Assembly (NCBI GenBank): GCA_002401155.1
Contig: NVSG01000002.1
Span: 125,023-189,022 of the forward strand
Direction of reading: 5' to 3'
From: Hyphomicrobiales bacterium
Lineage (GTDB): Bacteria > Pseudomonadota > Alphaproteobacteria > Rhizobiales > Rhizobiaceae
DNA length: 64,000 bases
Of this stretch, positions 1-64,000 are shown piece after piece. Below the pieces are notes generated by a model that saw only the letters and a program-made list of their open reading frames with translations, was not told where the DNA came from and did no database searches. A program made the position numbers and the translations under genes. Within the stretch, counting starts at the first letter, position 1, and every line of letters starts with the position of its first letter.

Positions 1-266
1 AGGAATTGCATTTGGGTGGTCACGCGGAAGATAAAGACGATGCGGGGCGTCGTCTGTTGATCGACGCGCATGATCGCGAAATTGCCGATGATGTGTGGGG
101 TCTGTACAAATTGGTTCTAAGCAAAACCGGACCACTACCAAGCCTGATCGAATGGGATAACGACGTGCCGCAATGGCCGGTTCTGGCGGGTGAAGCGCGC
201 CTTGCCGATGAACTGATTGGAAGAAATTCGATCCAGAGTATCAACCCGTCTTCTGGCTTGCACTGA
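1..266 (+). CDS. bufB: MNIO-family enzyme BufB (DUF692), 3' fragment
   Basis: This is the C-terminal end of a DUF692 protein, now called multinuclear non-heme iron oxidase (MNIO). BufB-type members modify cysteines of small RiPP precursors called bufferins, which bind copper. The visible part has the family's conserved segment HLGGHAEDKD followed by LIDAHD and a VWGLY block, with histidine and aspartate residues of the type that line the iron site. The gene begins before base 1; the TTG at base 6 listed in the ORF track is just an internal Leu codon. It is followed after 2 bases by bufC and then by a DoxX gene, the usual bufferin gene order. The BufA precursor gene would be expected upstream, outside the window. 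The family call is firm; the bufferin role rests on the neighbours. Confidence 0.88.
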   Translation, partial: ELHLGGHAEDKDDAGRRLLIDAHDREIADDVWGLYKLVLSKTGPLPSLIEWDNDVPQWPVLAGEARLADELIGRNSIQSINPSSGLH

Positions 267-268
267 GA

Positions 269-1051
269 ATGACTTCACACATGCCATCAGATGATCAAAC
301 GCCACACAAAATTTTCGGGCAGGCACTTTTCGATGCCAATCTGGATATCCCGGAAGGTATCATCGGGCCGGATGGGAAAACGGCACCTGTGCGTTTTGGC
401 GTCTACCGCAACAACGTAATCGTCAGCCTGATTGAAGCGATGAAGGATGCTTATCCCTCGATCCTTTCTATTCTGGAAGACGAAAATTTCTCCCGCATCG
501 CCCGAAATTACATTGCAGCCCATCCGCCAAAATCACCGATGATGCAGGAGTTCGGAGATAAGTTCGCGCATTTTCTGCAAGAATTTGAACCCTTGAAAGC
601 TTCTCCGTTTCTGGTGGATTTGGCCTGTGCTGAACGCGCGTGGCTGGTCGCCTATCATGCCGAAGATCAGCCGGTCGTTGCAGCGGAAGCTCTTGGTACT
701 GTGCCGCCTGAAATCGTCATGGACGTGACCTTTGAAAAACACGCAGCAAGCTGGATTTGCGCATCGCAATTTCCATTGTTTGCTCTTTATTGTCGCCGAG
801 ATGACACTAGCGCCGATATTGATTTGACCGAGAGCCAGAATGTCCTGATCACCCGCCCGCAAACAGATGTCATCGTGCGCCATATAGGGGCAGGGGATTG
901 CCGGTTTTTCGAACAGATATTTACAGGCAGCACGCTCGGCGAAGCCATTGGTGCAGGAACAGAAATGGAAACTGAATTTGATCCGGCAAATGCCATTGGT
1001 ATTTTGCTGGAAAGTGGTTGTTGCAGCAAATTATCACAGCCAGAATCCTAA
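269..1051 (+). CDS. bufC: BufC / HvfC-like partner protein (DUF2063)
   Basis: The 260-residue product matches the DUF2063 family (annotated in databases as putative DNA-binding, now BufC/HvfC). These proteins partner the MNIO enzyme and help present the precursor peptide for modification. The N-terminal half carries the typical segment with VYRNNVIVSL, then a helical part around YPSILSILEDENF and the conserved CAERAW motif near residue 120. The ATG lies 2 bases after the bufB stop, so translation is likely coupled. The older DNA-binding annotation of the family is not supported by anything visible here. Together with BufB and DoxX it makes a bufferin maturation operon. Confidence 0.85.
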   Translation: MTSHMPSDDQTPHKIFGQALFDANLDIPEGIIGPDGKTAPVRFGVYRNNVIVSLIEAMKDAYPSILSILEDENFSRIARNYIAAHPPKSPMMQEFGDKFAHFLQEFEPLKASPFLVDLACAERAWLVAYHAEDQPVVAAEALGTVPPEIVMDVTFEKHAASWICASQFPLFALYCRRDDTSADIDLTESQNVLITRPQTDVIVRHIGAGDCRFFEQIFTGSTLGEAIGAGTEMETEFDPANAIGILLESGCCSKLSQPES

Positions 1052-1073
1052 CACGCATAATCAGGAGAATATT

Positions 1074-1643
1074 ATGTTATCGACCCTCACTTCGCTTCAC
1101 GGACGATTTTTCACAAGCCTCGAAAGCATAACCAATGGCTGGCTTTTGGGCCTTGCTGCCCGGTTCGTTTTTGCGGCAGTCATCTATGTTTATTATTTGA
1201 ATTCGGCGCTGACGAAGGTCAATGAAGGGTTCATTGGGTTCTTCCAAATCCGCTTCGGCGCTTACATCCAAATATTATCTGAAGGGGTTTTATCAGGCTA
1301 TGGGTTTGATGCTGCCAACGTGCCATTCTTCCCGCAATATCTGATGGTCCTATTCGGCACCTATGGCGAATTTCTCCTGCCACTGTTAGTGGTCATTGGC
1401 CTGTTTACCCGGCTGGCGTCGCTGGGAATGATCGGTTTTATTCTAGTGCAATCCTACGTGGATATCGCATTTCATGGCGCTGGTGATGAAACCATCGGTG
1501 CATGGTTCGACAGGGATTCAACATCCCTGATCATGGACCAGCGCACGCTCTGGATATTCCTGTTGATGGTCTTGATCGTGAAGGGTGCAGGTTCAGTTTC
1601 GGCGGATAGTTTACTCGCCCGTTGGTGGAAAAATCGAAACTAG
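1074..1643 (+). CDS. DoxX-family membrane protein of the bufferin operon
   Basis: A 189-residue inner-membrane protein of the DoxX family with about four hydrophobic segments: FVFAAVIYVYYL near residue 32, two in the middle (LPLLVVIGLF and GMIGFILVQ) and LWIFLLMVLIV near the C-terminus. The ORF track starts at 948 inside bufC, but the ATG at 1074 has a good AGGAG at 1063-1067 and gives the family length. DoxX proteins are common last genes in bufferin operons and may link to respiratory quinone chemistry; the precise function is unknown. A terminator hairpin follows the stop codon within 10 bases. Confidence 0.8.
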   Translation: MLSTLTSLHGRFFTSLESITNGWLLGLAARFVFAAVIYVYYLNSALTKVNEGFIGFFQIRFGAYIQILSEGVLSGYGFDAANVPFFPQYLMVLFGTYGEFLLPLLVVIGLFTRLASLGMIGFILVQSYVDIAFHGAGDETIGAWFDRDSTSLIMDQRTLWIFLLMVLIVKGAGSVSADSLLARWWKNRN

Positions 1644-1650
1644 AATAATA

Positions 1651-1676
1651 AAAGGGCGCCCATCAGGACGCCCTTT
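1651..1676. terminator. Bidirectional intrinsic terminator
   Basis: AAAGGGCG and CGCCCTTT form a perfect 8-bp stem around a 10-base loop, flanked by A-rich sequence on one side and TTTC on the other. It lies between the convergent DoxX and hsp20 genes and can serve both. Confidence 0.75.
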
Positions 1677-1693
1677 CTCAAATGGCTTAAGCC

Positions 1694-2167
1694 TTATTTC
1701 TTGGCTTCAATCTGCTTTGCCTTGGAGGCTTTCGAGCCAACGGTACCAATCGCAATCTTGCGCGCTTTCATGGCTTCAGGAATCTCGCGAACAAGATCAA
1801 TATGAAGCAGGCCATGTTGCAGGCTGGCATCTTTCACTTCCACATGGTCAGCAAGCTGGAAGCGCCGCTCAAACGAGCGTGCGGCAATGCCCTGAAACAG
1901 GAAGTCTTTTTCTGTTTCAGTTTCAACATCTGCTTTTTCAGCGCGGATGGTCAGCATGTTTTGTTTCGCTTCGATTTCAATATCCGCATCGCTAAAGCCT
2001 GCAACAGCCATGGTGATGCGATAGGAATCATCGCCCGTGCGTTCGATATTATAGGGCGGATAGGCATTTTGATTGCTATCCGGCGTACCCATATTATCAA
2101 GCAGTGAAAACAGGCGGTCAAAACCAACAGTAGAACGGTAAAGGGGTGAATAATCGATAGTACGCAT
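1694..2167 (-). CDS. Small heat shock protein, Hsp20/IbpA family
   Basis: A 157-residue cytoplasmic holdase chaperone of the alpha-crystallin type. It has the IbpA-like N-terminus (MRTIDYSPLYRSTVGFDRLF), the class A rhizobial pattern YPPYNIERTGDDSYRI, the crystallin-domain segments MAVAGF and ARSFERRF (residues 95-103), and a C-terminal IPEAMKARKI region where an IxI motif is expected. It binds unfolding proteins and hands them to the DnaK system. A strong AAGGAGGA sits 6 bases before the ATG but appears to be masked in the ROSE-like hairpin described next. It is likely monocistronic. Confidence 0.93.
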   Translation of the reverse strand: MRTIDYSPLYRSTVGFDRLFSLLDNMGTPDSNQNAYPPYNIERTGDDSYRITMAVAGFSDADIEIEAKQNMLTIRAEKADVETETEKDFLFQGIAARSFERRFQLADHVEVKDASLQHGLLHIDLVREIPEAMKARKIAIGTVGSKASKAKQIEAKK

Positions 2168-2262
2168 AATATGTCCTCCTTGAAGCGACGTTTGCGTTTT
2201 GGGGCGTTAAGCCCGATATGCCTTCTTCCCAAACGGGCAAGAAAACGTTGATTGCAGGCCCA
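2168..2262 (-). promoter_or_regulatory. ROSE-like RNA thermometer in the hsp20 5' UTR
   Basis: Read on the minus strand, the bases just before the hsp20 start are GUCGCUUCAAGGAGGAC. The UCGCU matches the ROSE consensus UYGCU opposite the AGGA of the Shine-Dalgarno, and GUC/GAC closes the hairpin (2173-2189). Upstream lie two further GGGC...GCCC hairpins (about 2202-2214 and 2235-2261), giving the usual multi-hairpin layout. ROSE elements keep rhizobial small heat shock mRNAs silent at low temperature and melt on heating. The match is by motif and position only; folding was done by eye. Confidence 0.72.
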
Positions 2263-2278
2263 AAAGGCACCCACCACT

Positions 2279-2309
2279 AATATGTAGGAGTAGTTTTTAT
2301 GAATTCAAG
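2279..2309 (-). promoter_or_regulatory. Candidate heat-shock (RpoH) promoter for hsp20
   Basis: On the minus strand CTTGAA (2304-2309), the alphaproteobacterial sigma-32 -35 box, is followed by 16 bases and CTACATA, or by 19 bases and CATATT, a reasonable -10. It places the transcript start just upstream of the ROSE-like leader. Confidence 0.45.
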
Positions 2310-2428
2310 GATTGAGAAATCTGGGCTTAGATGTGTTCTATGCTTGAGCCTACCTGCAACACTTTGTATGCAGGGTGCATTCTACCTTCTGCCACCTCGA
2401 TAAAGCTGGCAAATCACAGGTACTATTG

Positions 2429-3388
2429 ATGCGCGAAGCCAAATTATTAGATACCGAATATAATCCGGTGCCGGAAGGCTGCAAGTCTGGATATGTCACC
2501 ACGCCTGATGGCATGGATATCCGCTATGCCAACTGGAAATCGCTTTCATACCCGGTCAAGGGTACGGTTCTGTTGCTCCATGGTAGGGCAGAATTCATCG
2601 AAAAAATGTTCGAAATCGTCACTGATTTGCGTAAAAACGGCTTTGACGTTTTGACCTTTGACTGGCGAGGGCAGGGTGGTTCCAGCCGCTTGCTCGAAGA
2701 TAGCCGCCGCGGCTATATCGATAATTTCGACCAATACGCGCTGGATTTGGAAACCATCATGGATGATGTGGCGCTGCCCGATTGTAAGGCACCGTTCTAT
2801 GTTTTCGCCCATTCATCGGGCGCATTGGTTGCTCTGAATGCAGCACCGCAATTTGCCAATCGTATTCGCCGCATGGTGCTGGCATCGCCCTTTGTCGGTC
2901 TGTCAGAATCAAGAATTTCCCCCGGCGCAATGAAAGCATTTGCGGGCACTCTTTGTGCCATTGGATTGGGCGAAATGTATGTGGCTGGCGGCGGCGCTGC
3001 CAATGCCAACAAGCCGTTCTCTGCAAACATCCTGACATCAGATACGACGCGCTATGAGCGCAATGCCAAATTGATCATGGAACGTGAAAGCCTGTCGATC
3101 GCCGGACCAACGGCTTCTTGGTTATTTGCTGCTTGCCGCGCCATAGATCAGGTCAATGACCCGGATTTCCACAGCCAGATTACTACGCCTATATTGATGG
3201 TTTCGGCCGGCAATGATCAGGTGGTTTCCAATCGCGCCATCGAAGACCTTGGCCGCCGCCTTCGTTCAGGCTCTGCCACATGCATCAATGGTGCAAAACA
3301 TGAAATTATGCATGAGCGCAATGTGTTCCGCGAGCAATTGCTGGCAGCGTTTTATTCTTTCATACCCGGCTCGGAATTGGGCACCTAG
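2429..3388 (+). CDS. Alpha/beta hydrolase, PldB-like (serine aminopeptidase S33 / monoacylglycerol lipase type)
   Basis: A 319-residue soluble alpha/beta hydrolase of the PldB (lysophospholipase L2) / Hydrolase_4 family. Visible landmarks are the LLLHGRAEF oxyanion-hole segment, FDWRGQGGSSR, the nucleophile elbow AHSSGA (variant of GxSxG), the acid in SAGNDQVV and the histidine in GAKHEIMHE. All three catalytic residues are present. Substrate is probably a lysophospholipid or monoglyceride, but the family is broad. The ORF track start is a GTG at 2375; the ATG at 2429 (MREAKLLDTEYNP) starts the usual family N-terminus, though its upstream AGG is weak. No signal peptide is seen. Confidence 0.8.
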   Translation: MREAKLLDTEYNPVPEGCKSGYVTTPDGMDIRYANWKSLSYPVKGTVLLLHGRAEFIEKMFEIVTDLRKNGFDVLTFDWRGQGGSSRLLEDSRRGYIDNFDQYALDLETIMDDVALPDCKAPFYVFAHSSGALVALNAAPQFANRIRRMVLASPFVGLSESRISPGAMKAFAGTLCAIGLGEMYVAGGGAANANKPFSANILTSDTTRYERNAKLIMERESLSIAGPTASWLFAACRAIDQVNDPDFHSQITTPILMVSAGNDQVVSNRAIEDLGRRLRSGSATCINGAKHEIMHERNVFREQLLAAFYSFIPGSELGT

Positions 3389-3795
3389 GGTTATAGATCA
3401 AGTTATCCACATGCATTTTAGGATGTGATATCGAAGTGAGAGAATTTGCCTCGTCAAATACATTGTCAGGCACATTAAATCAGTTCCGCAAACACCCCGC
3501 ACGATTACGTTTTCCGGTAAAACCGCATCCTGTATTATGTTAATAGTGTGCTATTCGGATGGCCCAAAATTCACCTTTGCAACTCATCATTGAGAAATCC
3601 CAAAGGGTGTGATCCGTGTCTGGATTTGTCCCGCAGGTTGCGTATTGAAAAAACTTCCCTGTAGTCATATTTACTATACATATTAAGTAAATCTATACGT
3701 TATAAGTATGACTCATGCTTAAAACAACAAAGTTCACTCTACCCAGAGTTTGAATTTTATGCCGGGATGGAGTGTCAAAAAGGAGGAGATATCAA
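3389..3795 (+). other. 407-bp intergenic region, no gene seen
   Basis: No credible ORF or RNA gene. It is AT-rich from 3640 on and probably holds the promoter of the next gene, including the palindrome at 3669-3692. A single perfect DnaA-box nonamer TTATCCACA lies at 3403-3411; alone it is not evidence of an origin. Confidence 0.6.
3669..3692. promoter_or_regulatory. Palindrome, candidate operator upstream of the MetX-like hydrolase
   Basis: ATTTACT and AGTAAAT are perfect inverted arms separated by 10 bases, nested in a second inverted pair AGTCATA (3663-3669) and TATGACT (3707-3713). The position about 100 bases upstream of the start codon fits a regulator-binding site. No regulator gene is adjacent, and transcription-factor identity is unknown. 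Confidence 0.4.
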
Positions 3796-4866
3796 ATGAA
3801 AATCAAACAATTCATAGCAGCCCTCGCCTACGCGACGGCCCTATTATTTTCAGCCTATGCTGTTCAGGCCGCGAATTTTCCAGATCCGGTAGAAGGTGAT
3901 TTCATCATCAAGAAATTTGACTTCCACACCGGTGAGTCGATTACCGATATGAAGGTCCATTATTATACTGTCGGTGATCCGGCCAACGAAGCCGTCTTGC
4001 TATTGCATGGCACCACCGGGTCGGGCAAAAGCATGTTGCGAGCTGGCTTTTCAGCTGCAATGTTTGGCCCCGGCCAACCGCTTGATGCCAGCAAATATTA
4101 TCTCATCATGCCCGATGCCATCGGTGCAGGTGGCACCGCCAAACCTTCCAATGGATTACGCGCCAAATTTCCAAGATATAACTATGACGACATGGTCGAT
4201 GCGCAGTACCAATTGGTGACGCAGGGGCTTGGTGTCAAACATTTGCGTCTGGTTATGGGCAATTCAATGGGTGGCATGCATGTGTGGACGTGGGCCACGC
4301 GTTATCCAGATTTTGCCGATGCGGCTATCCCGATGGCATCACTGCCAGCGCCAATGGCCGGTCGCAACTGGATGATGCGTAAGATGTTGATTGATAGTGT
4401 GCGAAACGATCCTTTGTGGGACAATGGCAATTACACAACCCAGCCTCCTAATTTGCGAATTGCCAAAGTCTGGTTCTCATTGGGAACCTATGGCGGCAAC
4501 ATGAATTTGCAGGCCAAAGGCGCGACCAACAAGCAAGCCAGTGCCTATGTGGATGCCAAGGTGGCTAATCAAAAGGCTCAGGATGCCAATGATGAAATGT
4601 ATCAGTGGGATTCATCGCGTGACTTTGATCCGAGGGCTGATCTTCATAAAATCACGGCGTATGTTCTCGTCATCAATTCACAAGATGACGAACGCAACCC
4701 GACGGAGTTGAAAATGCTGGAAGCTTATATGCCGGCAATCGCACACGGACAGGTTTACATCATCCCCGAAAGCCCAACGACCACTGGTCACGGCACCACA
4801 GGTGGTCAGTCAGCACTCTACGCTGAACAGGTCGGAGGGTTTCTGGCAATTGTGCCCAAAAAATAG
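3796..4866 (+). CDS. Secreted alpha/beta hydrolase related to homoserine O-acetyltransferase (MetX-like fold)
   Basis: A 356-residue protein with a signal peptide (IAALAYATALLFSAYAVQA, cleavage after AxA near residue 26), so it acts in the periplasm or outside. The body follows the MetX-like layout: LLLHGTTGSG, a DAIGAGG loop, the nucleophile elbow GNSMGGM, the acid in NSQDDERNP and the catalytic His in TGHGTTG near the C-terminus. A true MetX would be cytoplasmic, so this is a periplasmic hydrolase of unknown substrate rather than a methionine enzyme. The ATG at 3796 is preceded by AGGAGGAG with ideal spacing; the longer ORF start at 3772 would place the SD inside the gene. Confidence 0.78.
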   Translation: MKIKQFIAALAYATALLFSAYAVQAANFPDPVEGDFIIKKFDFHTGESITDMKVHYYTVGDPANEAVLLLHGTTGSGKSMLRAGFSAAMFGPGQPLDASKYYLIMPDAIGAGGTAKPSNGLRAKFPRYNYDDMVDAQYQLVTQGLGVKHLRLVMGNSMGGMHVWTWATRYPDFADAAIPMASLPAPMAGRNWMMRKMLIDSVRNDPLWDNGNYTTQPPNLRIAKVWFSLGTYGGNMNLQAKGATNKQASAYVDAKVANQKAQDANDEMYQWDSSRDFDPRADLHKITAYVLVINSQDDERNPTELKMLEAYMPAIAHGQVYIIPESPTTTGHGTTGGQSALYAEQVGGFLAIVPKK

Positions 4867-4964
4867 CAAATGATACTTTACTGAAGAGGGCCGTATTCTC
4901 TGCTGAATGGCACAAGATACTGCCTTTTTTCATGACCAATGTCGATTCCATCAAAGGTAGGGAT

Positions 4965-5071
4965 ACGTGAAGGCGGCGAAGAGCCGCCCGGCGCTAGCTG
5001 CGCCGCCCATGCGGAGGCCTGAACGTAGTGAGGATATGCCGTGAGCCGAAAATGTTGAGGATACGCCGTGA
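4965..5071 (+). repeat. Dispersed GC-rich palindromic repeat, copy A
   Basis: The core runs AAGGCGGCGAAGAGCCGCCC, then GGCGCTAGCTGCGCCG and a tail GAGGATATGCCGTGAG; the tail is repeated as GAGGATACGCCGTGAG at 5057-5072. GGCGGC...GCCGCC and GGCGC...GCGCC can form two adjacent stems. Related copies occur near 42500, 46960 and 60003-60236. This copy lies between the convergent MetX-like gene and hisN. Confidence 0.85.
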
Positions 5072-5078
5072 GCCAAAA

Positions 5079-5861
5079 CTATTTATTCAACAATTCCATC
5101 GCTTGCTCGTGTATCTCACGATTAGCCGCGGCCAAAATCTGACCGCCATTGGCGCAGGATTTTCCCTGCCAGTCGGTCATGATTCCGCCCGCCTGTTCGA
5201 CCACCGGAATGATCGCAGCAACGTCATAAATATGAAGCCCGTTTTCGGCCACCAATTCTATCTGCCCTGAAGCGACCATCGCATAGGCGTAGCAATCACC
5301 GCCATAGCGGGCCAGTTTGCAGGCACTTTCCAACCGCTCATAAGCATCCTGCTCCTCGCCTTTAAACAGCTTCGGCGTGGTGGTCATGAGAATGGACTGC
5401 GAAAGCTGCGTTGTTTGCTTGGTGGCAATTTTTACCGCAGCGTCATTTCCCATTTGAAGAAAACTACCCTCGCCGCTGGTGAAATACCGTTCCTTGGTAA
5501 AGGGCTGCTGGATCACACCGGCAATCGGTACGCCGTTATGATAAAGCCCAATCAGCGTTCCCCATGTGGGCAGACCGCTGATGAAGGCGCGCGTTCCATC
5601 CACCGGATCAATAATCCAGCAATAGTCAGCCCCTTCATTCTCGACACCATCTTCTTCGCCAAGAATACCGTGGTCGGGGTAATGTTTCTGGATCAGCCTG
5701 CGAATGGCCCGCTCGGCTTCCCGGTCGGCTTCGGTAACCGGGTCAAAATCATCAGGTTCTTTATTATCTATATCGAGCACTTGGCGAAAGCGGCTCATGG
5801 TTTCTTTTTCCGCTGCATCGCATAGCAAATGCAAAAAGGATTTAATTTCATTGGGTGTCAT
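5079..5861 (-). CDS. hisN: Histidinol-phosphatase, inositol-monophosphatase family
   Basis: A 260-residue Mg-dependent phosphatase of the IMPase superfamily, matching the HisN type that removes phosphate from histidinol phosphate, the penultimate step of histidine synthesis in alphaproteobacteria. Metal-site motifs are intact: DPVTEADREAE near residue 40, GEEDG near 68, WIIDPVDGTRAF near 83 and IYDVAAIIPVVEQAGG near 210. It starts 15 bases after the N-formylglutamate amidohydrolase stop, so the two are probably co-transcribed. Related family members act on inositol phosphates; the histidine-linked neighbour favours HisN. A repeat copy lies just after its stop. Confidence 0.85.
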   Translation of the reverse strand: MTPNEIKSFLHLLCDAAEKETMSRFRQVLDIDNKEPDDFDPVTEADREAERAIRRLIQKHYPDHGILGEEDGVENEGADYCWIIDPVDGTRAFISGLPTWGTLIGLYHNGVPIAGVIQQPFTKERYFTSGEGSFLQMGNDAAVKIATKQTTQLSQSILMTTTPKLFKGEEQDAYERLESACKLARYGGDCYAYAMVASGQIELVAENGLHIYDVAAIIPVVEQAGGIMTDWQGKSCANGGQILAAANREIHEQAMELLNK

Positions 5862-5876
5862 AGGAGTATCGATCTC

Positions 5877-6770
5877 TTATTCTGCGGCGAGAGGGCGGTT
5901 GCCTAGCATCGCGGCCTCCGGCATGCTCACAACAATATTCAGCAATTGGCGGATATCATCTGCCAGTTTTTCAAAATTCTCGGACTTCTGCATGGAATTT
6001 TCATCCATATATAGCCCGCGATTTATCTCAATTTGCACCGCATGAAGCCCGTTATCCGGGCGTCCATAATGTTGGGTAATAAAGCCGCCAGCATAAGGCT
6101 TGTTCAGCACCACTTTATAGCCGAGCGCTTTCAAATTATCGCGCAAACAAAGCGTAAGCTCTTCCGAACAGGAACTGCCAAACCGATCGCCAATCACAAA
6201 ATCAGGCCGTAGCCCATAGGGCGAACCGTGATGTGCAGATGGCATGGAGTGGCAATCGATCAGTACCGCATAGCCAAATCGCACATGGGTCTGAGCCAAA
6301 AGTCGCCGCAAACAAGCATGGTAGGGTTTATAAATATCTTCAATCCGCTCGAGGGCATCATTCAGCGATATTGGCCCATGATAAATCTCTTCGCGATCCG
6401 CAACAATTTTTGCAATCGTACCCAGCCCGGTGGAAACCCGCACCGATTGCGTGTTCACATAATCAGGTAATTGACTGTCGAACATTTTGGGGTCGAGTTC
6501 ATAGGGTTCCCGGTTCACATCCAAAAAGGCGCGAGGAAAATTGGCCACCAGCATCGGCAGGCCAATTGCAACGCCGCTGCCAAATAATTCATCCACCAAA
6601 AAATCTTCCGATTTCCGAATGGCAAAATCTGACAGTTGGACATTCGACATAAATGCGCTGGTATAATTGCGTCCGCTATGGGGGGAATTCAGGACAAACG
6701 GCACCCTTTGTACTGCCGGGCCATAGACCTCGAATGGCGGGTTGGAAGGGGTTTCGAATCCTGTAGTCAT
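5877..6770 (-). CDS. N-formylglutamate amidohydrolase family protein
   Basis: A 297-residue cytoplasmic amidohydrolase of the FGase family that splits N-formylglutamate to glutamate and formate, the last step of one histidine-degradation route. Diagnostic segments are LNSPHSGRNY near residue 27, FLDVNREPYELDP near 88 and LIDCHSMPS near 170, whose His and Asp residues bind metal, with a late ITQHYGRP and EINRGLY. The Rhizobiales often keep this gene outside a hut cluster, beside hisN and cpdR, as seen here, so its physiological substrate may be another formyl or acyl amino acid. The ATG at 6770 has only a weak ribosome site. Confidence 0.85.
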   Translation of the reverse strand: MTTGFETPSNPPFEVYGPAVQRVPFVLNSPHSGRNYTSAFMSNVQLSDFAIRKSEDFLVDELFGSGVAIGLPMLVANFPRAFLDVNREPYELDPKMFDSQLPDYVNTQSVRVSTGLGTIAKIVADREEIYHGPISLNDALERIEDIYKPYHACLRRLLAQTHVRFGYAVLIDCHSMPSAHHGSPYGLRPDFVIGDRFGSSCSEELTLCLRDNLKALGYKVVLNKPYAGGFITQHYGRPDNGLHAVQIEINRGLYMDENSMQKSENFEKLADDIRQLLNIVVSMPEAAMLGNRPLAAE

Positions 6771-6995
6771 CTAATATCCATACAGCTTTTACCTGTCGTG
6801 GAACATGCAAATATGCACTGACAATAAAGAACGGCAATAAGGCCTGTTGGAAATTTTGAGAAAAATATGACATCTCGGCAAAAAAAAGATGTTTTTTCCA
6901 GAGATTTCCCTTCTCTTCACTCCCTGTTTACCCGCGTCGTGCCTTATTATATACTCAAACCAACATTAGACAGTAAAAAGTAGCAGGGTAACTCA

Positions 6996-7367
6996 ATGGG
7001 ACTGGCCATGACCAAAATTCTTCTCGCCGAAGATGATAACGATATGCGTAAATTTCTGTCGAAGGCTTTAAACAACGCTGGATATGAAGTGGTGTCATTT
7101 GACAACGGCTCCAGCGCTTATGATCGGCTTCGCGAAGAGCCTTTCAATCTGCTTTTGACGGATATCGTCATGCCGGAAATGGATGGCATCGAACTTGCGC
7201 GCCGGGCAACAGAAATCGACCCTGATTTGAAAGTGATGTTCATCACCGGATTTGCCGCCGTTGCACTTAATCCAGACTCCAACGCCCCAAAAGATGCCAA
7301 AGTGCTTTCCAAGCCTTTCCATCTTCGCGATCTGGTAAACGAAGTAGAAAAAATGCTCGCCGCTTAA
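6996..7367 (+). CDS. cpdR: Response regulator CpdR
   Basis: A single-domain receiver of 123 residues that almost matches rhizobial CpdR1 from memory, including LLAEDDNDMRKFL, the phospho-acceptor region LLLTDIVMPEMDGIELARRA (Asp56 from this start) and SKPFHLRDLVNEVEKML at the C-terminus. In its unphosphorylated form CpdR recruits ClpXP for cell-cycle-controlled proteolysis, including CtrA turnover; CckA-ChpT phosphorylation turns it off. The start at 6996 has CAGGG seven bases upstream; an internal ATG at 7008 (MTKILLAEDD) gives the exact family length and cannot be excluded. It is divergent from the amidohydrolase-hisN operon and precedes tRNA-Val. Confidence 0.93.
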   Translation: MGLAMTKILLAEDDNDMRKFLSKALNNAGYEVVSFDNGSSAYDRLREEPFNLLLTDIVMPEMDGIELARRATEIDPDLKVMFITGFAAVALNPDSNAPKDAKVLSKPFHLRDLVNEVEKMLAA

Positions 7368-7475
7368 GCTCAGGCGAGAATTTCAACATTATTTGATAAA
7401 TCACCAATTAGCGTGTTGACGCAGCACCAGATATTTGGTGTATCCAGACCACTTGTTTGTTTCAAAAAACAATCA

Positions 7476-7550
7476 GGGCGATTAGCTCAGTGGGAGAGCA
7501 CTACATTGACATTGTAGGGGTCGCTGGTTCAATCCCAGTATCGCCCACCA
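7476..7550 (+). tRNA. tRNA-Val (GAC anticodon)
   Basis: GGGCGAT pairs perfectly with ATCGCCC as the acceptor stem, the D-arm begins TAGCTCAG, the anticodon loop is TTGACAT (anticodon GAC) on a CTACA/TGTAG stem, and the T-arm holds GGTTCAATCC. CCA is encoded. Confidence 0.97.
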
Positions 7551-7924
7551 TCAGCTTTTCGCGAAGCGAAACGCTAAAACCATCCGAGCAGCTATAAATT
7601 GCGGCAGTCGTTTCGCAGAAACGATGAGAGCCTTCAAGGTTCGAACTTACTCCGCTTGGCTCCACCATCACATCAATTCAGTTCTATGCCAGTTCTATGA
7701 ATGGCACACCGGCGATTGTGAAATTGCCGGTTTAGTTTTGCGTAAACTGTTAAAATCGATTTTTCTACTCATATTACTTATCTAAATTGATGTATTTTAT
7801 CACGAATGCATGAATCTCATCATTTTGAGGCGTTAAATGCAGGAATTTATTCAAATAACCTCCCGATATGCCCGATTTTCCGCATCTGAATGGCTTAAAA
7901 TTTGATTAACGGCATCCAGATTCT
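7551..7924 (+). other. 374-bp intergenic region with hairpins and a tRNA-3'-end-like fragment
   Basis: Holds TTTTCGCGAAGCGAAA, a perfect hairpin CGTTTCGCAGAAACG (7609-7623) and, at 7637-7667, GGTTCGAAC followed by GGCTCCACCA, which looks like a tRNA 3' end but does not fold as one. CCACCATCA at the end of tRNA-Val is repeated at 7662-7670. A terminator lies at 7708-7731. From 7740 on it is AT-rich and likely carries the promoter of the autotransporter. Confidence 0.5.
7708..7731 (+). terminator. Intrinsic terminator downstream of tRNA-Val
   Basis: ACCGGCGATT and AATTGCCGGT pair over 10 bp (one G-T) around a GTGA tetraloop, followed by TTAGTTTTG. Confidence 0.7.
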
Positions 7925-9895
7925 ATGCCGGAAATTAAGTGTGGGCGAGTGCAATGTTGGGGATTTGGTTTGTTGTTTTATAAAGTTTTTGGTCGCGGTT
8001 CTGCGGCGGGGTCGTTGAAATCAGGTAATGGCGCGCGCGCGTCCAGTGGGAGATTGGCGTTGGTTGCTGCCTTGCTGGGTTTTGTGGTTTTTGCCATATC
8101 CAGTTTGGCCAATCCGGAGCGGGCTCTGGCGATTGATTGTACCGGCATTCCTCATCATGAGGTTGGTGTAGGCAATGAGACATTTTTCTTCAATGGGGAT
8201 ACGGGAACCTGCGCTACCCAAACCAGCGGGGGTGTTGCTCCGGCAAATGGGTTTCGATGGTACGCCCACTATCTTACCTTTGGTGCTAGCGCTCCATTTT
8301 ACGGTACTTTTGGCATATGGGCCAATTGTGCCTTAACTGCTTCTTCCGGGCCAGCAGCGGTAGGTTTTCAAATTATCCCGGGGAGTTGTGCTAGCGGGCC
8401 AGCCTTAGCTAAAACAGTTACTAGTGGTACTTATGATCTTGAATGGACAGTGACCGAAACTGTTGGTCAGGGCGGTACTTCCTATGTGGTGAAAATAAAT
8501 GTTACCACAGATTTAACTTTTCTTTCCGAAAAATTCACTATCAATAGCATGAGCATTACAGGTGGTGTTTTTGATGCGCCGAGTGTGACAATTTCCGGCG
8601 TGCCTGCCAATGTTGACGATGTGACGCCATTTAATATTACGATGCAGTTCACCGAAACTGTCACCGGTTTTACTCTGGCCGATATTGCGGTTGGCAATGG
8701 TGTTGCCTCCAACTTCGTTGCCGTAGATGGTGATACCTACACGGCAACCATTACACCCACGAATACGGGCCATCTGACGGTTACAATTGCAGCGGGTGCC
8801 GCGCAGGATGCCGCTGGCCTTGGTAATATTGCTGCATCTGCAACTGCTGTATCGATTATCACAAGCACCCAAGAAGTTATCGCAACTTTCATGCATAATC
8901 GCGCCTATCATATGTTGGCTAATCAGCCGCAGATTGGCGCCTTGCTGAGTGGCTCAAACCTTCGGGGCGGAGGTCCTTTGGGCTATCTGGAGGTGAATGG
9001 CAATGAGGGCGACCTAAGATTGTCCTTCGCCTCCAGCCTCAGCCGGTTGCAGAAAAAATCCGGTTCCGATGGGCGAATTGATAATGCGTTTCCGCTGGAG
9101 AGTGCCTCATCGAGCAATGGTGAAGCGCGTAATTTTGATATCTGGACCGAGGTTTACGGTTCTTCCTCAAGAATTGGTGATGCCAATAGCGATTTCTGGG
9201 TCGGTTATTTCGGGGCGCATTATTTCGTCTCGCCTGACTTCATTCTAGGTGCGTTGGTGCAGGTGGATTGGGCCAGTGAACATAACGAAGTTGCCAACAG
9301 TTCCGTTGAGGGCAGGGGCTGGATGATCGGGCCATATATCGCCGGGAAAATTCCGGGCAAGCGGCTTACCTATGAGGCGCGTATTGCATGGGGTCGTTCC
9401 GATAATGACATCACGCCAAGTGGCACCTATACGGATGAGTTTAAAACCGAGCGTGTGCTGGCCAGCGGCAAAATCTCCGGCAGCTACAGGATGGGCAGTT
9501 GGAATATGAAGCCTGCGGCTAGTATAGCGTGGTTTGAAGAGCAGCAAGAGGCCTATAGCGATAATCTAGGCAATCTTATTCCCAAGCAGACGGTTTCGCT
9601 TGGAGAGTTCAAGTTCGGCCCTGCCTTTACCTACGATATCCTGCTTGACGATGGCACGTTGGTGCAACCGGGCTTTGGTGTTTCGGGGGTAAAGAATTTC
9701 GGCATCAAAAGGGGCATTCTTACCCAAGGTGCCGTGCTTGGTTCTGACGATCTGCGCGCCAGACTGGATGGGGGGATTGCAATCACCAATCTGCTCGGCT
9801 GGCACCTTGCGTTTAGCGGTTTTTACGATGGTGTCGGGATTGATAATTACGAGGCTTATGGCGGCAGTGCCAAGCTGGTTATTCCGCTGAATTAG
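7925..9895 (+). CDS. Autotransporter (type Va-like) with Ig-like passenger domain
   Basis: A 656-residue secreted or surface protein. Order: a long charged N-terminus (1-43) before the hydrophobic core LALVAALLGFVVFAISSLA, cleaved after ALA near residue 69, reminiscent of the extended signal peptides of autotransporters; a Cys-containing passenger (70-215); a bacterial Ig-like domain (about 218-308) with the FTETVTGFTLADI block and the ITPTNTGHLTVTIAAGAAQD ending; a linker; and a C-terminal beta-barrel of about 260 residues (from FDIWTEVYGS, ending KLVIPLN). The barrel pattern of alternating aromatic residues fits the autotransporter superfamily, although the last residue is Asn, not the common Phe or Trp. 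No good Shine-Dalgarno precedes 7925; a downstream TTG start is possible. Function is probably adhesion; this is inference. Confidence 0.75.
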   Translation: MPEIKCGRVQCWGFGLLFYKVFGRGSAAGSLKSGNGARASSGRLALVAALLGFVVFAISSLANPERALAIDCTGIPHHEVGVGNETFFFNGDTGTCATQTSGGVAPANGFRWYAHYLTFGASAPFYGTFGIWANCALTASSGPAAVGFQIIPGSCASGPALAKTVTSGTYDLEWTVTETVGQGGTSYVVKINVTTDLTFLSEKFTINSMSITGGVFDAPSVTISGVPANVDDVTPFNITMQFTETVTGFTLADIAVGNGVASNFVAVDGDTYTATITPTNTGHLTVTIAAGAAQDAAGLGNIAASATAVSIITSTQEVIATFMHNRAYHMLANQPQIGALLSGSNLRGGGPLGYLEVNGNEGDLRLSFASSLSRLQKKSGSDGRIDNAFPLESASSSNGEARNFDIWTEVYGSSSRIGDANSDFWVGYFGAHYFVSPDFILGALVQVDWASEHNEVANSSVEGRGWMIGPYIAGKIPGKRLTYEARIAWGRSDNDITPSGTYTDEFKTERVLASGKISGSYRMGSWNMKPAASIAWFEEQQEAYSDNLGNLIPKQTVSLGEFKFGPAFTYDILLDDGTLVQPGFGVSGVKNFGIKRGILTQGAVLGSDDLRARLDGGIAITNLLGWHLAFSGFYDGVGIDNYEAYGGSAKLVIPLN

Positions 9896-9943
9896 GAATT
9901 AGGGAGGCCGATTGCAGGCCTCATCCTCTTCCAATTCGAATAT

Positions 9944-12319
9944 CTATTCCAGATTGCTGATTTCCGGCGGGACAAAGGCTGTCACCTTTGGTGGAGTCTT
10001 ATCGAAGCGTTCGAGTTCAACCAGACAGGTTAATGCGCCCGGGCCTTGTGCCAATTCAGAAGTTGGAAGGTCCGCCGTTAAACTGTTGGGGTTTCCGTGT
10101 TTGCAGCAATTGGGATCATTGCTCCAGTCCGGATCGTACCATGCCCCCGTTGCAAGCATCACCACGCCCTCGCGAACATTTGCATCAATTCTGGCAACCG
10201 AAAGGCACGCACCGCGGTCATTGAATAACCGCACCATATCGCCATCTTTGATTTTGCGTTTGGCCGCATCGGATGGGTTTATGTTGCAGGGTTCTCTGCC
10301 CTTGATTTTTCCAGCTTGGCTATGACTGCTTTGGTCGAGCTGGCTGTGGAGGCGTCTTGTGGGCTGATGAGAAACCAGGTGCAAAGGATGCTTGGCTGTA
10401 TTTTCAGAGCCGAGCCATTCGATTGGTTCGTTCCATACCGGATGCCCCGGAATATTCTTCAGATTAAACCCTGCGATTTCTTCGCTGAATATTTCAATGA
10501 GCCCGGAGGGTGTGCTCAAAGGATGAGCGGCTGGGTCTGAGCGGAATTCTTCGAGCAATACTTTCGGCTCAGCAGGAGAATCGAGTTTGAGGAAACCTGC
10601 CTTTTTGAATGCATCATAGTCGGGGAGGGAGTAGCCAAGGTTCTCGCCTCGCTCCTTCGTTTCGCGATAGAGTTCGCGCAGCCACTCATCCTCGTTACGG
10701 CCTTCGGTAAAGGCTTCCAAAAAGTCAGTTGTTGAATTGCTGAGAGGCTGCAAGCGGCTTGCAAGACCAGCAAAAATATCACGGTCATTGCGTGCCTCGC
10801 CAAAAGGTTCCGCGACCTTTTGAGTGGCAAAGAAATAGTCATCTCTGGATGATCCCGATAGATCATTGCGCTCCAGCGATACGGTCGTTGGAAAGACAAT
10901 ATCCGCATGGCGGGCAAGGGGTGTCCAGAACGGTTCGTTGACGATCACCGTTTCAACCTGCTGCCATGCGCGGCGCAGTCGATTGAGATCCTGATGATGA
11001 TGAAACGGATTGCCACCAGCCCAATAGACCAGACCGATATCCGGATAAATATATTCCTTGCCGTCATATTGAAACGGCTTGCCGGGGTTCAACAACATAT
11101 CGGCAATTCGCGCGACGGGGATGAACCGATCAACAGGGTTTTTCCCTGTTGGTAGTGCCGCCCACGGCAGGTGCACACGGTCACTGCCAATGCTACTGAC
11201 GGCAGAAAGTCCCAGTGCAAAACCTGTCCCCGGCTTACCGATGCCGCCAAGCATTGCGGCTAAAACAACAACCATCCAATAGGGTTGTTCGCCGTTTTGT
11301 TGCCGGGTTAGCGACCAGCTTACAGAAATCATTGTCAGTGTGTTTGCCATGCGGCGAGCAAGAGTGATAATTGAATCAGCACTAATGCCGGTAATGTTCT
11401 CAGCCCATTGAGCATTCTTCGGAACGCCATCGCTGGTGCCCATCAAATATGGCAAAAACGCCTCGAAACCCACGCAATATTTTTCAAGAAATGCCTGATC
11501 GTGCAAGCCTTCATCGACAAGTGTATGAGCTAAGGCCAGCATCATCGCCACATCGGTATTTGGCTTGATCGCAAGCCAATCCGCATCCAGCTCTTCCATA
11601 GTGTCAGGAGCGGAAGGGCTGATGCTGACAAATTCAACACCTGCTTTTTTGGCCGCCATCATATCGGAAGCCTGAGAGTGGTTACCGATGCCGCCCGGGT
11701 TTATCTGTGCGTTTCTAACCGGCATGCCACCGAAGGCGACAACTAATTTTGCACCTTCTGCAATCGAACGCCACGATGTGTGCTCCAGCAAAAGCTTGTT
11801 TAGGGAGCCGGCCACATGAGGCATGATGACTTCAGCCGCTGCGTAGCTGTAGGTGTTTCGAGATGAAGTAAAGCCGCCGAAAAGATTTAAAAATCGCCGC
11901 ATCTGGCTTTGCGCATGGTGAAAACGGCCAGCACTGGCCCAGCCATAGGAGCCTGCGTAAATGCCTTCATTGCCTCGTTCGTCGCGAACACGGGCAAGTT
12001 CGCTAGCGGCTAGATCGAGTGCAAAATCCCATTCAACAGCAACAAAACTATCATTGCCGCGCCGGGTTCTATCGCTTGCTTTTCCGTGTTCCAGAAAACC
12101 ACATCGCACCATCGGTTTAACGATGCGGCAGGGACCGTCGCGAGTTTCCAACATGGCATCACCGATAGGCGATGGATCAGTGTCCTCTTCAAACCCATGC
12201 AGAGCCACCGGCTTGCCACTGTCCATTTCAATCCGGTAAGTGCCCCAATGCGCTGAGGCGATCGGCATTTTCGATAATTCATCAGAGCTTTTGATGCTAT
12301 TGCTTTTTATGATTGTCAT
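9944..12319 (-). CDS. Molybdopterin oxidoreductase, BisC/TorA/DMSO-reductase type
   Basis: About 791 residues with the molybdenum bis-MGD oxidoreductase layout of the S- or N-oxide reductase branch. The block SYGWASAGRFHHAQ (near residue 124) contains the Ser that ligates Mo in DMSO reductase, and no N-terminal FeS cysteine motif is present. Later motifs are WAGGNPFHHHQDLNRL and the C-terminal molybdopterin-binding domain with HPLHLVSHQPTRRLHSQLD and GVVMLATGAWYDP. No Tat signal is visible, so it should be cytoplasmic like BisC (biotin sulfoxide or methionine sulfoxide reduction). It follows the Lrp/AsnC gene by about 110 bases on the same strand. The TTG at 12337 is an alternative start. Exact substrate cannot be read from the sequence. 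Confidence 0.83.
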   Translation of the reverse strand: MTIIKSNSIKSSDELSKMPIASAHWGTYRIEMDSGKPVALHGFEEDTDPSPIGDAMLETRDGPCRIVKPMVRCGFLEHGKASDRTRRGNDSFVAVEWDFALDLAASELARVRDERGNEGIYAGSYGWASAGRFHHAQSQMRRFLNLFGGFTSSRNTYSYAAAEVIMPHVAGSLNKLLLEHTSWRSIAEGAKLVVAFGGMPVRNAQINPGGIGNHSQASDMMAAKKAGVEFVSISPSAPDTMEELDADWLAIKPNTDVAMMLALAHTLVDEGLHDQAFLEKYCVGFEAFLPYLMGTSDGVPKNAQWAENITGISADSIITLARRMANTLTMISVSWSLTRQQNGEQPYWMVVVLAAMLGGIGKPGTGFALGLSAVSSIGSDRVHLPWAALPTGKNPVDRFIPVARIADMLLNPGKPFQYDGKEYIYPDIGLVYWAGGNPFHHHQDLNRLRRAWQQVETVIVNEPFWTPLARHADIVFPTTVSLERNDLSGSSRDDYFFATQKVAEPFGEARNDRDIFAGLASRLQPLSNSTTDFLEAFTEGRNEDEWLRELYRETKERGENLGYSLPDYDAFKKAGFLKLDSPAEPKVLLEEFRSDPAAHPLSTPSGLIEIFSEEIAGFNLKNIPGHPVWNEPIEWLGSENTAKHPLHLVSHQPTRRLHSQLDQSSHSQAGKIKGREPCNINPSDAAKRKIKDGDMVRLFNDRGACLSVARIDANVREGVVMLATGAWYDPDWSNDPNCCKHGNPNSLTADLPTSELAQGPGALTCLVELERFDKTPPKVTAFVPPEISNLE

Positions 12320-12431
12320 TTCAACAAGATAGACCAAATGCGCGATAGGATAATATTAAAATATGCGGAGATTTGAAATTTTTTCTCGATTATCGGCGAA
12401 ATATGATGGATTTACGCATTAGTCATCCACA

Positions 12432-12899
12432 TTAATCATCCAATGGAACCGACATCCCCGTTTTGGCCCGACCCATAACAACCGATGTGCGAAAGCGCTT
12501 TATGTTGGAATCTCTAAAAAACATCCGGTGTGTCAGTTTTTCAAAATCATCCATGTCCTTGGCCAAGGCAATCAGGGCAAAATCCGCTTCGCCCGTAATA
12601 TAATAGCATTGTTGAATCTGGGGTTCCTCGCGCGCCTTCCTGCGAAACGCATCAACCTGATCAACACGTTCACGCTCAAGCTCAACCATTATCAGGAATG
12701 TCATATTATAGCCGACAGCTTCCGGCGAAATCTGCGCGGTCTCTTTGCTAATGACACCAATGGTTTTTAGATGCTTGATACGGCGTTGTACCGTGGCAAC
12801 CGAGAGGCCAGTATCATAGGCGATGGTCTCTAACCTCACGCGGGCATCGTCTTGTAAAAACTGTAGAATTTTTCTGTCGGTATCTTTTAACTCTTCCAT
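12432..12899 (-). CDS. Lrp/AsnC family transcriptional regulator
   Basis: A 155-residue regulator with an N-terminal winged helix-turn-helix (LKDTDRKILQFLQDDARVRL through TVQRRIKHLKTIGVI, residues 3-50) and a C-terminal RAM ligand-binding domain (ITGEADFALIALAKDM near 100). Such proteins sense amino acids and often control divergent transport or catabolic operons; an AsnC/Lrp member is typical of ectoine degradation clusters. It is divergent from the ABC-transporter operon starting at 13099, with 199 bases between, so it is the likely local regulator of that operon and perhaps of the molybdoenzyme behind it. AAGGAG precedes the ATG at good spacing. Confidence 0.9.
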   Translation of the reverse strand: MEELKDTDRKILQFLQDDARVRLETIAYDTGLSVATVQRRIKHLKTIGVISKETAQISPEAVGYNMTFLIMVELERERVDQVDAFRRKAREEPQIQQCYYITGEADFALIALAKDMDDFEKLTHRMFFRDSNIKRFRTSVVMGRAKTGMSVPLDD

Positions 12900-13098
12900 G
12901 GAAAACTCCTTTTACTCGAAAACAGCCATATAGCATTGTTGCGGTATTTCAATCAGATTTTCCGATTTTATGAGATATTTAGTCATAAAACCGGTTCAGT
13001 ATGACATTTGAATTCGGTTTAACCCGTTAACATGAAGTCTGGCTGATAGCCTCGTTAGGCTGGGGGACAGTGACGTTCCCATGGGAGGAGAATTGAAT

Positions 13099-13146
13099 AT
13101 GACATTATCGAGCCTCATGCTTTCGGGAATTTTGGTCGATGAATAA
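13099..13146 (+). CDS. 15-codon leader ORF overlapping the ABC ATPase start
   Basis: ATG to TAA encoding MTLSSLMLSGILVDE, preceded by GGGAGGAGAA at ideal spacing, a stronger ribosome site than the ATPase gene has of its own. Its last codons overlap the ATPase ATG (13139), so translation of the transporter is likely coupled to the leader. It is Leu/Ser-rich, but no attenuator hairpins are evident. Too short for the ORF track. Confidence 0.5.
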   Translation: MTLSSLMLSGILVDE

Positions 13147-13912
13147 GATCATCGAATTTCAGGGTGTGTCGAAATCTTTCGGTGATTTGCAAGTGCTTGA
13201 AAACCTGAATTTGCATGTTATGAGCGGCGAAAAACTCGCACTTATTGGTCCCAGTGGTTCTGGAAAAACGACCATCCTGCGCATCCTGATGACCCTTGAA
13301 CCAATTGATAGCGGTATTGTCATGGTGGATGGGGATTATTTGTGGCATCAAAAAACCGACAATAAGCTTGAGCCTGCCAGCGAGAAACACCTGCACAAAA
13401 TGCGCCAAAACATTTGCATGGTGTTTCAGCAATTCAATCTTTTTCCGCATCTGACGGTGGTCGATAATATCGTGCAGCCGCAGGTTCTTATCAAAAAATC
13501 CAACAAGAATGACGCGCTTAACAAGGCAGAGGAACTTCTGGCGCTTGTTGGTCTTGAGGGGAAAGAATCCCAATATCCGCATCAACTTTCGGGCGGCCAG
13601 CAGCAGCGCGTTGCGATTGCCAGAGCCTTGGCGATGGACCCGAAAATCATGCTGTTTGACGAGGTCACATCGGCGCTTGATCCGGAATTGGTCGATGAGG
13701 TTCTAACCGTCCTGCACCAGCTGGCCGAGAGCACCGACACCACCATGCTGACCGTCACCCACGAGATGAATTTTGCCCGCGATTTTGCCGACCGTGTTCT
13801 TTTCTTTGATAAAGGAAAAATCGTTGAATCCGGTCCTCCCGACATGATTTTCACCAATCCCAAAGAAGCCCGAACTAGGGATTTCTTGAAGAATTTTATC
13901 GGAAAAATTTAA
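13139..13912 (+). CDS. Amino-acid-type ABC transporter ATPase, EhuA-like
   Basis: A 257-residue ATPase of the polar amino acid (GlnQ/HisP) family, which also includes EhuA of the ectoine importer. Walker A is GPSGSGKTT, the Q-loop VFQQFNLFPHL, signature LSGGQQQR, Walker B IMLFDEVTSALD and the H-loop VTHEM. An insertion (about residues 68-83, HQKTDNKLEPASEKH) before the Q-loop resembles that of EhuA-type ATPases. It is the first full gene of a seven-gene operon and energises the two permeases that follow. Its ATG lies in the leader ORF. Confidence 0.9.
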   Translation: MNKIIEFQGVSKSFGDLQVLENLNLHVMSGEKLALIGPSGSGKTTILRILMTLEPIDSGIVMVDGDYLWHQKTDNKLEPASEKHLHKMRQNICMVFQQFNLFPHLTVVDNIVQPQVLIKKSNKNDALNKAEELLALVGLEGKESQYPHQLSGGQQQRVAIARALAMDPKIMLFDEVTSALDPELVDEVLTVLHQLAESTDTTMLTVTHEMNFARDFADRVLFFDKGKIVESGPPDMIFTNPKEARTRDFLKNFIGKI

Positions 13913-13989
13913 CGATAAGAGGGAGGGGCAACAACAAAAATCAATCGAAAATACCAAAAAAAAGCAACTTAAGAGGAGTGAACAAAACA

Positions 13990-14841
13990 ATGTTAAAAAA
14001 TAAATTTTCCAAAGCGATAGCACCCATTATGTTGGGCGTTATGGCGCTGACAATATCTTCGGGCAGCGTCTTTGCTGATACTCTGGAGAAACTCAGAAAA
14101 CAGGGTTACGCGACCGTAGCTGTTGCCAATGAACCACCTTATAGCGACATCAAGGGCGATGGCTATGTCAGTGGCGCAGCACCCGATGTTGCTCGCGCAG
14201 TTATGAAAAAACTCGGCGTTCCTGAGCTAAAAGCCAAAGTGGTTTCCTACGGATCGATGATCCCGGCCCTGATGGCGCGCCGTGTTGATATGGCTACATC
14301 GGGACTTTACATCAAACCAAAGCGGTGTGAATCAATCATCTATTCAGAGCCTGATCTGTGCGGCGCCGAGGCATTTGCGGTTGCCAAAGGCAATCCTTTC
14401 AACATCAAGACATATGAAGACATTGGCAAAAACCCGAAGGTCACCATGACCACCTGTGCCGGTTGTGCCGAGGAAGCATACGCCCTTGAAAGAGGTGTTT
14501 CGCCGGATCAAATCAAGGTATTTACTGATCCGCCAAGCGGCATCAAAATGCTGCAACAGGGCCGCGTCAATGTCTTTGCATTGTCAGGACTTGGAACAAA
14601 AAATCTTCTTGAGAAAATGAATGATCCTAACCTTGAACTCGTCATGCCCGTAACAGGCGTTCCGATGGGGTGTGCCGGTGCTGCTTTCAATTCCGAAGAT
14701 ACAGCCTTCCGGGCCGCCTACGATAAAGCCCTAAAAGAACTCAAAGAAAGCGGCGAATTCGCCAAAATCATTGAGCCTTATGGTTTTTCAACCGCAGCAA
14801 CATTGAGCGTCAAACGCGACGACTTCTGCCCGGGCAACTAG
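13990..14841 (+). CDS. Periplasmic solute-binding protein, EhuB-like (family 3)
   Basis: A 283-residue binding protein with a signal peptide ending SGSVFA (cleavage near residue 30). The mature protein follows the ectoine-binding EhuB plan: VAVANEPPY at the start of lobe 1, YIKPKRCESIIYSEPD with the ligand-clamping Arg near residue 105, and PSGIKMLQQGRVNVFAL in lobe 2, ending in a PYGF block and a Cys-containing tail. Several extra cysteines (RCES, LCGAE, CAGCAEE, GCAG, FCPG) are unusual for a binding protein and may form disulfides. The ATG at 13990 has AGAGGAG upstream; the track's GTG at 13978 overlaps that site. Ligand may be ectoine-like or another cyclic or diamino acid. Confidence 0.85.
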   Translation: MLKNKFSKAIAPIMLGVMALTISSGSVFADTLEKLRKQGYATVAVANEPPYSDIKGDGYVSGAAPDVARAVMKKLGVPELKAKVVSYGSMIPALMARRVDMATSGLYIKPKRCESIIYSEPDLCGAEAFAVAKGNPFNIKTYEDIGKNPKVTMTTCAGCAEEAYALERGVSPDQIKVFTDPPSGIKMLQQGRVNVFALSGLGTKNLLEKMNDPNLELVMPVTGVPMGCAGAAFNSEDTAFRAAYDKALKELKESGEFAKIIEPYGFSTAATLSVKRDDFCPGN

Positions 14842-14858
14842 GCTCAATCTCAGCCACG

Positions 14859-14890
14859 TAATACTGCTCCCATTTTGGGGAGCAGTATTA
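14859..14890 (+). other. 13-bp perfect hairpin between binding-protein and permease genes
   Basis: TAATACTGCTCCC and GGGAGCAGTATTA pair perfectly around ATTTTG, followed by TTCTCAGG rather than a U-tract. Such hairpins commonly protect or partly terminate the mRNA after the binding-protein gene, giving it higher expression than the permeases. Confidence 0.8.
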
Positions 14891-14905
14891 TTCTCAGGTG
14901 ACATA

Positions 14906-15574
14906 ATGAACGAAGTTCTGACCTTTAGCCCGATCCTTATCGAGGGAACCATAACTACGATTGAGCTGACAATTGCCAGCGCGATCGTAGCGTTGCTGAT
15001 TTCGTTCATCGTCGGATTGGCCCGTTTTTCCAGACATCGGTTTGTTAGATGGACTGCCGTCGTTTATCTCGAATTTTTCCGTGGAACCTCGGCAATCGTG
15101 CAGATGTTTTTCATGTATTACGTGCTGCCGTTATTGGGGGTAAATCTATCGCCACTGCTAGCAGGAGTTATCGCCTGCGGTCTGAATATCGGTGCTTACG
15201 GATCAGAAATTGTTCGTGCTGCGGTGCAGTCCATCGGGCGTCCGCAACACGAGGCCGCGATCTCTCTAAATTATAACAGCTACCAGCTCTATCGTTATGT
15301 GTTGATACCGCAGGCGATCCCGATGATGATCCCAACCTTTGGAAACCTGCTGATAGAATTGTTGAAACTTACCGCCGTCGCATCGCTAATTACCATTTCC
15401 GATCTGACTTTCATGGCGCAAATTATCCGGGTTCAAACAGCTCTGACGCTCGAACCATTCCTGGTCATTCTGGTTATCTATTTCGCCATTTCCTCCATTC
15501 TTATCGCCATGACAAACCTGATTGCAAAGAAATTTTCCAAGGGCCGTAACACGATGCAAGCGGGGGGGAATTAG
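14906..15574 (+). CDS. ABC transporter permease, EhuC-like
   Basis: A 222-residue inner-membrane permease of the HisMQ family with about five membrane segments, beginning TTIELTIASAIVALLISFIVGL. The EAA loop reads EAAISLNYNSYQLYRYVLIPQAIPMMIP, which docks the ATPase. Paired with the next gene it should form the heterodimeric channel of the importer. AGGTG stands 5 bases before the ATG. Three-base spacing to the next gene shows tight coupling. Confidence 0.9.
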   Translation: MNEVLTFSPILIEGTITTIELTIASAIVALLISFIVGLARFSRHRFVRWTAVVYLEFFRGTSAIVQMFFMYYVLPLLGVNLSPLLAGVIACGLNIGAYGSEIVRAAVQSIGRPQHEAAISLNYNSYQLYRYVLIPQAIPMMIPTFGNLLIELLKLTAVASLITISDLTFMAQIIRVQTALTLEPFLVILVIYFAISSILIAMTNLIAKKFSKGRNTMQAGGN

Positions 15575-15576
15575 CC

Positions 15577-16239
15577 ATGGAATGGAGTTGGACTGTTGTT
15601 CTGGACGTCATGCCCAAAATGCTTGCGGGGTTGGTCATCACGATTCAGGCAACGTTTATCGGAGCCATCCTTGCCTATGTTTTAGGCTTGATGCTAGCCA
15701 TTTTAAAAATGTCGAAATCAAAACCATTGGCGTTTAGCGTTTATTGGTCGTCGGAATTTGTTCGCCGAACACCCCTGCTGGTTCAGCTATATTTCCTGTT
15801 TTATGTGCTCCCCGATTTTGGGATATTTCTTGAACCATTCACCGCGGGTGTTCTCGGGCTTGGCATTCACTTCAGCACCTACACATCCGAGGTGTTCAGA
15901 GCCGGAATTGAAAATGTCCCCAAAGGACAATGGGAAGCCGCTAAATCCCTCAATTACACGCCTTACCAGACCATGCGATATGTTATCCTGCCTCAGGCCA
16001 TCCCGCCAATGATCCCGCCCTTGGCTAATTATCTGATCACCATGTTTAAAGAGACCCCCTTATTGGCGGCGATCACTGTGGTTGAATTGTTCAATGCGGC
16101 GAACATTTACAGCAACAGTAATTACAAGTATTTAGAGCCGATGACTCTGGTGGGCGTGTTTTTCCTTCTGGTATCTGTTCCTGCCGCAATCGCTGCCAAT
16201 CGGTTGGAGCAAAAATTCAAACCGGAAGAGGTGAGATAA
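15577..16239 (+). CDS. ABC transporter permease, EhuD-like
   Basis: A 220-residue HisMQ-type permease, the partner of the preceding one. It has the same organisation: an N-terminal helix (MLAGLVITIQATFIGAILAYVLGL), the RRTPLLVQLYFLFYVLP segment and an EAA loop EAAKSLNYTPYQTMRYVILPQ. The last helix is followed by a short cytoplasmic tail. It starts two bases after the previous stop. Confidence 0.9.
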   Translation: MEWSWTVVLDVMPKMLAGLVITIQATFIGAILAYVLGLMLAILKMSKSKPLAFSVYWSSEFVRRTPLLVQLYFLFYVLPDFGIFLEPFTAGVLGLGIHFSTYTSEVFRAGIENVPKGQWEAAKSLNYTPYQTMRYVILPQAIPPMIPPLANYLITMFKETPLLAAITVVELFNAANIYSNSNYKYLEPMTLVGVFFLLVSVPAAIAANRLEQKFKPEEVR

Positions 16240-16245
16240 ATTCAC

Positions 16246-16293
16246 ATGGCTGAGATTCATCTATCCGACTTACCAATTAACATCATGCGTTAG
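16246..16293 (+). CDS. 15-codon mini-ORF before the PLP lyase
   Basis: ATG to TAG encoding MAEIHLSDLPINIMR, with AGAGGTGAGA about 10 bases upstream. It lies in the only sizeable gap of the operon, just before a PLP-enzyme start that lacks a clear ribosome site, so it could couple translation or be the relic of a lost gene. Coding status is unproven. Confidence 0.3.
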   Translation: MAEIHLSDLPINIMR

Positions 16294-16300
16294 ATTACAA

Positions 16301-17362
16301 ATGACAAATTATCTCCAACAACCATCCGGGGACCGTGCCTTCGTGCCCGATCCATCAAAACCCGCGCAACTTTTACGGGTCTGCCCGGCCTATAAAGAAA
16401 CGCCTGTTCTGGAAATCGCCCAGCCATTTGGTGGCATACTTCTTGCAAAAGATGAAACCCACAGAATGAATCTTGGCGCGTTCAAGGCGCTTGGCGGCGT
16501 CTATGCCGTGGCACAATTGATAGCGATGGAGTGGGAAAAACAAACAGGTGAAAAACTTGAACCTGATGATTTTGCCTCCGAAAGGATCAAGGCGTTTGCA
16601 AGCGGCCTGACATTTGTTTGTGCAAGTGCGGGCAATCACGGCATGGCCGTTGCTGCCGGTGCGGGTATTTTTGGTGCAAATGCCAGAATTCATTTGGCGC
16701 GGGAGATGCCTGACGCATTTGAAAAACGCCTTCAAGAGAAGGGGGCAAATGTTGTCAGATCAAGCCAGACTTATGACCAGAGCGTTGCCGAAGCATTGCG
16801 CGATGTGGAAGCAAGCGGCAACATTTTGCTGGCGGACGGGTCATGGCCCGGATACACCGTGCCACCTGCGCTCGTGATGGAGGGATACACCATCATTGCC
16901 GAAGAGATGAGGCGCGAATTCGAGGCAAAAAAACAATGGCCGAGCCATGTTTATTTGCAGGCTGGCGTTGGCGGATTGGCAGCGGCAATCACTTTTATGA
17001 TCCGTAAAAACTGGGCGGTACAACCTGAAATTACCATTGTCGAACCAGATGTAGCACCTTGTTTGATGGCCAGTTCAAAGGCTGGTAAAATGGTTACAGT
17101 TGAAGGCCCGGTTTCCAATATGGGACGACTGGATTGCAAGTCTCCCTCCATTCTGGCTTTCGATCTTCTGGAACGTTCCAACGTCACCTATATGACCGTA
17201 TCAGATGAAGAGGCAGAACAAGCCGTTGTAAAATTGGCAGAGAATAGCATTGCTACCACCCCGTCGGGCGCAGCAGGATTCGCCGGTCAAATTAAATCAT
17301 TGCCCAATGATCAAGGGGATGGATATAGTCCCCTCATCATTGTTTCAGAAGGGGCGCTATGA
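16301..17362 (+). CDS. PLP-dependent lyase of the diaminopropionate ammonia-lyase type
   Basis: A 353-residue fold-II PLP enzyme. The Schiff-base Lys lies in LGAFKALGG (near residue 63), the phosphate cup is GVGGLAAAI (near 224), and the segment ADGSWPGYTVPPALVMEGYT closely follows diaminopropionate ammonia-lyase (DpaL/YgeX). That family converts 2,3-diaminopropionate to pyruvate and ammonia. Where DpaL has TDGNHG with a catalytic Asp, this protein has SAGNHG, the threonine-dehydratase form, so the substrate may differ. It is also somewhat short for DpaL. In ectoine clusters this operon slot is held by another fold-II enzyme, EutB. The stop overlaps the M24 gene start (ATGA). Confidence 0.78.
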   Translation: MTNYLQQPSGDRAFVPDPSKPAQLLRVCPAYKETPVLEIAQPFGGILLAKDETHRMNLGAFKALGGVYAVAQLIAMEWEKQTGEKLEPDDFASERIKAFASGLTFVCASAGNHGMAVAAGAGIFGANARIHLAREMPDAFEKRLQEKGANVVRSSQTYDQSVAEALRDVEASGNILLADGSWPGYTVPPALVMEGYTIIAEEMRREFEAKKQWPSHVYLQAGVGGLAAAITFMIRKNWAVQPEITIVEPDVAPCLMASSKAGKMVTVEGPVSNMGRLDCKSPSILAFDLLERSNVTYMTVSDEEAEQAVVKLAENSIATTPSGAAGFAGQIKSLPNDQGDGYSPLIIVSEGAL

Positions 17363-18495
17363 ACAGTTCGGGGTTTCCGGATGGTGAATTTGAAGCACGG
17401 TGCGAGCGTGCACAAATTGCTATGCATGAAGCAAAACTGGACGCGCTGTTTTTCACCACCGAAGCAGAAATCCTCTATTTTGCAGGTTTTCGCACGGCGT
17501 TCTGGTTAAGCCCAACGCGGCCATGGTTTCTGATTTTACCTGCAAGCGGAAAACCGATTGCTGTCATTCCGGCAATTGGCGCAGATTTGATGGCTGGCAC
17601 ATGGATTGATGATATCCGCACATGGGGTTCGCCTCACGAAAATGATGATGGCATCTCCTTGCTGGCTTCGGTGCTGAAAAATTATTCAAACATTGGAATG
17701 CTAAAAGGGCGCGAAAGTGGTTTGCGCATGCCGTTGGCAGATTATGAAACCCTTCTGGGCAAGCTTCTCGGTACAAATTTTCATAATGCAAGTTCGTTGG
17801 TGCAATCCCTTCGGATAGTGAAATCCGATGCCGAAATTGAAAAAACCACTGCGATTTGCCAAATCGCTTCTGCCTCTTTCGCCAATGCAAATCAGTTGTT
17901 TCATGTGGGCCAACCACTTGATCAGGTGTTCAAGGCTTTCAAGATTGAACTGCTCAAGAATGGCGCCGAAGAAGTGCCCTATCTGGTGGGTGGTGCCGGG
18001 CAAGGCGGTTACCGCGATGTGATCTCGCCGCCCGATAAAACACCGATACAATCGGGCGATATTTTGATGCTGGATACGGGCGCGACGCTTGAAGGATATT
18101 ATTGTGATTTCGATCGAAACTTTGCCTTTGGTAGCGCCAGTGACGAGGCGTTGAAAACCTACGACATCTTATATCGAGCGACCGATGCAGCCATCAATGC
18201 TGCCAGACCCGGCATCAAATGCAGCGAGTTATGCGTCATCATGCAGGATATTATTTCACAAAATAGTGGCGATGTGGGGCGGCTGGGGCATGGGCTTGGT
18301 ATTCAATTGACGGAACATCCTTCGCTGGTTTCGTTTGATCAAACGGTCATGCAGGCAGGCATGGTGATGACCATTGAACCAAGCATGAGCATGAGCGACG
18401 GGCTTATGATGGTACATGAGGAGAACATCGTTATTATGGATGGCGAAGCTTCATTGCTCAGCGAACGAGCACCTTGCGAACTGCCTATTTTGTGA
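17359..18495 (+). CDS. M24-family metallohydrolase (Xaa-Pro peptidase-like)
   Basis: A 378-residue pita-bread-fold enzyme: a creatinase-type N-terminal domain (1-150) and a catalytic domain with all five metal ligands, DTGATLEGYYCDFDRNF (two Asp), GHGLGIQLTEHPSL (His), IEPSMS (Glu) and VHEEN (Glu). It therefore should hydrolyse a C-N bond, such as a dipeptide or a cyclic or acylated amino acid. Ectoine hydrolase DoeA/EutD belongs to this family, but I do not see its N-terminal signature here. It overlaps the preceding gene by 4 bases and is followed after 19 bases by the EutA-like gene. Confidence 0.85.
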   Translation: MNSSGFPDGEFEARCERAQIAMHEAKLDALFFTTEAEILYFAGFRTAFWLSPTRPWFLILPASGKPIAVIPAIGADLMAGTWIDDIRTWGSPHENDDGISLLASVLKNYSNIGMLKGRESGLRMPLADYETLLGKLLGTNFHNASSLVQSLRIVKSDAEIEKTTAICQIASASFANANQLFHVGQPLDQVFKAFKIELLKNGAEEVPYLVGGAGQGGYRDVISPPDKTPIQSGDILMLDTGATLEGYYCDFDRNFAFGSASDEALKTYDILYRATDAAINAARPGIKCSELCVIMQDIISQNSGDVGRLGHGLGIQLTEHPSLVSFDQTVMQAGMVMTIEPSMSMSDGLMMVHEENIVIMDGEASLLSERAPCELPIL

Positions 18496-18514
18496 GACCC
18501 GGAGGGACAACAAT

Positions 18515-19258
18515 TTGAAACTACCATTCTTACTGGACGATGGGGCTGCAAGCAAAGCGGCGCTCGGATTGATAGTCCTTCAAATGGATGAAACGCTGGA
18601 GGCAGAACTCCGCACGGTTTTCAACCAGCCGGGTGTCGCGCTTTTTCATACCCGCATCCCTTCAGCGGAAGAAATTACACCGCAAACTTTGATGCAAATG
18701 GAAAACGAATTGCCAGCAATTGCTGGTCTGTTACCTTCAACCCATCCACTGGATGTGGTCGGCTATGGCTGTACATCAGGAGCAACAATTATTGGTTCGG
18801 ATAAGATTGCCGCGCTGGTCAATCAGGTCCATCCAGCCGCGAAAGTTACCGATCCAATCAAAGCCGTGATTGCCGCTCTTCAACATCTCAACATTTCAAA
18901 AATCGGATTTATCACGCCCTATGTGGCGGAAGTCTCAGAGGCAATGCGCGATTTGCTGAGCAACAACGGTATTTCCGTATCAGGTGTCGCATCGTTCGAA
19001 CAAAGCCGGGACCCGGTCGTTGCCAGAATTTCGCCAGCCTCAATATTGGATGCTATCATCGCCACGGGAGAGGACGATAATATCGATGCTGTTTTCGTTT
19101 CCTGCACCAATTTACGTTGCTTCGATATCATTGAACAAGCAGAGGAAAAAATCAGAAAACCTGTGATTTCGAGCAATCAGGCTCTGGCATGGCACATGCT
19201 AAAACTTGCCGGTTTACCGACATGGTCAATGGGGCCGGGAAGATTGTTTGGTTCCTGA
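18515..19258 (+). CDS. EutA-like / Asp-Glu racemase superfamily protein, TTG start
   Basis: A 247-residue protein of the family of maleate isomerase, arylmalonate decarboxylase and EutA (Asp/Glu/hydantoin racemase superfamily). The two catalytic cysteines are visible in VGYGCTSGATIIG (near residue 86) and VSCTNLRC (near 192). The track start at 18416 lies inside the M24 gene; a TTG at 18515 is preceded by GGAGGG eight bases upstream and begins directly at the family N-terminus (LPFLLDDG). EutA works in hydroxyectoine use, probably as an isomerase. Last gene of the operon. Confidence 0.85.
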   Translation: MKLPFLLDDGAASKAALGLIVLQMDETLEAELRTVFNQPGVALFHTRIPSAEEITPQTLMQMENELPAIAGLLPSTHPLDVVGYGCTSGATIIGSDKIAALVNQVHPAAKVTDPIKAVIAALQHLNISKIGFITPYVAEVSEAMRDLLSNNGISVSGVASFEQSRDPVVARISPASILDAIIATGEDDNIDAVFVSCTNLRCFDIIEQAEEKIRKPVISSNQALAWHMLKLAGLPTWSMGPGRLFGS

Positions 19259-19302
19259 GTTGATCACCGATTGAATTCTAATCATTGGAGGAAGGTCACA
19301 CC

Positions 19303-22074
19303 TCACGCCCGCAAGAGCACCTCAGGATGATCGACTTCCAAAATTTCCGGCAATGGCCTGCCATAAAAATATCCTTGCCCTTGATTGCATCCAGCAACGC
19401 GAAGCATTTCGTGTTGGCGGCGGGTCTCGATACCCTCTGCGGTAACGATTTTACCAAGGCTATTTCCCAGTCCAATAGTCATGCCAACGATGGCCGTTAT
19501 TTCAGAATCCGTGCAAAGATCGTCAATGAAGGATTTGTCGATTTTAATTTTGTTGAACGGTAACGTTGCCAGATAGCTCAGGCTGGAAAATCCGGTGCCA
19601 AAATCATCGATTGCGATCGAAATTCCCATATCTGTCAGAATTTGTAATTCAGCCACAACAGAATCCGGGTTTTGAATGAGAACGCTTTCAGTAATTTCAA
19701 GCTCTAGCCGCCATGCCTCAAGTCCGGTTTCCTGTAGAATATTTTTGACCATTTCAGCGATATTTTGACGTTTGAATTGCACCGTCGACAGGTTAACCGA
19801 TATTTTTTCCCGGTTCGGCCAGCTGACAGCATATTCACATGCGGTGCGCAAAACCCATTCGCCAATTTCTTTGATCTGGCCCGTTTCCTCAGCAAGGCAG
19901 ATGAACTGAAGCGGAGATATCAAGCCAAGTGTCCCATGCTGCCATCTGACAAGAGCCTCATAACCAATGATTTTTCCCGAAGATAAATCCACCTGCGGCT
20001 GATAGTGCAAAAGCAATTCGTTGTTCTTGATCGCGCTACTCAAATCCGATGCCATTTGCTGGCGTTCCTTGGCACGCGCATACATGCTGTATTCAAAAAA
20101 GCGGTAGGAATTTCCACCATCTGCTTTGGCTTGATAAAGAGCCAGATCTGAAAATTGAACAATTTTTTCCACATCGCCATTTTCTGGTGGACCGACTGAA
20201 ATTCCAATGCTTGCCGAGATTTCAATAATATCATGATCGATCTGAATGGGTGCCGAGAGAGCAGAACAAATTTTGTCACCAAGCAGTCTTAATTCGCACG
20301 GGTCATCAAACTCCTTGACGACAACTATGAATTCATCACCGGAAAGGCGCCCGGCAATGCCGGTTTTGCTAAGAGATTGCTTAATCCTCGAGCCGACCTC
20401 CAATAAAACCTTGTCCCCAACGGGGTGGCCCAGCGTATCATTGACTTCCTTAAAACCATCCAGATCGATGTATAACAGCGCCATTTGAGTGTCGTTTTTA
20501 AGGGAGCGGTGTATCGCCGCCTTCAGTTTTTCCTGAATTTGTGTCCGGTTTGGCAGGCCGGTCAGAGCATCAAAATTTGCCAGATATTTGATTTTCTTCT
20601 CGGATTCATGGCGTACAGTAACGTCCTCATGAATAGATAGCCAGCCACCATTGGCCATAGGGTGGTCACGAATTTCGATATAACGTCCGTCTATCAGGCG
20701 ATGAATTTTAATTCCGGTTTTCTTGCTTTTCGCCTGATTGGTTCTTTCTTGTCGATATTCTTCGGCACTTTCCCCACCATATGTACCGTTCTGAATTCGC
20801 AGTTCGAGAATATCCTGCAAATATGTTCCGGGCTGAATTTGATCCGGAGAAATCCCATAAATTTCCGCGTATTGATCGTTGCTAACCACGATTTTCTCGT
20901 CAGCATCGAACATACAAAGCCCTTGCAACATAGTTTCAAGGGCAGCATCTAACCGCTCGTTGCGATGTGTAAGTTCATTTTTGGAGAGCACTCGCTCGGT
21001 GATATCTTCATGAATGGTGAACCAGCCATTGCCCTCCATTTTAAGGTCGCAAATCTCCACATAGCGACCGTCATTGAGCTGGTACGTTCTGGGGGTGTAA
21101 GTGGGGTTGGATTTCACACCGCCCATGATGCGGCGATATTCAAGTGCATCCGAACCGACATGGCAGCCATTTTTAATGCGAATATCTACAATCTCGTCTA
21201 TCTTTGTCCCGGGCTTTAATTGCTCTGGTGACAAATTATATATGGTTGCAAACCGATCATTGGAGAGGGTGATTTTGCCATCATCATCAAATATACAAAA
21301 TCCCTGATGCATAATCGATAGAGCCGTATCAAGCCGGTTTTGCTGTTGTTTATATGCGTGTTGTGCCTTCTTGGCCTTCGCCCTGTTTCGCATATAAAGC
21401 AACACCGGAGCGCCGAAGGTGAAAACAAGCATGACGGACAATACGGCAAGAAAAGCGAATACAATATCTCTCATCAAAGCCTGGGTTTCTGTCTGATCGA
21501 GATAGAGTTTAATCGTACCCAGTTTTCTCCCGTCCTTGGCAACCGGATGGGCCACATATGCGTATAGCTTTGGGTGAGTGGAGCCGTTACCCGTTTTCAG
21601 GGTAACTGTATGGCTGCTATTTGCGTGCAAGGAACGAGAATGCGCGACATGTCCCATGCTCGCTTCATCGTTTCCATGCTCACTATGATGATTGGTGGAC
21701 AGCTCGTGTCCTGAGGTTTTTGGAAGGATATGGGCATTTTGGCTTGTGGGACGATAGGTGCTGGTATCAAAGACAGTCTTGCCTGTGAGGTCGATAAATA
21801 CGTAGCGATAAATACGTCCAATGGAACTTAGCCGCCGCAAAATTTCAGAGGAGCTGGATTGATCGGGCTTGCCTGCAAAAATCTTGTCCAGATCAACTAG
21901 ATTTGCTTCAATATCTTCGGCCCAGTGCATTCCCACGGCATATGCGTCGCGTTTCAAGAGACGGTTTGTGATCATGTCCAGTGAAAATGTAGCTGCACCG
22001 ATTGAGGTCAAAGACAAGACCAACGCCAATGTTTTGACGCGATCCGCCCGCGAAAATATAGAAAAAATAGCCAT
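19303..22074 (-). CDS. Membrane PAS-GGDEF-EAL cyclic-di-GMP enzyme with His-rich periplasmic loop
   Basis: A 923-residue inner-membrane protein. A first membrane helix (about 15-33) and a second (about 211-232) enclose a periplasmic sensor of some 175 residues containing a histidine-rich run (HELSTNHHSEHGN, then GHVAHSRSLH). Two similar PAS-7 domains follow (about 250-365 and 375-500), then GGDEF and EAL domains. The diguanylate cyclase motif is SGDEF instead of GGDEF. The phosphodiesterase residues look complete: EALVRW, SVNLS, LEITES, IDDFGTGFSSL, KIDKSF and AEGIET. It likely makes or breaks c-di-GMP in response to a periplasmic cue, with phosphodiesterase activity more certain. The upstream ribosome site is weak. 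Confidence 0.88.
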   Translation of the reverse strand: MAIFSIFSRADRVKTLALVLSLTSIGAATFSLDMITNRLLKRDAYAVGMHWAEDIEANLVDLDKIFAGKPDQSSSSEILRRLSSIGRIYRYVFIDLTGKTVFDTSTYRPTSQNAHILPKTSGHELSTNHHSEHGNDEASMGHVAHSRSLHANSSHTVTLKTGNGSTHPKLYAYVAHPVAKDGRKLGTIKLYLDQTETQALMRDIVFAFLAVLSVMLVFTFGAPVLLYMRNRAKAKKAQHAYKQQQNRLDTALSIMHQGFCIFDDDGKITLSNDRFATIYNLSPEQLKPGTKIDEIVDIRIKNGCHVGSDALEYRRIMGGVKSNPTYTPRTYQLNDGRYVEICDLKMEGNGWFTIHEDITERVLSKNELTHRNERLDAALETMLQGLCMFDADEKIVVSNDQYAEIYGISPDQIQPGTYLQDILELRIQNGTYGGESAEEYRQERTNQAKSKKTGIKIHRLIDGRYIEIRDHPMANGGWLSIHEDVTVRHESEKKIKYLANFDALTGLPNRTQIQEKLKAAIHRSLKNDTQMALLYIDLDGFKEVNDTLGHPVGDKVLLEVGSRIKQSLSKTGIAGRLSGDEFIVVVKEFDDPCELRLLGDKICSALSAPIQIDHDIIEISASIGISVGPPENGDVEKIVQFSDLALYQAKADGGNSYRFFEYSMYARAKERQQMASDLSSAIKNNELLLHYQPQVDLSSGKIIGYEALVRWQHGTLGLISPLQFICLAEETGQIKEIGEWVLRTACEYAVSWPNREKISVNLSTVQFKRQNIAEMVKNILQETGLEAWRLELEITESVLIQNPDSVVAELQILTDMGISIAIDDFGTGFSSLSYLATLPFNKIKIDKSFIDDLCTDSEITAIVGMTIGLGNSLGKIVTAEGIETRRQHEMLRVAGCNQGQGYFYGRPLPEILEVDHPEVLLRA

Positions 22075-22679
22075 TTGTTACGTCTTCGATTTATTTTGTG
22101 CTCAAGATCATCCCCGTTTTACATGACCGCATGTACCATGCGTGCCAGATAACTTTGTTGAACTGTATGGAGTAGGTCTTATGCAACGGTTAATGAAATC
22201 TCCCGACATTTTTTGTAGTAAAAACTTGAGGTTAGCGGTATTTAGAATTCGTATGAGTTTAACTATCCAAGTTCTTCGATATTGATTTAATGCGTGAGAA
22301 AAACCCGGCAGAAATATTTTTCTCTCAGTACATTACGTTAGGTAAGGTTTGCGTGGAGGGTGATATACTTTTAAAAAATAAAATTGGGTCATGGCTAAGC
22401 AATTGAATACTCCATGCATAGGGAGCTTCATGAGAGTTCGGCGTATAATGTATTTATTTTTAGAATGTGGAAGCAGGCTATTTGCGTTGCAATTTTTTTC
22501 AAAATTTCTGAAAATACAAGCACTTCGCGTAATTCTTGAGGGTTATTTCGCTGTGAATCGCACTTGGCCGACACGGTATTCCGTTTTTGAACCCTGTCGG
22601 ATAGTGTGTCTGCAGGCTCCCGTTTATGTCACCGAACTCATATAAAACTATAAATCGCCCAGAGTGCAATGTGGGAAAT
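22075..22679 (-). other. 605-bp intergenic region, no gene supported
   Basis: AT-rich; holds the promoter side of the PAS-GGDEF-EAL gene and the 3' flank of the rhodanese gene. The 84-codon ORF at 22391-22645 (+) has no recognisable protein signature or good ribosome site. No RNA gene or terminator was recognised. Confidence 0.5.
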
Positions 22680-23309
22680 TTACTCCAACTTGCCTTCAAC
22701 GGTAAGACCCAGTGATGTCCACGCCTGCATGCCGCCGCGATAATATTTTAGTTTATCCGCCGGGTATCCAAGATTGATTAGCGAATATTTCGCCCGCACA
22801 AACATGCCCGGGGTCTGGCCACACCAGTACCCATTGCAATAGCCGATGATGGTTTTGGCATTGTCGAAATTGAGGGTTTCATCGTCATTTTCCTCAACCC
22901 CGAAATTATCGAGAATGGTGAGGATCGCGATTTCCTTATCATCGTTTAGCAAAGTGTAAGGAACGTTCACCGTGCAGGGGATGCGAAGATCACGGTGCCA
23001 ACCTTCGGTCCGCGTATCGACAATCATGATGCTCTCGTCTTTTTCGGCCTTCATCATATAGTCGACGAATTCCAATTCACCCAGAGTTTCAATGCCCTTG
23101 CCAAGATTGATCGGCTGAGGTGCTCCGCGCTCTGTTGTCGAATAGGCGGCGTGGATTTTATTGCCCTTGGCCTGCGCCCTGGCGATTGTGCATGTCTCGC
23201 CATTCAGCGTGACGCTGAACTCGGTCATACCCTTTTTGATGTTACTTTGAGCCAATGCCGGAGTGGCCAGAGCCGTAACAGTAAAAATCGCAAGAATAGT
23301 TTTAAGCAT
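22680..23309 (-). CDS. Exported rhodanese-like domain protein
   Basis: A 209-residue protein with a signal peptide (ILAIFTVTALATPALAQ, cleavage near residue 21) and one rhodanese-like domain. The presumed active loop is CNGYWCGQTPGM (near residue 155), with two cysteines, unlike the typical CxxGxR loop, so it may act as a thiol redox or sulfur-handling domain. MIVDTRTEGWHRDLRIPCTVNVPY is the usual conserved rhodanese start. The ATG at 23309 has AGAGGA upstream; the longer track start is not needed. Located in the periplasm. Downstream of a DUF971 gene region but not obviously in operon with it. Confidence 0.75.
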   Translation of the reverse strand: MLKTILAIFTVTALATPALAQSNIKKGMTEFSVTLNGETCTIARAQAKGNKIHAAYSTTERGAPQPINLGKGIETLGELEFVDYMMKAEKDESIMIVDTRTEGWHRDLRIPCTVNVPYTLLNDDKEIAILTILDNFGVEENDDETLNFDNAKTIIGYCNGYWCGQTPGMFVRAKYSLINLGYPADKLKYYRGGMQAWTSLGLTVEGKLE

Positions 23310-23454
23310 GATAAAATCCTCTCCCATTAAAAATTCAGGACGCAACCTTCGTTAAAGGCTGCGCCTAACACATATCATTATTTGAATGTTTTGACGAATG
23401 ATTTATTGTGCGCAGACTTGATCGATCGAATGAATACAAATGTTGATTTTGAAA

Positions 23455-23814
23455 TTAACGAGAAAGACCTTTTGCGTCCAGCTCGGCCAAATGATCGTTC
23501 CAGCGGTTTTCTTTTTCTTTTCCCAATTCAAGAAAATAGGCCCAGCTAAAAATACCTGTATTGTGCATATCATCAAATGTAATGCGAATGGCGTAATTCC
23601 CGATCGCTTCGACCGTCATGATCTCCACGTCTTTTTTGCCACCAATGGTTTGGCGCTGGGCTGGAGAGTGCCCCTGAACCTCGGCGGAGGGCGATAGAAC
23701 ACGCAACATCTCAGCTGGAAATTCGTAGGATATCGCCTCACTGAATACGACGCGAAGGCTCTTTTTATCTTTTGCAACGCGCAATTCAATCGGTACAGAC
23801 GGGGTAGCTGACAT
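23455..23814 (-). CDS. DUF971 (GBBH-like N-terminal domain) protein
   Basis: A 119-residue protein whose whole length is a DUF971 domain, related to the N-terminal domain of gamma-butyrobetaine hydroxylase. Typical blocks are LRVVFSEAISYEFPAEMLRVLSPSAEVQGH, near residues 20-50, and NYAIRITFDDMHNTGIFSWAYF in the second half. The usual four-ligand zinc site of the hydroxylase domain is not evident. Free-standing DUF971 proteins are often linked to iron-sulfur or molybdenum cofactor genes, but the role is unknown. GAAAGG precedes the ATG at 23814. Confidence 0.82.
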   Translation of the reverse strand: MSATPSVPIELRVAKDKKSLRVVFSEAISYEFPAEMLRVLSPSAEVQGHSPAQRQTIGGKKDVEIMTVEAIGNYAIRITFDDMHNTGIFSWAYFLELGKEKENRWNDHLAELDAKGLSR

Positions 23815-23892
23815 TGGTGGGCCTTTCAAAAATGCCACTTTATAAAATGAATTTATGAGCGTGGGAGAAGAACTTCAAGCGGTTTTCCGCAA

Positions 23893-26800
23893 TTACTCCG
23901 CAGCTTCCTTGGTAAGCCGTTCCTGCGCAATCACCGCGCGCATTGCCGCAGGCTTGATCGGTTTTTGTAATATGGGAATTCCCAATTCACCGGCTTCCAA
24001 TTTTAGTTCACTGGAACGATCCGCAGTAATCAGCACCGCTGGAAGTTGCGAGCCAAATCGTTCCCGCAATGCGATAATCGCATCAATCCCGTTGGCCTTA
24101 TCCAGATGATAATCCGCCAGAATCACATCCGGCAATTTATCCTCTTTTTCGATTACAAGTCGCGCTCCTTTCAGATCGGTGGCAATGCGAACCTCGCAGC
24201 CCCATTGGGTCAGCAGGCTCGACATTCCCTCAAGGATATTGGCGTCATTATCGATGCAAAGAATAAAGGTTCCTTCCAACTGGTTGCTTGTGACCAATTG
24301 TGCTTGAGCTTTTGTCCTGCCCGTTTCGGTGACGGCTTCTGCCACATCCACCAACACTTCGAAGGTCGTGCCCTTGCGCAGTTTTGATTGCACCTGAACC
24401 TTGTGCCCGAGCATTTTGGCAATGCGCTCCACGATGGAAAGGCCAAGCCCCAGACCTGTGGCTTGCTTTGCGCCATCCTCCAGCCGTTCAAATTCGGTGA
24501 AGATGATTTCGAGATTTTTCTTGGCAATGCCAATCCCGGTATCGCGCACCTTGATTGAAATTTGATCTCCAACCGTTTCGCAAAAAATCGTAACCCCGCC
24601 CAGACGGGTATATTTTAGCCCGTTGGAAATCAGATTTTGTAACAGCCGTCGCAATTGTCCGGGGTCTGAATATACCCACGCTTCGGTTTTATCAAAATCA
24701 AGGGTCAGGCCCTTTTCCATGGCGAAGGGGATGAATTCCAGCTTCAATTGCTCCAGTACGGATTTCAACGGAAAAGCCACAGGGTTGGCAACCATCTGCG
24801 CCGTATCAAGCCGGGAGATGGCTAGGATTGCACCCAGAATTTCCTCAACGGATTCCAGTGATTTTCCCATGTTCTGGGCCAGATTTACTTCCGTTTTATT
24901 TTTAAGGCGTTCAAGCAAGGTGGAAGAATAAAGCCGCGCCGCATTGAGCGGTTGTAAAATATCATGTCCGGCAGCGGCCAAAAAGCGCGTCTTACTTCGG
25001 TTCGCCATATCGGCTTCGGCCTTGGCGATTTTTAATTGTTCATTGAGTTCCACCAGATCGCTGGTACGCTCTTCCACCCGGCGCTCAAGGCTCTCATTTG
25101 CTTCGCGCAACGCTTCTGCTGAACGCAGGCGCTGGGTAATATCGTTCCACGTCACCACGATCCCGCCGGCAGGCATGGCGCTGGTTTTAATCTCCATGAT
25201 TTTATCTTGGCCGGGTATCTCAAAATGCCAAAGATCATCCTTGTGGATCATCCGGTATGCCAATTGTTCACCGTCCGGGTCAAAGTCCTGCAAGTTGTTT
25301 TGTTCGATAATTTCCTTTGTAATCTCGGTCAGTGGCGCTCCGGCCTTCACGACACTTGTCGGTAGTTTAAGCAAATTTCGAAATTGCGTATTCCATGAGG
25401 CAAGGCGAAATTCATCGTCAAAAACGGTTAGCCCCTGATCAAGCTGATCGAGGGCTGATTGCAAAACACCCCGGTTAAATTGCAAAGCTTCAGAGGCCTG
25501 ATCAAGCAATTGCAAATTGGATTTTACATCACTGTCATAGCGTTTCAATAAAAGAGAATGCACAAGACGTGATGAAGAAGCACCAATAGCACTGGCCAAA
25601 AGTTGTTCAGAAAAGCGTAACAATTCATCATTGATGAACTGCTCATCCGGCAGGATTTCTCCAAGGGTTGTCCAATAATCTTCAAAGGCCCGATTGGTTC
25701 TGGTGACGCCAAGATAACGCGCCACGGTTTCGCGCAATTGCTGAACGGTAACTTCGCTCTCGCCTGTTCCGCCCGAACGAGAGGATGCCCGGGAAACAGA
25801 AACAAAGGCACTGGCCTGCATCCGCTCCAAAGGGTCAGACGTTCTGGTGAGAGACCCTGCCACATAGCCAAATGTATTGAAGAACAGGCTCCAGATCATG
25901 CCGTTACTGATTGCCGCCAGATCAAACCCGAACAGATTTTGCGGTCGCAATGCAGTGATACCAAACAGGCCTTCGGCAATCAAAGGATGTTCAGCCGGAA
26001 GGAATGTTGGCAGCAGTAAAGTATAACCCCACACACTGGCACCGCAGATCATGCCGATGATTGCACCACGAGCATTGGCCTGTCTCCAGAACAATCCACC
26101 AAAGAATGCCGGGCCTAATTGAGCAATCGCCACAAATGATATCAGGCCAATCGAAGCAAGCGCCACGGTGTTATCGGTGAGCGAATAATAGAAGTAGGCA
26201 AGGGTCAGCACGCCGATAATCGCACCGCGCCGAATATTCAAAATGGGAATTTCCATATTGCGCGTGCTGGTTTCTTTGGCCCCTGCCTGCGAGCGCAAAT
26301 AGATCGGCAATATCAAATCGTTCGAAAGCATGATCGCCAACGCAACGCAGGCAACCACCACCATAGCAGTGCCGGCAGAGAGGCCACCGATGAACGCAAA
26401 CAAACTGATAAAACTGCTTGAACTGCCCGATTGGGACATCGGCAAAATAAGCACGAAATTGTCGGCACTGATGCTGCCACCAAATTTGATCAGCCCGGCA
26501 AGAGCAATCGGAATAACGAACAAATTGATGATCACCAGATAAAGCGGAAACAGCCATCTGGCTCGGCGCAATTCCTGATCCGTATGGTTCTCCACCACGG
26601 CCACATGAAACTGTCGCGGTAACAGCAAAAACACAATCAGGCTCAGCGCCGTATAAACAAAGAACTGCCCCCAATTAATACCATCGACCATTTTTTGAAC
26701 GTCGGCATTGGTTGAGGCCTGAGAAAACAGATCGCCAAATCCATCAAAAATTACATAGACAGTAAAGAAGCCGACGCAGACAAAGGCCACCAGTTTGACC

Positions 26801-27399
26801 ACCGATTCCATCGCGATTGCCAGCATCAAACCATCCTGATGCTCGGTCGCATCCGCATGGCGCGTCCCGAACAAAATAGTGAAGAGTGCCAGCACCACGG
26901 TAATCAGGATGGTGATGTCGCCGAACGGCAAAAGGTTTGGCGTTAGCCCATCGGAAGAATGTGAAATCAGGGTGGTCAGCGAACTCGATATCGCCTTGAG
27001 CTGTAGAGCGATATAGGGAACGGTCCCGATCACTGCGATGACGGTAGCAACCGCCGCCACATGCATGCTTTTACCGTAGCGAGCGCCCAAAAAATCCGCG
27101 ATGGAAGTAATGCGCTGTTCCTTCGATAGTCGAACAATTCGCCGGACAATCGGATAACCAACGGTAATGACCAATATCGGCCCGAGATAGATCGCAAGAA
27201 AATTGATGCCGCTGGATACTGCGAGGCCAACCGAACCAAAAAACGTCCAGGTCGTGCAATAGATTGCCAGACTGAGCGCATAGATATTGGAGCGCCCGCG
27301 CCATTGCTTCATCACCTTGCGGTCACCATAACTGGCCACTGCAAAAAGCAATGTCAGATAGACGAACGCAACAATGAGAACGACCCAAGCTTGTATCAA
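23893..27399 (-). CDS. Hybrid sensor: sodium/solute symporter-like module, PAS, histidine kinase, receiver (CbrA/NahK-like)
   Basis: A 1168-residue fusion. Residues 1-500 form an SSS-family (PutP-like) module with about 13 membrane helices (GRSNIYALSLAIYCTTWTF..., GDRKVMKQW). A STAC-like and PAS region follows, with a coiled coil (RRVEERTSDLVELNEQLKIAKAEADMANRSKTRF). The kinase core has H-box AAAGHDILQPLNAARLY (His near 812), N-box QNLISNGLKYT, G1 DTGIGIA and G2 GLGLGLSIVERI. The C-terminal receiver has its Asp in ILADYHLDKANG near 1096. Such proteins sense nutrients or transport flux and relay phosphate to a separate histidine phosphotransfer partner; no cognate gene is adjacent. Confidence 0.88.
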   Translation of the reverse strand: MIQAWVVLIVAFVYLTLLFAVASYGDRKVMKQWRGRSNIYALSLAIYCTTWTFFGSVGLAVSSGINFLAIYLGPILVITVGYPIVRRIVRLSKEQRITSIADFLGARYGKSMHVAAVATVIAVIGTVPYIALQLKAISSSLTTLISHSSDGLTPNLLPFGDITILITVVLALFTILFGTRHADATEHQDGLMLAIAMESVVKLVAFVCVGFFTVYVIFDGFGDLFSQASTNADVQKMVDGINWGQFFVYTALSLIVFLLLPRQFHVAVVENHTDQELRRARWLFPLYLVIINLFVIPIALAGLIKFGGSISADNFVLILPMSQSGSSSSFISLFAFIGGLSAGTAMVVVACVALAIMLSNDLILPIYLRSQAGAKETSTRNMEIPILNIRRGAIIGVLTLAYFYYSLTDNTVALASIGLISFVAIAQLGPAFFGGLFWRQANARGAIIGMICGASVWGYTLLLPTFLPAEHPLIAEGLFGITALRPQNLFGFDLAAISNGMIWSLFFNTFGYVAGSLTRTSDPLERMQASAFVSVSRASSRSGGTGESEVTVQQLRETVARYLGVTRTNRAFEDYWTTLGEILPDEQFINDELLRFSEQLLASAIGASSSRLVHSLLLKRYDSDVKSNLQLLDQASEALQFNRGVLQSALDQLDQGLTVFDDEFRLASWNTQFRNLLKLPTSVVKAGAPLTEITKEIIEQNNLQDFDPDGEQLAYRMIHKDDLWHFEIPGQDKIMEIKTSAMPAGGIVVTWNDITQRLRSAEALREANESLERRVEERTSDLVELNEQLKIAKAEADMANRSKTRFLAAAGHDILQPLNAARLYSSTLLERLKNKTEVNLAQNMGKSLESVEEILGAILAISRLDTAQMVANPVAFPLKSVLEQLKLEFIPFAMEKGLTLDFDKTEAWVYSDPGQLRRLLQNLISNGLKYTRLGGVTIFCETVGDQISIKVRDTGIGIAKKNLEIIFTEFERLEDGAKQATGLGLGLSIVERIAKMLGHKVQVQSKLRKGTTFEVLVDVAEAVTETGRTKAQAQLVTSNQLEGTFILCIDNDANILEGMSSLLTQWGCEVRIATDLKGARLVIEKEDKLPDVILADYHLDKANGIDAIIALRERFGSQLPAVLITADRSSELKLEAGELGIPILQKPIKPAAMRAVIAQERLTKEAAE

Positions 27400-27620
27400 A
27401 ATTCACCCCTTGGTCTGTGACCAAAACTGTTGCGAGAATTCACCACGAATGAGGGCGGTTTGTCTATGCCGCAATAGAACAACATTCCACAACCTCATTG
27501 TGGCTAAAGAAGGTTTCCCCTTAACTTTACGGCAGTTTATGTGTATACGAACCCTTCCACCGAAGGGGATAGATTTGTCGGCAGGTGGTAGAGTTTATTT
27601 TATGTAACGAGGAGAATACT

Positions 27621-28043
27621 ATGCTCAACGAATTCAAAGCCTTCATTATGAAGGGTAATGTCATGGACATGGCCGTCGGTATTATTATCGGTGGAGCTTT
27701 TACTGCAATTGTAACCTCTCTGGTCGGCGATGTGCTGATGCCGGTTATTGGCGCTATTGTTGGGAATGCTGATTTCTCCAACTATTTCGCACCATTGTCT
27801 GAAAGTGTCACAGCTTCAACGCTTGACGCCGCGAAAGAGCAGGGGGCAGTTCTGGCCTATGGTAGTTTCATTACCGCTATCATAAATTTTCTGATCATCG
27901 CTTTTGTAATTTTCATGATCGTCAAATTCATCAATAGCCTGTCTGCTAAAGAAGAAGAGAAAAAAGCAAAGGAGCCAGCAGCTCCACCAGCGCAAGAAGT
28001 GTTGCTTGCTGAAATTCGAGATTTGCTCAGCAAGAAAAAGTAA
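27621..28043 (+). CDS. mscL: Large-conductance mechanosensitive channel
   Basis: A 140-residue MscL with both transmembrane helices: [34 protein letters not shown] (TM1, pore-lining) and [25 protein letters not shown] (TM2), plus the basic cytoplasmic end [14 protein letters not shown] that forms the helix bundle. It releases solutes on hypo-osmotic shock. The linker (AAPPAQE) is Ala/Pro-rich. The start at 27621 has GAGGAG 7 bases upstream, while the track start 27585 lies further out in non-homologous sequence. Followed by a strong terminator. Confidence 0.95.
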
Positions 28044-28066
28044 GCGCAGCTTTTTTTATAGGTATT

Positions 28067-28101
28067 AAAAAAACCCCGGTGCATTTGCATCGGGGTTTTT
28101 T
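28067..28101. terminator. Strong bidirectional terminator
   Basis: AAAAAACCCCGGTGC and GCATCGGGGTTTTTT form a 15-bp stem (one G-T pair) with an ATTT loop between convergent mscL and the transglycosylase gene. Confidence 0.93.
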
Positions 28102-28106
28102 GTTGT

Positions 28107-28925
28107 CTACTTTTTGCGTTCAAATTCTCGTGCTAGTTTCGCGATGGTTTTTTGATAGACCGTGGCCCGGTTCCACCCCTTCAACACCTCGTAATTGTGA
28201 CTGCCTTCTTCCCATCCTTGGCCGCGTCGCCAACCTTCGCCTTTGAACCATGCGGCGGTAGAGGCGAGTACGTCTGGTACGGAATGGTATAGGTCGATAG
28301 TGCGATTGCCATCAAAACTAACCGCATATTGTACGAACCGTGACGGTAGAAATTGTGTCTGGCCAATTTCACCAGCCCACGCACCTAGCATCTGGCTTTT
28401 CTTGAGATCACCGCGTTCGACAATCGTCAGCGCGCTGACGATTTCGTTGGTGAAAAAATCGGTCCGCCGGCAATCATAAGCAAGGGTCGCCAATGACTGG
28501 AAGATCGGTTTCTTGCCACCAAAATGACCGAACGCAGTTTCCAAACCCCAAATGGTGGTGAGCAGGGAAGCCGGCACACCATATTTTTTCTCAACCCGCG
28601 CAAAAGTCTTGGCATGCCGCTTCATCATTTTGCGACCTTTGGAAACCATACCTTGGGTCCGGCGTTTATAAAATTTTGCAAAATTCTGTTTGAAGGATTT
28701 TTGGCTACGGTCAAGTCTGATTACTTTGGAGTTGTATTTCAGCCCGGAAAGCGAACTTTTCACGTTGGATCTTGAATAACCCTTGGCAATCATTTCTTTT
28801 TTAAATTGTGCCACCCATTTATTAAATCCAGCGCCCGTATTGCCGCATTTTGCAGCATAGGCAGGGGATGCCACAAAGGTGATTGCAGCAGCAAATAACA
28901 CGCCGCGCACTATTGAATTACGCAT
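28107..28925 (-). CDS. Lytic murein transglycosylase, MltB-type (SLT_2)
   Basis: A 272-residue exported peptidoglycan-cleaving enzyme. Signal peptide ends ASPAYAA (near residue 22). The catalytic Glu is in IWGLETAFGHF, and QTQFLPSRFVQYAVSFDG and TAAWFKGEGWRRG complete the lytic fold. Cell-wall-binding extensions are absent, and no lipobox is seen, so it is probably a soluble periplasmic form. The ATG at 28925 has GGAAGGA with good spacing; the longer start at 28940 has not. The Cys in AKCGNTG just after the signal is a possible but weak lipid-attachment site. Confidence 0.88.
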   Translation of the reverse strand: MRNSIVRGVLFAAAITFVASPAYAAKCGNTGAGFNKWVAQFKKEMIAKGYSRSNVKSSLSGLKYNSKVIRLDRSQKSFKQNFAKFYKRRTQGMVSKGRKMMKRHAKTFARVEKKYGVPASLLTTIWGLETAFGHFGGKKPIFQSLATLAYDCRRTDFFTNEIVSALTIVERGDLKKSQMLGAWAGEIGQTQFLPSRFVQYAVSFDGNRTIDLYHSVPDVLASTAAWFKGEGWRRGQGWEEGSHNYEVLKGWNRATVYQKTIAKLAREFERKK

Positions 28926-29071
28926 AAATAGTCCTTCCAATTAATTGACCGATGGCCCCGAATCTCATGGTTCATGACACAAGACTTCTTTTTTTACCCC
29001 ACGCCATTATGAAAACCAAATTTTTGTGCCAGTAATATGTTCAAAACAGAATAAGAATCAGGAGTTGAGTT

Positions 29072-29671
29072 ATGTATACACTTGTTGGAAGCGTTAAAAG
29101 CCGGGCATTCAGAGTATTATGGATGCTGGAAGAACTCGGTGTTGAATATAAGGTTGAGGGGGTGGGGCCGCATTCTCCTGAAATTTTGGCGGTGACTCCA
29201 TCGGGAAAATTGCCGGTTTTAAAGGACGATGACGACATCGTTATCGACAGCACGGCAATCATCCAATATCTGGCCGACAAGCACAATAAGTTCACTTTTG
29301 CTACGGGAACCATAGAACGCGCACATCAGGATTCATTCACCTGTTTCGCGCTGGATGATCTCGATGGGATTTTGTGGAATGCAGCAAAACATTCTTTTGT
29401 CTTTCCCGAAGAATTACGCGCATCCGGTGTGAAGGCAGCCGCACAATATGATTTTGCCAAATCTCTGGAAACACTCGAAAAACGCCTCGGCGACAATGAA
29501 TACATCATGGGTGATACCTTCACCGTGCCTGATATTATCATCACCCACTGCTACGGATGGGCAACCAGCTCCAAATTTGATTGGCCCGATGGCAAACTAA
29601 AAGATTATGTGGAAAGAGTTCGGCTACGGCCAGCTTTTGTCAGGGCGCAAGAGATACGCAGCACTTCTTAA
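29072..29671 (+). CDS. Glutathione S-transferase family protein
   Basis: A 199-residue cytosolic GST. The N-terminal thioredoxin-fold half has YTLVGSVKSRAFRVLWMLEELGVEY with the conserved cis-Pro context GKLPVLKDDDDIVIDSTAIIQYL. The C-terminal helical domain follows (SFTCFALDDLDG..., VPDIIITHCYGWA). The SR after GSVK may supply the catalytic Ser. It probably conjugates glutathione to hydrophobic electrophiles. AGGAG precedes the ATG. It lies 9 bases upstream of the ICL-like gene, probably in one transcript, so it may be in the same pathway. Confidence 0.85.
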   Translation: MYTLVGSVKSRAFRVLWMLEELGVEYKVEGVGPHSPEILAVTPSGKLPVLKDDDDIVIDSTAIIQYLADKHNKFTFATGTIERAHQDSFTCFALDDLDGILWNAAKHSFVFPEELRASGVKAAAQYDFAKSLETLEKRLGDNEYIMGDTFTVPDIIITHCYGWATSSKFDWPDGKLKDYVERVRLRPAFVRAQEIRSTS

Positions 29672-29680
29672 AGGAAAGAT

Positions 29681-30520
29681 ATGATGGCAAAAGATTTCGA
29701 CACACTGGCAAAAGAATTCAAGGCAATGCACGTACCCGGCAAGCCATTCATTCTGGCCAATGCATGGGATTTGGGGTCCGCACAAATGCTGATGGCTCTT
29801 GGCGCAAAAGCCATCGGCACCACGTCTGCCGGATTCGCCTTCGCCCTTGGTCGCGGTGATATGGGCGACGTTACCCGCGAAGAAGCGATTGCCCATGCGC
29901 GCGATATTCTGATGGCCACCAACGCACCAGTTAGCGGAGATCTGGAAAATGGCTATGGTCATAGCCCGGAGGATGTTGCCCAAACCATTCGAGATGCCGC
30001 CGCCGCAGGCCTTGCAGGTTGTTGCATTGAAGACACCATGTTGCCCGATGAAACACCCTATGATTTTGCCAAAGCAGTTGAGCGTGTTGAAGCGGCAGCC
30101 GATGCAGTAAAGTCCCTTGATCGGGAATTCATGTTCGTTGCCAGAGCCGATGGAATTTTAACCGGACAATATGATACCAATGAAGCCATCCGCCGTTTAC
30201 AGGCTTTTGAAGCCGCTGGTGCCGATGGCCTCTACGCGCCAATGCCGCCTGATATGGATGAACTCAAACGCATATGCCTGTCGGTCGAAAAACCGGTCAA
30301 TGTCCTCTGCGCAGGCCCGTTCACCAAATACACCATGGACGAATTTGCATCCGCCGGTGCTGCCCGGGTAAGCCTCGGCTCAGCGTTGGCCCGTGTGACC
30401 CATAAGGCAATCATGGATTGTGCCGGTGCAATGTTCGGTTCCGGTGACATGTCGCTTCTGCGCAATGGTGTTGGTGCAGGCGTGATTGATCCGTTGTTGG
30501 AGCAGGGAAAAGCTGACTGA
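29681..30520 (+). CDS. Isocitrate lyase / PEP mutase family enzyme
   Basis: A 279-residue TIM-barrel enzyme of the ICL/PEPM superfamily. Landmarks are LANAWDLGSAQMLMALGAKAIGTTS, GDLENGYGHSPEDV and the metal site region CCIEDTM (residue near 110) followed by FMFVARADGI. It lacks the KKCGH motif of true isocitrate lyase and is closest to the oxaloacetate decarboxylase/carboxyphosphonoenolpyruvate mutase-like proteins. It likely cleaves a C-C bond of an alpha-keto or 2-methyl(iso)citrate-type acid; the exact substrate cannot be set. Starts with two adjacent ATGs after AAGGAAAG. Convergent with the MarR gene. Confidence 0.83.
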   Translation: MMAKDFDTLAKEFKAMHVPGKPFILANAWDLGSAQMLMALGAKAIGTTSAGFAFALGRGDMGDVTREEAIAHARDILMATNAPVSGDLENGYGHSPEDVAQTIRDAAAAGLAGCCIEDTMLPDETPYDFAKAVERVEAAADAVKSLDREFMFVARADGILTGQYDTNEAIRRLQAFEAAGADGLYAPMPPDMDELKRICLSVEKPVNVLCAGPFTKYTMDEFASAGAARVSLGSALARVTHKAIMDCAGAMFGSGDMSLLRNGVGAGVIDPLLEQGKAD

Positions 30521-30532
30521 TCCGTTCGGAAA

Positions 30533-30967
30533 TTATTTGAAAATTACTTTTTCCAGCAAGCTGATGGTTTTCAAACAACCATCGCCATCTGCGCCCAATG
30601 CCTTCAGCACCTCGCGCTCATAGGCTCTTACCAAAGGTAAAATCTCACCCATGCGCTGGCTTCCCAGTGATGTAAGTTTGAAACTTTTTTCCCGGCCATC
30701 TTGCGATGGGCCGCTCCGCTCCACCCAGCCCATGCCGATGAGTTTGGTGACCGCTCGGCTGATTGTTGATTTGTGGGTTCTCGTGGATGCAACAATCGCC
30801 TGCGCCGTCGTTTCGCCCTCATGGGCCAATGTCGCTATCACCCGCCATTCGGTAATTTCGATGCCAAATTTTTCCCGGTAAACGCTGGAAAGCCCGGCGG
30901 ACATTTCACTGGCCAGCCGGTTCAATCGAAAGGGTAGAAAATTCTGTAGGTCGAATTGTTGTTTCAT
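30533..30967 (-). CDS. MarR family regulator next to homogentisate genes
   Basis: A 144-residue winged-helix repressor. The DNA-binding region runs from TEWRVIATLAHEGETTAQAI to STISRAVTKLIGMGWVER with the wing QDGREKSFKLTSLG. It is transcribed divergently from hmgA, with a perfect palindrome between the two. In related gene arrangements MarR-type regulators repress homogentisate degradation and respond to a pathway intermediate. No signs of truncation. Confidence 0.9.
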   Translation of the reverse strand: MKQQFDLQNFLPFRLNRLASEMSAGLSSVYREKFGIEITEWRVIATLAHEGETTAQAIVASTRTHKSTISRAVTKLIGMGWVERSGPSQDGREKSFKLTSLGSQRMGEILPLVRAYEREVLKALGADGDGCLKTISLLEKVIFK

Positions 30968-30980
30968 ATCCGCACACTAA

Positions 30981-30998
30981 TAGTTGCAGTTGCAACTA
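30981..30998. promoter_or_regulatory. Palindromic MarR-type operator
   Basis: TAGTTGCA-GT-TGCAACTA has 8-bp perfect arms with a 2-bp spacer, the geometry of a MarR dimer site, centred 22 bases upstream of the MarR start codon and 65 upstream of hmgA. It can control both promoters. Confidence 0.8.
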
Positions 30999-31054
30999 AA
31001 TCAAAAATGCGGTAAATGTCAAATTCAACAATTTTGATATATGGGAGAGAAGTA

Positions 31055-32362
31055 ATGACCCTTCAATATATGCCGGGTTTCGGCAATGATTTCGAAACAG
31101 AATCGCTGGAAGGCGCGCTGCCTCAAGGGCGCAACTCTCCGCAAAAGTGCGCCTATGGCCTTTATGCAGAGCAATTGTCAGGTTCGCCTTTCACCGCACC
31201 GCGTGGCACCAATGAGCGCTCTTGGCTCTACCGCATGCGCCCAACCGTGCGTCACACACGCAAATTCTCCAATGGCAATTTTCCCTTTTGGAAAACCGCA
31301 CCCTGTCAAGAAGATGTCGATCTGCCTTTGAATCAGACCCGCTGGAATCCACTGCCCATGCCAGAGGAGAAAACTAATTTTCTGGAAGGCATGCGCACCA
31401 TCACAACGGCAGGTGATGTTTATACGCAGGTCGGCATGGCGACCCATGTCTATGTTTGCAACGCGGATATGGAGGACGATTATTTCTTTAATTCCGATGC
31501 TGAACTGATGATCATCCCCCAAGAAGGTGCCATCACGGTCTTCACCGAAATGGGAAAGATGGATGTAGCACCGAACGAGATTTGCATCGTCCCGCGCGGC
31601 ATGATTTTCAAAGTAACTTTGGATGGTAAAACTTCACGCGGCTATGTTTGTGAAAATTACGGTGCGAAATTCACCTTGCCTGATCGCGGCCCCATCGGTG
31701 CCAACTGTTTGGCCAACCCACGAGATTTCAAAACACCCATCGCTGCCTATGAGGATAAAGAAACTCCGTGTCGCATGCATGTGAAATGGTGCGGAAAATT
31801 CTATCAAACCGATATCGGCCATTCACCGCTGGATGTGATTGCATGGCATGGAAACTACGCGCCATATAAATATGATCTGGCCACATTCTCGCCCGTGGGA
31901 GCGATTGGTTTCGATCATCCTGATCCATCCATCTTCACGGTACTAACCGCACCAAGCGGCGAACCCGGCACCGCCAATATCGACTTCGTAATCTTCCCGC
32001 CACGCTGGATGGTTGCCGAAAACACTTTTCGCCCACCGTGGTATCATCGCAATATCATGAGTGAATTCATGGGGCTGATTAAAGGTCAGTACGATGCCAA
32101 AGAAGAAGGTTTTGTTCCCGGCGGCATGAGCCTGCATAATATGATGTTGCCTCACGGTCCCGATCATATGGGTTTTGAAAAAGCCACCACGGCTGATTTG
32201 AAACCGGTAAAACTTGATAACACCATGGCCTTCATGATCGAAACCAGATTTCCTCAGCTAATGACAAAATTTGCCAGCGAGCTTGAACAAGTGCAGGATG
32301 ATTACGTCGAATGCTGGGATGGGCTGGAACGCAAATTTGATGGCACACCCGACCCGAAATAA
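31055..32362 (+). CDS. hmgA: Homogentisate 1,2-dioxygenase
   Basis: A 435-residue Fe(II) dioxygenase opening the aromatic ring of homogentisate to 4-maleylacetoacetate, the central step of tyrosine and phenylalanine degradation. The N-terminus [25 protein letters not shown] is diagnostic, and iron ligands appear in [40 protein letters not shown] and the following HGPDH. Length matches the family. The start at 31055 follows GGGAGAGA; the track start lies 39 bases upstream. First gene of the homogentisate operon under the MarR regulator. Confidence 0.96.
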
Positions 32363-32426
32363 AATATACACACTCAAAATCCTCGGCACTTTGCTCGGAA
32401 AACCCACTACCGAAAGAACGTAAAAT

Positions 32427-33377
32427 ATGGCTAAGAAATTCGCGTCCCAGGGCGACATGGAAGAAAAGAAAATCTCTTTTACTGAAATCGGTGAAGGGCT
32501 TTGGGCATTCACCGCCGAGGGCGATCCCAATACCGGCGTGATCATCGGCGATGACAGCGTGATGATTATCGACGCACAGGCAACTCCGCGTCTGGCCAAT
32601 AAGGTGATCGAAAAAATCCGCAGCGTTACCGACAAGCCGATCAAATATGTGGTGCTTTCCCATTATCATGCCGTACGTGTTCTCGGCGCATCGGCCTATG
32701 GCGCATCAGAAGTCATCATGTCTGAAAAGGCCCGTGCCATGGTAGTGGAACGTGGTCAGGAAGATTGGGACAGTGAGTTCGAACGCTTTCCTCGCCTGTT
32801 TCAGGGCCATGAATCCATTCCCGGTCTCACATGGCCAACCGTTACATTCAACGAACGCATGACGCTTTATCTCGGCAAGCGCCGGGTGGATTTGATGTTC
32901 ATGGGCCGGGCTCACACGGCGGGCGATATCGTTGCTTACGTGCCAGATCAGAACGTCATGTTCACCGGCGATATCGTCGAATATAAATCCGCCTGCTATT
33001 GCGGCGATGGACATTTCCACGACTGGCCGAGTACCCTCGATGCTATCCGCGCATGGGATTTGGATGCTATTGCACCGGGCCGTGGCGGCGCTTTGATTGG
33101 TTCAGACATGGTCAATGAAGCACTCGACCTCACCGAAGATTTCGTCATCTCCACTTACAAGCCAGTAGCAAAAGTAGCTCTTGGCGGTGGTTCACTAAAA
33201 GAAGCATGGGACGCTTGCCGCGCCGAATGCGATGATAAATTTTCCGACTACGCCATCTATGAGCATTGCCTGCCATTCAATGTGGCTCGTGCCTATGACG
33301 AGGCAAGAGACATCGACACTCCGAGGATCTGGACAGCAGCTCGCGACATTGAGATGTGGGAACAATTGCAAAGCTAG
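32427..33377 (+). CDS. Metallo-beta-lactamase-fold protein with degenerate metal site
   Basis: A 316-residue MBL-fold protein in the homogentisate operon. The usual HxHxDH motif reads SHYHAVRVLGA, keeping the two first His but with Val and Arg in place of Asp and His; the third His is in RAHTAGD and the last usual His is replaced by Arg in PGRG. The GD in MFTGDIVE remains. It may thus bind one metal, or none in the normal way. Many alphaproteobacterial homogentisate clusters carry this gene; I recall no proven role. It may hydrolyse a ring-fission or lactone by-product. Good start codon; 3-bp spacing to the next gene. Confidence 0.82.
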   Translation: MAKKFASQGDMEEKKISFTEIGEGLWAFTAEGDPNTGVIIGDDSVMIIDAQATPRLANKVIEKIRSVTDKPIKYVVLSHYHAVRVLGASAYGASEVIMSEKARAMVVERGQEDWDSEFERFPRLFQGHESIPGLTWPTVTFNERMTLYLGKRRVDLMFMGRAHTAGDIVAYVPDQNVMFTGDIVEYKSACYCGDGHFHDWPSTLDAIRAWDLDAIAPGRGGALIGSDMVNEALDLTEDFVISTYKPVAKVALGGGSLKEAWDACRAECDDKFSDYAIYEHCLPFNVARAYDEARDIDTPRIWTAARDIEMWEQLQS

Positions 33378-33380
33378 ACC

Positions 33381-34979
33381 ATGGGCAAGATCTTCGAAAC
33401 TCCGCTTTACGCCTACGAAAAATCTGCCGACCAAAGCGCGGATAATCCTGCGCGTCATCCGGTCATCGTCATCGGTGCAGGGCCGGTGGGACTTGCCGCA
33501 GCGGTTGATCTGGCACAGGCGGATATTCCGGTTGTGGTCGTCGATGATAATGACAAGGTGAGTTCCGGCTCAAGAGCCATTTGTTTTGCCAAGCGCCCGC
33601 TGGAAATTCTTGACCGCCTCGGCTGCGGTCAGGTGATGGTTGATAAGGGCGTGATCTGGAATACCGGAAAAGTCTTTTTCGATGAACATCAGGTTTTCCA
33701 ATTTGACCTGCAGCCCGACGGTGTTCATCAGCGCCCAGCATTCATCAATCTACAACAATATTATCTGGAACAATATCTGGTTGAGCGCCTGAGAGTGTTG
33801 CAGGCCGAAGGCAAGCCAATTGAAATTCGCGGACGCAACAAAGTCACAGCGCTTGAGCAAACGGACGATCATGTCTCTCTGACACTGGAAACTCCAGACG
33901 GTCCCTATCAAATCAAAGCCGATTGGGTCATCGCCTGCGATGGTGCAAACTCACCCGTTCGCTCCATGATGCAACTCGATTTCGATGGCCGGGTATTTGA
34001 GGATAATTTCCTGATTGCCGATGTGGTGATGGAAGCCCAATTCCCAGCCGAACGCTGGTTCTGGTTCGACCCGCCCTTTAATCGTAATCAGTCGGCCTTG
34101 CTTCATAAACAACCCGATGGCGTCTGGCGCATAGATTTGCAGCTGGGCTGGGACATCGACAAGGAAAAAGAAAAGCGGCCCGAAAATGTCATTCCCCGTC
34201 TGAAAGCGATGCTGGGAGAAGATGCGAAATTCGAACTTGAATGGGTTTCAATTTATACGTTCCAATGTCGGCGCATGGAAAAGTTTCGCCACAACCGCGT
34301 GTTGTTCGCCGGTGACAGTGCCCATCAGGTTTCGCCTTTTGGAGCAAGGGGAGCCAATTCCGGTTTTCAGGATACCGACAATTTATGCTGGAAACTGAAA
34401 CTGGTAATTGAAGGCAAGGCCTCGGAAAAACTTCTCGATAGTTATGATATCGAACGGGTCTATGGCGCGGAGGAAAATATCCTCAACTCCACCCGCTCAA
34501 CAGATTTCATCACGCCTAAATCTGATATCAGCAAGGTGTTTCGCAACGCTGTTCTTGACCTCTCGGCAAAGTATGAATTCGCCCGGCCACTGGTAAACTC
34601 CGGTAGGCTTTCCGTGCCTTGCATTTATGATACGTCGCCTTTGAACGGCGAAAACGAAGACGGATTCCCGGCAAACCTTCGCCCCGGGGCATCCGCAATC
34701 GATGCGCCGTTGAAAGATGGTTGGCTATTGGAAAAACTAGGCGGATGTTTTCAACTGCTAACCATCGATGCCTATGCGCCGAACACTATCGATGTGGATG
34801 GCATTATGATTGAACGCCTTGCGCTGGACAAAACCGATTCACTAGCCACGCGCTACCTCGGCAACAATGCCAGCGCAGTCTATTTGATGCGCCCGGACCA
34901 GCACGTTGTTGCCAGATGGACAACGTTCGATGAAGAAAAAATTCGTGAAGCACTCAACCGTGCAATTGCCCGCATATAG
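33381..34979 (+). CDS. FAD-dependent aromatic hydroxylase (MhpA-like)
   Basis: A 532-residue flavoprotein monooxygenase of the PHBH/MhpA group. FAD-binding GAGPVGLAAAVDLAQ lies at about residue 34, the second DG motif at DWVIACDGANSPVR near 188, and the third at VLFAGDSAHQVSPFGARGANSGFQD near 310. A C-terminal thioredoxin-like extension, as in MhpA, follows. It would hydroxylate an aromatic acid feeding homogentisate. No evidence selects between 3-hydroxyphenyl-propionate-type and 4-hydroxyphenylacetate-type substrates; the operon suggests production or recycling of homogentisate. Spacing shows co-transcription. Confidence 0.86.
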   Translation: MGKIFETPLYAYEKSADQSADNPARHPVIVIGAGPVGLAAAVDLAQADIPVVVVDDNDKVSSGSRAICFAKRPLEILDRLGCGQVMVDKGVIWNTGKVFFDEHQVFQFDLQPDGVHQRPAFINLQQYYLEQYLVERLRVLQAEGKPIEIRGRNKVTALEQTDDHVSLTLETPDGPYQIKADWVIACDGANSPVRSMMQLDFDGRVFEDNFLIADVVMEAQFPAERWFWFDPPFNRNQSALLHKQPDGVWRIDLQLGWDIDKEKEKRPENVIPRLKAMLGEDAKFELEWVSIYTFQCRRMEKFRHNRVLFAGDSAHQVSPFGARGANSGFQDTDNLCWKLKLVIEGKASEKLLDSYDIERVYGAEENILNSTRSTDFITPKSDISKVFRNAVLDLSAKYEFARPLVNSGRLSVPCIYDTSPLNGENEDGFPANLRPGASAIDAPLKDGWLLEKLGGCFQLLTIDAYAPNTIDVDGIMIERLALDKTDSLATRYLGNNASAVYLMRPDQHVVARWTTFDEEKIREALNRAIARI

Positions 34980-34989
34980 AGGAAACCCC

Positions 34990-35190
34990 ATGCTGATCAC
35001 CACACCCAACCTCACTCCGGCAGATGAATTCTACGAAACATTGCTGGCGGCCCATGAAGATCTTTCGCAAGAACAAAGCGTTGCGTTCAACGCCCGGCTC
35101 GTTCTTGTCTTGGCTAATCACATCGGCGATCTGACCATCCTTTCCGAGGCATTGGATGTCGTTGAGGAAACTGCCAAGCCCGCTGAATAG
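34990..35190 (+). CDS. DUF2783 small protein of the homogentisate operon
   Basis: A 66-residue helical protein, LTPADEFYETLLAAHEDLS then FNARLVLVLANHIGD, matching DUF2783. The family is found almost only behind FAD hydroxylases of this kind, so it may be an accessory subunit; there is no proven function. The track ORF starts at 34906 inside the previous gene; the ATG at 34990 follows AGAGGA and is the natural start. Confidence 0.8.
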   Translation: MLITTPNLTPADEFYETLLAAHEDLSQEQSVAFNARLVLVLANHIGDLTILSEALDVVEETAKPAE

Positions 35191-35288
35191 TCGGAAAAAC
35201 AAACCACCATATTTCTTTTTTTGAATGGCCAGCATTGTATACATTTGCTAGGTGAGGGCAGTTATTAATTCAGGGTGGAAACAATCAC

Positions 35289-36194
35289 ATGACAGCAGAA
35301 CGAATTGACGGAAAAGAAGTCGCGGCATCAGTGGTGGCGACAGTCACAGAAGCCACAAAAAAATTGATCGCAGATACCGGCATGGTGCCGGGCATTGCGG
35401 TCGTTATTGTCGGCGAAGATCCTGCCAGTCAGGTCTATGTGCGCTCCAAAGGAAAACGCGCAGAAGAGTGTGGCTTTCATTCCGTGACCCATAAAATGGA
35501 CGAAACGACTTCCGAAGAAGACCTGCTTGCCATGGTCGTCAACTTGAATGAAGACGATGCCATTCACGGTATTCTCGTGCAATTGCCGCTGCCAAAGCAC
35601 ATTGACGAAGGCAAAGTCATTCAGACCATCGCGCCGGAAAAAGACGTCGACGGATTTCACTTCATCAATGTGGGAAAACTTGGAACCGGCGAAACGGAAA
35701 CCGCCTTCGTTCCCTGCACGCCAGCAGGTTGTTTGGTATTGATCAAACGCGCATTGGGTACGGATGATTTTTCCGGCTTGAACGCGGTTGTTGTCGGACG
35801 TTCAAATATCGTTGGCAAGCCGGTTGCCAATTTGTTGCTCGGTGCCAATGCGACAGTAACCATCGCTCATTCACGCACCAAAGATTTGCCGGCAATCGCA
35901 CGCGCCGCCGATATTTTGGTTGCAGCAGTAGGTCGCCCCGAGATGATTAAAGCCGATTGGGTCAAGCCCGGTGCATGCGTCATTGACGTGGGTATCAACC
36001 GCATCGATGCGCCGGAAAAAGGTGAGGGAAAAACCCGCCTCGTCGGTGATGTAGCCTATGACGAATGCGCCGAGATCGCCGGTTCAATCACCCCGGTTCC
36101 CGGCGGTGTTGGTCCCATGACCATCGCTTTGTTGATGGCTGCGACCCTTAGCAGCGCTTGCCGTGCTGCTGGTGTTACACCGCCAAAGATCTAG
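35289..36194 (+). CDS. folD: Methylenetetrahydrofolate dehydrogenase / cyclohydrolase
   Basis: A 301-residue bifunctional enzyme interconverting methylene- and formyl-tetrahydrofolate with NADP. The substrate-binding [14 protein letters not shown] (catalytic Lys) and [10 protein letters not shown], the dinucleotide-binding [17 protein letters not shown] and the C-terminal [13 protein letters not shown] are all complete. Probably its own transcript, since it starts 98 bases after the DUF2783 stop. It ends 10 bases before the convergent edd. Confidence 0.97.
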
Positions 36195-36204
36195 GGTCTG
36201 AACC

Positions 36205-38019
36205 TTAAATAACGCTCGCACCCATATCCGCGCCGGAAACATTGGCGCGGAAGGCTGCGAATAATTCGCGGCCAAGGCCAAATTCATTGCCAGATAAATC
36301 AGGGTTGGCTGCAGTGCGGCCAGCGATTACATTGGCATCTACCAGTAGTTCAAGCGTTCCAGCATTGACATCAATGCGGATGATATCGCCGCTTTCAATT
36401 TTACCAATATTACCACCTTCGGCAGCTTCCGGTGTCACATGAATGGCGCTTGGAATTTTCCCTGATGCTCCCGACATCCGGCCATCGGTAACCAGAGCCA
36501 CCTTGAAACCTTTGTCTTGCAGAACACCCAGAGGTGGCACCATTTTATGCAGTTCCGGCATGCCGTTTGCTTTAGGCCCCTGAAAGCGCAAAACCGCGAT
36601 GAAATCACGGTCCAGTTCCCCAGCCTGAAAGGCATCAACGATTTCATGCTGGTCATGAAAAACAATTGCCGGAGCTTCGACCACATGGCGTTTGACTTCA
36701 ACAGCTGAAACTTTCGATACCGCCTGACCAAGATTGCCAGAGAGAATTTTTAAACCACCAGATTTTGCAAAGGGTGCATCAACCCGTGCCAGAATTTTTT
36801 CGTTGCCCGGTTTTTCAGCGGCCTTTTCCCAAATAGCTTCACCATTCGCACCAAGCTTTGGTTCAAAGCAATAGCGCGATAATCCTTCACCGACGATGGT
36901 ATTCACATCCTCATGCAGCAAACCATTATCGAGCAATTCGCCAATCAAGAACGGTAACCCTCCGGCGGCATGGAAATGGTTCACATCAGCCATGCCATTT
37001 GGATAAACTCTCGCCAGCAGCGGAATAACTTCCGACAGATCAGCAATATCTTCCAGAGTGAGATGAATACCACCGGCGCGTGCCATTGCAATGAGATGCA
37101 GAGTCAAATTGGTTGAGCCGCCCGTCGCATGCAGACCAATGATTGCATTCACGAATGAGCGCTCATCGATCATCTTGCCAACCGGCGTAAATTCATCACC
37201 AAGCGCAGTAATTGAAAGTGCCCGCCGCGTTGCTTCACGGGTGAGAGCATCGCGCAATTCCGTGCCCGGATTGATGAAGCTGGAACCGGGAAGATGCAGC
37301 CCCATGAATTCCATCAGCATCTGATTGGTGTTTGCCGTACCATAAAATGTGCAGGTACCGGGCGCGTGATAGGATTGGCTTTCGCCCTTCAATAATTCTT
37401 CGCGGCCGATTTTACCTTCCGCATAGAGCTGGCGAATTTTCGCTTTTTCCTGATTAGGAAGGCCCGTGGGCATGGGACCGGCAGGCACAAAGATTGCCGG
37501 TAAATGGCCAAAGGTAAGAGCAGCAATCACCAGCCCCGGAACAATTTTGTCGCAAATGCCAAGAAACAAAACCCCATCGAACATGTTATGGGTCAGGCCA
37601 ATGCTGGCCGACATGGCAATCAGATCGCGCGAAAAGAGCGATAATTCCATGCCGGGAAAGCCTTGCGTCACCCCATCACACATGGCAGGAACACCAGCCG
37701 CAATTTGCGCCACGCCGCCCGCTTCACGGGCCGTTTGTTTGATAAGATCGGGATAATTTTTATAAGGTTGATGAGCCGAAAGCATATCATTATAGGCGGT
37801 GATGATGCCAAGGTTTGGCAGAATGTCGCCGCTTAATGCAGCTTTGTCATCGGGGCCACAAGCTGCAAATCCATGGGCCAGATTACCACACCCAAGAGCG
37901 CTGCGATTGGGCTTTTCCTGTATCTGGGTATCCAGCCTCGAAAGATAAACCTCACGACTGGCTCGGCTTCGTTCGATCATTCGTTCGGTGACGCGGCTAA
38001 TTTGGTTGTGGACCATCAT
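36205..38019 (-). CDS. edd: Phosphogluconate dehydratase
   Basis: A 604-residue Entner-Doudoroff enzyme converting 6-phosphogluconate to 2-keto-3-deoxy-6-phosphogluconate. The Fe-S ligands sit in [17 protein letters not shown] and [10 protein letters not shown], and the C-terminal [22 protein letters not shown] is the IlvD/Edd signature. AAGGAAAG precedes the double ATG. Third gene of zwf-pgl-edd, an arrangement familiar from Rhizobiaceae and Brucellaceae. No KDPG aldolase (eda) lies in the window. Confidence 0.96.
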
Positions 38020-38052
38020 AAGCTTTCCTTGATCAAAAAGTGTTGGGGCCTG

Positions 38053-38742
38053 CTATTCCGACCAGAACAATTCGACATCTTTATAATTGCGCAGAATGTG
38101 GCGAATGGGCAATTCATTGGCCGGGCCGTCCTCGCCCAGTGCCTTTTCCATGACCTGTTGTTTTTTGCCACCTTCCAGATGCACCGCAAGAAAATTTGAG
38201 ATTAGTATCGCTGGCAGAGTTAAAGTCACACGAACTTCGCCCGCAGCCTTTGCTCTCATAGTTGATATGATGACATTTGCATTAATATCTGTTGCCGCTT
38301 CAAGATTGTCGCCGGAAGGAAAAAACGAAGCGGTATGCCCATCTTCTCCCATGCCCAGCACCACTGCATCGAATGGCAGGAGCGGTATGACGGCTTCTTC
38401 GATCGTTGCAACCGCCTCTTCAGCTTCCATGCCTTCTTGATAGAACGGTTGGAAATTAGCTGCTGCCGCATTGTTCTTCAGTAAGAAGTCTTTCACCAGT
38501 TTTGCATTTGAGCGGTCTTCAGAATCATCCACCCACCGTTCATCCACCAAAGTGATGGTAACGTTTGCCCAGTCCAAATCCTGCTTCGACAAAGCCTTGA
38601 AAAATGATACCGGCGTAGAGCCACCCGAAACAGCAAGACTTGCTTTGCCGTTTAACCCCAATCCCATTTTAAGTTCACCCGCAATTTGGTTGGCCAATTT
38701 CGTGGCAAGCAGTTCGCGGTTTTCGAATATATTAATTTCCAT
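38053..38742 (-). CDS. pgl: 6-Phosphogluconolactonase
   Basis: A 229-residue NagB/DevB-type lactonase hydrolysing 6-phosphogluconolactone. SGGSTPVSFF near residue 40, VDERWVDDSEDRSN and VLGMGEDGHTASFFPSG are intact. Overlaps the zwf stop by one base (TAATG) and precedes edd by 33 bases. Confidence 0.94.
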   Translation of the reverse strand: MEINIFENRELLATKLANQIAGELKMGLGLNGKASLAVSGGSTPVSFFKALSKQDLDWANVTITLVDERWVDDSEDRSNAKLVKDFLLKNNAAAANFQPFYQEGMEAEEAVATIEEAVIPLLPFDAVVLGMGEDGHTASFFPSGDNLEAATDINANVIISTMRAKAAGEVRVTLTLPAILISNFLAVHLEGGKKQQVMEKALGEDGPANELPIRHILRNYKDVELFWSE

Positions 38743-40223
38743 TATTCTTCGTCATGCTCCTCATGCCATGTGCGATCATCATGGCTAATAAGTTTAACTG
38801 AATCCGACGGCCCCCAACTTCCTGCCACGTATTTTTTTGGCTTTTCGTCTGTCGATTCCCAGGCTTCAATAATTGGATCAATCCATTTCCACGCAGCTTC
38901 AACCTCATCGCGCCGCATGAACAAAGTCTGGTTGCCACGAATAACATCAAGCAGTAACCGCTCATAGGCATCAGGCGAACGGCCTCCAAATGAATCTGCA
39001 AAACTCATGTCGAGCGAAACATGGCGCAATCGCATGCCACCGGGGCCGGGATCTTTAATCATGATCCATTGCTTCACCCCTTCATCCGGCTGCAAGCGCA
39101 GCACCAAACGGTTGGAGATTGAATTTCCAGCATCCTCGGTGAATATATTATGCGGCGCCGGTTTGAACTGGATAACGATTTCCGAAACACGCGTCGGCAT
39201 CCGTTTACCGGTACGAAGATAAAACGGCACGCCGGCCCAGCGCCAGTTTTGAATATTGGCTTTCAACGCCACAAAGGTTGCCGTGTTGGAACCCTTGTCT
39301 TCAATCTCATCGAGATAGGCAGGAACAGCAACCCCGTCATTGGCCCCCGCCGAATATTGACCACGCACAGTATTTTCCGCGGCATTGGATGAATTAATAG
39401 GTTCCAGGCAACGCAGCACTTTCAGTTTTTCGTCACGCACAGAATCTCCGTCCATAGAGGCCGGTGGTTCCATTGCCACAAGACAAAGAAGCTGAAGCAA
39501 ATGGTTTTGCACCATGTCGCGAATAGCGCCGGACTTATCGTAATAGCCGCCACGTCCTTCGACACCCAGCGTTTCCGCAACAGTGATCTGAACATGGTCC
39601 ACATGGGCAGAATTCCATAATGGCTCATAAAGTGCATTGGCAAAGCGCAACGCCATCAAGTTTTGTACGGTTTCTTTGCCCAAATAATGATCGATGCGAT
39701 AAATCTGCTCTTCGTGAAAATACTTGCCGACGATTTTGTTGAGGTCTCTAGCCGATTGCAAATCCGTTCCAATCGGTTTTTCAATCACCAAACGGGAGCG
39801 TTCCCGAATAAGTCCGTTGGCGTGCAACCGCTCGGCAAAATCCCCAAACAAAGACGGTCCCACAGCGAGGTAATAAGCACGTACCCGATCTTCATCCCCA
39901 AGCAGTTCGGTTAATGCAGCCCAGCCCTTATCCGATTTGGCATCGAGAGAGATATAATAAAACATGCCGATAAAATCGGCAATTTTAGTCTCATCGATTT
40001 CTTCCGCAGAAACGTGAGAACGGATGGCATCACCGGCAAACTTACGAAATTCCTCGTGGGATAGTTCTGCCCGCGAAGCGCCAATAATGCGCGAACCCGC
40101 TGTAATTTGACCATCGGCAGAACGTCGATAAAGGGCAGGGATAAGTTTGCGCTCGGACAAATCGCCCGTACCGCCAAAAACAACATAATCAAACGCTTCA
40201 ACAGGGATAATTTGACTGGTCAT
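38742..40223 (-). CDS. zwf: Glucose-6-phosphate 1-dehydrogenase
   Basis: A 493-residue NADP enzyme oxidising glucose-6-phosphate, first step of the oxidative and Entner-Doudoroff routes. The nucleotide-binding GGTGDLSERKLIPALY stands near residue 16 and the active-site RIDHYLGKE near 180. It begins the zwf-pgl-edd operon. The 255-base gap to the next gene contains its promoter and that of the divergent BASS gene. Confidence 0.97.
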   Translation of the reverse strand: MTSQIIPVEAFDYVVFGGTGDLSERKLIPALYRRSADGQITAGSRIIGASRAELSHEEFRKFAGDAIRSHVSAEEIDETKIADFIGMFYYISLDAKSDKGWAALTELLGDEDRVRAYYLAVGPSLFGDFAERLHANGLIRERSRLVIEKPIGTDLQSARDLNKIVGKYFHEEQIYRIDHYLGKETVQNLMALRFANALYEPLWNSAHVDHVQITVAETLGVEGRGGYYDKSGAIRDMVQNHLLQLLCLVAMEPPASMDGDSVRDEKLKVLRCLEPINSSNAAENTVRGQYSAGANDGVAVPAYLDEIEDKGSNTATFVALKANIQNWRWAGVPFYLRTGKRMPTRVSEIVIQFKPAPHNIFTEDAGNSISNRLVLRLQPDEGVKQWIMIKDPGPGGMRLRHVSLDMSFADSFGGRSPDAYERLLLDVIRGNQTLFMRRDEVEAAWKWIDPIIEAWESTDEKPKKYVAGSWGPSDSVKLISHDDRTWHEEHDEE

Positions 40224-40478
40224 TCGCCGTAGGTTTCCTGTGCTTCCGGCTCATCTTGGAGCCCGGTGAGGATAAAATGTGGATTGATTGATATCAGGTG
40301 TTTGCGTGATTTTCGCTGTTTTTCATCATTTCCACAGCCTTGCTACATTTAAATCGATTGAAATTCAAGGTGGTGCTAAGATTTAGGCCATTTACATCCA
40401 AAATCCTACCTCTGGCCGACCTCTAGTAAGCCGCGAACCTTCATTGTATGGTCAAAACTCAACTGGGAGGCAGTTAGA

Positions 40479-41351
40479 ATGGACGCGCTGATTTTTAAAA
40501 TCGGGCTGCCAATTGCATTGGCAATTACGATGCTGGGCATGGGGCTTGGCCTGACTCTGGCTGATTTTTCGGTTGTATTCACCAAGCCAAAAGCATTTTT
40601 CACCGGTGCGATATTACAATTAATCATATTGCCATTGATAGCTTTTGCGGTAATCTCTGCAATGCCAATGGCAGCCCCTTTCGCGGTAGGAATGATGATC
40701 TTGGCAGCCTGCCCCGGCGGTGCCACTTCCAATATATTGACTTATGTAGGGCGCGGCGACGTTGCTTTATCGGTGTCTTTAACCGCGTTGATAAGCCTCG
40801 TTGGCTTCATCACCATTCCTTTGATTACAGCTTGGGCATTGGATGCCTTCATGGGGGACAGCGCGCCGGATTTACCCATCGGCAAAACCATGCTCGGTGT
40901 GTTGGTGATTGTTGTAATTCCCATTGCCATCGGCATGTTAGTGCACCAAATATCACCGCGTCTCGCAGCCATGGCAGAAAAACTGGTCCGCCCGCTTTCG
41001 ATTATTGTCTTTCTTTTTGTTGTCGCCAGCATTGTTTATGTGGAGCGCGACAATATTCTCGACTATTTTCAGCAGGTGGGCATTCAGGTGATTGCTCTCA
41101 ATTTGCTGATGATGATATTGGCGGCGATGGTTGCCAATGCTATGAATTTAACTGGCCCTCAGCGCACCGCCATCACCTTGGAATGCGGCTTGCAAAACTC
41201 AACCATTGGCCTGACAATTGCCCTGACCATATTGGGTAATATTCAAATGTCGGTGCCCTTGGCGGTCTATGGTCTCACCATGCTGGTCACTGGCTTTATC
41301 TATGCAATCTTTGTGAAGGGCCGTATGAAAGAAAATGAAAATGACGTCTAA
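40479..41351 (+). CDS. Bile acid:sodium symporter family (BASS) transporter
   Basis: A 290-residue inner-membrane protein with about ten hydrophobic segments and family motifs: ACPGGATSNILTY in the TM4 crossover and ECGLQNSTIGLTIAL in TM9. Prokaryotic BASS proteins carry sodium-coupled organic anions such as pyruvate, keto acids or bile acids. The overlap with the following PLP-enzyme gene suggests a related substrate, for example a sulfur-containing keto or amino acid, but this is inference. GGGAGG precedes the start. Confidence 0.87.
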   Translation: MDALIFKIGLPIALAITMLGMGLGLTLADFSVVFTKPKAFFTGAILQLIILPLIAFAVISAMPMAAPFAVGMMILAACPGGATSNILTYVGRGDVALSVSLTALISLVGFITIPLITAWALDAFMGDSAPDLPIGKTMLGVLVIVVIPIAIGMLVHQISPRLAAMAEKLVRPLSIIVFLFVVASIVYVERDNILDYFQQVGIQVIALNLLMMILAAMVANAMNLTGPQRTAITLECGLQNSTIGLTIALTILGNIQMSVPLAVYGLTMLVTGFIYAIFVKGRMKENENDV

Positions 41352-42483
41352 TATCAAGCCTGATACCATCGCAGCGCAGGCCGCAGGTCATCTTGATGGA
41401 GCCAGCGGCGGCGTAGTGCCATCGCTGCAACCCTCCACCACTTTTGCCCGCGATGAAAACAACGCCCTTCTCAACAGTGAGAATATCTACGGCCGCGATA
41501 ACAATGACGCTGTGCGCCTTGCTGAGGAAATTCTGGCCAAACTTGAAAATGCCAAGGATGCTTTATTGTTTCCTTCGGGAATGGCAGCGATTGCTGCACT
41601 TTTCAGAACCCTGCCCAATGGTGCTGGTGTGGTACTGCAATCGGGTATTTATTGGGGGACGACCCACTGGATACGTACGTTTTGTGAGCGCCGAAATATT
41701 AAATTGTCGGAGGTGGAGGCCAGTGATAATGCGCTTCTGCAAAGCGCGTGTGAAGAAAATAATCCTGATATTGTCTTTGTCGAAACCCCGTCTAATCCGT
41801 GGCTCAAAACCATAGATATCGCTTTTGCATCAAGCTGCGCAAAAAAATCCAACGCCATTCTCGTCGTTGATGGTACGGCGGCAACACCCATTCTGACCCG
41901 CGCCCTCGACCATGGCGCCGACATCGTCATGCATTCTGCGACCAAAGCAATCAACGGCCATTCCGACGTGCTGGCCGGAGTGTTGGCGATAAAAAACGAA
42001 GACCTTCCCATCTGGGCCGATATCAAAGCGGACCGCCATGATGCCGGTGCTATCATCGGTGCATTTGAAGCATGGCTATTAATCCGGGGTATGCGAACCC
42101 TGCCACTACGTGTTGAACGCATGAGCCGAAACGCCCAGCAAATCGCGGAATTTTTAGAAAGCCACGCCAATGTGGAATCGGTCCTTTATCCGGGGCTTGA
42201 GAGCCATGAAGGTCACGCGCTTGCCGCAAAACAAATGCAAGGCGGTTTCGGTAGCCTGATGTCATTCTTGGTCAAAGGCAGCGAGGCAGACGCATTGAAG
42301 GTGGTTGGAAAAATGCAATTAATCCACCGCGCCACATCGTTAGGCGGGGTGGAGAGCCTTATCGAACATCGCTTCACCATAGAAACTGAAACCGGTATAC
42401 CGCCAAACTTGCTGCGACTATCGGTAGGCATTGAAGCTGTAAGTGATTTAATCGGCGATCTCGATCAGGCGTTGAGTTTTTAG
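41335..42483 (+). CDS. Trans-sulfuration-type PLP enzyme (cystathionine gamma-synthase family)
   Basis: A 382-residue cytosolic PLP enzyme of the Cys/Met metabolism family. The PLP Lys lies in SATKAINGHSDV near residue 203; LLFPSGMAAIAALF near 80 and VETPSNPWLKTIDI near 147 are typical. Such enzymes form or cleave cystathionine, homocysteine or methionine. The C-terminal SLGGVESLIEHR agrees. It overlaps the BASS gene by 17 bases; an ATG at 41341 is a possible alternative start. Which sulfur reaction is catalysed cannot be deduced. Confidence 0.87.
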   Translation: MKMTSNIKPDTIAAQAAGHLDGASGGVVPSLQPSTTFARDENNALLNSENIYGRDNNDAVRLAEEILAKLENAKDALLFPSGMAAIAALFRTLPNGAGVVLQSGIYWGTTHWIRTFCERRNIKLSEVEASDNALLQSACEENNPDIVFVETPSNPWLKTIDIAFASSCAKKSNAILVVDGTAATPILTRALDHGADIVMHSATKAINGHSDVLAGVLAIKNEDLPIWADIKADRHDAGAIIGAFEAWLLIRGMRTLPLRVERMSRNAQQIAEFLESHANVESVLYPGLESHEGHALAAKQMQGGFGSLMSFLVKGSEADALKVVGKMQLIHRATSLGGVESLIEHRFTIETETGIPPNLLRLSVGIEAVSDLIGDLDQALSF

Positions 42484-42498
42484 AGCGTATCCGTTTTC

Positions 42499-42600
42499 AC
42501 GGAGACGCGAAGGCGGCAAAGAGCCGCCCGGCGCTAGCTGCACCGTCGGTCATGTCGGAGACATGCCATGGAGAATGCTGAGGATACGCCGGAGCAGAAG
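42499..42600 (+). repeat. Dispersed palindromic repeat, copy B (degenerate tail)
   Basis: GCGAAGGCGGCAAAGAGCCG then CCCGGCGCTAGCTGCACCG is nearly identical to copy A over about 40 bases; the tail keeps GAGGATACGCCG (42580-42591) after an altered middle. It lies between the convergent PLP-enzyme gene and DUF6460. Confidence 0.8.
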
Positions 42601-42605
42601 GTGCT

Positions 42606-42848
42606 TTAGCCTCTTGGTGGGCGAAATAAATACACCACCAGCCACACGGGCACGATCACCATTGAGCCGAGGATCACATTGGGAATGGCCCATTTGAACC
42701 CGCGTTCCAGCATTGCCATGACCTTCTCCGGCGTCATGCCAATTTCCAGCAGAATTTGCTCGGCTGATAAATTCAATTTGGTCAAAACCATTCCGGCAAT
42801 CAGGGATGCCAAAGCAATTTTGATAAATGTCGAAAACATACGAATCAT
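42606..42848 (-). CDS. DUF6460 small membrane protein
   Basis: An 80-residue protein with two hydrophobic stretches: IKIALASLIAGMVL near the start and IPNVILGSMVIVPVWLVVYLF near the end, ending in RPPRG. The central SAEQILLEIGMTPEKVMAMLERGFKW is characteristic of a small Rhizobiales family. Function unknown; it is probably an inner-membrane protein. Sits 80 bases after the AsmA gene start side on the same strand, convergent with the PLP gene. Confidence 0.65.
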   Translation of the reverse strand: MIRMFSTFIKIALASLIAGMVLTKLNLSAEQILLEIGMTPEKVMAMLERGFKWAIPNVILGSMVIVPVWLVVYLFRPPRG

Positions 42849-42928
42849 GATTGTGTCAGTAATTTAATGCGGGTTTTCTCCCAATATAGCCGATATTCGC
42901 CCGTATTTCCAAATCTCAGGTTATCATC

Positions 42929-44812
42929 CTAATTGGCAGGGGCAATTCGGTCTCCCTTGGTAGGGGGTAGAAAGCTGCGACTACTGGCTGGCCAGCGGGT
43001 CAATAAAGGCGAACTAAAAGTGCCACCAATGATAAAATTATTCCATTCACCAGCCTTGGGTAATTGCTCAGGGTTTGAGGTCTGCCCATCAGCAATGCGT
43101 TCAACCTTGCGCATTTTTGCCTGTATCGCCAAGCCGCCCAATAGCATGTCGAAATTGCCGCTGAGTGCCATTTCTCGCCCCGGGCTGAACATCGAGCCTT
43201 CCGATATCCAGGCAATGCCGCGATTGATCAAAAACTCAAATTCTGCCTTGTCAAAAACTGTTCTGCCACTGAGTTCATCAAAGGAAACCCGCTTTTTTTT
43301 CTCTGAAAATATGGCATCAAGCAGCGTCAGATCAATGCCGTTTATCTGCCCGTCGCTGGCTCTGGCTTCCAGAGTGCCCATGATGTTTCGAATGAGCGTA
43401 CGCCGGTTTGTTCCAGCGGTGGTAACATCCAGTTTGAAATTCAAGGTGCCCGAAGGCTGTATGATCTTTGCACCCAGCAATGTGGCAATTTCAGCAAAAT
43501 TCGTCTTGGTTGCCGTAATATTGAAGGAGAATTGGGGGATATCTGCTTCCAGTTGAGCCTCGATTTTCGCGGTCACATTACCCTCGAACATCGCTAGATT
43601 ACCCACATCCAGAGCCCAGTTTCCCTCGCGAACAGAAAGCGTTGCGGCAAAATCCTTGCCGGCCAGATCATAAACCGAGACCGTATTGGAAGAAATTCGC
43701 ATATCCAGCGAAAGCCTGCGCAAGGAAGTTTCTCTATTATCTCCTCCCGCTTGCTTGTCAGAAACAGCGTCCAGCAATTTGGTAATATCGATTGCATCAA
43801 AGGCAAGTGTACCATCAAGCTTAGGTGTGTTTTTCTCATCGATGCTAATGCTAATTGCGCCAACCGAGCGGCTGCCATCAAGCGTGATAGCAGCTTCCGT
43901 GAGCAAGGCCTTGTTCGGTTTCATTTCCAGTTTGCCCGCCCCTTCCAACTCGCCAATGACCAGGCCCTCAAGCAGGGTTACACCCAGGAATTCACCCATG
44001 CGATTGGCCGAAGGCGAGTGCATGTTAAACTCCCCGACCAGATGGAGGTCAGAGATTAAATTGGCTTCGCCGACAAAATTAAAATCAAGGGGGGCAGACT
44101 TCATATTGAATTCGATTTCCGAATTGCCGCCGCTCATCAACTGGATTGGTTCTTCAGCATCCACCGTGAAATTCAGTTGTTCACCCTGCCAGATACCGCC
44201 AATTTTCATCAGCAATTCGCTATTACTGTCAGGCCAGATAATGGTGCCGTTAATATTGGTGACGGTCTCCATAACACCGGAAATCTCGTTTTCGTAATTC
44301 GCGATACCATCAACAATTTCGAACCGGCCAAAAGTGGCGTTGGGGATAGGATCAGCGGATTCATTCTCTGAGTGTGATTTGGATGAAGCTTCCAGAACCT
44401 CCCGTATTATGCCCTTGTCGAAAATCCAGTTTGCCTTGCCATTGCTATCGGTTCTGAAATTAAATTGTGGCCGTACAAAGCGGAAGTTCCTGATATCGGC
44501 CCGGCCAAAAAAGGCAGAGAGCGTTTCCAGCTTGCCGAACAATTTATCAATCCGCACAAAGGGAGGTGAATTGGGAGGAGCAGAAGGATCTTCGATGACC
44601 ACGTCTGAAATCTCGATGCCAAGAAATGGCTGGAAGGATACGGTTGGGTTGCCACGAAACGTCATGGTACGACCGGTAAGGTCTTGCACTTCGCTCAAAA
44701 TCCGGCTTTTGACCGTATCCGAAGAAATAAACATCGGAGTCATCAAAAAAAGGGCAGCAACGAACACCGCCAAAACGCCAAAAATGATTACAGCCCGTTT
44801 CAAACTCACCAA
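42929..44812 (-). CDS. AsmA family protein
   Basis: A 627-residue envelope protein with one N-terminal membrane anchor (AVIIFGVLAVFVAALFL) and a long periplasmic part rich in beta strands, ending in a conserved AsmA C-terminal block (GTLEARASDGQINGIDLTLLDAIFSEKKK, near residue 490). AsmA-like proteins are thought to form bridges that carry lipids to the outer membrane. No domain break or frameshift is visible. Upstream the gene faces acetoacetyl-CoA synthetase. Confidence 0.85.
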   Translation of the reverse strand: MVSLKRAVIIFGVLAVFVAALFLMTPMFISSDTVKSRILSEVQDLTGRTMTFRGNPTVSFQPFLGIEISDVVIEDPSAPPNSPPFVRIDKLFGKLETLSAFFGRADIRNFRFVRPQFNFRTDSNGKANWIFDKGIIREVLEASSKSHSENESADPIPNATFGRFEIVDGIANYENEISGVMETVTNINGTIIWPDSNSELLMKIGGIWQGEQLNFTVDAEEPIQLMSGGNSEIEFNMKSAPLDFNFVGEANLISDLHLVGEFNMHSPSANRMGEFLGVTLLEGLVIGELEGAGKLEMKPNKALLTEAAITLDGSRSVGAISISIDEKNTPKLDGTLAFDAIDITKLLDAVSDKQAGGDNRETSLRRLSLDMRISSNTVSVYDLAGKDFAATLSVREGNWALDVGNLAMFEGNVTAKIEAQLEADIPQFSFNITATKTNFAEIATLLGAKIIQPSGTLNFKLDVTTAGTNRRTLIRNIMGTLEARASDGQINGIDLTLLDAIFSEKKKRVSFDELSGRTVFDKAEFEFLINRGIAWISEGSMFSPGREMALSGNFDMLLGGLAIQAKMRKVERIADGQTSNPEQLPKAGEWNNFIIGGTFSSPLLTRWPASSRSFLPPTKGDRIAPAN

Positions 44813-44981
44813 CCTGAGCCCGGATAAGTTCCGGTCATCTCGATTACAATTACTCTGCAGTCAGATTACAGCCATTTGGCAATTTATCCAAGCACGATAA
44901 TTGATGATATTTCGTCCCCAACCATTTACAGTTTCAGGGCCTCTATGCCAAAATGAAAATAGACGTAACAGGAAGATAAAT

Positions 44982-46931
44982 ATGGATAATTCGAGCCCGA
45001 TCTGGTCTCCCAACGAGACCCAGATTTTTGATAGCAAGATGATGCAATTTGCCCGTTGGGCTTCGAACAAATGGGACCGCTCTCTCACCAATTCTGACGA
45101 GCTTCATGCATGGTCGATTGACCAATTGGAGGAGTTTTGGGACTCTGTTTGGGATTTTTGCGGCGTAGTCGGTGAAAAGGGCGAGCGGATAGTGGCCAAT
45201 CCGGGCAAAATGCCCGGGACGCAATTTTTTCCTGATGCCCGTTTCAATTTTGCTGAGAATCTATTGAAAAAATCCGGCAGCGAAACCGCTATGATATTCC
45301 GCGGCGAAGACAAGGAGCGCGCTTCGATTAATTGGGATGAGCTACACGCGCTCGTTTCAAAATTCCAGCAAGCACTTATCTCTGAAGGTGTTGGCAAGGG
45401 CGACCGTGTTGCCGCCATGATGCCCAATATGATCGAAACCATCGCGGCCATGCTGGCAGTCTCGTCCATTGGCGCGATCTGGTCCTCATGTTCGCCGGAC
45501 TTCGGTACAAAGGGGGTGCTTGATCGTTTCGGCCAGATCGAGCCAAAGGTGTTTTTTGCCTGTGATGGTTATTGGTATAATGGCAAGCGGATAGAGATCG
45601 CGGAAAAGCTTTCCGAAATCGTGCCCGGCCTCAAAACCAAAACGGTTATCATTCCCTATCTGGGCATTGCATCGAATGTAGCGGATAAATTACCGAATAC
45701 CGTCAGTCTGGACACGTTCATCGGTTCTTTTGAAGCAAAACCGATCAGCTTTGTGCCTCTGCCATTCGACTACCCGCTCTATATCGTGTTTTCCTCCGGC
45801 ACCACCGGCATTCCAAAATGCATCGTCCATTCTCAGGGCGGTATCTTGATGATGCATCTTAAGGAGCATCAACTTCATTATGGGCTGAGCGAAGGGGATA
45901 GGTTCTTCTATTTCTCCACCTGTGGCTGGATGATGTGGAACTGGCTGGCTTCCGGTCTGGCTAGTGGGGTAACGTTGATGCTCTATGATGGTTCTCCCTT
46001 TGCGCCCGATGGCAATGTGTTGTTTGACTATGCAGCCGAGGAGAAGTTTACCTTTTTCGGCACTTCGGCCAAATTCATCGATGCGGTGCGAAATGCTGGC
46101 CTGAACCCGGCTAAAACCCACGATTTAAGCGCTGTGCGCGTGATAACCTCTACCGGCTCGCCGTTGGCACCGGAGAATTACGATTTTGTCTATTCCCATA
46201 TCAGCCCCGATGTTCATCTGGCCTCGATCTCCGGCGGCACAGATATTGCCGCTTGCTTCGTTGGTGGTGATCCAACCAAACCGGTTTATAAGGGCGAAAT
46301 TCAAGCCAGCGGTCTGGGTATGGCGACCGAAGTTTGGAACGATGAGGGCGAACCTGTGCAATTGGAAAAGGGCGAGCTGGTTTGTGTCAAACCGTTCCCC
46401 TCAATGCCGATAAGTTTTTGGAATGATCCAGATGGCAGCAAATATCACGATGCTTATTTCGCCCGCTTCGATAATATCTGGTGTCACGGAGATTTTGCCG
46501 AATGGACTGAGCATGGCGGCATGATCATTCATGGCCGCTCCGATGCAACGCTCAATCCCGGCGGCGTGCGGATTGGCACCGCAGAAATCTATAATCAGGT
46601 TGAACAGCTGACAGAGGTGGATGAAGCCTTGTGTATCGGGCAAAGCTGGGACCACGATGTGCGGGTGATCCTGTTCGTCAAACTGGCATCTGGAGTGACC
46701 TTGGATGAAGCGCTGATCAAGACGATCAAACAAAAGATCAGAACAGGTGCCAGCCCGCGCCACGTCCCGGCAAAGATCATCGCCGTCGCCGATATCCCGC
46801 GCACCAAATCAGGCAAGATCACAGAACTGGCGGTCCGCGACATAGTGCACGGTCGTCAGGTGAAAAATCAGGAGGCTCTGGCCAACCCTGAGGCTTTAGC
46901 TTTGTTCGAAAATCTAGCAGAGCTGGCCTAA
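44982..46931 (+). CDS. Acetoacetate--CoA ligase
   Basis: A 649-residue ANL-superfamily enzyme activating acetoacetate to acetoacetyl-CoA, linked to polyhydroxybutyrate turnover and ketone use. The AMP-binding motif YIVFSSGTTGIPKCIVHSQGG (near residue 270), GGTDIAACFVGGDP and the catalytic Lys in RTKSGKITELAVRDIV fit AacS. A long N-terminal ACAS-type region (PIWSPNETQIFDSKMMQFARW) is typical. The ATG at 44982 follows AGGAAGA; the track start at 44901 is upstream and unsupported. Related chain-length ligases are possible but less likely. A repeat copy follows its stop. Confidence 0.9.
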   Translation: MDNSSPIWSPNETQIFDSKMMQFARWASNKWDRSLTNSDELHAWSIDQLEEFWDSVWDFCGVVGEKGERIVANPGKMPGTQFFPDARFNFAENLLKKSGSETAMIFRGEDKERASINWDELHALVSKFQQALISEGVGKGDRVAAMMPNMIETIAAMLAVSSIGAIWSSCSPDFGTKGVLDRFGQIEPKVFFACDGYWYNGKRIEIAEKLSEIVPGLKTKTVIIPYLGIASNVADKLPNTVSLDTFIGSFEAKPISFVPLPFDYPLYIVFSSGTTGIPKCIVHSQGGILMMHLKEHQLHYGLSEGDRFFYFSTCGWMMWNWLASGLASGVTLMLYDGSPFAPDGNVLFDYAAEEKFTFFGTSAKFIDAVRNAGLNPAKTHDLSAVRVITSTGSPLAPENYDFVYSHISPDVHLASISGGTDIAACFVGGDPTKPVYKGEIQASGLGMATEVWNDEGEPVQLEKGELVCVKPFPSMPISFWNDPDGSKYHDAYFARFDNIWCHGDFAEWTEHGGMIIHGRSDATLNPGGVRIGTAEIYNQVEQLTEVDEALCIGQSWDHDVRVILFVKLASGVTLDEALIKTIKQKIRTGASPRHVPAKIIAVADIPRTKSGKITELAVRDIVHGRQVKNQEALANPEALALFENLAELA

Positions 46932-46959
46932 AACGACTTTAAAAACAAAGCCAACGTTC

Positions 46960-47040
46960 AGGGCGGCGAAGAGCCGTCCGGCGCTGGCTGCGCCGCGCCT
47001 TCGCAGGCCCGAACGGAGTGAGGATACGCCGTGAGAACTA
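46960..47040 (+). repeat. Dispersed palindromic repeat, copy C
   Basis: GGGCGGCGAAGAGCCGTCCG then GGCGCTGGCTGCGCCGCGCC and GAGGATACGCCGTGAGAAC. Aligns to copy A over about 80 bases with a few substitutions. It lies in the convergent gap between the acetoacetyl-CoA ligase and the PdhS-like kinase. Confidence 0.85.
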
Positions 47041-47241
47041 TTTATGCTTAACAAAAAGTAACCATGATTTTAACCTTGAAACCAATTGGAGGGCAGTTAG
47101 AGGGTATTTTAAGGAATCTGGTAAGGTTTTGTTAAGCTTTGAAAGCGATATTGGGCCTCATAGAGTTTCAGCTTTTGCTACAAAGTTTGACAATATATTT
47201 GAACACAGCGTGCCTCTCCTAATGTTGTTATCAAATTCTCT
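47041..47241 (+). other. Intergenic stretch leading to a strong terminator, possible small RNA
   Basis: About 200 bases with no credible ORF on the plus strand after the repeat. TTGACA (47187-47192) has no good -10 at standard spacing. CCTCTCC near 47213-47219 would pair with Shine-Dalgarno sequences. A terminator with eight T residues ends the region, 311 bases after the ligase stop, which suggests either a long 3' UTR or an independent RNA. Confidence 0.35.
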
Positions 47242-47269
47242 GGCCCCGTTTTTACGGGGCCTTTTTTTT
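47242..47269 (+). terminator. Strong intrinsic terminator, plus strand
   Basis: GGCCCCGT and ACGGGGCC pair perfectly around TTTT and are followed by TTTTTTTT. The T-run is on the plus strand only, so it stops transcription coming from the ligase or from an RNA gene between. Confidence 0.95.
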
Positions 47270-47287
47270 GATCAAATCAGGAGGTTC

Positions 47288-50200
47288 TTAATCGGCCAAA
47301 ACGCGCTGTGTCGGGAATTGCACATGGGCAATCGTGCCCTTTCCTGTGGCGCTTTCCAGATCGAAATGCGCCCTGTTGGCATCCACCAGCGCTTTGGTCA
47401 GCGGCAGGCCAAGGCCAGTTCCCTCGCCGCGTCTGTCGCTGCCGGTTCCAGGGATTTGGTGGAAAGGTTGCATGGCATCTTTCAATTCGCTCTCGCTCAT
47501 TCCAATGCCGGTATCACGGATGCGTAGCGCCACTTCGCCATTGCTTTCATAGACCGTCGATACAATCACCTGCCCATTACGCTGGGAAAATTTAATCGCA
47601 TTGGAAACAAGGTTCATAATGATTTGCCGCATGGCGCGCGCATCGGCAACGACCTTGGGAACCGCGCGCGATAGGGACGTGCGGATGATAATGCGCTGGC
47701 TGTTTGCCTGCGGCTGCATCAAAGCAACAGTTTCCGAAACGATCTTATTGAGATCAACAGCCTCGAAAGACAAATCCATCTTGCCGGATTCAATTTTGGA
47801 AAGATCAAGAAGATCATTGATCAGGTCGAGTACATGAACACCCGAGCGATTGATATCACGCAGATATTCGCGGTAACGCTCGTTTTCGATGGGGCCGAAC
47901 CGCTCTTCGATCATCACGTCGGAAAAACCGATAATCGCATTGAGCGGTGTGCGAATTTCATGGCTTACCCGCGCCAGAAATTCAGATTTATGTTCGCTGG
48001 CAAGTTCCGCTTGTCTGCGGGCCTGAACAAGTTCTTCTTCGGCCTTTTTCCATGCGGATATATCGCGAATGACAGCGCATAGTTTTTTGGAAGCGCCCAT
48101 TTTGCCAAAGGTCACCAGGAGCGGAATGAAACCGCCATTGGCTTCGCGGCCAATCAGCTCCAGCCCGTCATTCAAAACGCTGCGAACCGGATCTTTTGGC
48201 TCATCCGTATCGCTGGTCAGGGCAACGATGGTGCTGGCAATGGCGTCATGGCTCTCCACGGCGAAGAGGGCTTCAATGCTTTGATTGGAAACATCTGAAT
48301 GCTCAATGCCAAACAGGGCTTCGGCCGGTGCATTGATCGATTCAATCATGCCCATTTGATCGATAACGATGATGCCATCCGTGGCGGTATTCAAAATATT
48401 CTGGAGTTGGCTGACTTGGGAAATTTCGATCGCCGGCATATCATCATGCACAACTTGGCGCGCGGGTTCTTCTTCCAGTATCTCCTCGGGCACTTCTTCT
48501 TCCAATTGCGGAGAAGGAGAAAATGTCAGCAGCAACGCCTTATCATCCTGCCACGCAAGGCTGCGAAGGGTCATTTGACCGCTCAGCTTTTCCCCGTTTG
48601 CAAGGACGAGGTGGAAAGAATCATTGCTTCCTTCTTCCAAATCATCATGTTCCTCATCAAATTCGCTTTCGAGCAAAGCATCGATGCCGCCAGCTTCAAT
48701 GATCTCACCAAGGGAATCATATCCGGTGAGCTCCAGCATCTCGTCATTGACGAACAGACATTCCTCAGCCTGATAGACCAGTGCGGGGAGGCCTAAATTG
48801 TTAATTTTTTCCAGGTCGTCATTTGCTAAATTGTCATTCGCCAGATCATCGTTGGAAAGTGTGTCGGGCGTCTCAGTGGGTGTTTCTGCGGTATCTGTCG
48901 CTATTATTTTAGCATCCGCCGGTTCGTCTTCCGCCCGGCCAATGATCCATTCAGAGTCGGACGTCTCGCGCAGGGATTCACCGATTTTGTTGAATGCCCG
49001 ATTTTCGTGATCGGTCAGGTTTTCTGTTTCCGTATGGATTTGTTGAGACGATGGTGAATTTCCCGATGTCACCGGTGTCAATTGCACTACGTTGTCGGGC
49101 GTTTCCTCGGGGGCAAATTCATCTTCCTGTTTCAGAATTTGACGAATTGAGATGTCCTTATCTTCTTCTTGTTTTTCTTGCTCATGCAACGGGGCAGGTG
49201 CACGTTTTCCAACCCAGCCCTTTGTGCGTGCGGCGGTAAGGGCAAGTCCGGTTCCATCCGGGTCCAAAATGGCATCGGCGGTACGGATAACCCCGAAGCC
49301 ACGAAAACCCTCAAATTCCCGCTCAGAACTAAATGCGGGAAGCGCCGCCAAATCAACCGGCACCTGCAAATCTGTTCCCTGAACCGGCCACAGCACCGTT
49401 TTGCCGGACCAGGTATCTTGTCTGGAGAGCAAACCGCCTATGACACCGTTTGCATCGAACCCGAAAACCGCAGAAACATCTTGCCATCTCCGGCCAACAA
49501 CATCGGCAGCATTAGGGCCAACGATTTCGGCAAGTTCAGGAGATACGGATTTGAATATCTGGTTCTCGTCGATGGTCCAGGCAAACCGCGTGGCATTGAC
49601 AGTGTTATCAAAGATGAAGAGATCCTCGTCAGCCTCGTCAGCCTCGTCAGCCTCGTCAGCCTCGTCAGCCTCGTCAGCCTCGTCAGCCTCGTCAGCCTCG
49701 TCAGCCTCGTCAGCCTCGTCAGTTGCTTCCACTAATACGTCTTTGTGCGGAGGTTCTATTTCCTCGTCGACGATAGGTTCAAACGCAGGTTCTTTCTCTT
49801 CCGCGACAATCTCGACGGGTTCTTCTACTTCCGGTTCGAGCGTTTCCTCAACGGGAGCGACATCTTCAATAGGTTCCTCAGGTTCATCAAGCTTGGCCTC
49901 GAACTGTAGGATAGGCTCATTGACCGGTAGAACGTCTTCATCTGGCTCACCACTGGCTTCAGGCAGATCCGGTTCTTCCGGAGCATCATCCTGTGAGCTA
50001 AAAACACCAACCGGGGTTGCAGGAACGGGTTCGTTCGCGCCTCCTGATCCTATTCTTGCCAGCACAAGCAGGTTGCGGCCCGGATTATCGCTCAGCCGGG
50101 CAATACCGGCAGCAAATTCGCTATTATCCAGCGCGTTGATACGGCGCTTAACAAGACGATCATTCTCGTTGCGCAAATCACTAATCAAGGTCTGCAAATC

Positions 50201-50722
50201 CTCAACGGATAAATCAATGTCTGAAAAAGAGCGGGTAGCAGCGATGGTCAACGTGTAATCATCAATGATTGCAGCTGCATCGGCAAAGCCGTTCAATGAA
50301 TTAACAGCAGTTTCGGCAATCTCGTGTTCTTTTTGAGTGCGCAGTAGCTTTTCGTCCTGACACAGCAATAAAAGCGCCTTTTCCCCGTGAGGCAGGGTGA
50401 TCATGCTCAATTCGCACTGAATAAGCTCTGAGCGCAGACCGCGCACAACGCGAAAGCCCCGTGAAAGGGTTTCGTTCTCGCTCAATTGCTTATAGGCAAG
50501 TCGCAATTGTTGAATGAAGGGCTGGGATGGGGAAGGGCGCGAAGAAAGCAGTTCCACAACACCGTCACCGCCGAAATATTCAGCACCCGCCGCATTGACC
50601 CAAAGCACAGTTTCTATGTCTGCATCAAAAACCAGCACTGGTTCGGCTGATAAAACGCGGCCACGTAATTGTGGCAACACACACAAATCAAGGTACGAAT
50701 ATTCAGGTTTTTGCATCGTCAT
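47288..50722 (-). CDS. PdhS/CbrA-like (DivK-type) PAS sensor histidine kinase with acidic low-complexity insert
   Basis: A cytoplasmic kinase of about 1144 residues. The N-terminal part includes a PAS-like domain (LPQLRGRVLSAEPVLVFDADIET..), then a long acidic, Glu/Pro-rich segment with a DEA repeat, two further PAS-like regions (ATRFAWTIDENQIFK, LQNILNTATDGIIVIDQMG) and the kinase core: H-box ARVSHEIRTPLNAIIGFSDVMIEERFGPIENERY (His near 921), N-box NLVSNAIKFS, G1 DTGIGMS and G2 GEGTGLGLPLTK. The EERFGPI block is typical of PleC/PdhS/CbrA kinases that phosphorylate or dephosphorylate DivK. The track start at 50911 includes implausible residues; the ATG at 50722 is preferred, though its ribosome site is weak. 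Confidence 0.85.
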   Translation of the reverse strand: MTMQKPEYSYLDLCVLPQLRGRVLSAEPVLVFDADIETVLWVNAAGAEYFGGDGVVELLSSRPSPSQPFIQQLRLAYKQLSENETLSRGFRVVRGLRSELIQCELSMITLPHGEKALLLLCQDEKLLRTQKEHEIAETAVNSLNGFADAAAIIDDYTLTIAATRSFSDIDLSVEDLQTLISDLRNENDRLVKRRINALDNSEFAAGIARLSDNPGRNLLVLARIGSGGANEPVPATPVGVFSSQDDAPEEPDLPEASGEPDEDVLPVNEPILQFEAKLDEPEEPIEDVAPVEETLEPEVEEPVEIVAEEKEPAFEPIVDEEIEPPHKDVLVEATDEADEADEADEADEADEADEADEADEADEADEDLFIFDNTVNATRFAWTIDENQIFKSVSPELAEIVGPNAADVVGRRWQDVSAVFGFDANGVIGGLLSRQDTWSGKTVLWPVQGTDLQVPVDLAALPAFSSEREFEGFRGFGVIRTADAILDPDGTGLALTAARTKGWVGKRAPAPLHEQEKQEEDKDISIRQILKQEDEFAPEETPDNVVQLTPVTSGNSPSSQQIHTETENLTDHENRAFNKIGESLRETSDSEWIIGRAEDEPADAKIIATDTAETPTETPDTLSNDDLANDNLANDDLEKINNLGLPALVYQAEECLFVNDEMLELTGYDSLGEIIEAGGIDALLESEFDEEHDDLEEGSNDSFHLVLANGEKLSGQMTLRSLAWQDDKALLLTFSPSPQLEEEVPEEILEEEPARQVVHDDMPAIEISQVSQLQNILNTATDGIIVIDQMGMIESINAPAEALFGIEHSDVSNQSIEALFAVESHDAIASTIVALTSDTDEPKDPVRSVLNDGLELIGREANGGFIPLLVTFGKMGASKKLCAVIRDISAWKKAEEELVQARRQAELASEHKSEFLARVSHEIRTPLNAIIGFSDVMIEERFGPIENERYREYLRDINRSGVHVLDLINDLLDLSKIESGKMDLSFEAVDLNKIVSETVALMQPQANSQRIIIRTSLSRAVPKVVADARAMRQIIMNLVSNAIKFSQRNGQVIVSTVYESNGEVALRIRDTGIGMSESELKDAMQPFHQIPGTGSDRRGEGTGLGLPLTKALVDANRAHFDLESATGKGTIAHVQFPTQRVLAD
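49624..49722. repeat. In-frame 9-bp minisatellite in the PdhS-like gene
   Basis: Eleven perfect tandem copies of CCTCGTCAG (plus strand) encode a DEA-type repeat on the minus strand. All units are identical at the DNA level, as expected for recent slippage or recombination. Changes in copy number keep the reading frame and alter only the length of the acidic linker. Confidence 0.97.
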
Positions 50723-50880
50723 AAACTCAATACTAGACAAATTACTCAGGGCACACGAGGCCAGCCCAACGGGCGGCCAATTAAACAGTAACCATTTGTT
50801 AATATCTCGGGAAGGCCCACGGGTCCAGATAAATGCGCATTTGAGCGCCATGAACCTACGGTGAGGGTTAATAAATTTAT

Positions 50881-50928
50881 TGTGCAGTGCAATATAAATG
50901 TTGCAACGCACAAAAATTGTGCTATATA
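50881..50928 (+). promoter_or_regulatory. Candidate PhaR-type operator and promoter of the phasin gene
   Basis: TGCAGTGCAA (50883-50892) and TTGCAA (50901-50906) resemble the TGC-rich sites bound by PhaR in phasin promoters. TTGCAA, a 16-base spacer and TATATA (50923-50928) form a plausible sigma-70 promoter overlapping them. PhaR binding is inferred from the motif and the downstream gene. Confidence 0.45.
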
Positions 50929-51005
50929 GGAGCTATAAGAGATTTATTAAAGATGACGGCGAGGATTTTGCCGCCGTACCCACCTGTACCCGATGGAGAT
51001 CGACC

Positions 51006-51461
51006 ATGACAAAGAAAAATGAAAAAACCATCCCGGCTTTTGAAATGCCAAAATTTGACGCATCCACATTTGATTTTGCAAAAATGAACGAAACTTTCCG
51101 CGACTATGCTGAAAAAGGCGCAGCTCAGCAGGAAGAATTTTTCAGCAAATTCAAAACTGTTGCTGAAGACGCTAAAGTTTCTGCAGAAGAAGCAATGGAA
51201 GTTGCACGCGGCGCTGGTGACGAACTTTCCGCTAAAGCAATGGAAAACGTAAAAGCCAACACAGCTGCAGGCACAGCATTCTTCGAAGACATGATGGGCG
51301 TAAAATCATTCTCCGAAGCATTCGAACTGCAAGGCGCTTTCTTCCGCACACAGTATGAAACTGTAACTGCACAGGTTAAAGACGCTGTTGAACTGACAAG
51401 CAAAGCCAGCGAAAAAGCTTCTGCACCTGCAAAAGCAGCGTTTGAAAAAGCTGCTGTTTAA
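51006..51461 (+). CDS. Phasin family protein (Phasin_2)
   Basis: A 151-residue amphipathic helical protein that coats polyhydroxybutyrate granules. Typical order: a short polar N-terminus (IPAFEMPKFDAS), the alpha-helical core (FRDYAEKGAAQQEEFFSKFKTVAEDAK, then VKSFSEAFELQGAFFRTQYETVTAQ) and an Ala/Lys-rich C-terminus (SAPAKAAFEKAAV). Codon use is biased toward abundant codons, suggesting high expression. The ATG at 51006 follows GGAG; the track start at 50898 lies in the promoter. The ligase and phasin in this window suggest PHB storage. Confidence 0.9.
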   Translation: MTKKNEKTIPAFEMPKFDASTFDFAKMNETFRDYAEKGAAQQEEFFSKFKTVAEDAKVSAEEAMEVARGAGDELSAKAMENVKANTAAGTAFFEDMMGVKSFSEAFELQGAFFRTQYETVTAQVKDAVELTSKASEKASAPAKAAFEKAAV

Positions 51462-51492
51462 GGCGCTGTTTAGCCTAAATCAATCAAAAACA

Positions 51493-51513
51493 CGGGCAGC
51501 ATATGGCTGCCCG
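51493..51513. terminator. Hairpin after the phasin gene
   Basis: CGGGCAGC and GCTGCCCG pair perfectly around ATATG, 31 bases past the stop. There is no U-tract on the plus strand, so termination may be partial or factor-dependent. Confidence 0.55.
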
Positions 51514-51716
51514 GCGTTCATGCTCTATCCATGTTGGTGAGGTTCTCCCGGCACAGAGCGAAACAAAATATCACAAACAGGTCAGGTAATTTGAGTTTCG
51601 TTTCCCCACCGAGACATGAAACCTATTGTTTTCCGTTTACTCAAAAAAGTAAAAAATCCCCTTTGACCCTTGCAAATGGGAATGGATAACCGTATCTCAG
51701 TTTTGCAGTAAGATGT

Positions 51717-51793
51717 GCGGTTGTAGCTCAGTTGGTTAGAGCGCTAGATTGTGGCTCTAGAGGCCGGTGGTTCAATTCCTCCCAACCGTACCA
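51717..51793 (+). tRNA. tRNA-His (GTG anticodon), without encoded G-1
   Basis: Acceptor GCGGTTG pairs with CAACCGT (one G-T), D-arm AGCTCAGTTGGTTAGAGC, anticodon loop TTGTGGC (anticodon GTG) on CTAGA/TCTAG, T-arm GGTTCAATTCC, encoded CCA after A73. There is no G at -1 and no C73, the unusual form of tRNA-His known from Alphaproteobacteria. Confidence 0.95.
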
Positions 51794-51877
51794 TTTCTCC
51801 AAACTGCAATTCCCCAGCGGATATTTACCAACGTGTATTTAAAAGCCTTAGAGAACGCACTGGCTAAGTGACCATCT

Positions 51878-53857
51878 TTAGGCCGCTCGCAATTTGGATT
51901 CTCTATTCTTGTATTGAGGCTCAGTTGAAACCGACAATTCGCCGCCATTGGTATTTCTATCCTGTAGGTCATCGGTTTCAAACGTGCTCAACATATAATT
52001 GATATTATTGACGTCTTCGGCAAGCGCCCGGCTGGCAGCGTTATTGTGATCGGCCATAGCGGCGTTTTGTTTGGTTCCCTCATCAATCATATTGATTGAA
52101 CTGCTAATTTCCTGAAGCCCTGATGACTGCTCACGAGCAGCAACCACGATTGCCGACACATGTTCGCTGATCTGTTCAACTTCGCTCACGATCACTTCCA
52201 GTGCGGTGCCGGTATCATTCACCAGATTAACCCCGGTTTTCACTTCATCACCAGATTTGATAATCAACGCCTTGATTTCCTTGGCGGCAGTCGCTGAACG
52301 CTGGGCAAGGCTACGCACTTCCTGCGCAACGACCGCAAAGCCCTTACCGGCATCTCCTGCCCGCGCAGCTTCCACACCCGCGTTGAGTGCAAGCAGATTA
52401 GTTTGAAATGATATTTCGTCAATAACACCAATAATTTTGGTAATTTCGTTCGATGACGTTTTAATTCTATCCATGGCCTCGACCGCTGCGTCAACGATAT
52501 CACCAGAATGCTCTGCATCGGTTCTGGCTTTCTCCACGAGAACGCCTGCTTCTTCCGCCCGTTCAGTCGAAGTACGAACAGCGAGGGCAATTTCTTTCAC
52601 TGCGTCGGCGGTGCGTTCAATAGACTCGGCCTGAGATTCTGTCCGTTTGGTCAGACTTTCAGAAGAATTGCGAATATTATCCGTGGTTGTTCTTAGCGAA
52701 CTGGAGGTATCGCGCAACCGTTTGATCATATCGGCATTATGGTGTTCGTTTACCTGCATTTCACTATTGAGGACATTCACCTTGATTGCGTTCTCCCGGA
52801 AAACAATCAGCGCCCGGTATATCATGCCTATTTCCGTCGTGCTTGGGTCGTCTCCGATCACCATGCTGGTATCGTTAACCGCTAAAGCTTCGGAAATCCG
52901 GGCGATTTTTTCCAGCGGAAGAATAATGGATTGCCCAATGATCAATCCCGCAAGAAGCATCAGGAAGAGAGCCGCACAAATCACTCCTAATATGGTGTAG
53001 CGCACCAGATTATTGAGTTCTGCGACCTGCATCTGCGAGCGATCCATTGCATCAGAAGCATATGTGGCAACTTTCAAATTGTTTGACGCGAGAGTTTGGT
53101 AAACCAAATCCAGAACCGCGATGTCTTCTTCCAGCACCAGAGATTTTTCTACAAATTTGTTGAAACCAACATGATAGGCCCGCACTTGTTCTTTTATTTC
53201 GGCTTTTATCGTATTGGAAACGAGTGCTGCATCAATAAGCGGCATAATCTCCACCACACGTTCAGTCACAAGATCGATGTATTTTATGTCTTTGCGTACG
53301 ATGAAATCTTTTTCGTGCCGGCGCATCATCAACATTGTTATCATAGCCCTGTCCAGCTTTGCCCGCGACAGTTCCCCTTCGACCTCGTGAATAGCTTTGC
53401 GCATCGCTTTTCGCAGGCCGTCATTCTCACTCCAGCCAATATGGGCCCGATATTCAATAATATTATCAAACACGGTTTGATGGGTTTTTAGGTTTTTGCG
53501 GATCATGATGATGGCGTCTTCCATCGGCGTGCCCTTTAAAAGGGGCTCCAGCTTGCGAACGTTTTCAAGTATTCCGATTTCTTGTTGCTTTACCTTCGCA
53601 AGCAGCTCTGGTTTGCCGGATAGTATGAAATTTTGTCCCTCAACCCGAATTCGGGCAATCTCTGTCACGATGAGATCGGACAATGTTTCCACCACACGTA
53701 GCTGGTGCTGAAACTTGGCTTGTTGTTGTGTGCTGGCATCGCCGTAGACGTATACGCCGCCAATCGCGGAAAATAATACAACGCCGATAATCGCGTTAAG
53801 CTGGATACGATAGGTGATTTTCACCTGCTTAAATAGCTTCGGGGCAAATTTGAACAT
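51878..53857 (-). CDS. Methyl-accepting chemotaxis protein with long periplasmic helical sensor
   Basis: A 659-residue chemoreceptor. Helix 1 (LNAIIGVVLFSAIGGVYVYG, about 22-40) and helix 2 (YTILGVICAALFLMLLAGLIIG, near 285) flank a helical-bundle sensor of some 240 residues with HEKDF, the HBM/4-helix-bundle type. A HAMP domain follows (ISEALAVNDTSMVIGDD...), then a coiled coil and the signalling tip DEISFQTNLLALNAGVEAARAGDAGKGFAVVAQEVRSLAQRSA. It acts with the Che system on flagellar rotation. Ends in RESKLRAA rather than the CheR-binding pentapeptide. Start at MFKFAPKLFK; longer track start unlikely. Confidence 0.88.
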   Translation of the reverse strand: MFKFAPKLFKQVKITYRIQLNAIIGVVLFSAIGGVYVYGDASTQQQAKFQHQLRVVETLSDLIVTEIARIRVEGQNFILSGKPELLAKVKQQEIGILENVRKLEPLLKGTPMEDAIIMIRKNLKTHQTVFDNIIEYRAHIGWSENDGLRKAMRKAIHEVEGELSRAKLDRAMITMLMMRRHEKDFIVRKDIKYIDLVTERVVEIMPLIDAALVSNTIKAEIKEQVRAYHVGFNKFVEKSLVLEEDIAVLDLVYQTLASNNLKVATYASDAMDRSQMQVAELNNLVRYTILGVICAALFLMLLAGLIIGQSIILPLEKIARISEALAVNDTSMVIGDDPSTTEIGMIYRALIVFRENAIKVNVLNSEMQVNEHHNADMIKRLRDTSSSLRTTTDNIRNSSESLTKRTESQAESIERTADAVKEIALAVRTSTERAEEAGVLVEKARTDAEHSGDIVDAAVEAMDRIKTSSNEITKIIGVIDEISFQTNLLALNAGVEAARAGDAGKGFAVVAQEVRSLAQRSATAAKEIKALIIKSGDEVKTGVNLVNDTGTALEVIVSEVEQISEHVSAIVVAAREQSSGLQEISSSINMIDEGTKQNAAMADHNNAASRALAEDVNNINYMLSTFETDDLQDRNTNGGELSVSTEPQYKNRESKLRAA

Positions 53858-54128
53858 TAAATGTCTTTTCTTGGTGGGCAGTCCGTATTCAAAAACATAA
53901 GTGTCCATCCTCCCATTTGGCCGATCTGCTGGTGCCAAATGGGAGGAGGGTATTTTTCAGGCAATAAAAGAGGGTTAAACTGCCTGAGAAATAAGTAGAT
54001 GTGGGAAAAATTCGGAATTAACCGATAACGTAAAATCGCATCATGCTGGTGTTAGTCTATTTACGTTAGGTCAGATATTAGTCGACTCAGAGTAAATTTT
54101 TAGTTAATACTAAAAATTATACCAGAAC

Positions 54129-56282
54129 CTAAGCTGCTCTTGATTTTATGCTATAAGATTCAGGTATATTGTCTGATTTGCTCGTTTCTTCCGTAGGGTT
54201 TCCACCTCCTTCGCCAATCTCAAACTCATTTAGCATCATATTGATTCGGCTAACATCGTTAGCCAGAATATGACTGGCGGCGGTTGATTGTTCTGCCATC
54301 GCTGCATTTTGTTGTGTTGCTTCATCAATTGTCTTTATCGAATGATTGATGTCCTGCAACCCGGCGGATTGCTCCCGGGCAGCATCGGCAATAGCACTCA
54401 CATGGGCATGTATCTGTCGGACTTCAGAAACAATAACATTAAGCGCAGACCCGGTCTCATTCACCAGTTCCACGCCGGATTTCACCTCTTGGCCGGAAGT
54501 TGTAATCAATGCCTTGATTTCTTTTGCAGCATCTGCCGAACGTTGGGCCAATTCTCGAACTTCCTGCGCGATCACGGCAAAGCCGGTACCTGCTTCTCCT
54601 GCACGTGCAGCTTCAACCCCTGCATTGAGCGCAAGCAGATTAGTCTGGAACGAAATTTCGTCAATCACACCAATAATATTGGCAATTTTTTTGGATGAAG
54701 CTTCAATTCTGCCCATGGCTTCCACAGCGGTTTCCACCACTTCACCAGAGCGTTCAGCATTGGTTTCCGCTTGTGATACCAACACATTTGCTTCCTCTGC
54801 CCTCTTTGTGGAGGTCTGAACATTGGTATTGATTTCCCGCACAGCCGCCGCTGTTCTTTCGACAGATGCTGCCTGCTCCTCGGTGCGTTTGGACAAATTA
54901 TCCGATGAATGGCTAATTTCTTCTGCGGTGGATTTTAAAGACCCGGAAGTAACCCTCAATTGTCGGATCATATCCGCACTCAAATTGTCGGCATGTTGTT
55001 TATCCACATTCATGGATTCCACCTTGAGAGCACTCTCCCGAAAAATTTCAACTGTTCTGGCCATGGCGCCGATTTCATCGTCACGGTCCACATATCCGAT
55101 AGATACATCCAGTTCATTGCGTGCAAGGGCGTCCATTGTGCGTGAAAGACGCGTGATCGGCAGGCTGGTAGAGCGTCCGACCGCAGCACCAATCAGGCCC
55201 ATAAGGATAAGTGCCGTTCCTGAGATGATCAAAATTGCATTGCGAAGACCGGCAATGGGGGCATTCAGTTCATCAAGGTCTTGAGTAACCACAACCACCC
55301 ATTGCGCCCCGAACACACCCAAAGGCGTCGCGGCAATATGTGCGTCATTGCCAAATCGGCTGATGCCGTGATCTGAATTGGGTGTGCCGGAAAATGCAGC
55401 TTCAGTAACACCATTTTTCAGTTTTCCAATTAAAATATCGGGACCAGTACTAAGGTGAGAATTGGCGCGCATGAGATTATCCGGCCCAAGCAAAAGGGTT
55501 TCCCCGGTTTGCCCCAGTCCTGCAACGGTGTTGGTAATGGCAGAGATATTCTCAATCGGCATCTGGTAAGCCAGAACGCCAATGGTTTCGCCGGTGTCAT
55601 TTGCAACAGCAGTTGAAAGAAAGGCCGCAGGATCTCCATTTGAAGGACCATAAGGTTTAAAGTCTACAAAGGATTGTTCTCCAGCAGGTTTTGCCATTGC
55701 CTGACGAAAAGCTGTGCCAAGCCCTGTATCCGCCCATTCGCCGCCATTCTCTTCAGAAAAATTGGTAGAATAGTCCGACTCTTTTGCAACAGAATAAATA
55801 AGGTTGCCTTTAACGTCGAAAAGAAAAATATCGTAGTAACCATTGTCTTCCAGATGTTCACGAAACCATGGGTGCACGACGCCGTGGGCCGTGTCGTATA
55901 GCGCCATGCTACCCTTTGTAGAATCTAGTTTTTGCTTCTGACCAATTGGAAAGGGGCTATTGGTTACATATTTATCGTACAATGATTTGGCAGGTTCTTT
56001 GCCTTCACTTCTCCACCCACGGGAAAAATTGGTAATTGACAGGCGGGTGTTCGGATTGGTGGCAACAGATTTTAAGTCATTTTTTATCGAGGTGAAATAG
56101 AAATCCAGTTGCTGGCGCCGCGCTTCAACAATCAATGTCAGGCGCTCCTCGTTCAGATGCTGTATAGATTGTGAGGAGTAAAGATAACTCCCAAGGCCAA
56201 CACCAACGCTGGCCACAAGAGCAGCTGTGGCAATAATAATAGGCAATTTGATTGCCAGGCGGATATTTGAGATTCTTTTCAT
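54129..56282 (-). CDS. Methyl-accepting chemotaxis protein with Cache-type sensor
   Basis: A 717-residue chemoreceptor. Helix 1 (IIIATAALVASVGVGLGSYLY, about 15-33) and helix 2 (NAILIISGTALILMGLIGAAVG, near 305) flank a periplasmic dCache-like sensor (HPWFREHLEDNGYYDIFLFDVKGNLIYSVAKESDY, then TGETIGVLAYQMPIENISAI). HAMP, coiled coil and the tip FQTNLLALNAGVEAARAGEAGTGFAVIAQEV follow. ATG at 56282 has GAGGAA upstream. The signalling half is very like the neighbour's (over 70 residues nearly the same), so the two arose by duplication or share a common source, with the sensor domain exchanged. Confidence 0.9.
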   Translation of the reverse strand: MKRISNIRLAIKLPIIIATAALVASVGVGLGSYLYSSQSIQHLNEERLTLIVEARRQQLDFYFTSIKNDLKSVATNPNTRLSITNFSRGWRSEGKEPAKSLYDKYVTNSPFPIGQKQKLDSTKGSMALYDTAHGVVHPWFREHLEDNGYYDIFLFDVKGNLIYSVAKESDYSTNFSEENGGEWADTGLGTAFRQAMAKPAGEQSFVDFKPYGPSNGDPAAFLSTAVANDTGETIGVLAYQMPIENISAITNTVAGLGQTGETLLLGPDNLMRANSHLSTGPDILIGKLKNGVTEAAFSGTPNSDHGISRFGNDAHIAATPLGVFGAQWVVVVTQDLDELNAPIAGLRNAILIISGTALILMGLIGAAVGRSTSLPITRLSRTMDALARNELDVSIGYVDRDDEIGAMARTVEIFRESALKVESMNVDKQHADNLSADMIRQLRVTSGSLKSTAEEISHSSDNLSKRTEEQAASVERTAAAVREINTNVQTSTKRAEEANVLVSQAETNAERSGEVVETAVEAMGRIEASSKKIANIIGVIDEISFQTNLLALNAGVEAARAGEAGTGFAVIAQEVRELAQRSADAAKEIKALITTSGQEVKSGVELVNETGSALNVIVSEVRQIHAHVSAIADAAREQSAGLQDINHSIKTIDEATQQNAAMAEQSTAASHILANDVSRINMMLNEFEIGEGGGNPTEETSKSDNIPESYSIKSRAA

Positions 56283-56894
56283 TTTCTTCCTCGAACAAAA
56301 TGAAATTGCTTCATCCTCGCGGAAAGCCCTGGCAGAATCACGTGCGAATCCAGCTTGTTGGAGCGGATTTACAAGCATGCATCGCCATGAAACCGGCATG
56401 CAATTTTTTTTGAATTTGTTGGGGTGGGCTTGCGTCTGGTTAAAGAATTTATGTGTGGGTAAACATTCGGATCAACCGAGAGGCGAAATACATCATGTAC
56501 AGGGATAACCTGTTTTCGCCGGATAAATACATATAAACATTGCTAAGTTAATAGATTGTAAAGAATAATTTCTAAGATGTTCATATATATTCTGATGGTA
56601 TATTTTTAAGGTAGGTAATATCTTATCAGTGACTATAAGTTTACCAGACTTTTACGAATTACCTGTAAGTTGATAACTGCCACAATATTTCTGTGTGAGC
56701 ATGGCTATGATAGCTAAACTAAGTGAATGAACACGGCTCGATTTTGATTTGGCATTTTGCCCAAGGATACCCACAACGTGTACGTGTATTTAGTTTTCTT
56801 TTTCCAGCAATTGATGTGTTTTATACGCAAGGTGTCACTATGTGCGCCAGTGGCCGTTCGCCAACACTCAAACCTGCAGATGACGGTATAAGGT
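56283..56894. other. 612-bp divergent intergenic region
   Basis: Lies between the divergent Cache chemoreceptor and the PAS-GGDEF-EAL gene. AT-rich from 56510 to 56720. No RNA gene recognised, and the ORF at 56723-56980 is judged spurious. Promoters of both genes are expected here. Confidence 0.5.
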
Positions 56895-59800
56895 ATGAGA
56901 ACCGTCGATCATGTGGAAAAAAATGGCGTAGAAGGCGACTGTATCGACACAGTGCTTCGCAAAGCCAACGTCAATATTAAAGCCCATAATATCATCGAAG
57001 ATGCAGCATTCGGAATGTTTCTGATTGGTACAGATCGGCGCGTGGTTCACGTAAACACGGCATTTTGTGACTTACTTGGTTATTCCTTCGAGGAATGCAT
57101 CGGGCTTGATGTTTGTGAATTCATTCACCCCGACGAGCGTAAAGAAGTAACAAAAAAACAGACACATCTGGCCGAGGGCAGAACACAAAATTATACGGTT
57201 GAGCGTAAGTATCTACACAAGGACGGCTCCACGATTCCCGTTCTTTCAACGGTTACTGTTTATGTGAATTCAAACGGCAAACCTCAGCTCATTGCAGCCC
57301 AGCTCGTGGATATCAGCGCTCTTAAAGCCACCCAGAAACAATTATTTACCAGCGAGCAAAGATCAACCTTCGCGCTGGAGGCTGGAAGACAGGGGGTCTG
57401 GGACAGCAATCTGGTAACAGGTGAAGTCTATCATTCTGATGCATGGCGTGAAATGCGTGGTTATCCTTTGGATGAGAACGATAGTACAGATGATGAAAAC
57501 TCTCTGGAAAAGTGGATTACCCGAATACATCCCGATGATCGTGACCGTGCCAAAAAAATTGCAGCAGATAGGGCTGAAGGCAATTTTGATGAGCACGGTT
57601 TTGAATTTCGCGAATTGCACTACAAAGGTTACTGGATATGGATATTGTCCCGTGGACACGCAATCGAATGGGGACTGGATGGCAAACCGACCCGTATCAT
57701 CGGAACCGATACTGACATATCGCACCTTAAAGAAGCAGAGCTTAATCTTGAAGACGCTTCCAGCAGGCTCGAGCTTGCTCTGAGCACTTCCAAAATTGGT
57801 GTGTGGAACGTTGATTTGACCAATGGCCGTGTCCAGTGGGACAATCTTTTACGAGAGCTTTTCGAGCAACCTGATCTTAATATTCTGGATGTTCCCCGGG
57901 ATATGTGGGAAAAAAGCCTGCATCCCGACGATGCAGATGAAGCCATTGCAACCATACAACACGTGAAAGAAAACAAATCATTTGTTGAATTATCCTACAG
58001 GATTATCTTGCCGAGCGGATCAATTAAACACATCCATTCAACGGTCAGATATTTTGTTGATGCTTATGGACGCAAAAAAATCCTTGGCACAAAACGCGAT
58101 GTCACCGATGAAGTTACAGCATCAAGCAAATTGGAAACCGCGCTTGAACAAGCGGAAATAAACAGCGCCAAACTCCAGGCAGCCCAAGTTGATATGGAAC
58201 TGATGGCGCGTCGGCTGGAAATGGCTGTTTCCACATCAGGCGTTGGAGTTTGGGAGCTTGACCTGAAAGCAGATGTGATCACATGGGATGACACCACCAA
58301 GAAACTATACGGACAAATGGACGTTGAAGGTAACGTCGCCCCTGAAGGGGTATGGTTCACGTCTCTTCATCCAGAAGATGCCGAAAAAGCCATGCATCAG
58401 GCCAGCTCCGCCATTAAAACACGCGGGCGAAAGTCCTCAACCTACCGGATCATCAGGCCCGATGGCACCATGCGCCATATCCATGAGATTTGTCGCTCAT
58501 ATGTTGACGACGAAGGGGAAGAAAAATTCATCGGTGTTTGTCGCGATATTACCGATGAAGTAGATTCAGCGGAAAACCTGCGTCAGGCAAAAATTCTTGC
58601 GGAACAAAAAAGTGCCCAACTGGAAATCGCAATGGAGATTGCGGAAAAAAACAGCGCTGAGCTTGAGAACGCTCGCGCGGCCATGGAATTCAATTCACTT
58701 CATGACGCGCTGACAGGATTGCCCAATCGACGCTATCTGGACGAAAAACTTGCTCAGGCTTCTAACGTGGATCACACGGGTAGCGCCAGCTTGCTGCACA
58801 TTGATCTGGATCGCTTCAAGCAAATCAACGACACACTTGGCCACGCGGCAGGGGATACCATGCTTATCCATACGGCCAAGGTATTGCGGGAGATCGTAGG
58901 GGAAGAGAATTTCACTGCCCGGGTCGGCGGCGATGAATTCGTGGTGCTGATGAGTGAAGAAAAAACAGATGATGAGCTAGCCCAACTTGCAAAACAAATT
59001 GTCAAAAGAATGCGCAAGCCAATTGTCTATGACGGGCATGAATGCCGGACCGGTGTTTCTGTTGGGATATCAAGAAAATTGGGTCGGGACGTTGATCCTA
59101 AAAAAATGTTGGTCAATGCAGACATCGCTCTCTACCGTGCCAAGGAAAAAGGCAGGAACCGCTACGAGTTCTTCACCGATGAGCTGGAAGCTGAAATCAC
59201 CAACACCAAACGACTGGCCGATGAAATCCTGACCGGGCTCGAAAAAGATCAGTTCTTTGCATATTATCAACCCCAGTTCGATGCAAACAGTCTTGAGATT
59301 GTAGGTGTCGAGGCGCTGGCCCGGTGGAACCATCCCACACGCGGAATACTGGCGCCCGATCAGTTCCTAAAAATTGCCGAGGATTTGAATGTCGTATCGA
59401 AAATCGACAGGCTGATCATGGAACAGTCACTTGCCCATCTTGATGAATGGCATGCGGCTGGCATATCCATCCCCAAAGTCTCGGTGAATGTTTCTGCCCG
59501 CCGTCTGCAGGATGATGCACTAATCGCATCTTTGAAAGAATTGAATTTTCGTCCCGGAACATTGTCATTTGAACTGCTGGAATCGATATTCCTCGATGAT
59601 AGTGACGAGGCGGTCTCCTGGAATATCGATCAGATTAAGGAATTGGGCATCGAGATCGACATCGATGATTTTGGCTCAGGCCATGCCCCGATCATCGGCC
59701 TACTCAAACTTAATCCGCATCGGTTAAAAATTGATCAGCAGCTCATTCGCCCGATTGATAAATCAAAAAAACAGCTAAATCTGGTGAAATCCATCGTCGA

Positions 59801-59978
59801 TATAGGCAAGTCTCTGGGCGTCCAAATTGTTGCAGAAGGCGTCGAAACCATGGAGCACGTGCGCCTGCTGCGTACGCTGGGTTGTGATATCCTGCAAGGC
59901 TATGTCTTTGCCAAACCCATGTGCGTCGAAGACCTAATGATATTCACCAAAAACCAAGGCTGGCGAGAAGTGGCTTAG
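56895..59978 (+). CDS. Cytoplasmic multi-PAS GGDEF-EAL protein
   Basis: A 1027-residue soluble c-di-GMP enzyme. Four PAS/PAC domains (about 30-150, 155-280, 285-405, 425-550) with PAS_3-type blocks such as LHPDDAD and GVWDSNLVTGEVY, then a GGDEF domain with intact RVGGDEFVVLM (near 680) and an EAL domain beginning VGVEALARWNHP and containing SVNVSARRL, FELLES, DIDDFGSGHAPIIGL, LKIDQQ and AEGVETMEH. Both activities appear possible; many such hybrids work mainly as phosphodiesterases. AAGG precedes the ATG. A convergent related gene follows the BIME-like repeat. Confidence 0.9.
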   Translation: MRTVDHVEKNGVEGDCIDTVLRKANVNIKAHNIIEDAAFGMFLIGTDRRVVHVNTAFCDLLGYSFEECIGLDVCEFIHPDERKEVTKKQTHLAEGRTQNYTVERKYLHKDGSTIPVLSTVTVYVNSNGKPQLIAAQLVDISALKATQKQLFTSEQRSTFALEAGRQGVWDSNLVTGEVYHSDAWREMRGYPLDENDSTDDENSLEKWITRIHPDDRDRAKKIAADRAEGNFDEHGFEFRELHYKGYWIWILSRGHAIEWGLDGKPTRIIGTDTDISHLKEAELNLEDASSRLELALSTSKIGVWNVDLTNGRVQWDNLLRELFEQPDLNILDVPRDMWEKSLHPDDADEAIATIQHVKENKSFVELSYRIILPSGSIKHIHSTVRYFVDAYGRKKILGTKRDVTDEVTASSKLETALEQAEINSAKLQAAQVDMELMARRLEMAVSTSGVGVWELDLKADVITWDDTTKKLYGQMDVEGNVAPEGVWFTSLHPEDAEKAMHQASSAIKTRGRKSSTYRIIRPDGTMRHIHEICRSYVDDEGEEKFIGVCRDITDEVDSAENLRQAKILAEQKSAQLEIAMEIAEKNSAELENARAAMEFNSLHDALTGLPNRRYLDEKLAQASNVDHTGSASLLHIDLDRFKQINDTLGHAAGDTMLIHTAKVLREIVGEENFTARVGGDEFVVLMSEEKTDDELAQLAKQIVKRMRKPIVYDGHECRTGVSVGISRKLGRDVDPKKMLVNADIALYRAKEKGRNRYEFFTDELEAEITNTKRLADEILTGLEKDQFFAYYQPQFDANSLEIVGVEALARWNHPTRGILAPDQFLKIAEDLNVVSKIDRLIMEQSLAHLDEWHAAGISIPKVSVNVSARRLQDDALIASLKELNFRPGTLSFELLESIFLDDSDEAVSWNIDQIKELGIEIDIDDFGSGHAPIIGLLKLNPHRLKIDQQLIRPIDKSKKQLNLVKSIVDIGKSLGVQIVAEGVETMEHVRLLRTLGCDILQGYVFAKPMCVEDLMIFTKNQGWREVA

Positions 59979-60002
59979 CCCGAAGGGTTAAGCTCTATGT
60001 TT

Positions 60003-60063
60003 GTGCTCACGGCATATCCTCCCTATCGGTTGGGCCTCCGCAAGGGCGGCGCATTAGCGCCGG
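60003..60063 (-). repeat. Dispersed palindromic repeat, copy D1 (inverted)
   Basis: Reverse complement CCGGCGCTAATGCGCCGCCC followed by TTGCGGAGGCCC and GAGGATATGCCGTGAG matches copy A closely. With copy D2 it forms an inverted pair, a BIME-like arrangement. Confidence 0.82.
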
Positions 60064-60173
60064 TCGCTCTTCGCTCCCGCCTGCGGCGTGGTAGATACGG
60101 ATGGAATAGTGCAAGGGTACGGTCCGATAGATTTTGGGAAATGAATGAGAGGCCCGTAGGGCGAGCGTGGGAA

Positions 60174-60236
60174 CCCGGCGCTAATGCGCCGCGCCTTCGC
60201 AGGGCCCAAGCGAAGCTTGGATACGCCCGTGAGAAC
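60174..60236 (+). repeat. Dispersed palindromic repeat, copy D2
   Basis: CCCGGCGCTAATGCGCCGCG then CCTTCGCAGGGCCCAAGC and GGATACGCCCGTGAGAAC, the family pattern with small changes. A further hairpin ATATCTAC...GTAGATAT lies at 60244-60270 and may serve termination. Confidence 0.82.
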
Positions 60237-60243
60237 AAACAAA

Positions 60244-60270
60244 ATATCTACCCACAGGGTGAGTAGATAT
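60244..60270. terminator. Hairpin at the convergent end of two GGDEF-EAL genes
   Basis: ATATCTAC and GTAGATAT are perfect 8-bp arms around CCACAGGGTGA, with an alternative ACCC/GGGT stem. No U-tract is present, so it is a weak terminator or mRNA-end structure. Confidence 0.4.
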
Positions 60271-60282
60271 CGTGAGAACAAA

Positions 60283-62478
60283 TTAACCGGTTCGCGCGCG
60301 AGCCGGATTAGCTATGTCCAGCAATGTTTGGACCTCATTTGCCGGCATGGCTTTACCGTAAAAATATCCCTGTCCGTATGAGCCGCCAATGAGCTTGACC
60401 AGTTCATGGGTCTCGCCATCTTCGATGCCTTCGGCAACCGTATCAAGGTCAAGCTCGCGTGCGAGCGACAGGATTGAGCGAACAATTCTTTTGCTGACCG
60501 GATTATTGGTCATGGAATTGATGAAGGAGCGATCAATTTTCAGGCAATCGAGGCTGAATTCTCGCAGGTAATTCAGACCGGCATAGCCAGTGCCAAAATC
60601 ATCCAGCAAGACGCGAATACCCGATTCCCGCAGGTTTGAAATCACTTCTTTCGCGGTATCTAAATCTTGCAACAAAGCAGATTCGGTTACCTCAATTTCA
60701 AGCCGGGTCGGCAAGAATCCGCATTCTGAAAGAATGTTCATCAGTCTGACCGGCATGGTTGGATCGCAGATTTCCCCTGCAGAAACATTCAGGGCCAGCG
60801 TGGTGTCCTGTGACCAATCACGTCTTGCAAGGCAAGCACGTCTCAGCATGGACGCCGTAAATTCTTTCATCAAACCGAATTGTTCAATGACTGGTAAAAA
60901 CGTATCGGGAGCAACATTACCAAGTTCAGGGTGTTCCCAACGTGCCAGAATTTCAAATCCAGAAATTTTACCGGTTTTTAAATCAACTATTGGTTGGAAC
61001 CAGGGTTGGATTTCTTCATTTCGAACCGCACGGCGGGTTTGTTCTTCGAGCAAGGCACGGGTTTTGAGCTTTTTGCCCATCTCTTCTTCATATATTATCC
61101 AGTTGCCGCGACCGTTTTTCTTGACGTGATACATGGCAATATCAGCAGCACGGAATAGAGATTGCGCATTTTCCCCATGCTGAGGATAAAGAGAGATGCC
61201 GATGCTCGCTCCAATGTCAGCTTCAAAGCCATCTCCTCTAATTGTTTGTTTGATGGAATCGACTATTTTTTCTGCGATTGCTTCAACCTTTGCAACGATC
61301 CCTTGTCCGCTGTCATCATCCCTGACAATGACACCAAATTCATCGCCGCCGAGCCGAGCCACGGTAGACGTTTCTCCCAGCAGTTCTTCCAGCCGGTTGG
61401 CCACTTCGCAAATCGTTTGATCGCCCGCCTGATGGCCGTAAATATCATTGATTGGCTTGAAGCGATCCAGATCAAGCAGCAAGACAGCAAAACAACGGTC
61501 CGCATGTTCTGGTGAATTTATCAGGTATTCAAGTTCTTCAGAAAACACACGCCGGTTTGCAAGTTCAGTGAGTGGATCTTGTTTCGAAATTGCATCGGCA
61601 GTTTCGTGCGCCGCCTCTGTTTTTTTCTGGGCACGCTCAAGTTCTTCGAGGTGACGTTGATATGCTCTGGAAGTTTGTTCGGCTTTTTGTGCGTCAGCCT
61701 CCCTGATTTTTGTGATATCCACATCGGTTCCGGTCAAGCGCTTGGGGCGACCATCTTCGAACCATTCAACCACTCTGCCGCGGCTTAATATCCAGACCCA
61801 TTTACCGTCGCGGCGGCGTTCACGATATTCAAATGAAACTATTTTATCGCCGCTTGTGTGGTGTCGGGACAAATGTTTGCGTACCGATTCCAGATCATCG
61901 GGATGAAGCCGATTTTCCCAATCTTCACGTGTGTCGAAAATTTCTTCATCAACCGGGATGCCGCGAATACGTTTCCATTCATCAGAATAGAAACGTTCAT
62001 TCGTGGGTACATAATGATCCCAGACGCCGTGTTGAGCACCATCGACCGCGTTACGCCAAATACTTTCTCTATAGGTAAGTTTTACCTCATCCGTTTTTTC
62101 CGCGTCAACATTGATGATTTGGACCACATAACGAGGTTTTCTTGTAACTTCCAGACGTTTGGAGATCGAAATAATTCCCCAAAAATCCTCACCGTTACCG
62201 CATTTTAAATGGCGGGTGGAATCGCCCTGTTCCAGAGAAAGAGTATCACCGTCTTCGTCTGTATCACTCAGTAACAGATTGTCGCTTAAATGACTTCCAA
62301 CAATGCCTTTGCTTGCAATGCCCAACGTTTTTGAAAATGCACGATTTGCATAAACAATGCAAAACTCGTCATCACAAATTGCCGTAGCAATCGGTGCAGC
62401 ATCCATGATGATGGGCAAATCAATTAGAAAATTCGATGTTTTCGGCTTGTCACCGATTTTATTGTTCTTGGTGTTCAT
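60283..62478 (-). CDS. PAS-PAS-GGDEF-EAL protein
   Basis: A 731-residue soluble c-di-GMP enzyme. Two PAS domains (about 20-125 and 140-265) are followed by a coiled coil (AQKAEQTSRAYQRHLEELERAQKKTEAAHETADAI), an intact RLGGDEFGVIV (near 370) and an EAL domain whose motif is SGFEILARW (EIL instead of EAL, Glu kept) with LALNVSAGEI, LEIEVTESAL, LDDFGTGYAGLNYL, LKIDRSFI and AEGIED. The second PAS (GVWDHYVPTNERFYSDEWKRIRG) is much like PAS2 of the convergent 1027-residue gene, so the two are related. Confidence 0.9.
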   Translation of the reverse strand: MNTKNNKIGDKPKTSNFLIDLPIIMDAAPIATAICDDEFCIVYANRAFSKTLGIASKGIVGSHLSDNLLLSDTDEDGDTLSLEQGDSTRHLKCGNGEDFWGIISISKRLEVTRKPRYVVQIINVDAEKTDEVKLTYRESIWRNAVDGAQHGVWDHYVPTNERFYSDEWKRIRGIPVDEEIFDTREDWENRLHPDDLESVRKHLSRHHTSGDKIVSFEYRERRRDGKWVWILSRGRVVEWFEDGRPKRLTGTDVDITKIREADAQKAEQTSRAYQRHLEELERAQKKTEAAHETADAISKQDPLTELANRRVFSEELEYLINSPEHADRCFAVLLLDLDRFKPINDIYGHQAGDQTICEVANRLEELLGETSTVARLGGDEFGVIVRDDDSGQGIVAKVEAIAEKIVDSIKQTIRGDGFEADIGASIGISLYPQHGENAQSLFRAADIAMYHVKKNGRGNWIIYEEEMGKKLKTRALLEEQTRRAVRNEEIQPWFQPIVDLKTGKISGFEILARWEHPELGNVAPDTFLPVIEQFGLMKEFTASMLRRACLARRDWSQDTTLALNVSAGEICDPTMPVRLMNILSECGFLPTRLEIEVTESALLQDLDTAKEVISNLRESGIRVLLDDFGTGYAGLNYLREFSLDCLKIDRSFINSMTNNPVSKRIVRSILSLARELDLDTVAEGIEDGETHELVKLIGGSYGQGYFYGKAMPANEVQTLLDIANPARARTG

Positions 62479-62706
62479 CTATTGCGTCCTCTACCCGCGA
62501 CCGTAGTGGGAACATATTAATACCTTGATAAAACAGGGTAAATTAGGAAGGTTAACTGCCGTATACTTAACGAAAGAATAACCCCTAATCATTGCGAATA
62601 CTCTGGCAGGAAGAAATGGTAAGAAAACAAGGCTGACAAGGCGTTGACATGTTGCTGTCACAAGCTAGCATTAATGGTTAATCGTTTAATTTTGTCAGGA
62701 GAAACC

Positions 62707-64000
62707 ATGAAAAAAACATCATCTAAAGACGCTCCCGTGGGGACATTTACCAACCCGGTTTTGTCGCGTCGCTTGTTTGTTGCAGGTGCTGCGGCAGCTT
62801 CTTCTATGATTATGCTGCACCCTTATTCCGTGATGGCCAAGGAAAATACAGCGCATCTGCGCATCATGGAAACAACCGATCTGCACGTACATGTGTTCCC
62901 GTATGATTACTATCGTGATCGCCCCAGCGATTCTGTCGGTCTGGCGCGCACAGCCGCTTTGTTCAAACAAATCAGGGATGAATCAACCAATTCTATGCTG
63001 ATCGATAACGGCGATTTCCTTCAGGGCAATCCGATGGGTGACTACATTGCCTATGAGCGCGGTATGAAAGAGGGTGATATGCATCCGGTGATCACCGCCA
63101 TGAACGCATTGGGTTTTGAGGCATCAACTTTCGGCAATCACGAATTTAACTACGGCCTCGACTTTCTGATGAAAGCCATTGGTGGCGCAAAATTCCCGGT
63201 GGTTTCAGCCAACATCGCCAAAGGCACTCTGGCTGCCAACCCTCGCGACGATAAAACCCTCGTCAAACCTTATGTGATCCTCAACAAGAAAATCATCGAC
63301 GGTGCTGGTGTCTCCCACGATATCAAAGTCGGTCTGATCGGCTTCGTCCCACCACAAATCATGAACTGGGACCGCCGCCATCTGGAAGGCAAGGTCAACA
63401 CCCGCGATATCGTAGAAACCGCGAAAGCCTATGTGCCGGAAATGAAAGAGGCCGGTGCTGATATCATCATCGCGCTTTGCCATTCAGGAATTGGCGACGC
63501 CAAATACACCGATGGCATGGAAAATGCGGCAATTCCTCTAGCCGAAGTAGAGGGCATCGACGCGCTTCTCACCGGTCACTCTCATCTGGTTTTCCCCGGT
63601 CCAAAATTCGAAGGTTTTGCCGGTCTCGACCATGAAAAAGGCACCATCCACGGCAAACCCGCCGCAATGGGCGGCTTCTGGGGTTCCCATATGGGCCTCG
63701 TCGATCTAATGCTTGAAAGAGACGGTGGCAAGTGGAAAATCATCAACTTCACCACCGAAGCGCGCAGCATCTATAAACGCGATGGCCGCAAATATATTCC
63801 GGTCGTGGAAAGCCAGCAATCGGTGCTCGACAGCGTTCAAAAAGAACATGATGCAACGCTCGCTTATGTACGCCGCTCGGTGGGTAAAACCTCTGCGCCG
63901 TTGCATTCCTATTTCGCGCTTGTAGCTGATGACCCATCAGTACAGATCGTTTCCAAAGCCCAGACTTGGTATATCACTGAAATGATGAAAGGCACTGAGT
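62707..64000 (+). CDS. cpdB: 2',3'-Cyclic-nucleotide 2'-phosphodiesterase/3'-nucleotidase, 5' part
   Basis: Open through the window end: at least 431 of the roughly 650-700 residues expected, so absent from the ORF track. A Tat-like signal SRRLFVAGAAAASSMIML precedes cleavage near VMAK. The metallophosphatase motifs are present: TTDLHVHVFPYDYY near residue 58, DNGDFLQGNP, GNHEFNYGLDFL and GHSHLVF. It degrades cyclic 2',3' and 3' nucleotides in the periplasm for phosphate or base scavenging. The start follows AGGAGAAACC. Confidence 0.9.
   Translation, partial: MKKTSSKDAPVGTFTNPVLSRRLFVAGAAAASSMIMLHPYSVMAKENTAHLRIMETTDLHVHVFPYDYYRDRPSDSVGLARTAALFKQIRDESTNSMLIDNGDFLQGNPMGDYIAYERGMKEGDMHPVITAMNALGFEASTFGNHEFNYGLDFLMKAIGGAKFPVVSANIAKGTLAANPRDDKTLVKPYVILNKKIIDGAGVSHDIKVGLIGFVPPQIMNWDRRHLEGKVNTRDIVETAKAYVPEMKEAGADIIIALCHSGIGDAKYTDGMENAAIPLAEVEGIDALLTGHSHLVFPGPKFEGFAGLDHEKGTIHGKPAAMGGFWGSHMGLVDLMLERDGGKWKIINFTTEARSIYKRDGRKYIPVVESQQSVLDSVQKEHDATLAYVRRSVGKTSAPLHSYFALVADDPSVQIVSKAQTWYITEMMKGTE

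Follow-up and report, generated by a model that had tools for sequence, protein, structure and literature searches.

A recurrent lyase–M24–EutA-like gene cassette behind an EhuABCD-type importer, a candidate side-branch of ectoine-type catabolism

The DNA analyzed here (the window, 64,000 nucleotides from contig NVSG01000002.1 of a Hyphomicrobiales bacterium) contains an operon at positions 13139–19258 of the + strand that encodes an EhuABCD importer, a PLP lyase, an M24 hydrolase, and a EutA-like racemase. All seven ORFs were confirmed. The preliminary description of this DNA had reported a seven-gene run with a divergent Lrp/AsnC regulator, and both were found in place, with the Lrp/AsnC-family gene at 12432–12899 on the − strand (ORF listing and profile match). 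This protein probably regulates the operon, and an Lrp gene lies within 6 kb of the M24 gene in 32 of 62 well-flanked loci. The regulator shares its strand with a BisC/TorA-type molybdopterin S/N-oxide reductase gene (9944–12337, −) that scores 928.7 bits on TIGR00509 against a cut-off of 1017.6 and is also kept as a neighbor in loci L088 and L063. The Sinorhizobium meliloti EhuABCD-EutABCDE cluster likewise brings together EhuABCD, a EutA-family protein, an M24 protein, a fold-type II PLP enzyme, and an AsnC-type regulator. The window differs in that its PLP enzyme is diaminopropionate (DAP)-ammonia-lyase-like and not EutB, its M24 protein is a metalloenzyme outside DoeA, and no EnuR was seen. 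EutC and EutE/DoeB are missing from the window's run, as had been noted for EutC and EutE.

Ectoine is a salt-protectant molecule, and the importer subunits were scored against the NCBIfam equivalog cut-offs for its transport system. All four exceed them: the EhuA-type ATPase (13139–13912, +; TIGR03005, 376.5 bits versus 345.4), the EhuB-type substrate-binding protein (13978–14841, +, exact start uncertain; TIGR02995, 289.7 versus 190.9), the EhuC-type permease (14906–15574, +; 234.8 versus 197), and the EhuD-type permease (15577–16239, +; 287.5 versus 205). The best structure match of the EhuB-type protein is 2q88. Its pocket reads E-Y-Y-Y-R-A-E versus E-F-Y-F-R-T-E in S. meliloti, with E21, Y60, R85, and E134 retained and aromatics at 24 and 80. 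Tyrosine at 24 and alanine at 133 are known pocket variants (PMC6915088); the same work does not list tyrosine at 80. Judged by profile scores and pocket residues, the importer is genuinely EhuB-like and keeps an ectoine-type pocket, which bears out its initial assignment as EhuABCD-like.

The lyase gene (16301–17362, +) encodes a short (353 aa) PLP fold-type II enzyme whose best NCBIfam match is diaminopropionate ammonia-lyase at 268.3 bits, just below the cut-off of 276. A second model of this activity gives 175.5 bits against a cut-off of 532, and the EutB models give 41.4 and 26.7 bits against 413. The fold is that of diaminopropionate ammonia-lyase, with YgeX/DpaL (4d9m, 5ygr) the best match in both sequence and structure. 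The active-site Lys and Asp are present: Lys62 is equivalent to the PLP lysine of YgeX, Lys77, and Asp179 to YgeX Asp189. The window enzyme differs from YgeX/DpaL in its 27% identity, its length (45 residues shorter), and its separate clade, and Ala110 replaces YgeX Asp120, the residue that acts as base on the D isomer in the E. coli enzyme. The phylogeny against DpaL and EutB that had been proposed as a check places the lyase outside the EutB clade, a position that rules out a diverged EutB. The tree, the EutB scores, the fold, and the matching Lys and Asp uphold the earlier view that the enzyme is DAP-lyase-like and not EutB.

The M24 gene (17359–18495, +) encodes a prolidase-type metallohydrolase that retains all five metal ligands (D239, D250, H311, E340, and E355), and this DDHEE set is found in 123 of 124 relatives. 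The creatinase/prolidase fold, with two domains, is shared with DoeA/EutD (6twk; TM 0.87, normalised by query), but identity is ~18–19% and the corresponding positions read EPYME in 18 of 18 DoeA examined. The window protein scores 57.2 bits on one DoeA model (cut-off 575) and 33.9 on another (cut-off 613), and in the tree it falls outside the DoeA clade. The tree and the intact metal ligands rule out DoeA, consistent with the preliminary description, in which this protein lacked the DoeA N-terminal pattern. The refuting outcome named there, a lyase inside EutB and an M24 inside DoeA, is not borne out. Prolidases are nearest in both sequence and fold. A DddP-like DMSP lyase was also considered and left weak; DddP is a distant fold match.

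The lyase, M24, and EutA-like genes make up a separate cassette that is widespread, recurring in many marine bacteria and common in marine alphaproteobacteria. A neighborhood survey for the trio, suggested at the outset, covered 62 well-flanked M24 loci: 52 contain the lyase, 52 contain the EutA-like gene, and 44 contain both. The operon had been taken for a variant in which another enzyme fills EutB's slot; it is not a one-off swap and instead carries a distinct cassette that is usually found in genomes with a canonical DoeA. Our literature search turned up no published account of the trio and nothing relevant that links DAP-lyase to ectoine or to Rhodobacteraceae catabolism. The sister MAG L088 has a layout identical to the window, including the BisC-type reductase, and its M24 protein is 82% identical. 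The dN/dS between the two is <0.08 for every computable gene (Lrp was not computable), with synonymous sites near saturation, and the operon genes evolve under purifying selection. The repeated gene order and the low dN/dS indicate that the arrangement is not due to chance. Many cassettes have no adjoining transporter, and some of their substrate-binding proteins have a different pocket, IWWYRNT. The transporters that do stand beside cassettes are EhuABCD, TRAP, and BCCT, all of them classes that ectoine clusters are reported to have (PMC13188858). A sub-variant, L083, has an FAD/GcvT-like oxidase; BMAA demethylation by this oxidase was considered and left weak.

A DoeB2-like M20 amidohydrolase often lies near the cassette and is missing from the window operon. 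For these M20 enzymes, the DoeB2 N-acetyl-diaminobutyrate deacetylase model is the top-scoring or nearly top-scoring one, with scores under its cut-off. Putative Gram-positive ectoine clusters likewise carry an extra EutD-type M24 and an M20 (AbgB), and differ in using EutB and EutC beside them; DAP-lyase is not mentioned there (PMC13188858). In Vibrio cortegadensis, a true DpaL (565 bits, cut-off 532) stands beside RidA, M24, BCCT, and M20 genes. The DoeB2 likeness and the Vibrio locus lend indirect support to the substrate class first suggested for the operon, a cyclic or N-acylated diamino acid. They also agree with a 2,3-diaminopropionate solute, either N-acyl-DAP or a five-membered cyclic amidine (an ectoine homologue), that would be hydrolyzed to DAP, from which the lyase would form pyruvate and ammonia. 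The window lyase, like the 395-aa cassette lyases, is a member of the DAP-lyase superfamily, and both have an active-site Asp that is absent from EutB, which points in the same direction. We nevertheless regard a DAP solute as rather unlikely: the window lyase has Ala for YgeX Asp120 and a score short of the family cut-off, and we know of no abundant natural N-acyl-DAP or its cyclic amidine.

The EutA-like gene occupies 18515–19258 on the + strand. The ORF-list start at 18416 would overlap the M24 gene, and a start at the TTG at 18515, preceded by GGAGG, is more likely. The protein scores 163.8 bits on the EutA model (cut-off 318) and has both active-site cysteines of the Asp/Glu racemase superfamily, as do canonical EutA and a racemase on S. 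meliloti pSymA. The cassette racemases form their own clade apart from canonical EutA and cluster nearer to the pSymA racemase, which adjoins an annotated 2-amino-thiazoline-4-carboxylate (ATC) hydrolase and an N-carbamoylase-type M20. This affinity would suit a sulfur heterocycle (thiazoline-4-carboxylate type) or an S-oxide as substrate, with BisC reducing the S-oxide, the EutA-like enzyme racemizing, and the lyase stripping sulfur from cysteine. The BisC gene adjoins the cassette in the window, L088, and L063, and in Aminobacter SR38 a cystathionine-beta-lyase-family gene occupies the lyase's place. Such a sulfur route is very improbable: nearly every other cassette lacks BisC, ATC hydrolase turned up in none of the cassettes, and EhuB has an ectoine-type pocket.

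DoeA, the ectoine hydrolase, occurs in 32 of 40 carriers of the cassette M24, compared with 44 of all 317 genomes (odds ratio 88, p ~1e-26). The unrelated catabolic gene hutU also co-occurs with M24 (odds ratio 7.5), and within hutU strata the M24–DoeA association persists (odds ratios 48 and 100). The two genes are <13 kb apart in five genomes (chance ~2e-6), and L089 and L209 carry lyase-M24-EutA-doeA-doeB in a single run. Shared ecology of marine copiotrophs may lie behind part of this co-occurrence. If ecology were the whole of the ectoine link, the cassette would scavenge N-acyl amino acids or imido-dipeptides in general, a role in keeping with the prolidase likeness of M24, the 8 of 40 carriers that have no DoeA, and the hutU co-occurrence. 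We consider it unlikely, since the DoeA association is far stronger than that of hutU and survives stratification, the cassette runs directly into doeA-doeB in some genomes, and EhuB retains its pocket.

Among genomes with DoeA, EutB is equally frequent with the cassette (14/32) and without it (6/12; p 0.75), and G586 carries a full eutBC-doeAB island ~10 kb or less from its cassette. This lack of exclusion across 44 DoeA genomes rules out plain substitution for EutB as the sole explanation. The same observations, and the lack of a EutC-like reductase in the cassette, weigh against a 5-hydroxyectoine branch in which the trio replaces EutABC, ring opening and deacetylation yield 3-hydroxy-DABA, and the lyase dehydrates/deaminates this product to 4-amino-2-oxobutanoate. 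EutABC is required for 5-hydroxyectoine use in R. pomeroyi by reactions that are unknown (PMC8739950), the importer is EhuB-type, and in L089 and L209 the trio directly precedes doeA-doeB, the usual place of eutABC. The L088 genome has Lrp-doeA-doeB-atf located elsewhere from the cassette and no EutB at E ≤ 1e-70. Taking both sides into account, this branch is somewhat improbable. In the host genome (2.8 Mb, 66% complete), DoeA, DoeB, and EutC gave no match above cut-off and there was no EutB at E ≤ 1e-90; doeA/eutD adjoining doeB/eutE was found neither in the window nor in this genome.

We lean toward an operon that imports an ectoine-type solute and a recurrent cassette attached to, and distinct from, the EutABCDE/DoeAB pathway. 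The operon probably uses non-textbook enzymes to degrade its ectoine-like import, and the cassette is best read as an undescribed side-branch of ectoine-type catabolism, hydrolysis followed by beta-elimination. EhuABCD would take up the solute, a cyclic amidine or N-acylated diamino acid. The EutA-like enzyme, with its two conserved cysteines, would invert the stereocenter adjoining the carboxylate, and the intact metal site suggests that the prolidase-type M24 hydrolyzes the ring or amide C-N bond. A deacylase would free the alpha-amine, a role for the DoeB2-like M20 in many relatives and the adjoining DoeB in L089/L209; in the window's organism it is presumably encoded outside the operon. 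From its fold and residues, the lyase is predicted to convert the freed amino acid, by beta-elimination, into a 2-oxo acid and ammonia. Against this route stand the carriers without DoeA, with none found in the 66% complete window genome, and the many cassettes without a transporter, the divergent pockets, and the M20 gene missing from the window operon. A prolidase-like M24 could also have amides of a very different kind as substrates.

The enzymology of EutABC and the removal of hydroxyectoine are an acknowledged gap (PMC8739950). We tentatively propose that marine bacteria degrade 5-hydroxyectoine or a natural ectoine analogue by a dedicated, so far unrecognized pathway of epimerase, metallo-M24 ring/amide hydrolase, M20 deacylase, and DAP-lyase-type eliminase; this pathway would bypass EutABC and end in a 2-oxo acid, not aspartate. 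The cassette is now annotated piecemeal as a peptidase, a racemase, and an amino-acid lyase. An ectoine-linked cassette with another PLP enzyme, a true metallo-M24, and a two-cysteine racemase would offer a testable second route, or hint at a further ectoine-class solute in seawater.

The preliminary description of positions 13099–19258 as seven operon genes with a divergent Lrp gene is accurate in content and placement. An M24-alignment scan, using one genome per species, retrieved 80 loci at 53–82% identity. Neighborhoods were counted within 6 kb of the M24 gene at the 62 loci, the window's own among them, that have 4 kb or more of sequence in both directions. A diaminopropionate (DAP) ammonia-lyase-like gene is present in 52/62, a EutA-like racemase gene in 52/62, and both in 44/62. 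The earlier reading of a variant operon holds for its genes, and the main conditions named as refuting it did not hold, but the operon is one instance of a widely distributed cassette and not a one-off. No description of this cassette was found in the literature searched. Lrp (32/62) and M20 amidohydrolase (29/62) genes also occur within 6 kb. The DoeB2 N-acetyl-diaminobutyrate deacetylase model is the top or second match of the cassette M20, under its cut-off (about 312–318 versus 550). A sub-variant carries a sarcosine-oxidase/GcvT-like FAD enzyme (L083, L136, L151, L159, L133, L124), frequently together with a GntR/UTRA regulator, a PhyH dioxygenase or both; those of its members that have a substrate-binding protein show the pocket I-W/F-W-Y-R-N-T.

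The operon lies on a 903 kb contig. The EutA-like gene most likely starts at the TTG at 18515, preceded by GGAGG and just past the M24 stop codon. A BisC/TorA-type S/N-oxide reductase gene (9944–12337, minus strand) follows the Lrp gene and extends the finding upstream. BisC through the EutA-like gene stand in identical order in L088, the sister marine MAG NORP335. Protein identity is 79–94%, synonymous sites are near saturation, and dN/dS is below 0.08 in each computable gene (Lrp was not computable); all parts therefore look functional. The reductase gene adjoins the cassette in these two genomes (736–3114 in L088) and in L063 (3615–6023), where it lies 20 bp after the lyase gene. The window operon contains no deacylase gene. 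An N-formylglutamate-amidohydrolase family gene (5880–6770, minus strand) lies outside the operon, 3 kb from BisC and beside an inositol-monophosphatase family gene.

Sequence, phylogeny and structural model identify the window lyase as a short relative of DAP ammonia-lyase and not EutB; the preliminary description had likewise put a DAP ammonia-lyase-like enzyme in EutB's slot. The AlphaFold model (pLDDT 90.6) has DAP-lyases as top PDB matches (TM about 0.8). The window lyase retains the counterparts of E. coli YgeX Lys77 and Asp189; EutB has none for Asp189. Asp120, the base acting on D-DAP in the E. coli enzyme, is replaced by Ala, and this would predict L selectivity. The tree shows two DAP-lyase sub-families occupying the same cassette slot. 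Vibrio cortegadensis has a true DpaL and RidA adjoining M24, BCCT and M20 genes, which points to β-elimination from a diamino acid or close analogue. All three trees were midpoint rooted, two of them were quick searches, and several rows are long branches; clade separation alone was therefore used.

Assignment of the M24 protein to DoeA, which the preliminary description had doubted, is ruled out. The metal ligands D-D-H-E-E are intact in the window protein and in 123/124 cassette M24 proteins; DoeA has E-P-Y-M-E at these positions in 18/18 examined. The two groups are apart in the tree, and the closest M24 folds are prolidases, with DoeA (6twj, 6twk) lower in the list at 18–19% identity. Another M24 protein, which reads C-G-R-D-D and so lacks the metal ligands, is paired with an arylmalonate-decarboxylase/EutA-like gene (L083 17144–18729; L099 5199–7139; L145 17542–19591), possibly another M24-racemase pair. 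The EutA-like protein keeps both active-site cysteines of canonical EutA and forms a distinct clade. A S. meliloti pSymA cluster (L081 8857–11550) combines a EutA-like racemase, an annotated 2-amino-thiazoline-4-carboxylate hydrolase and an N-carbamoylase-type M20, which suggests that EutA-family enzymes racemise several cyclic amidine-like acids. On a Mesorhizobium plasmid (L079 7087–10155), a cassette-type M24 (37%) adjoins a D-amino acid dehydrogenase, another sign that D/L stereochemistry may be important for these substrates.

The cassette is associated with ectoine catabolism. The run lyase-M24-EutA-doeA-doeB occurs in L089 and L209, and L088 carries Lrp-doeA-doeB-atf on a contig other than the cassette's. 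Neither DoeA nor DoeB was found in the window's own 2.8 Mb genome, which is 66% complete with about a third missing. Among 317 alphaproteobacterial genomes spread over the class, DoeA occurs in 44, cassette M24 in 40 and both in 32 (odds ratio 88, p 1.4e-26, uncorrected for kinship). The ecology control hutU gave an odds ratio of 7.5 with M24, and the DoeA-M24 odds ratios within hutU strata were 48 and 100. M24 and DoeA are less than 13 kb apart in five genomes versus about 0.2 expected. The cassette supplements ectoine catabolism and is not a plain replacement for it, because EutB is equally frequent in DoeA genomes with (14/32) and without (6/12) the cassette and 8/40 cassette-M24 carriers lack DoeA.

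All four importer proteins, EhuA, EhuB, EhuC and EhuD, score above the ectoine equivalog cut-offs. EhuB aligns lengthwise with ectoine-bound S. meliloti EhuB (2q88), and the seven pocket positions are E-Y-Y-Y-R-A-E versus E-F-Y-F-R-T-E; other EhuB proteins tolerate Tyr at 24 and Ala at 133 (PMC6915088). Importers differ between cassette loci (EhuABCD, other ABC, TRAP or BCCT). The preferred reading, based on gene content, conservation, residues and association, is that an imported substrate would undergo stereoinversion, metal-dependent C–N hydrolysis and deacylation, and PLP-dependent β-elimination would then yield a 2-oxo acid and ammonia. 5-Hydroxyectoine and a 2,3-diaminopropionate analogue are candidate substrates, rated about equal in probability. 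The cassette is of interest because the chemistry of the neighboring EutABC is itself unsolved (PMC8739950).
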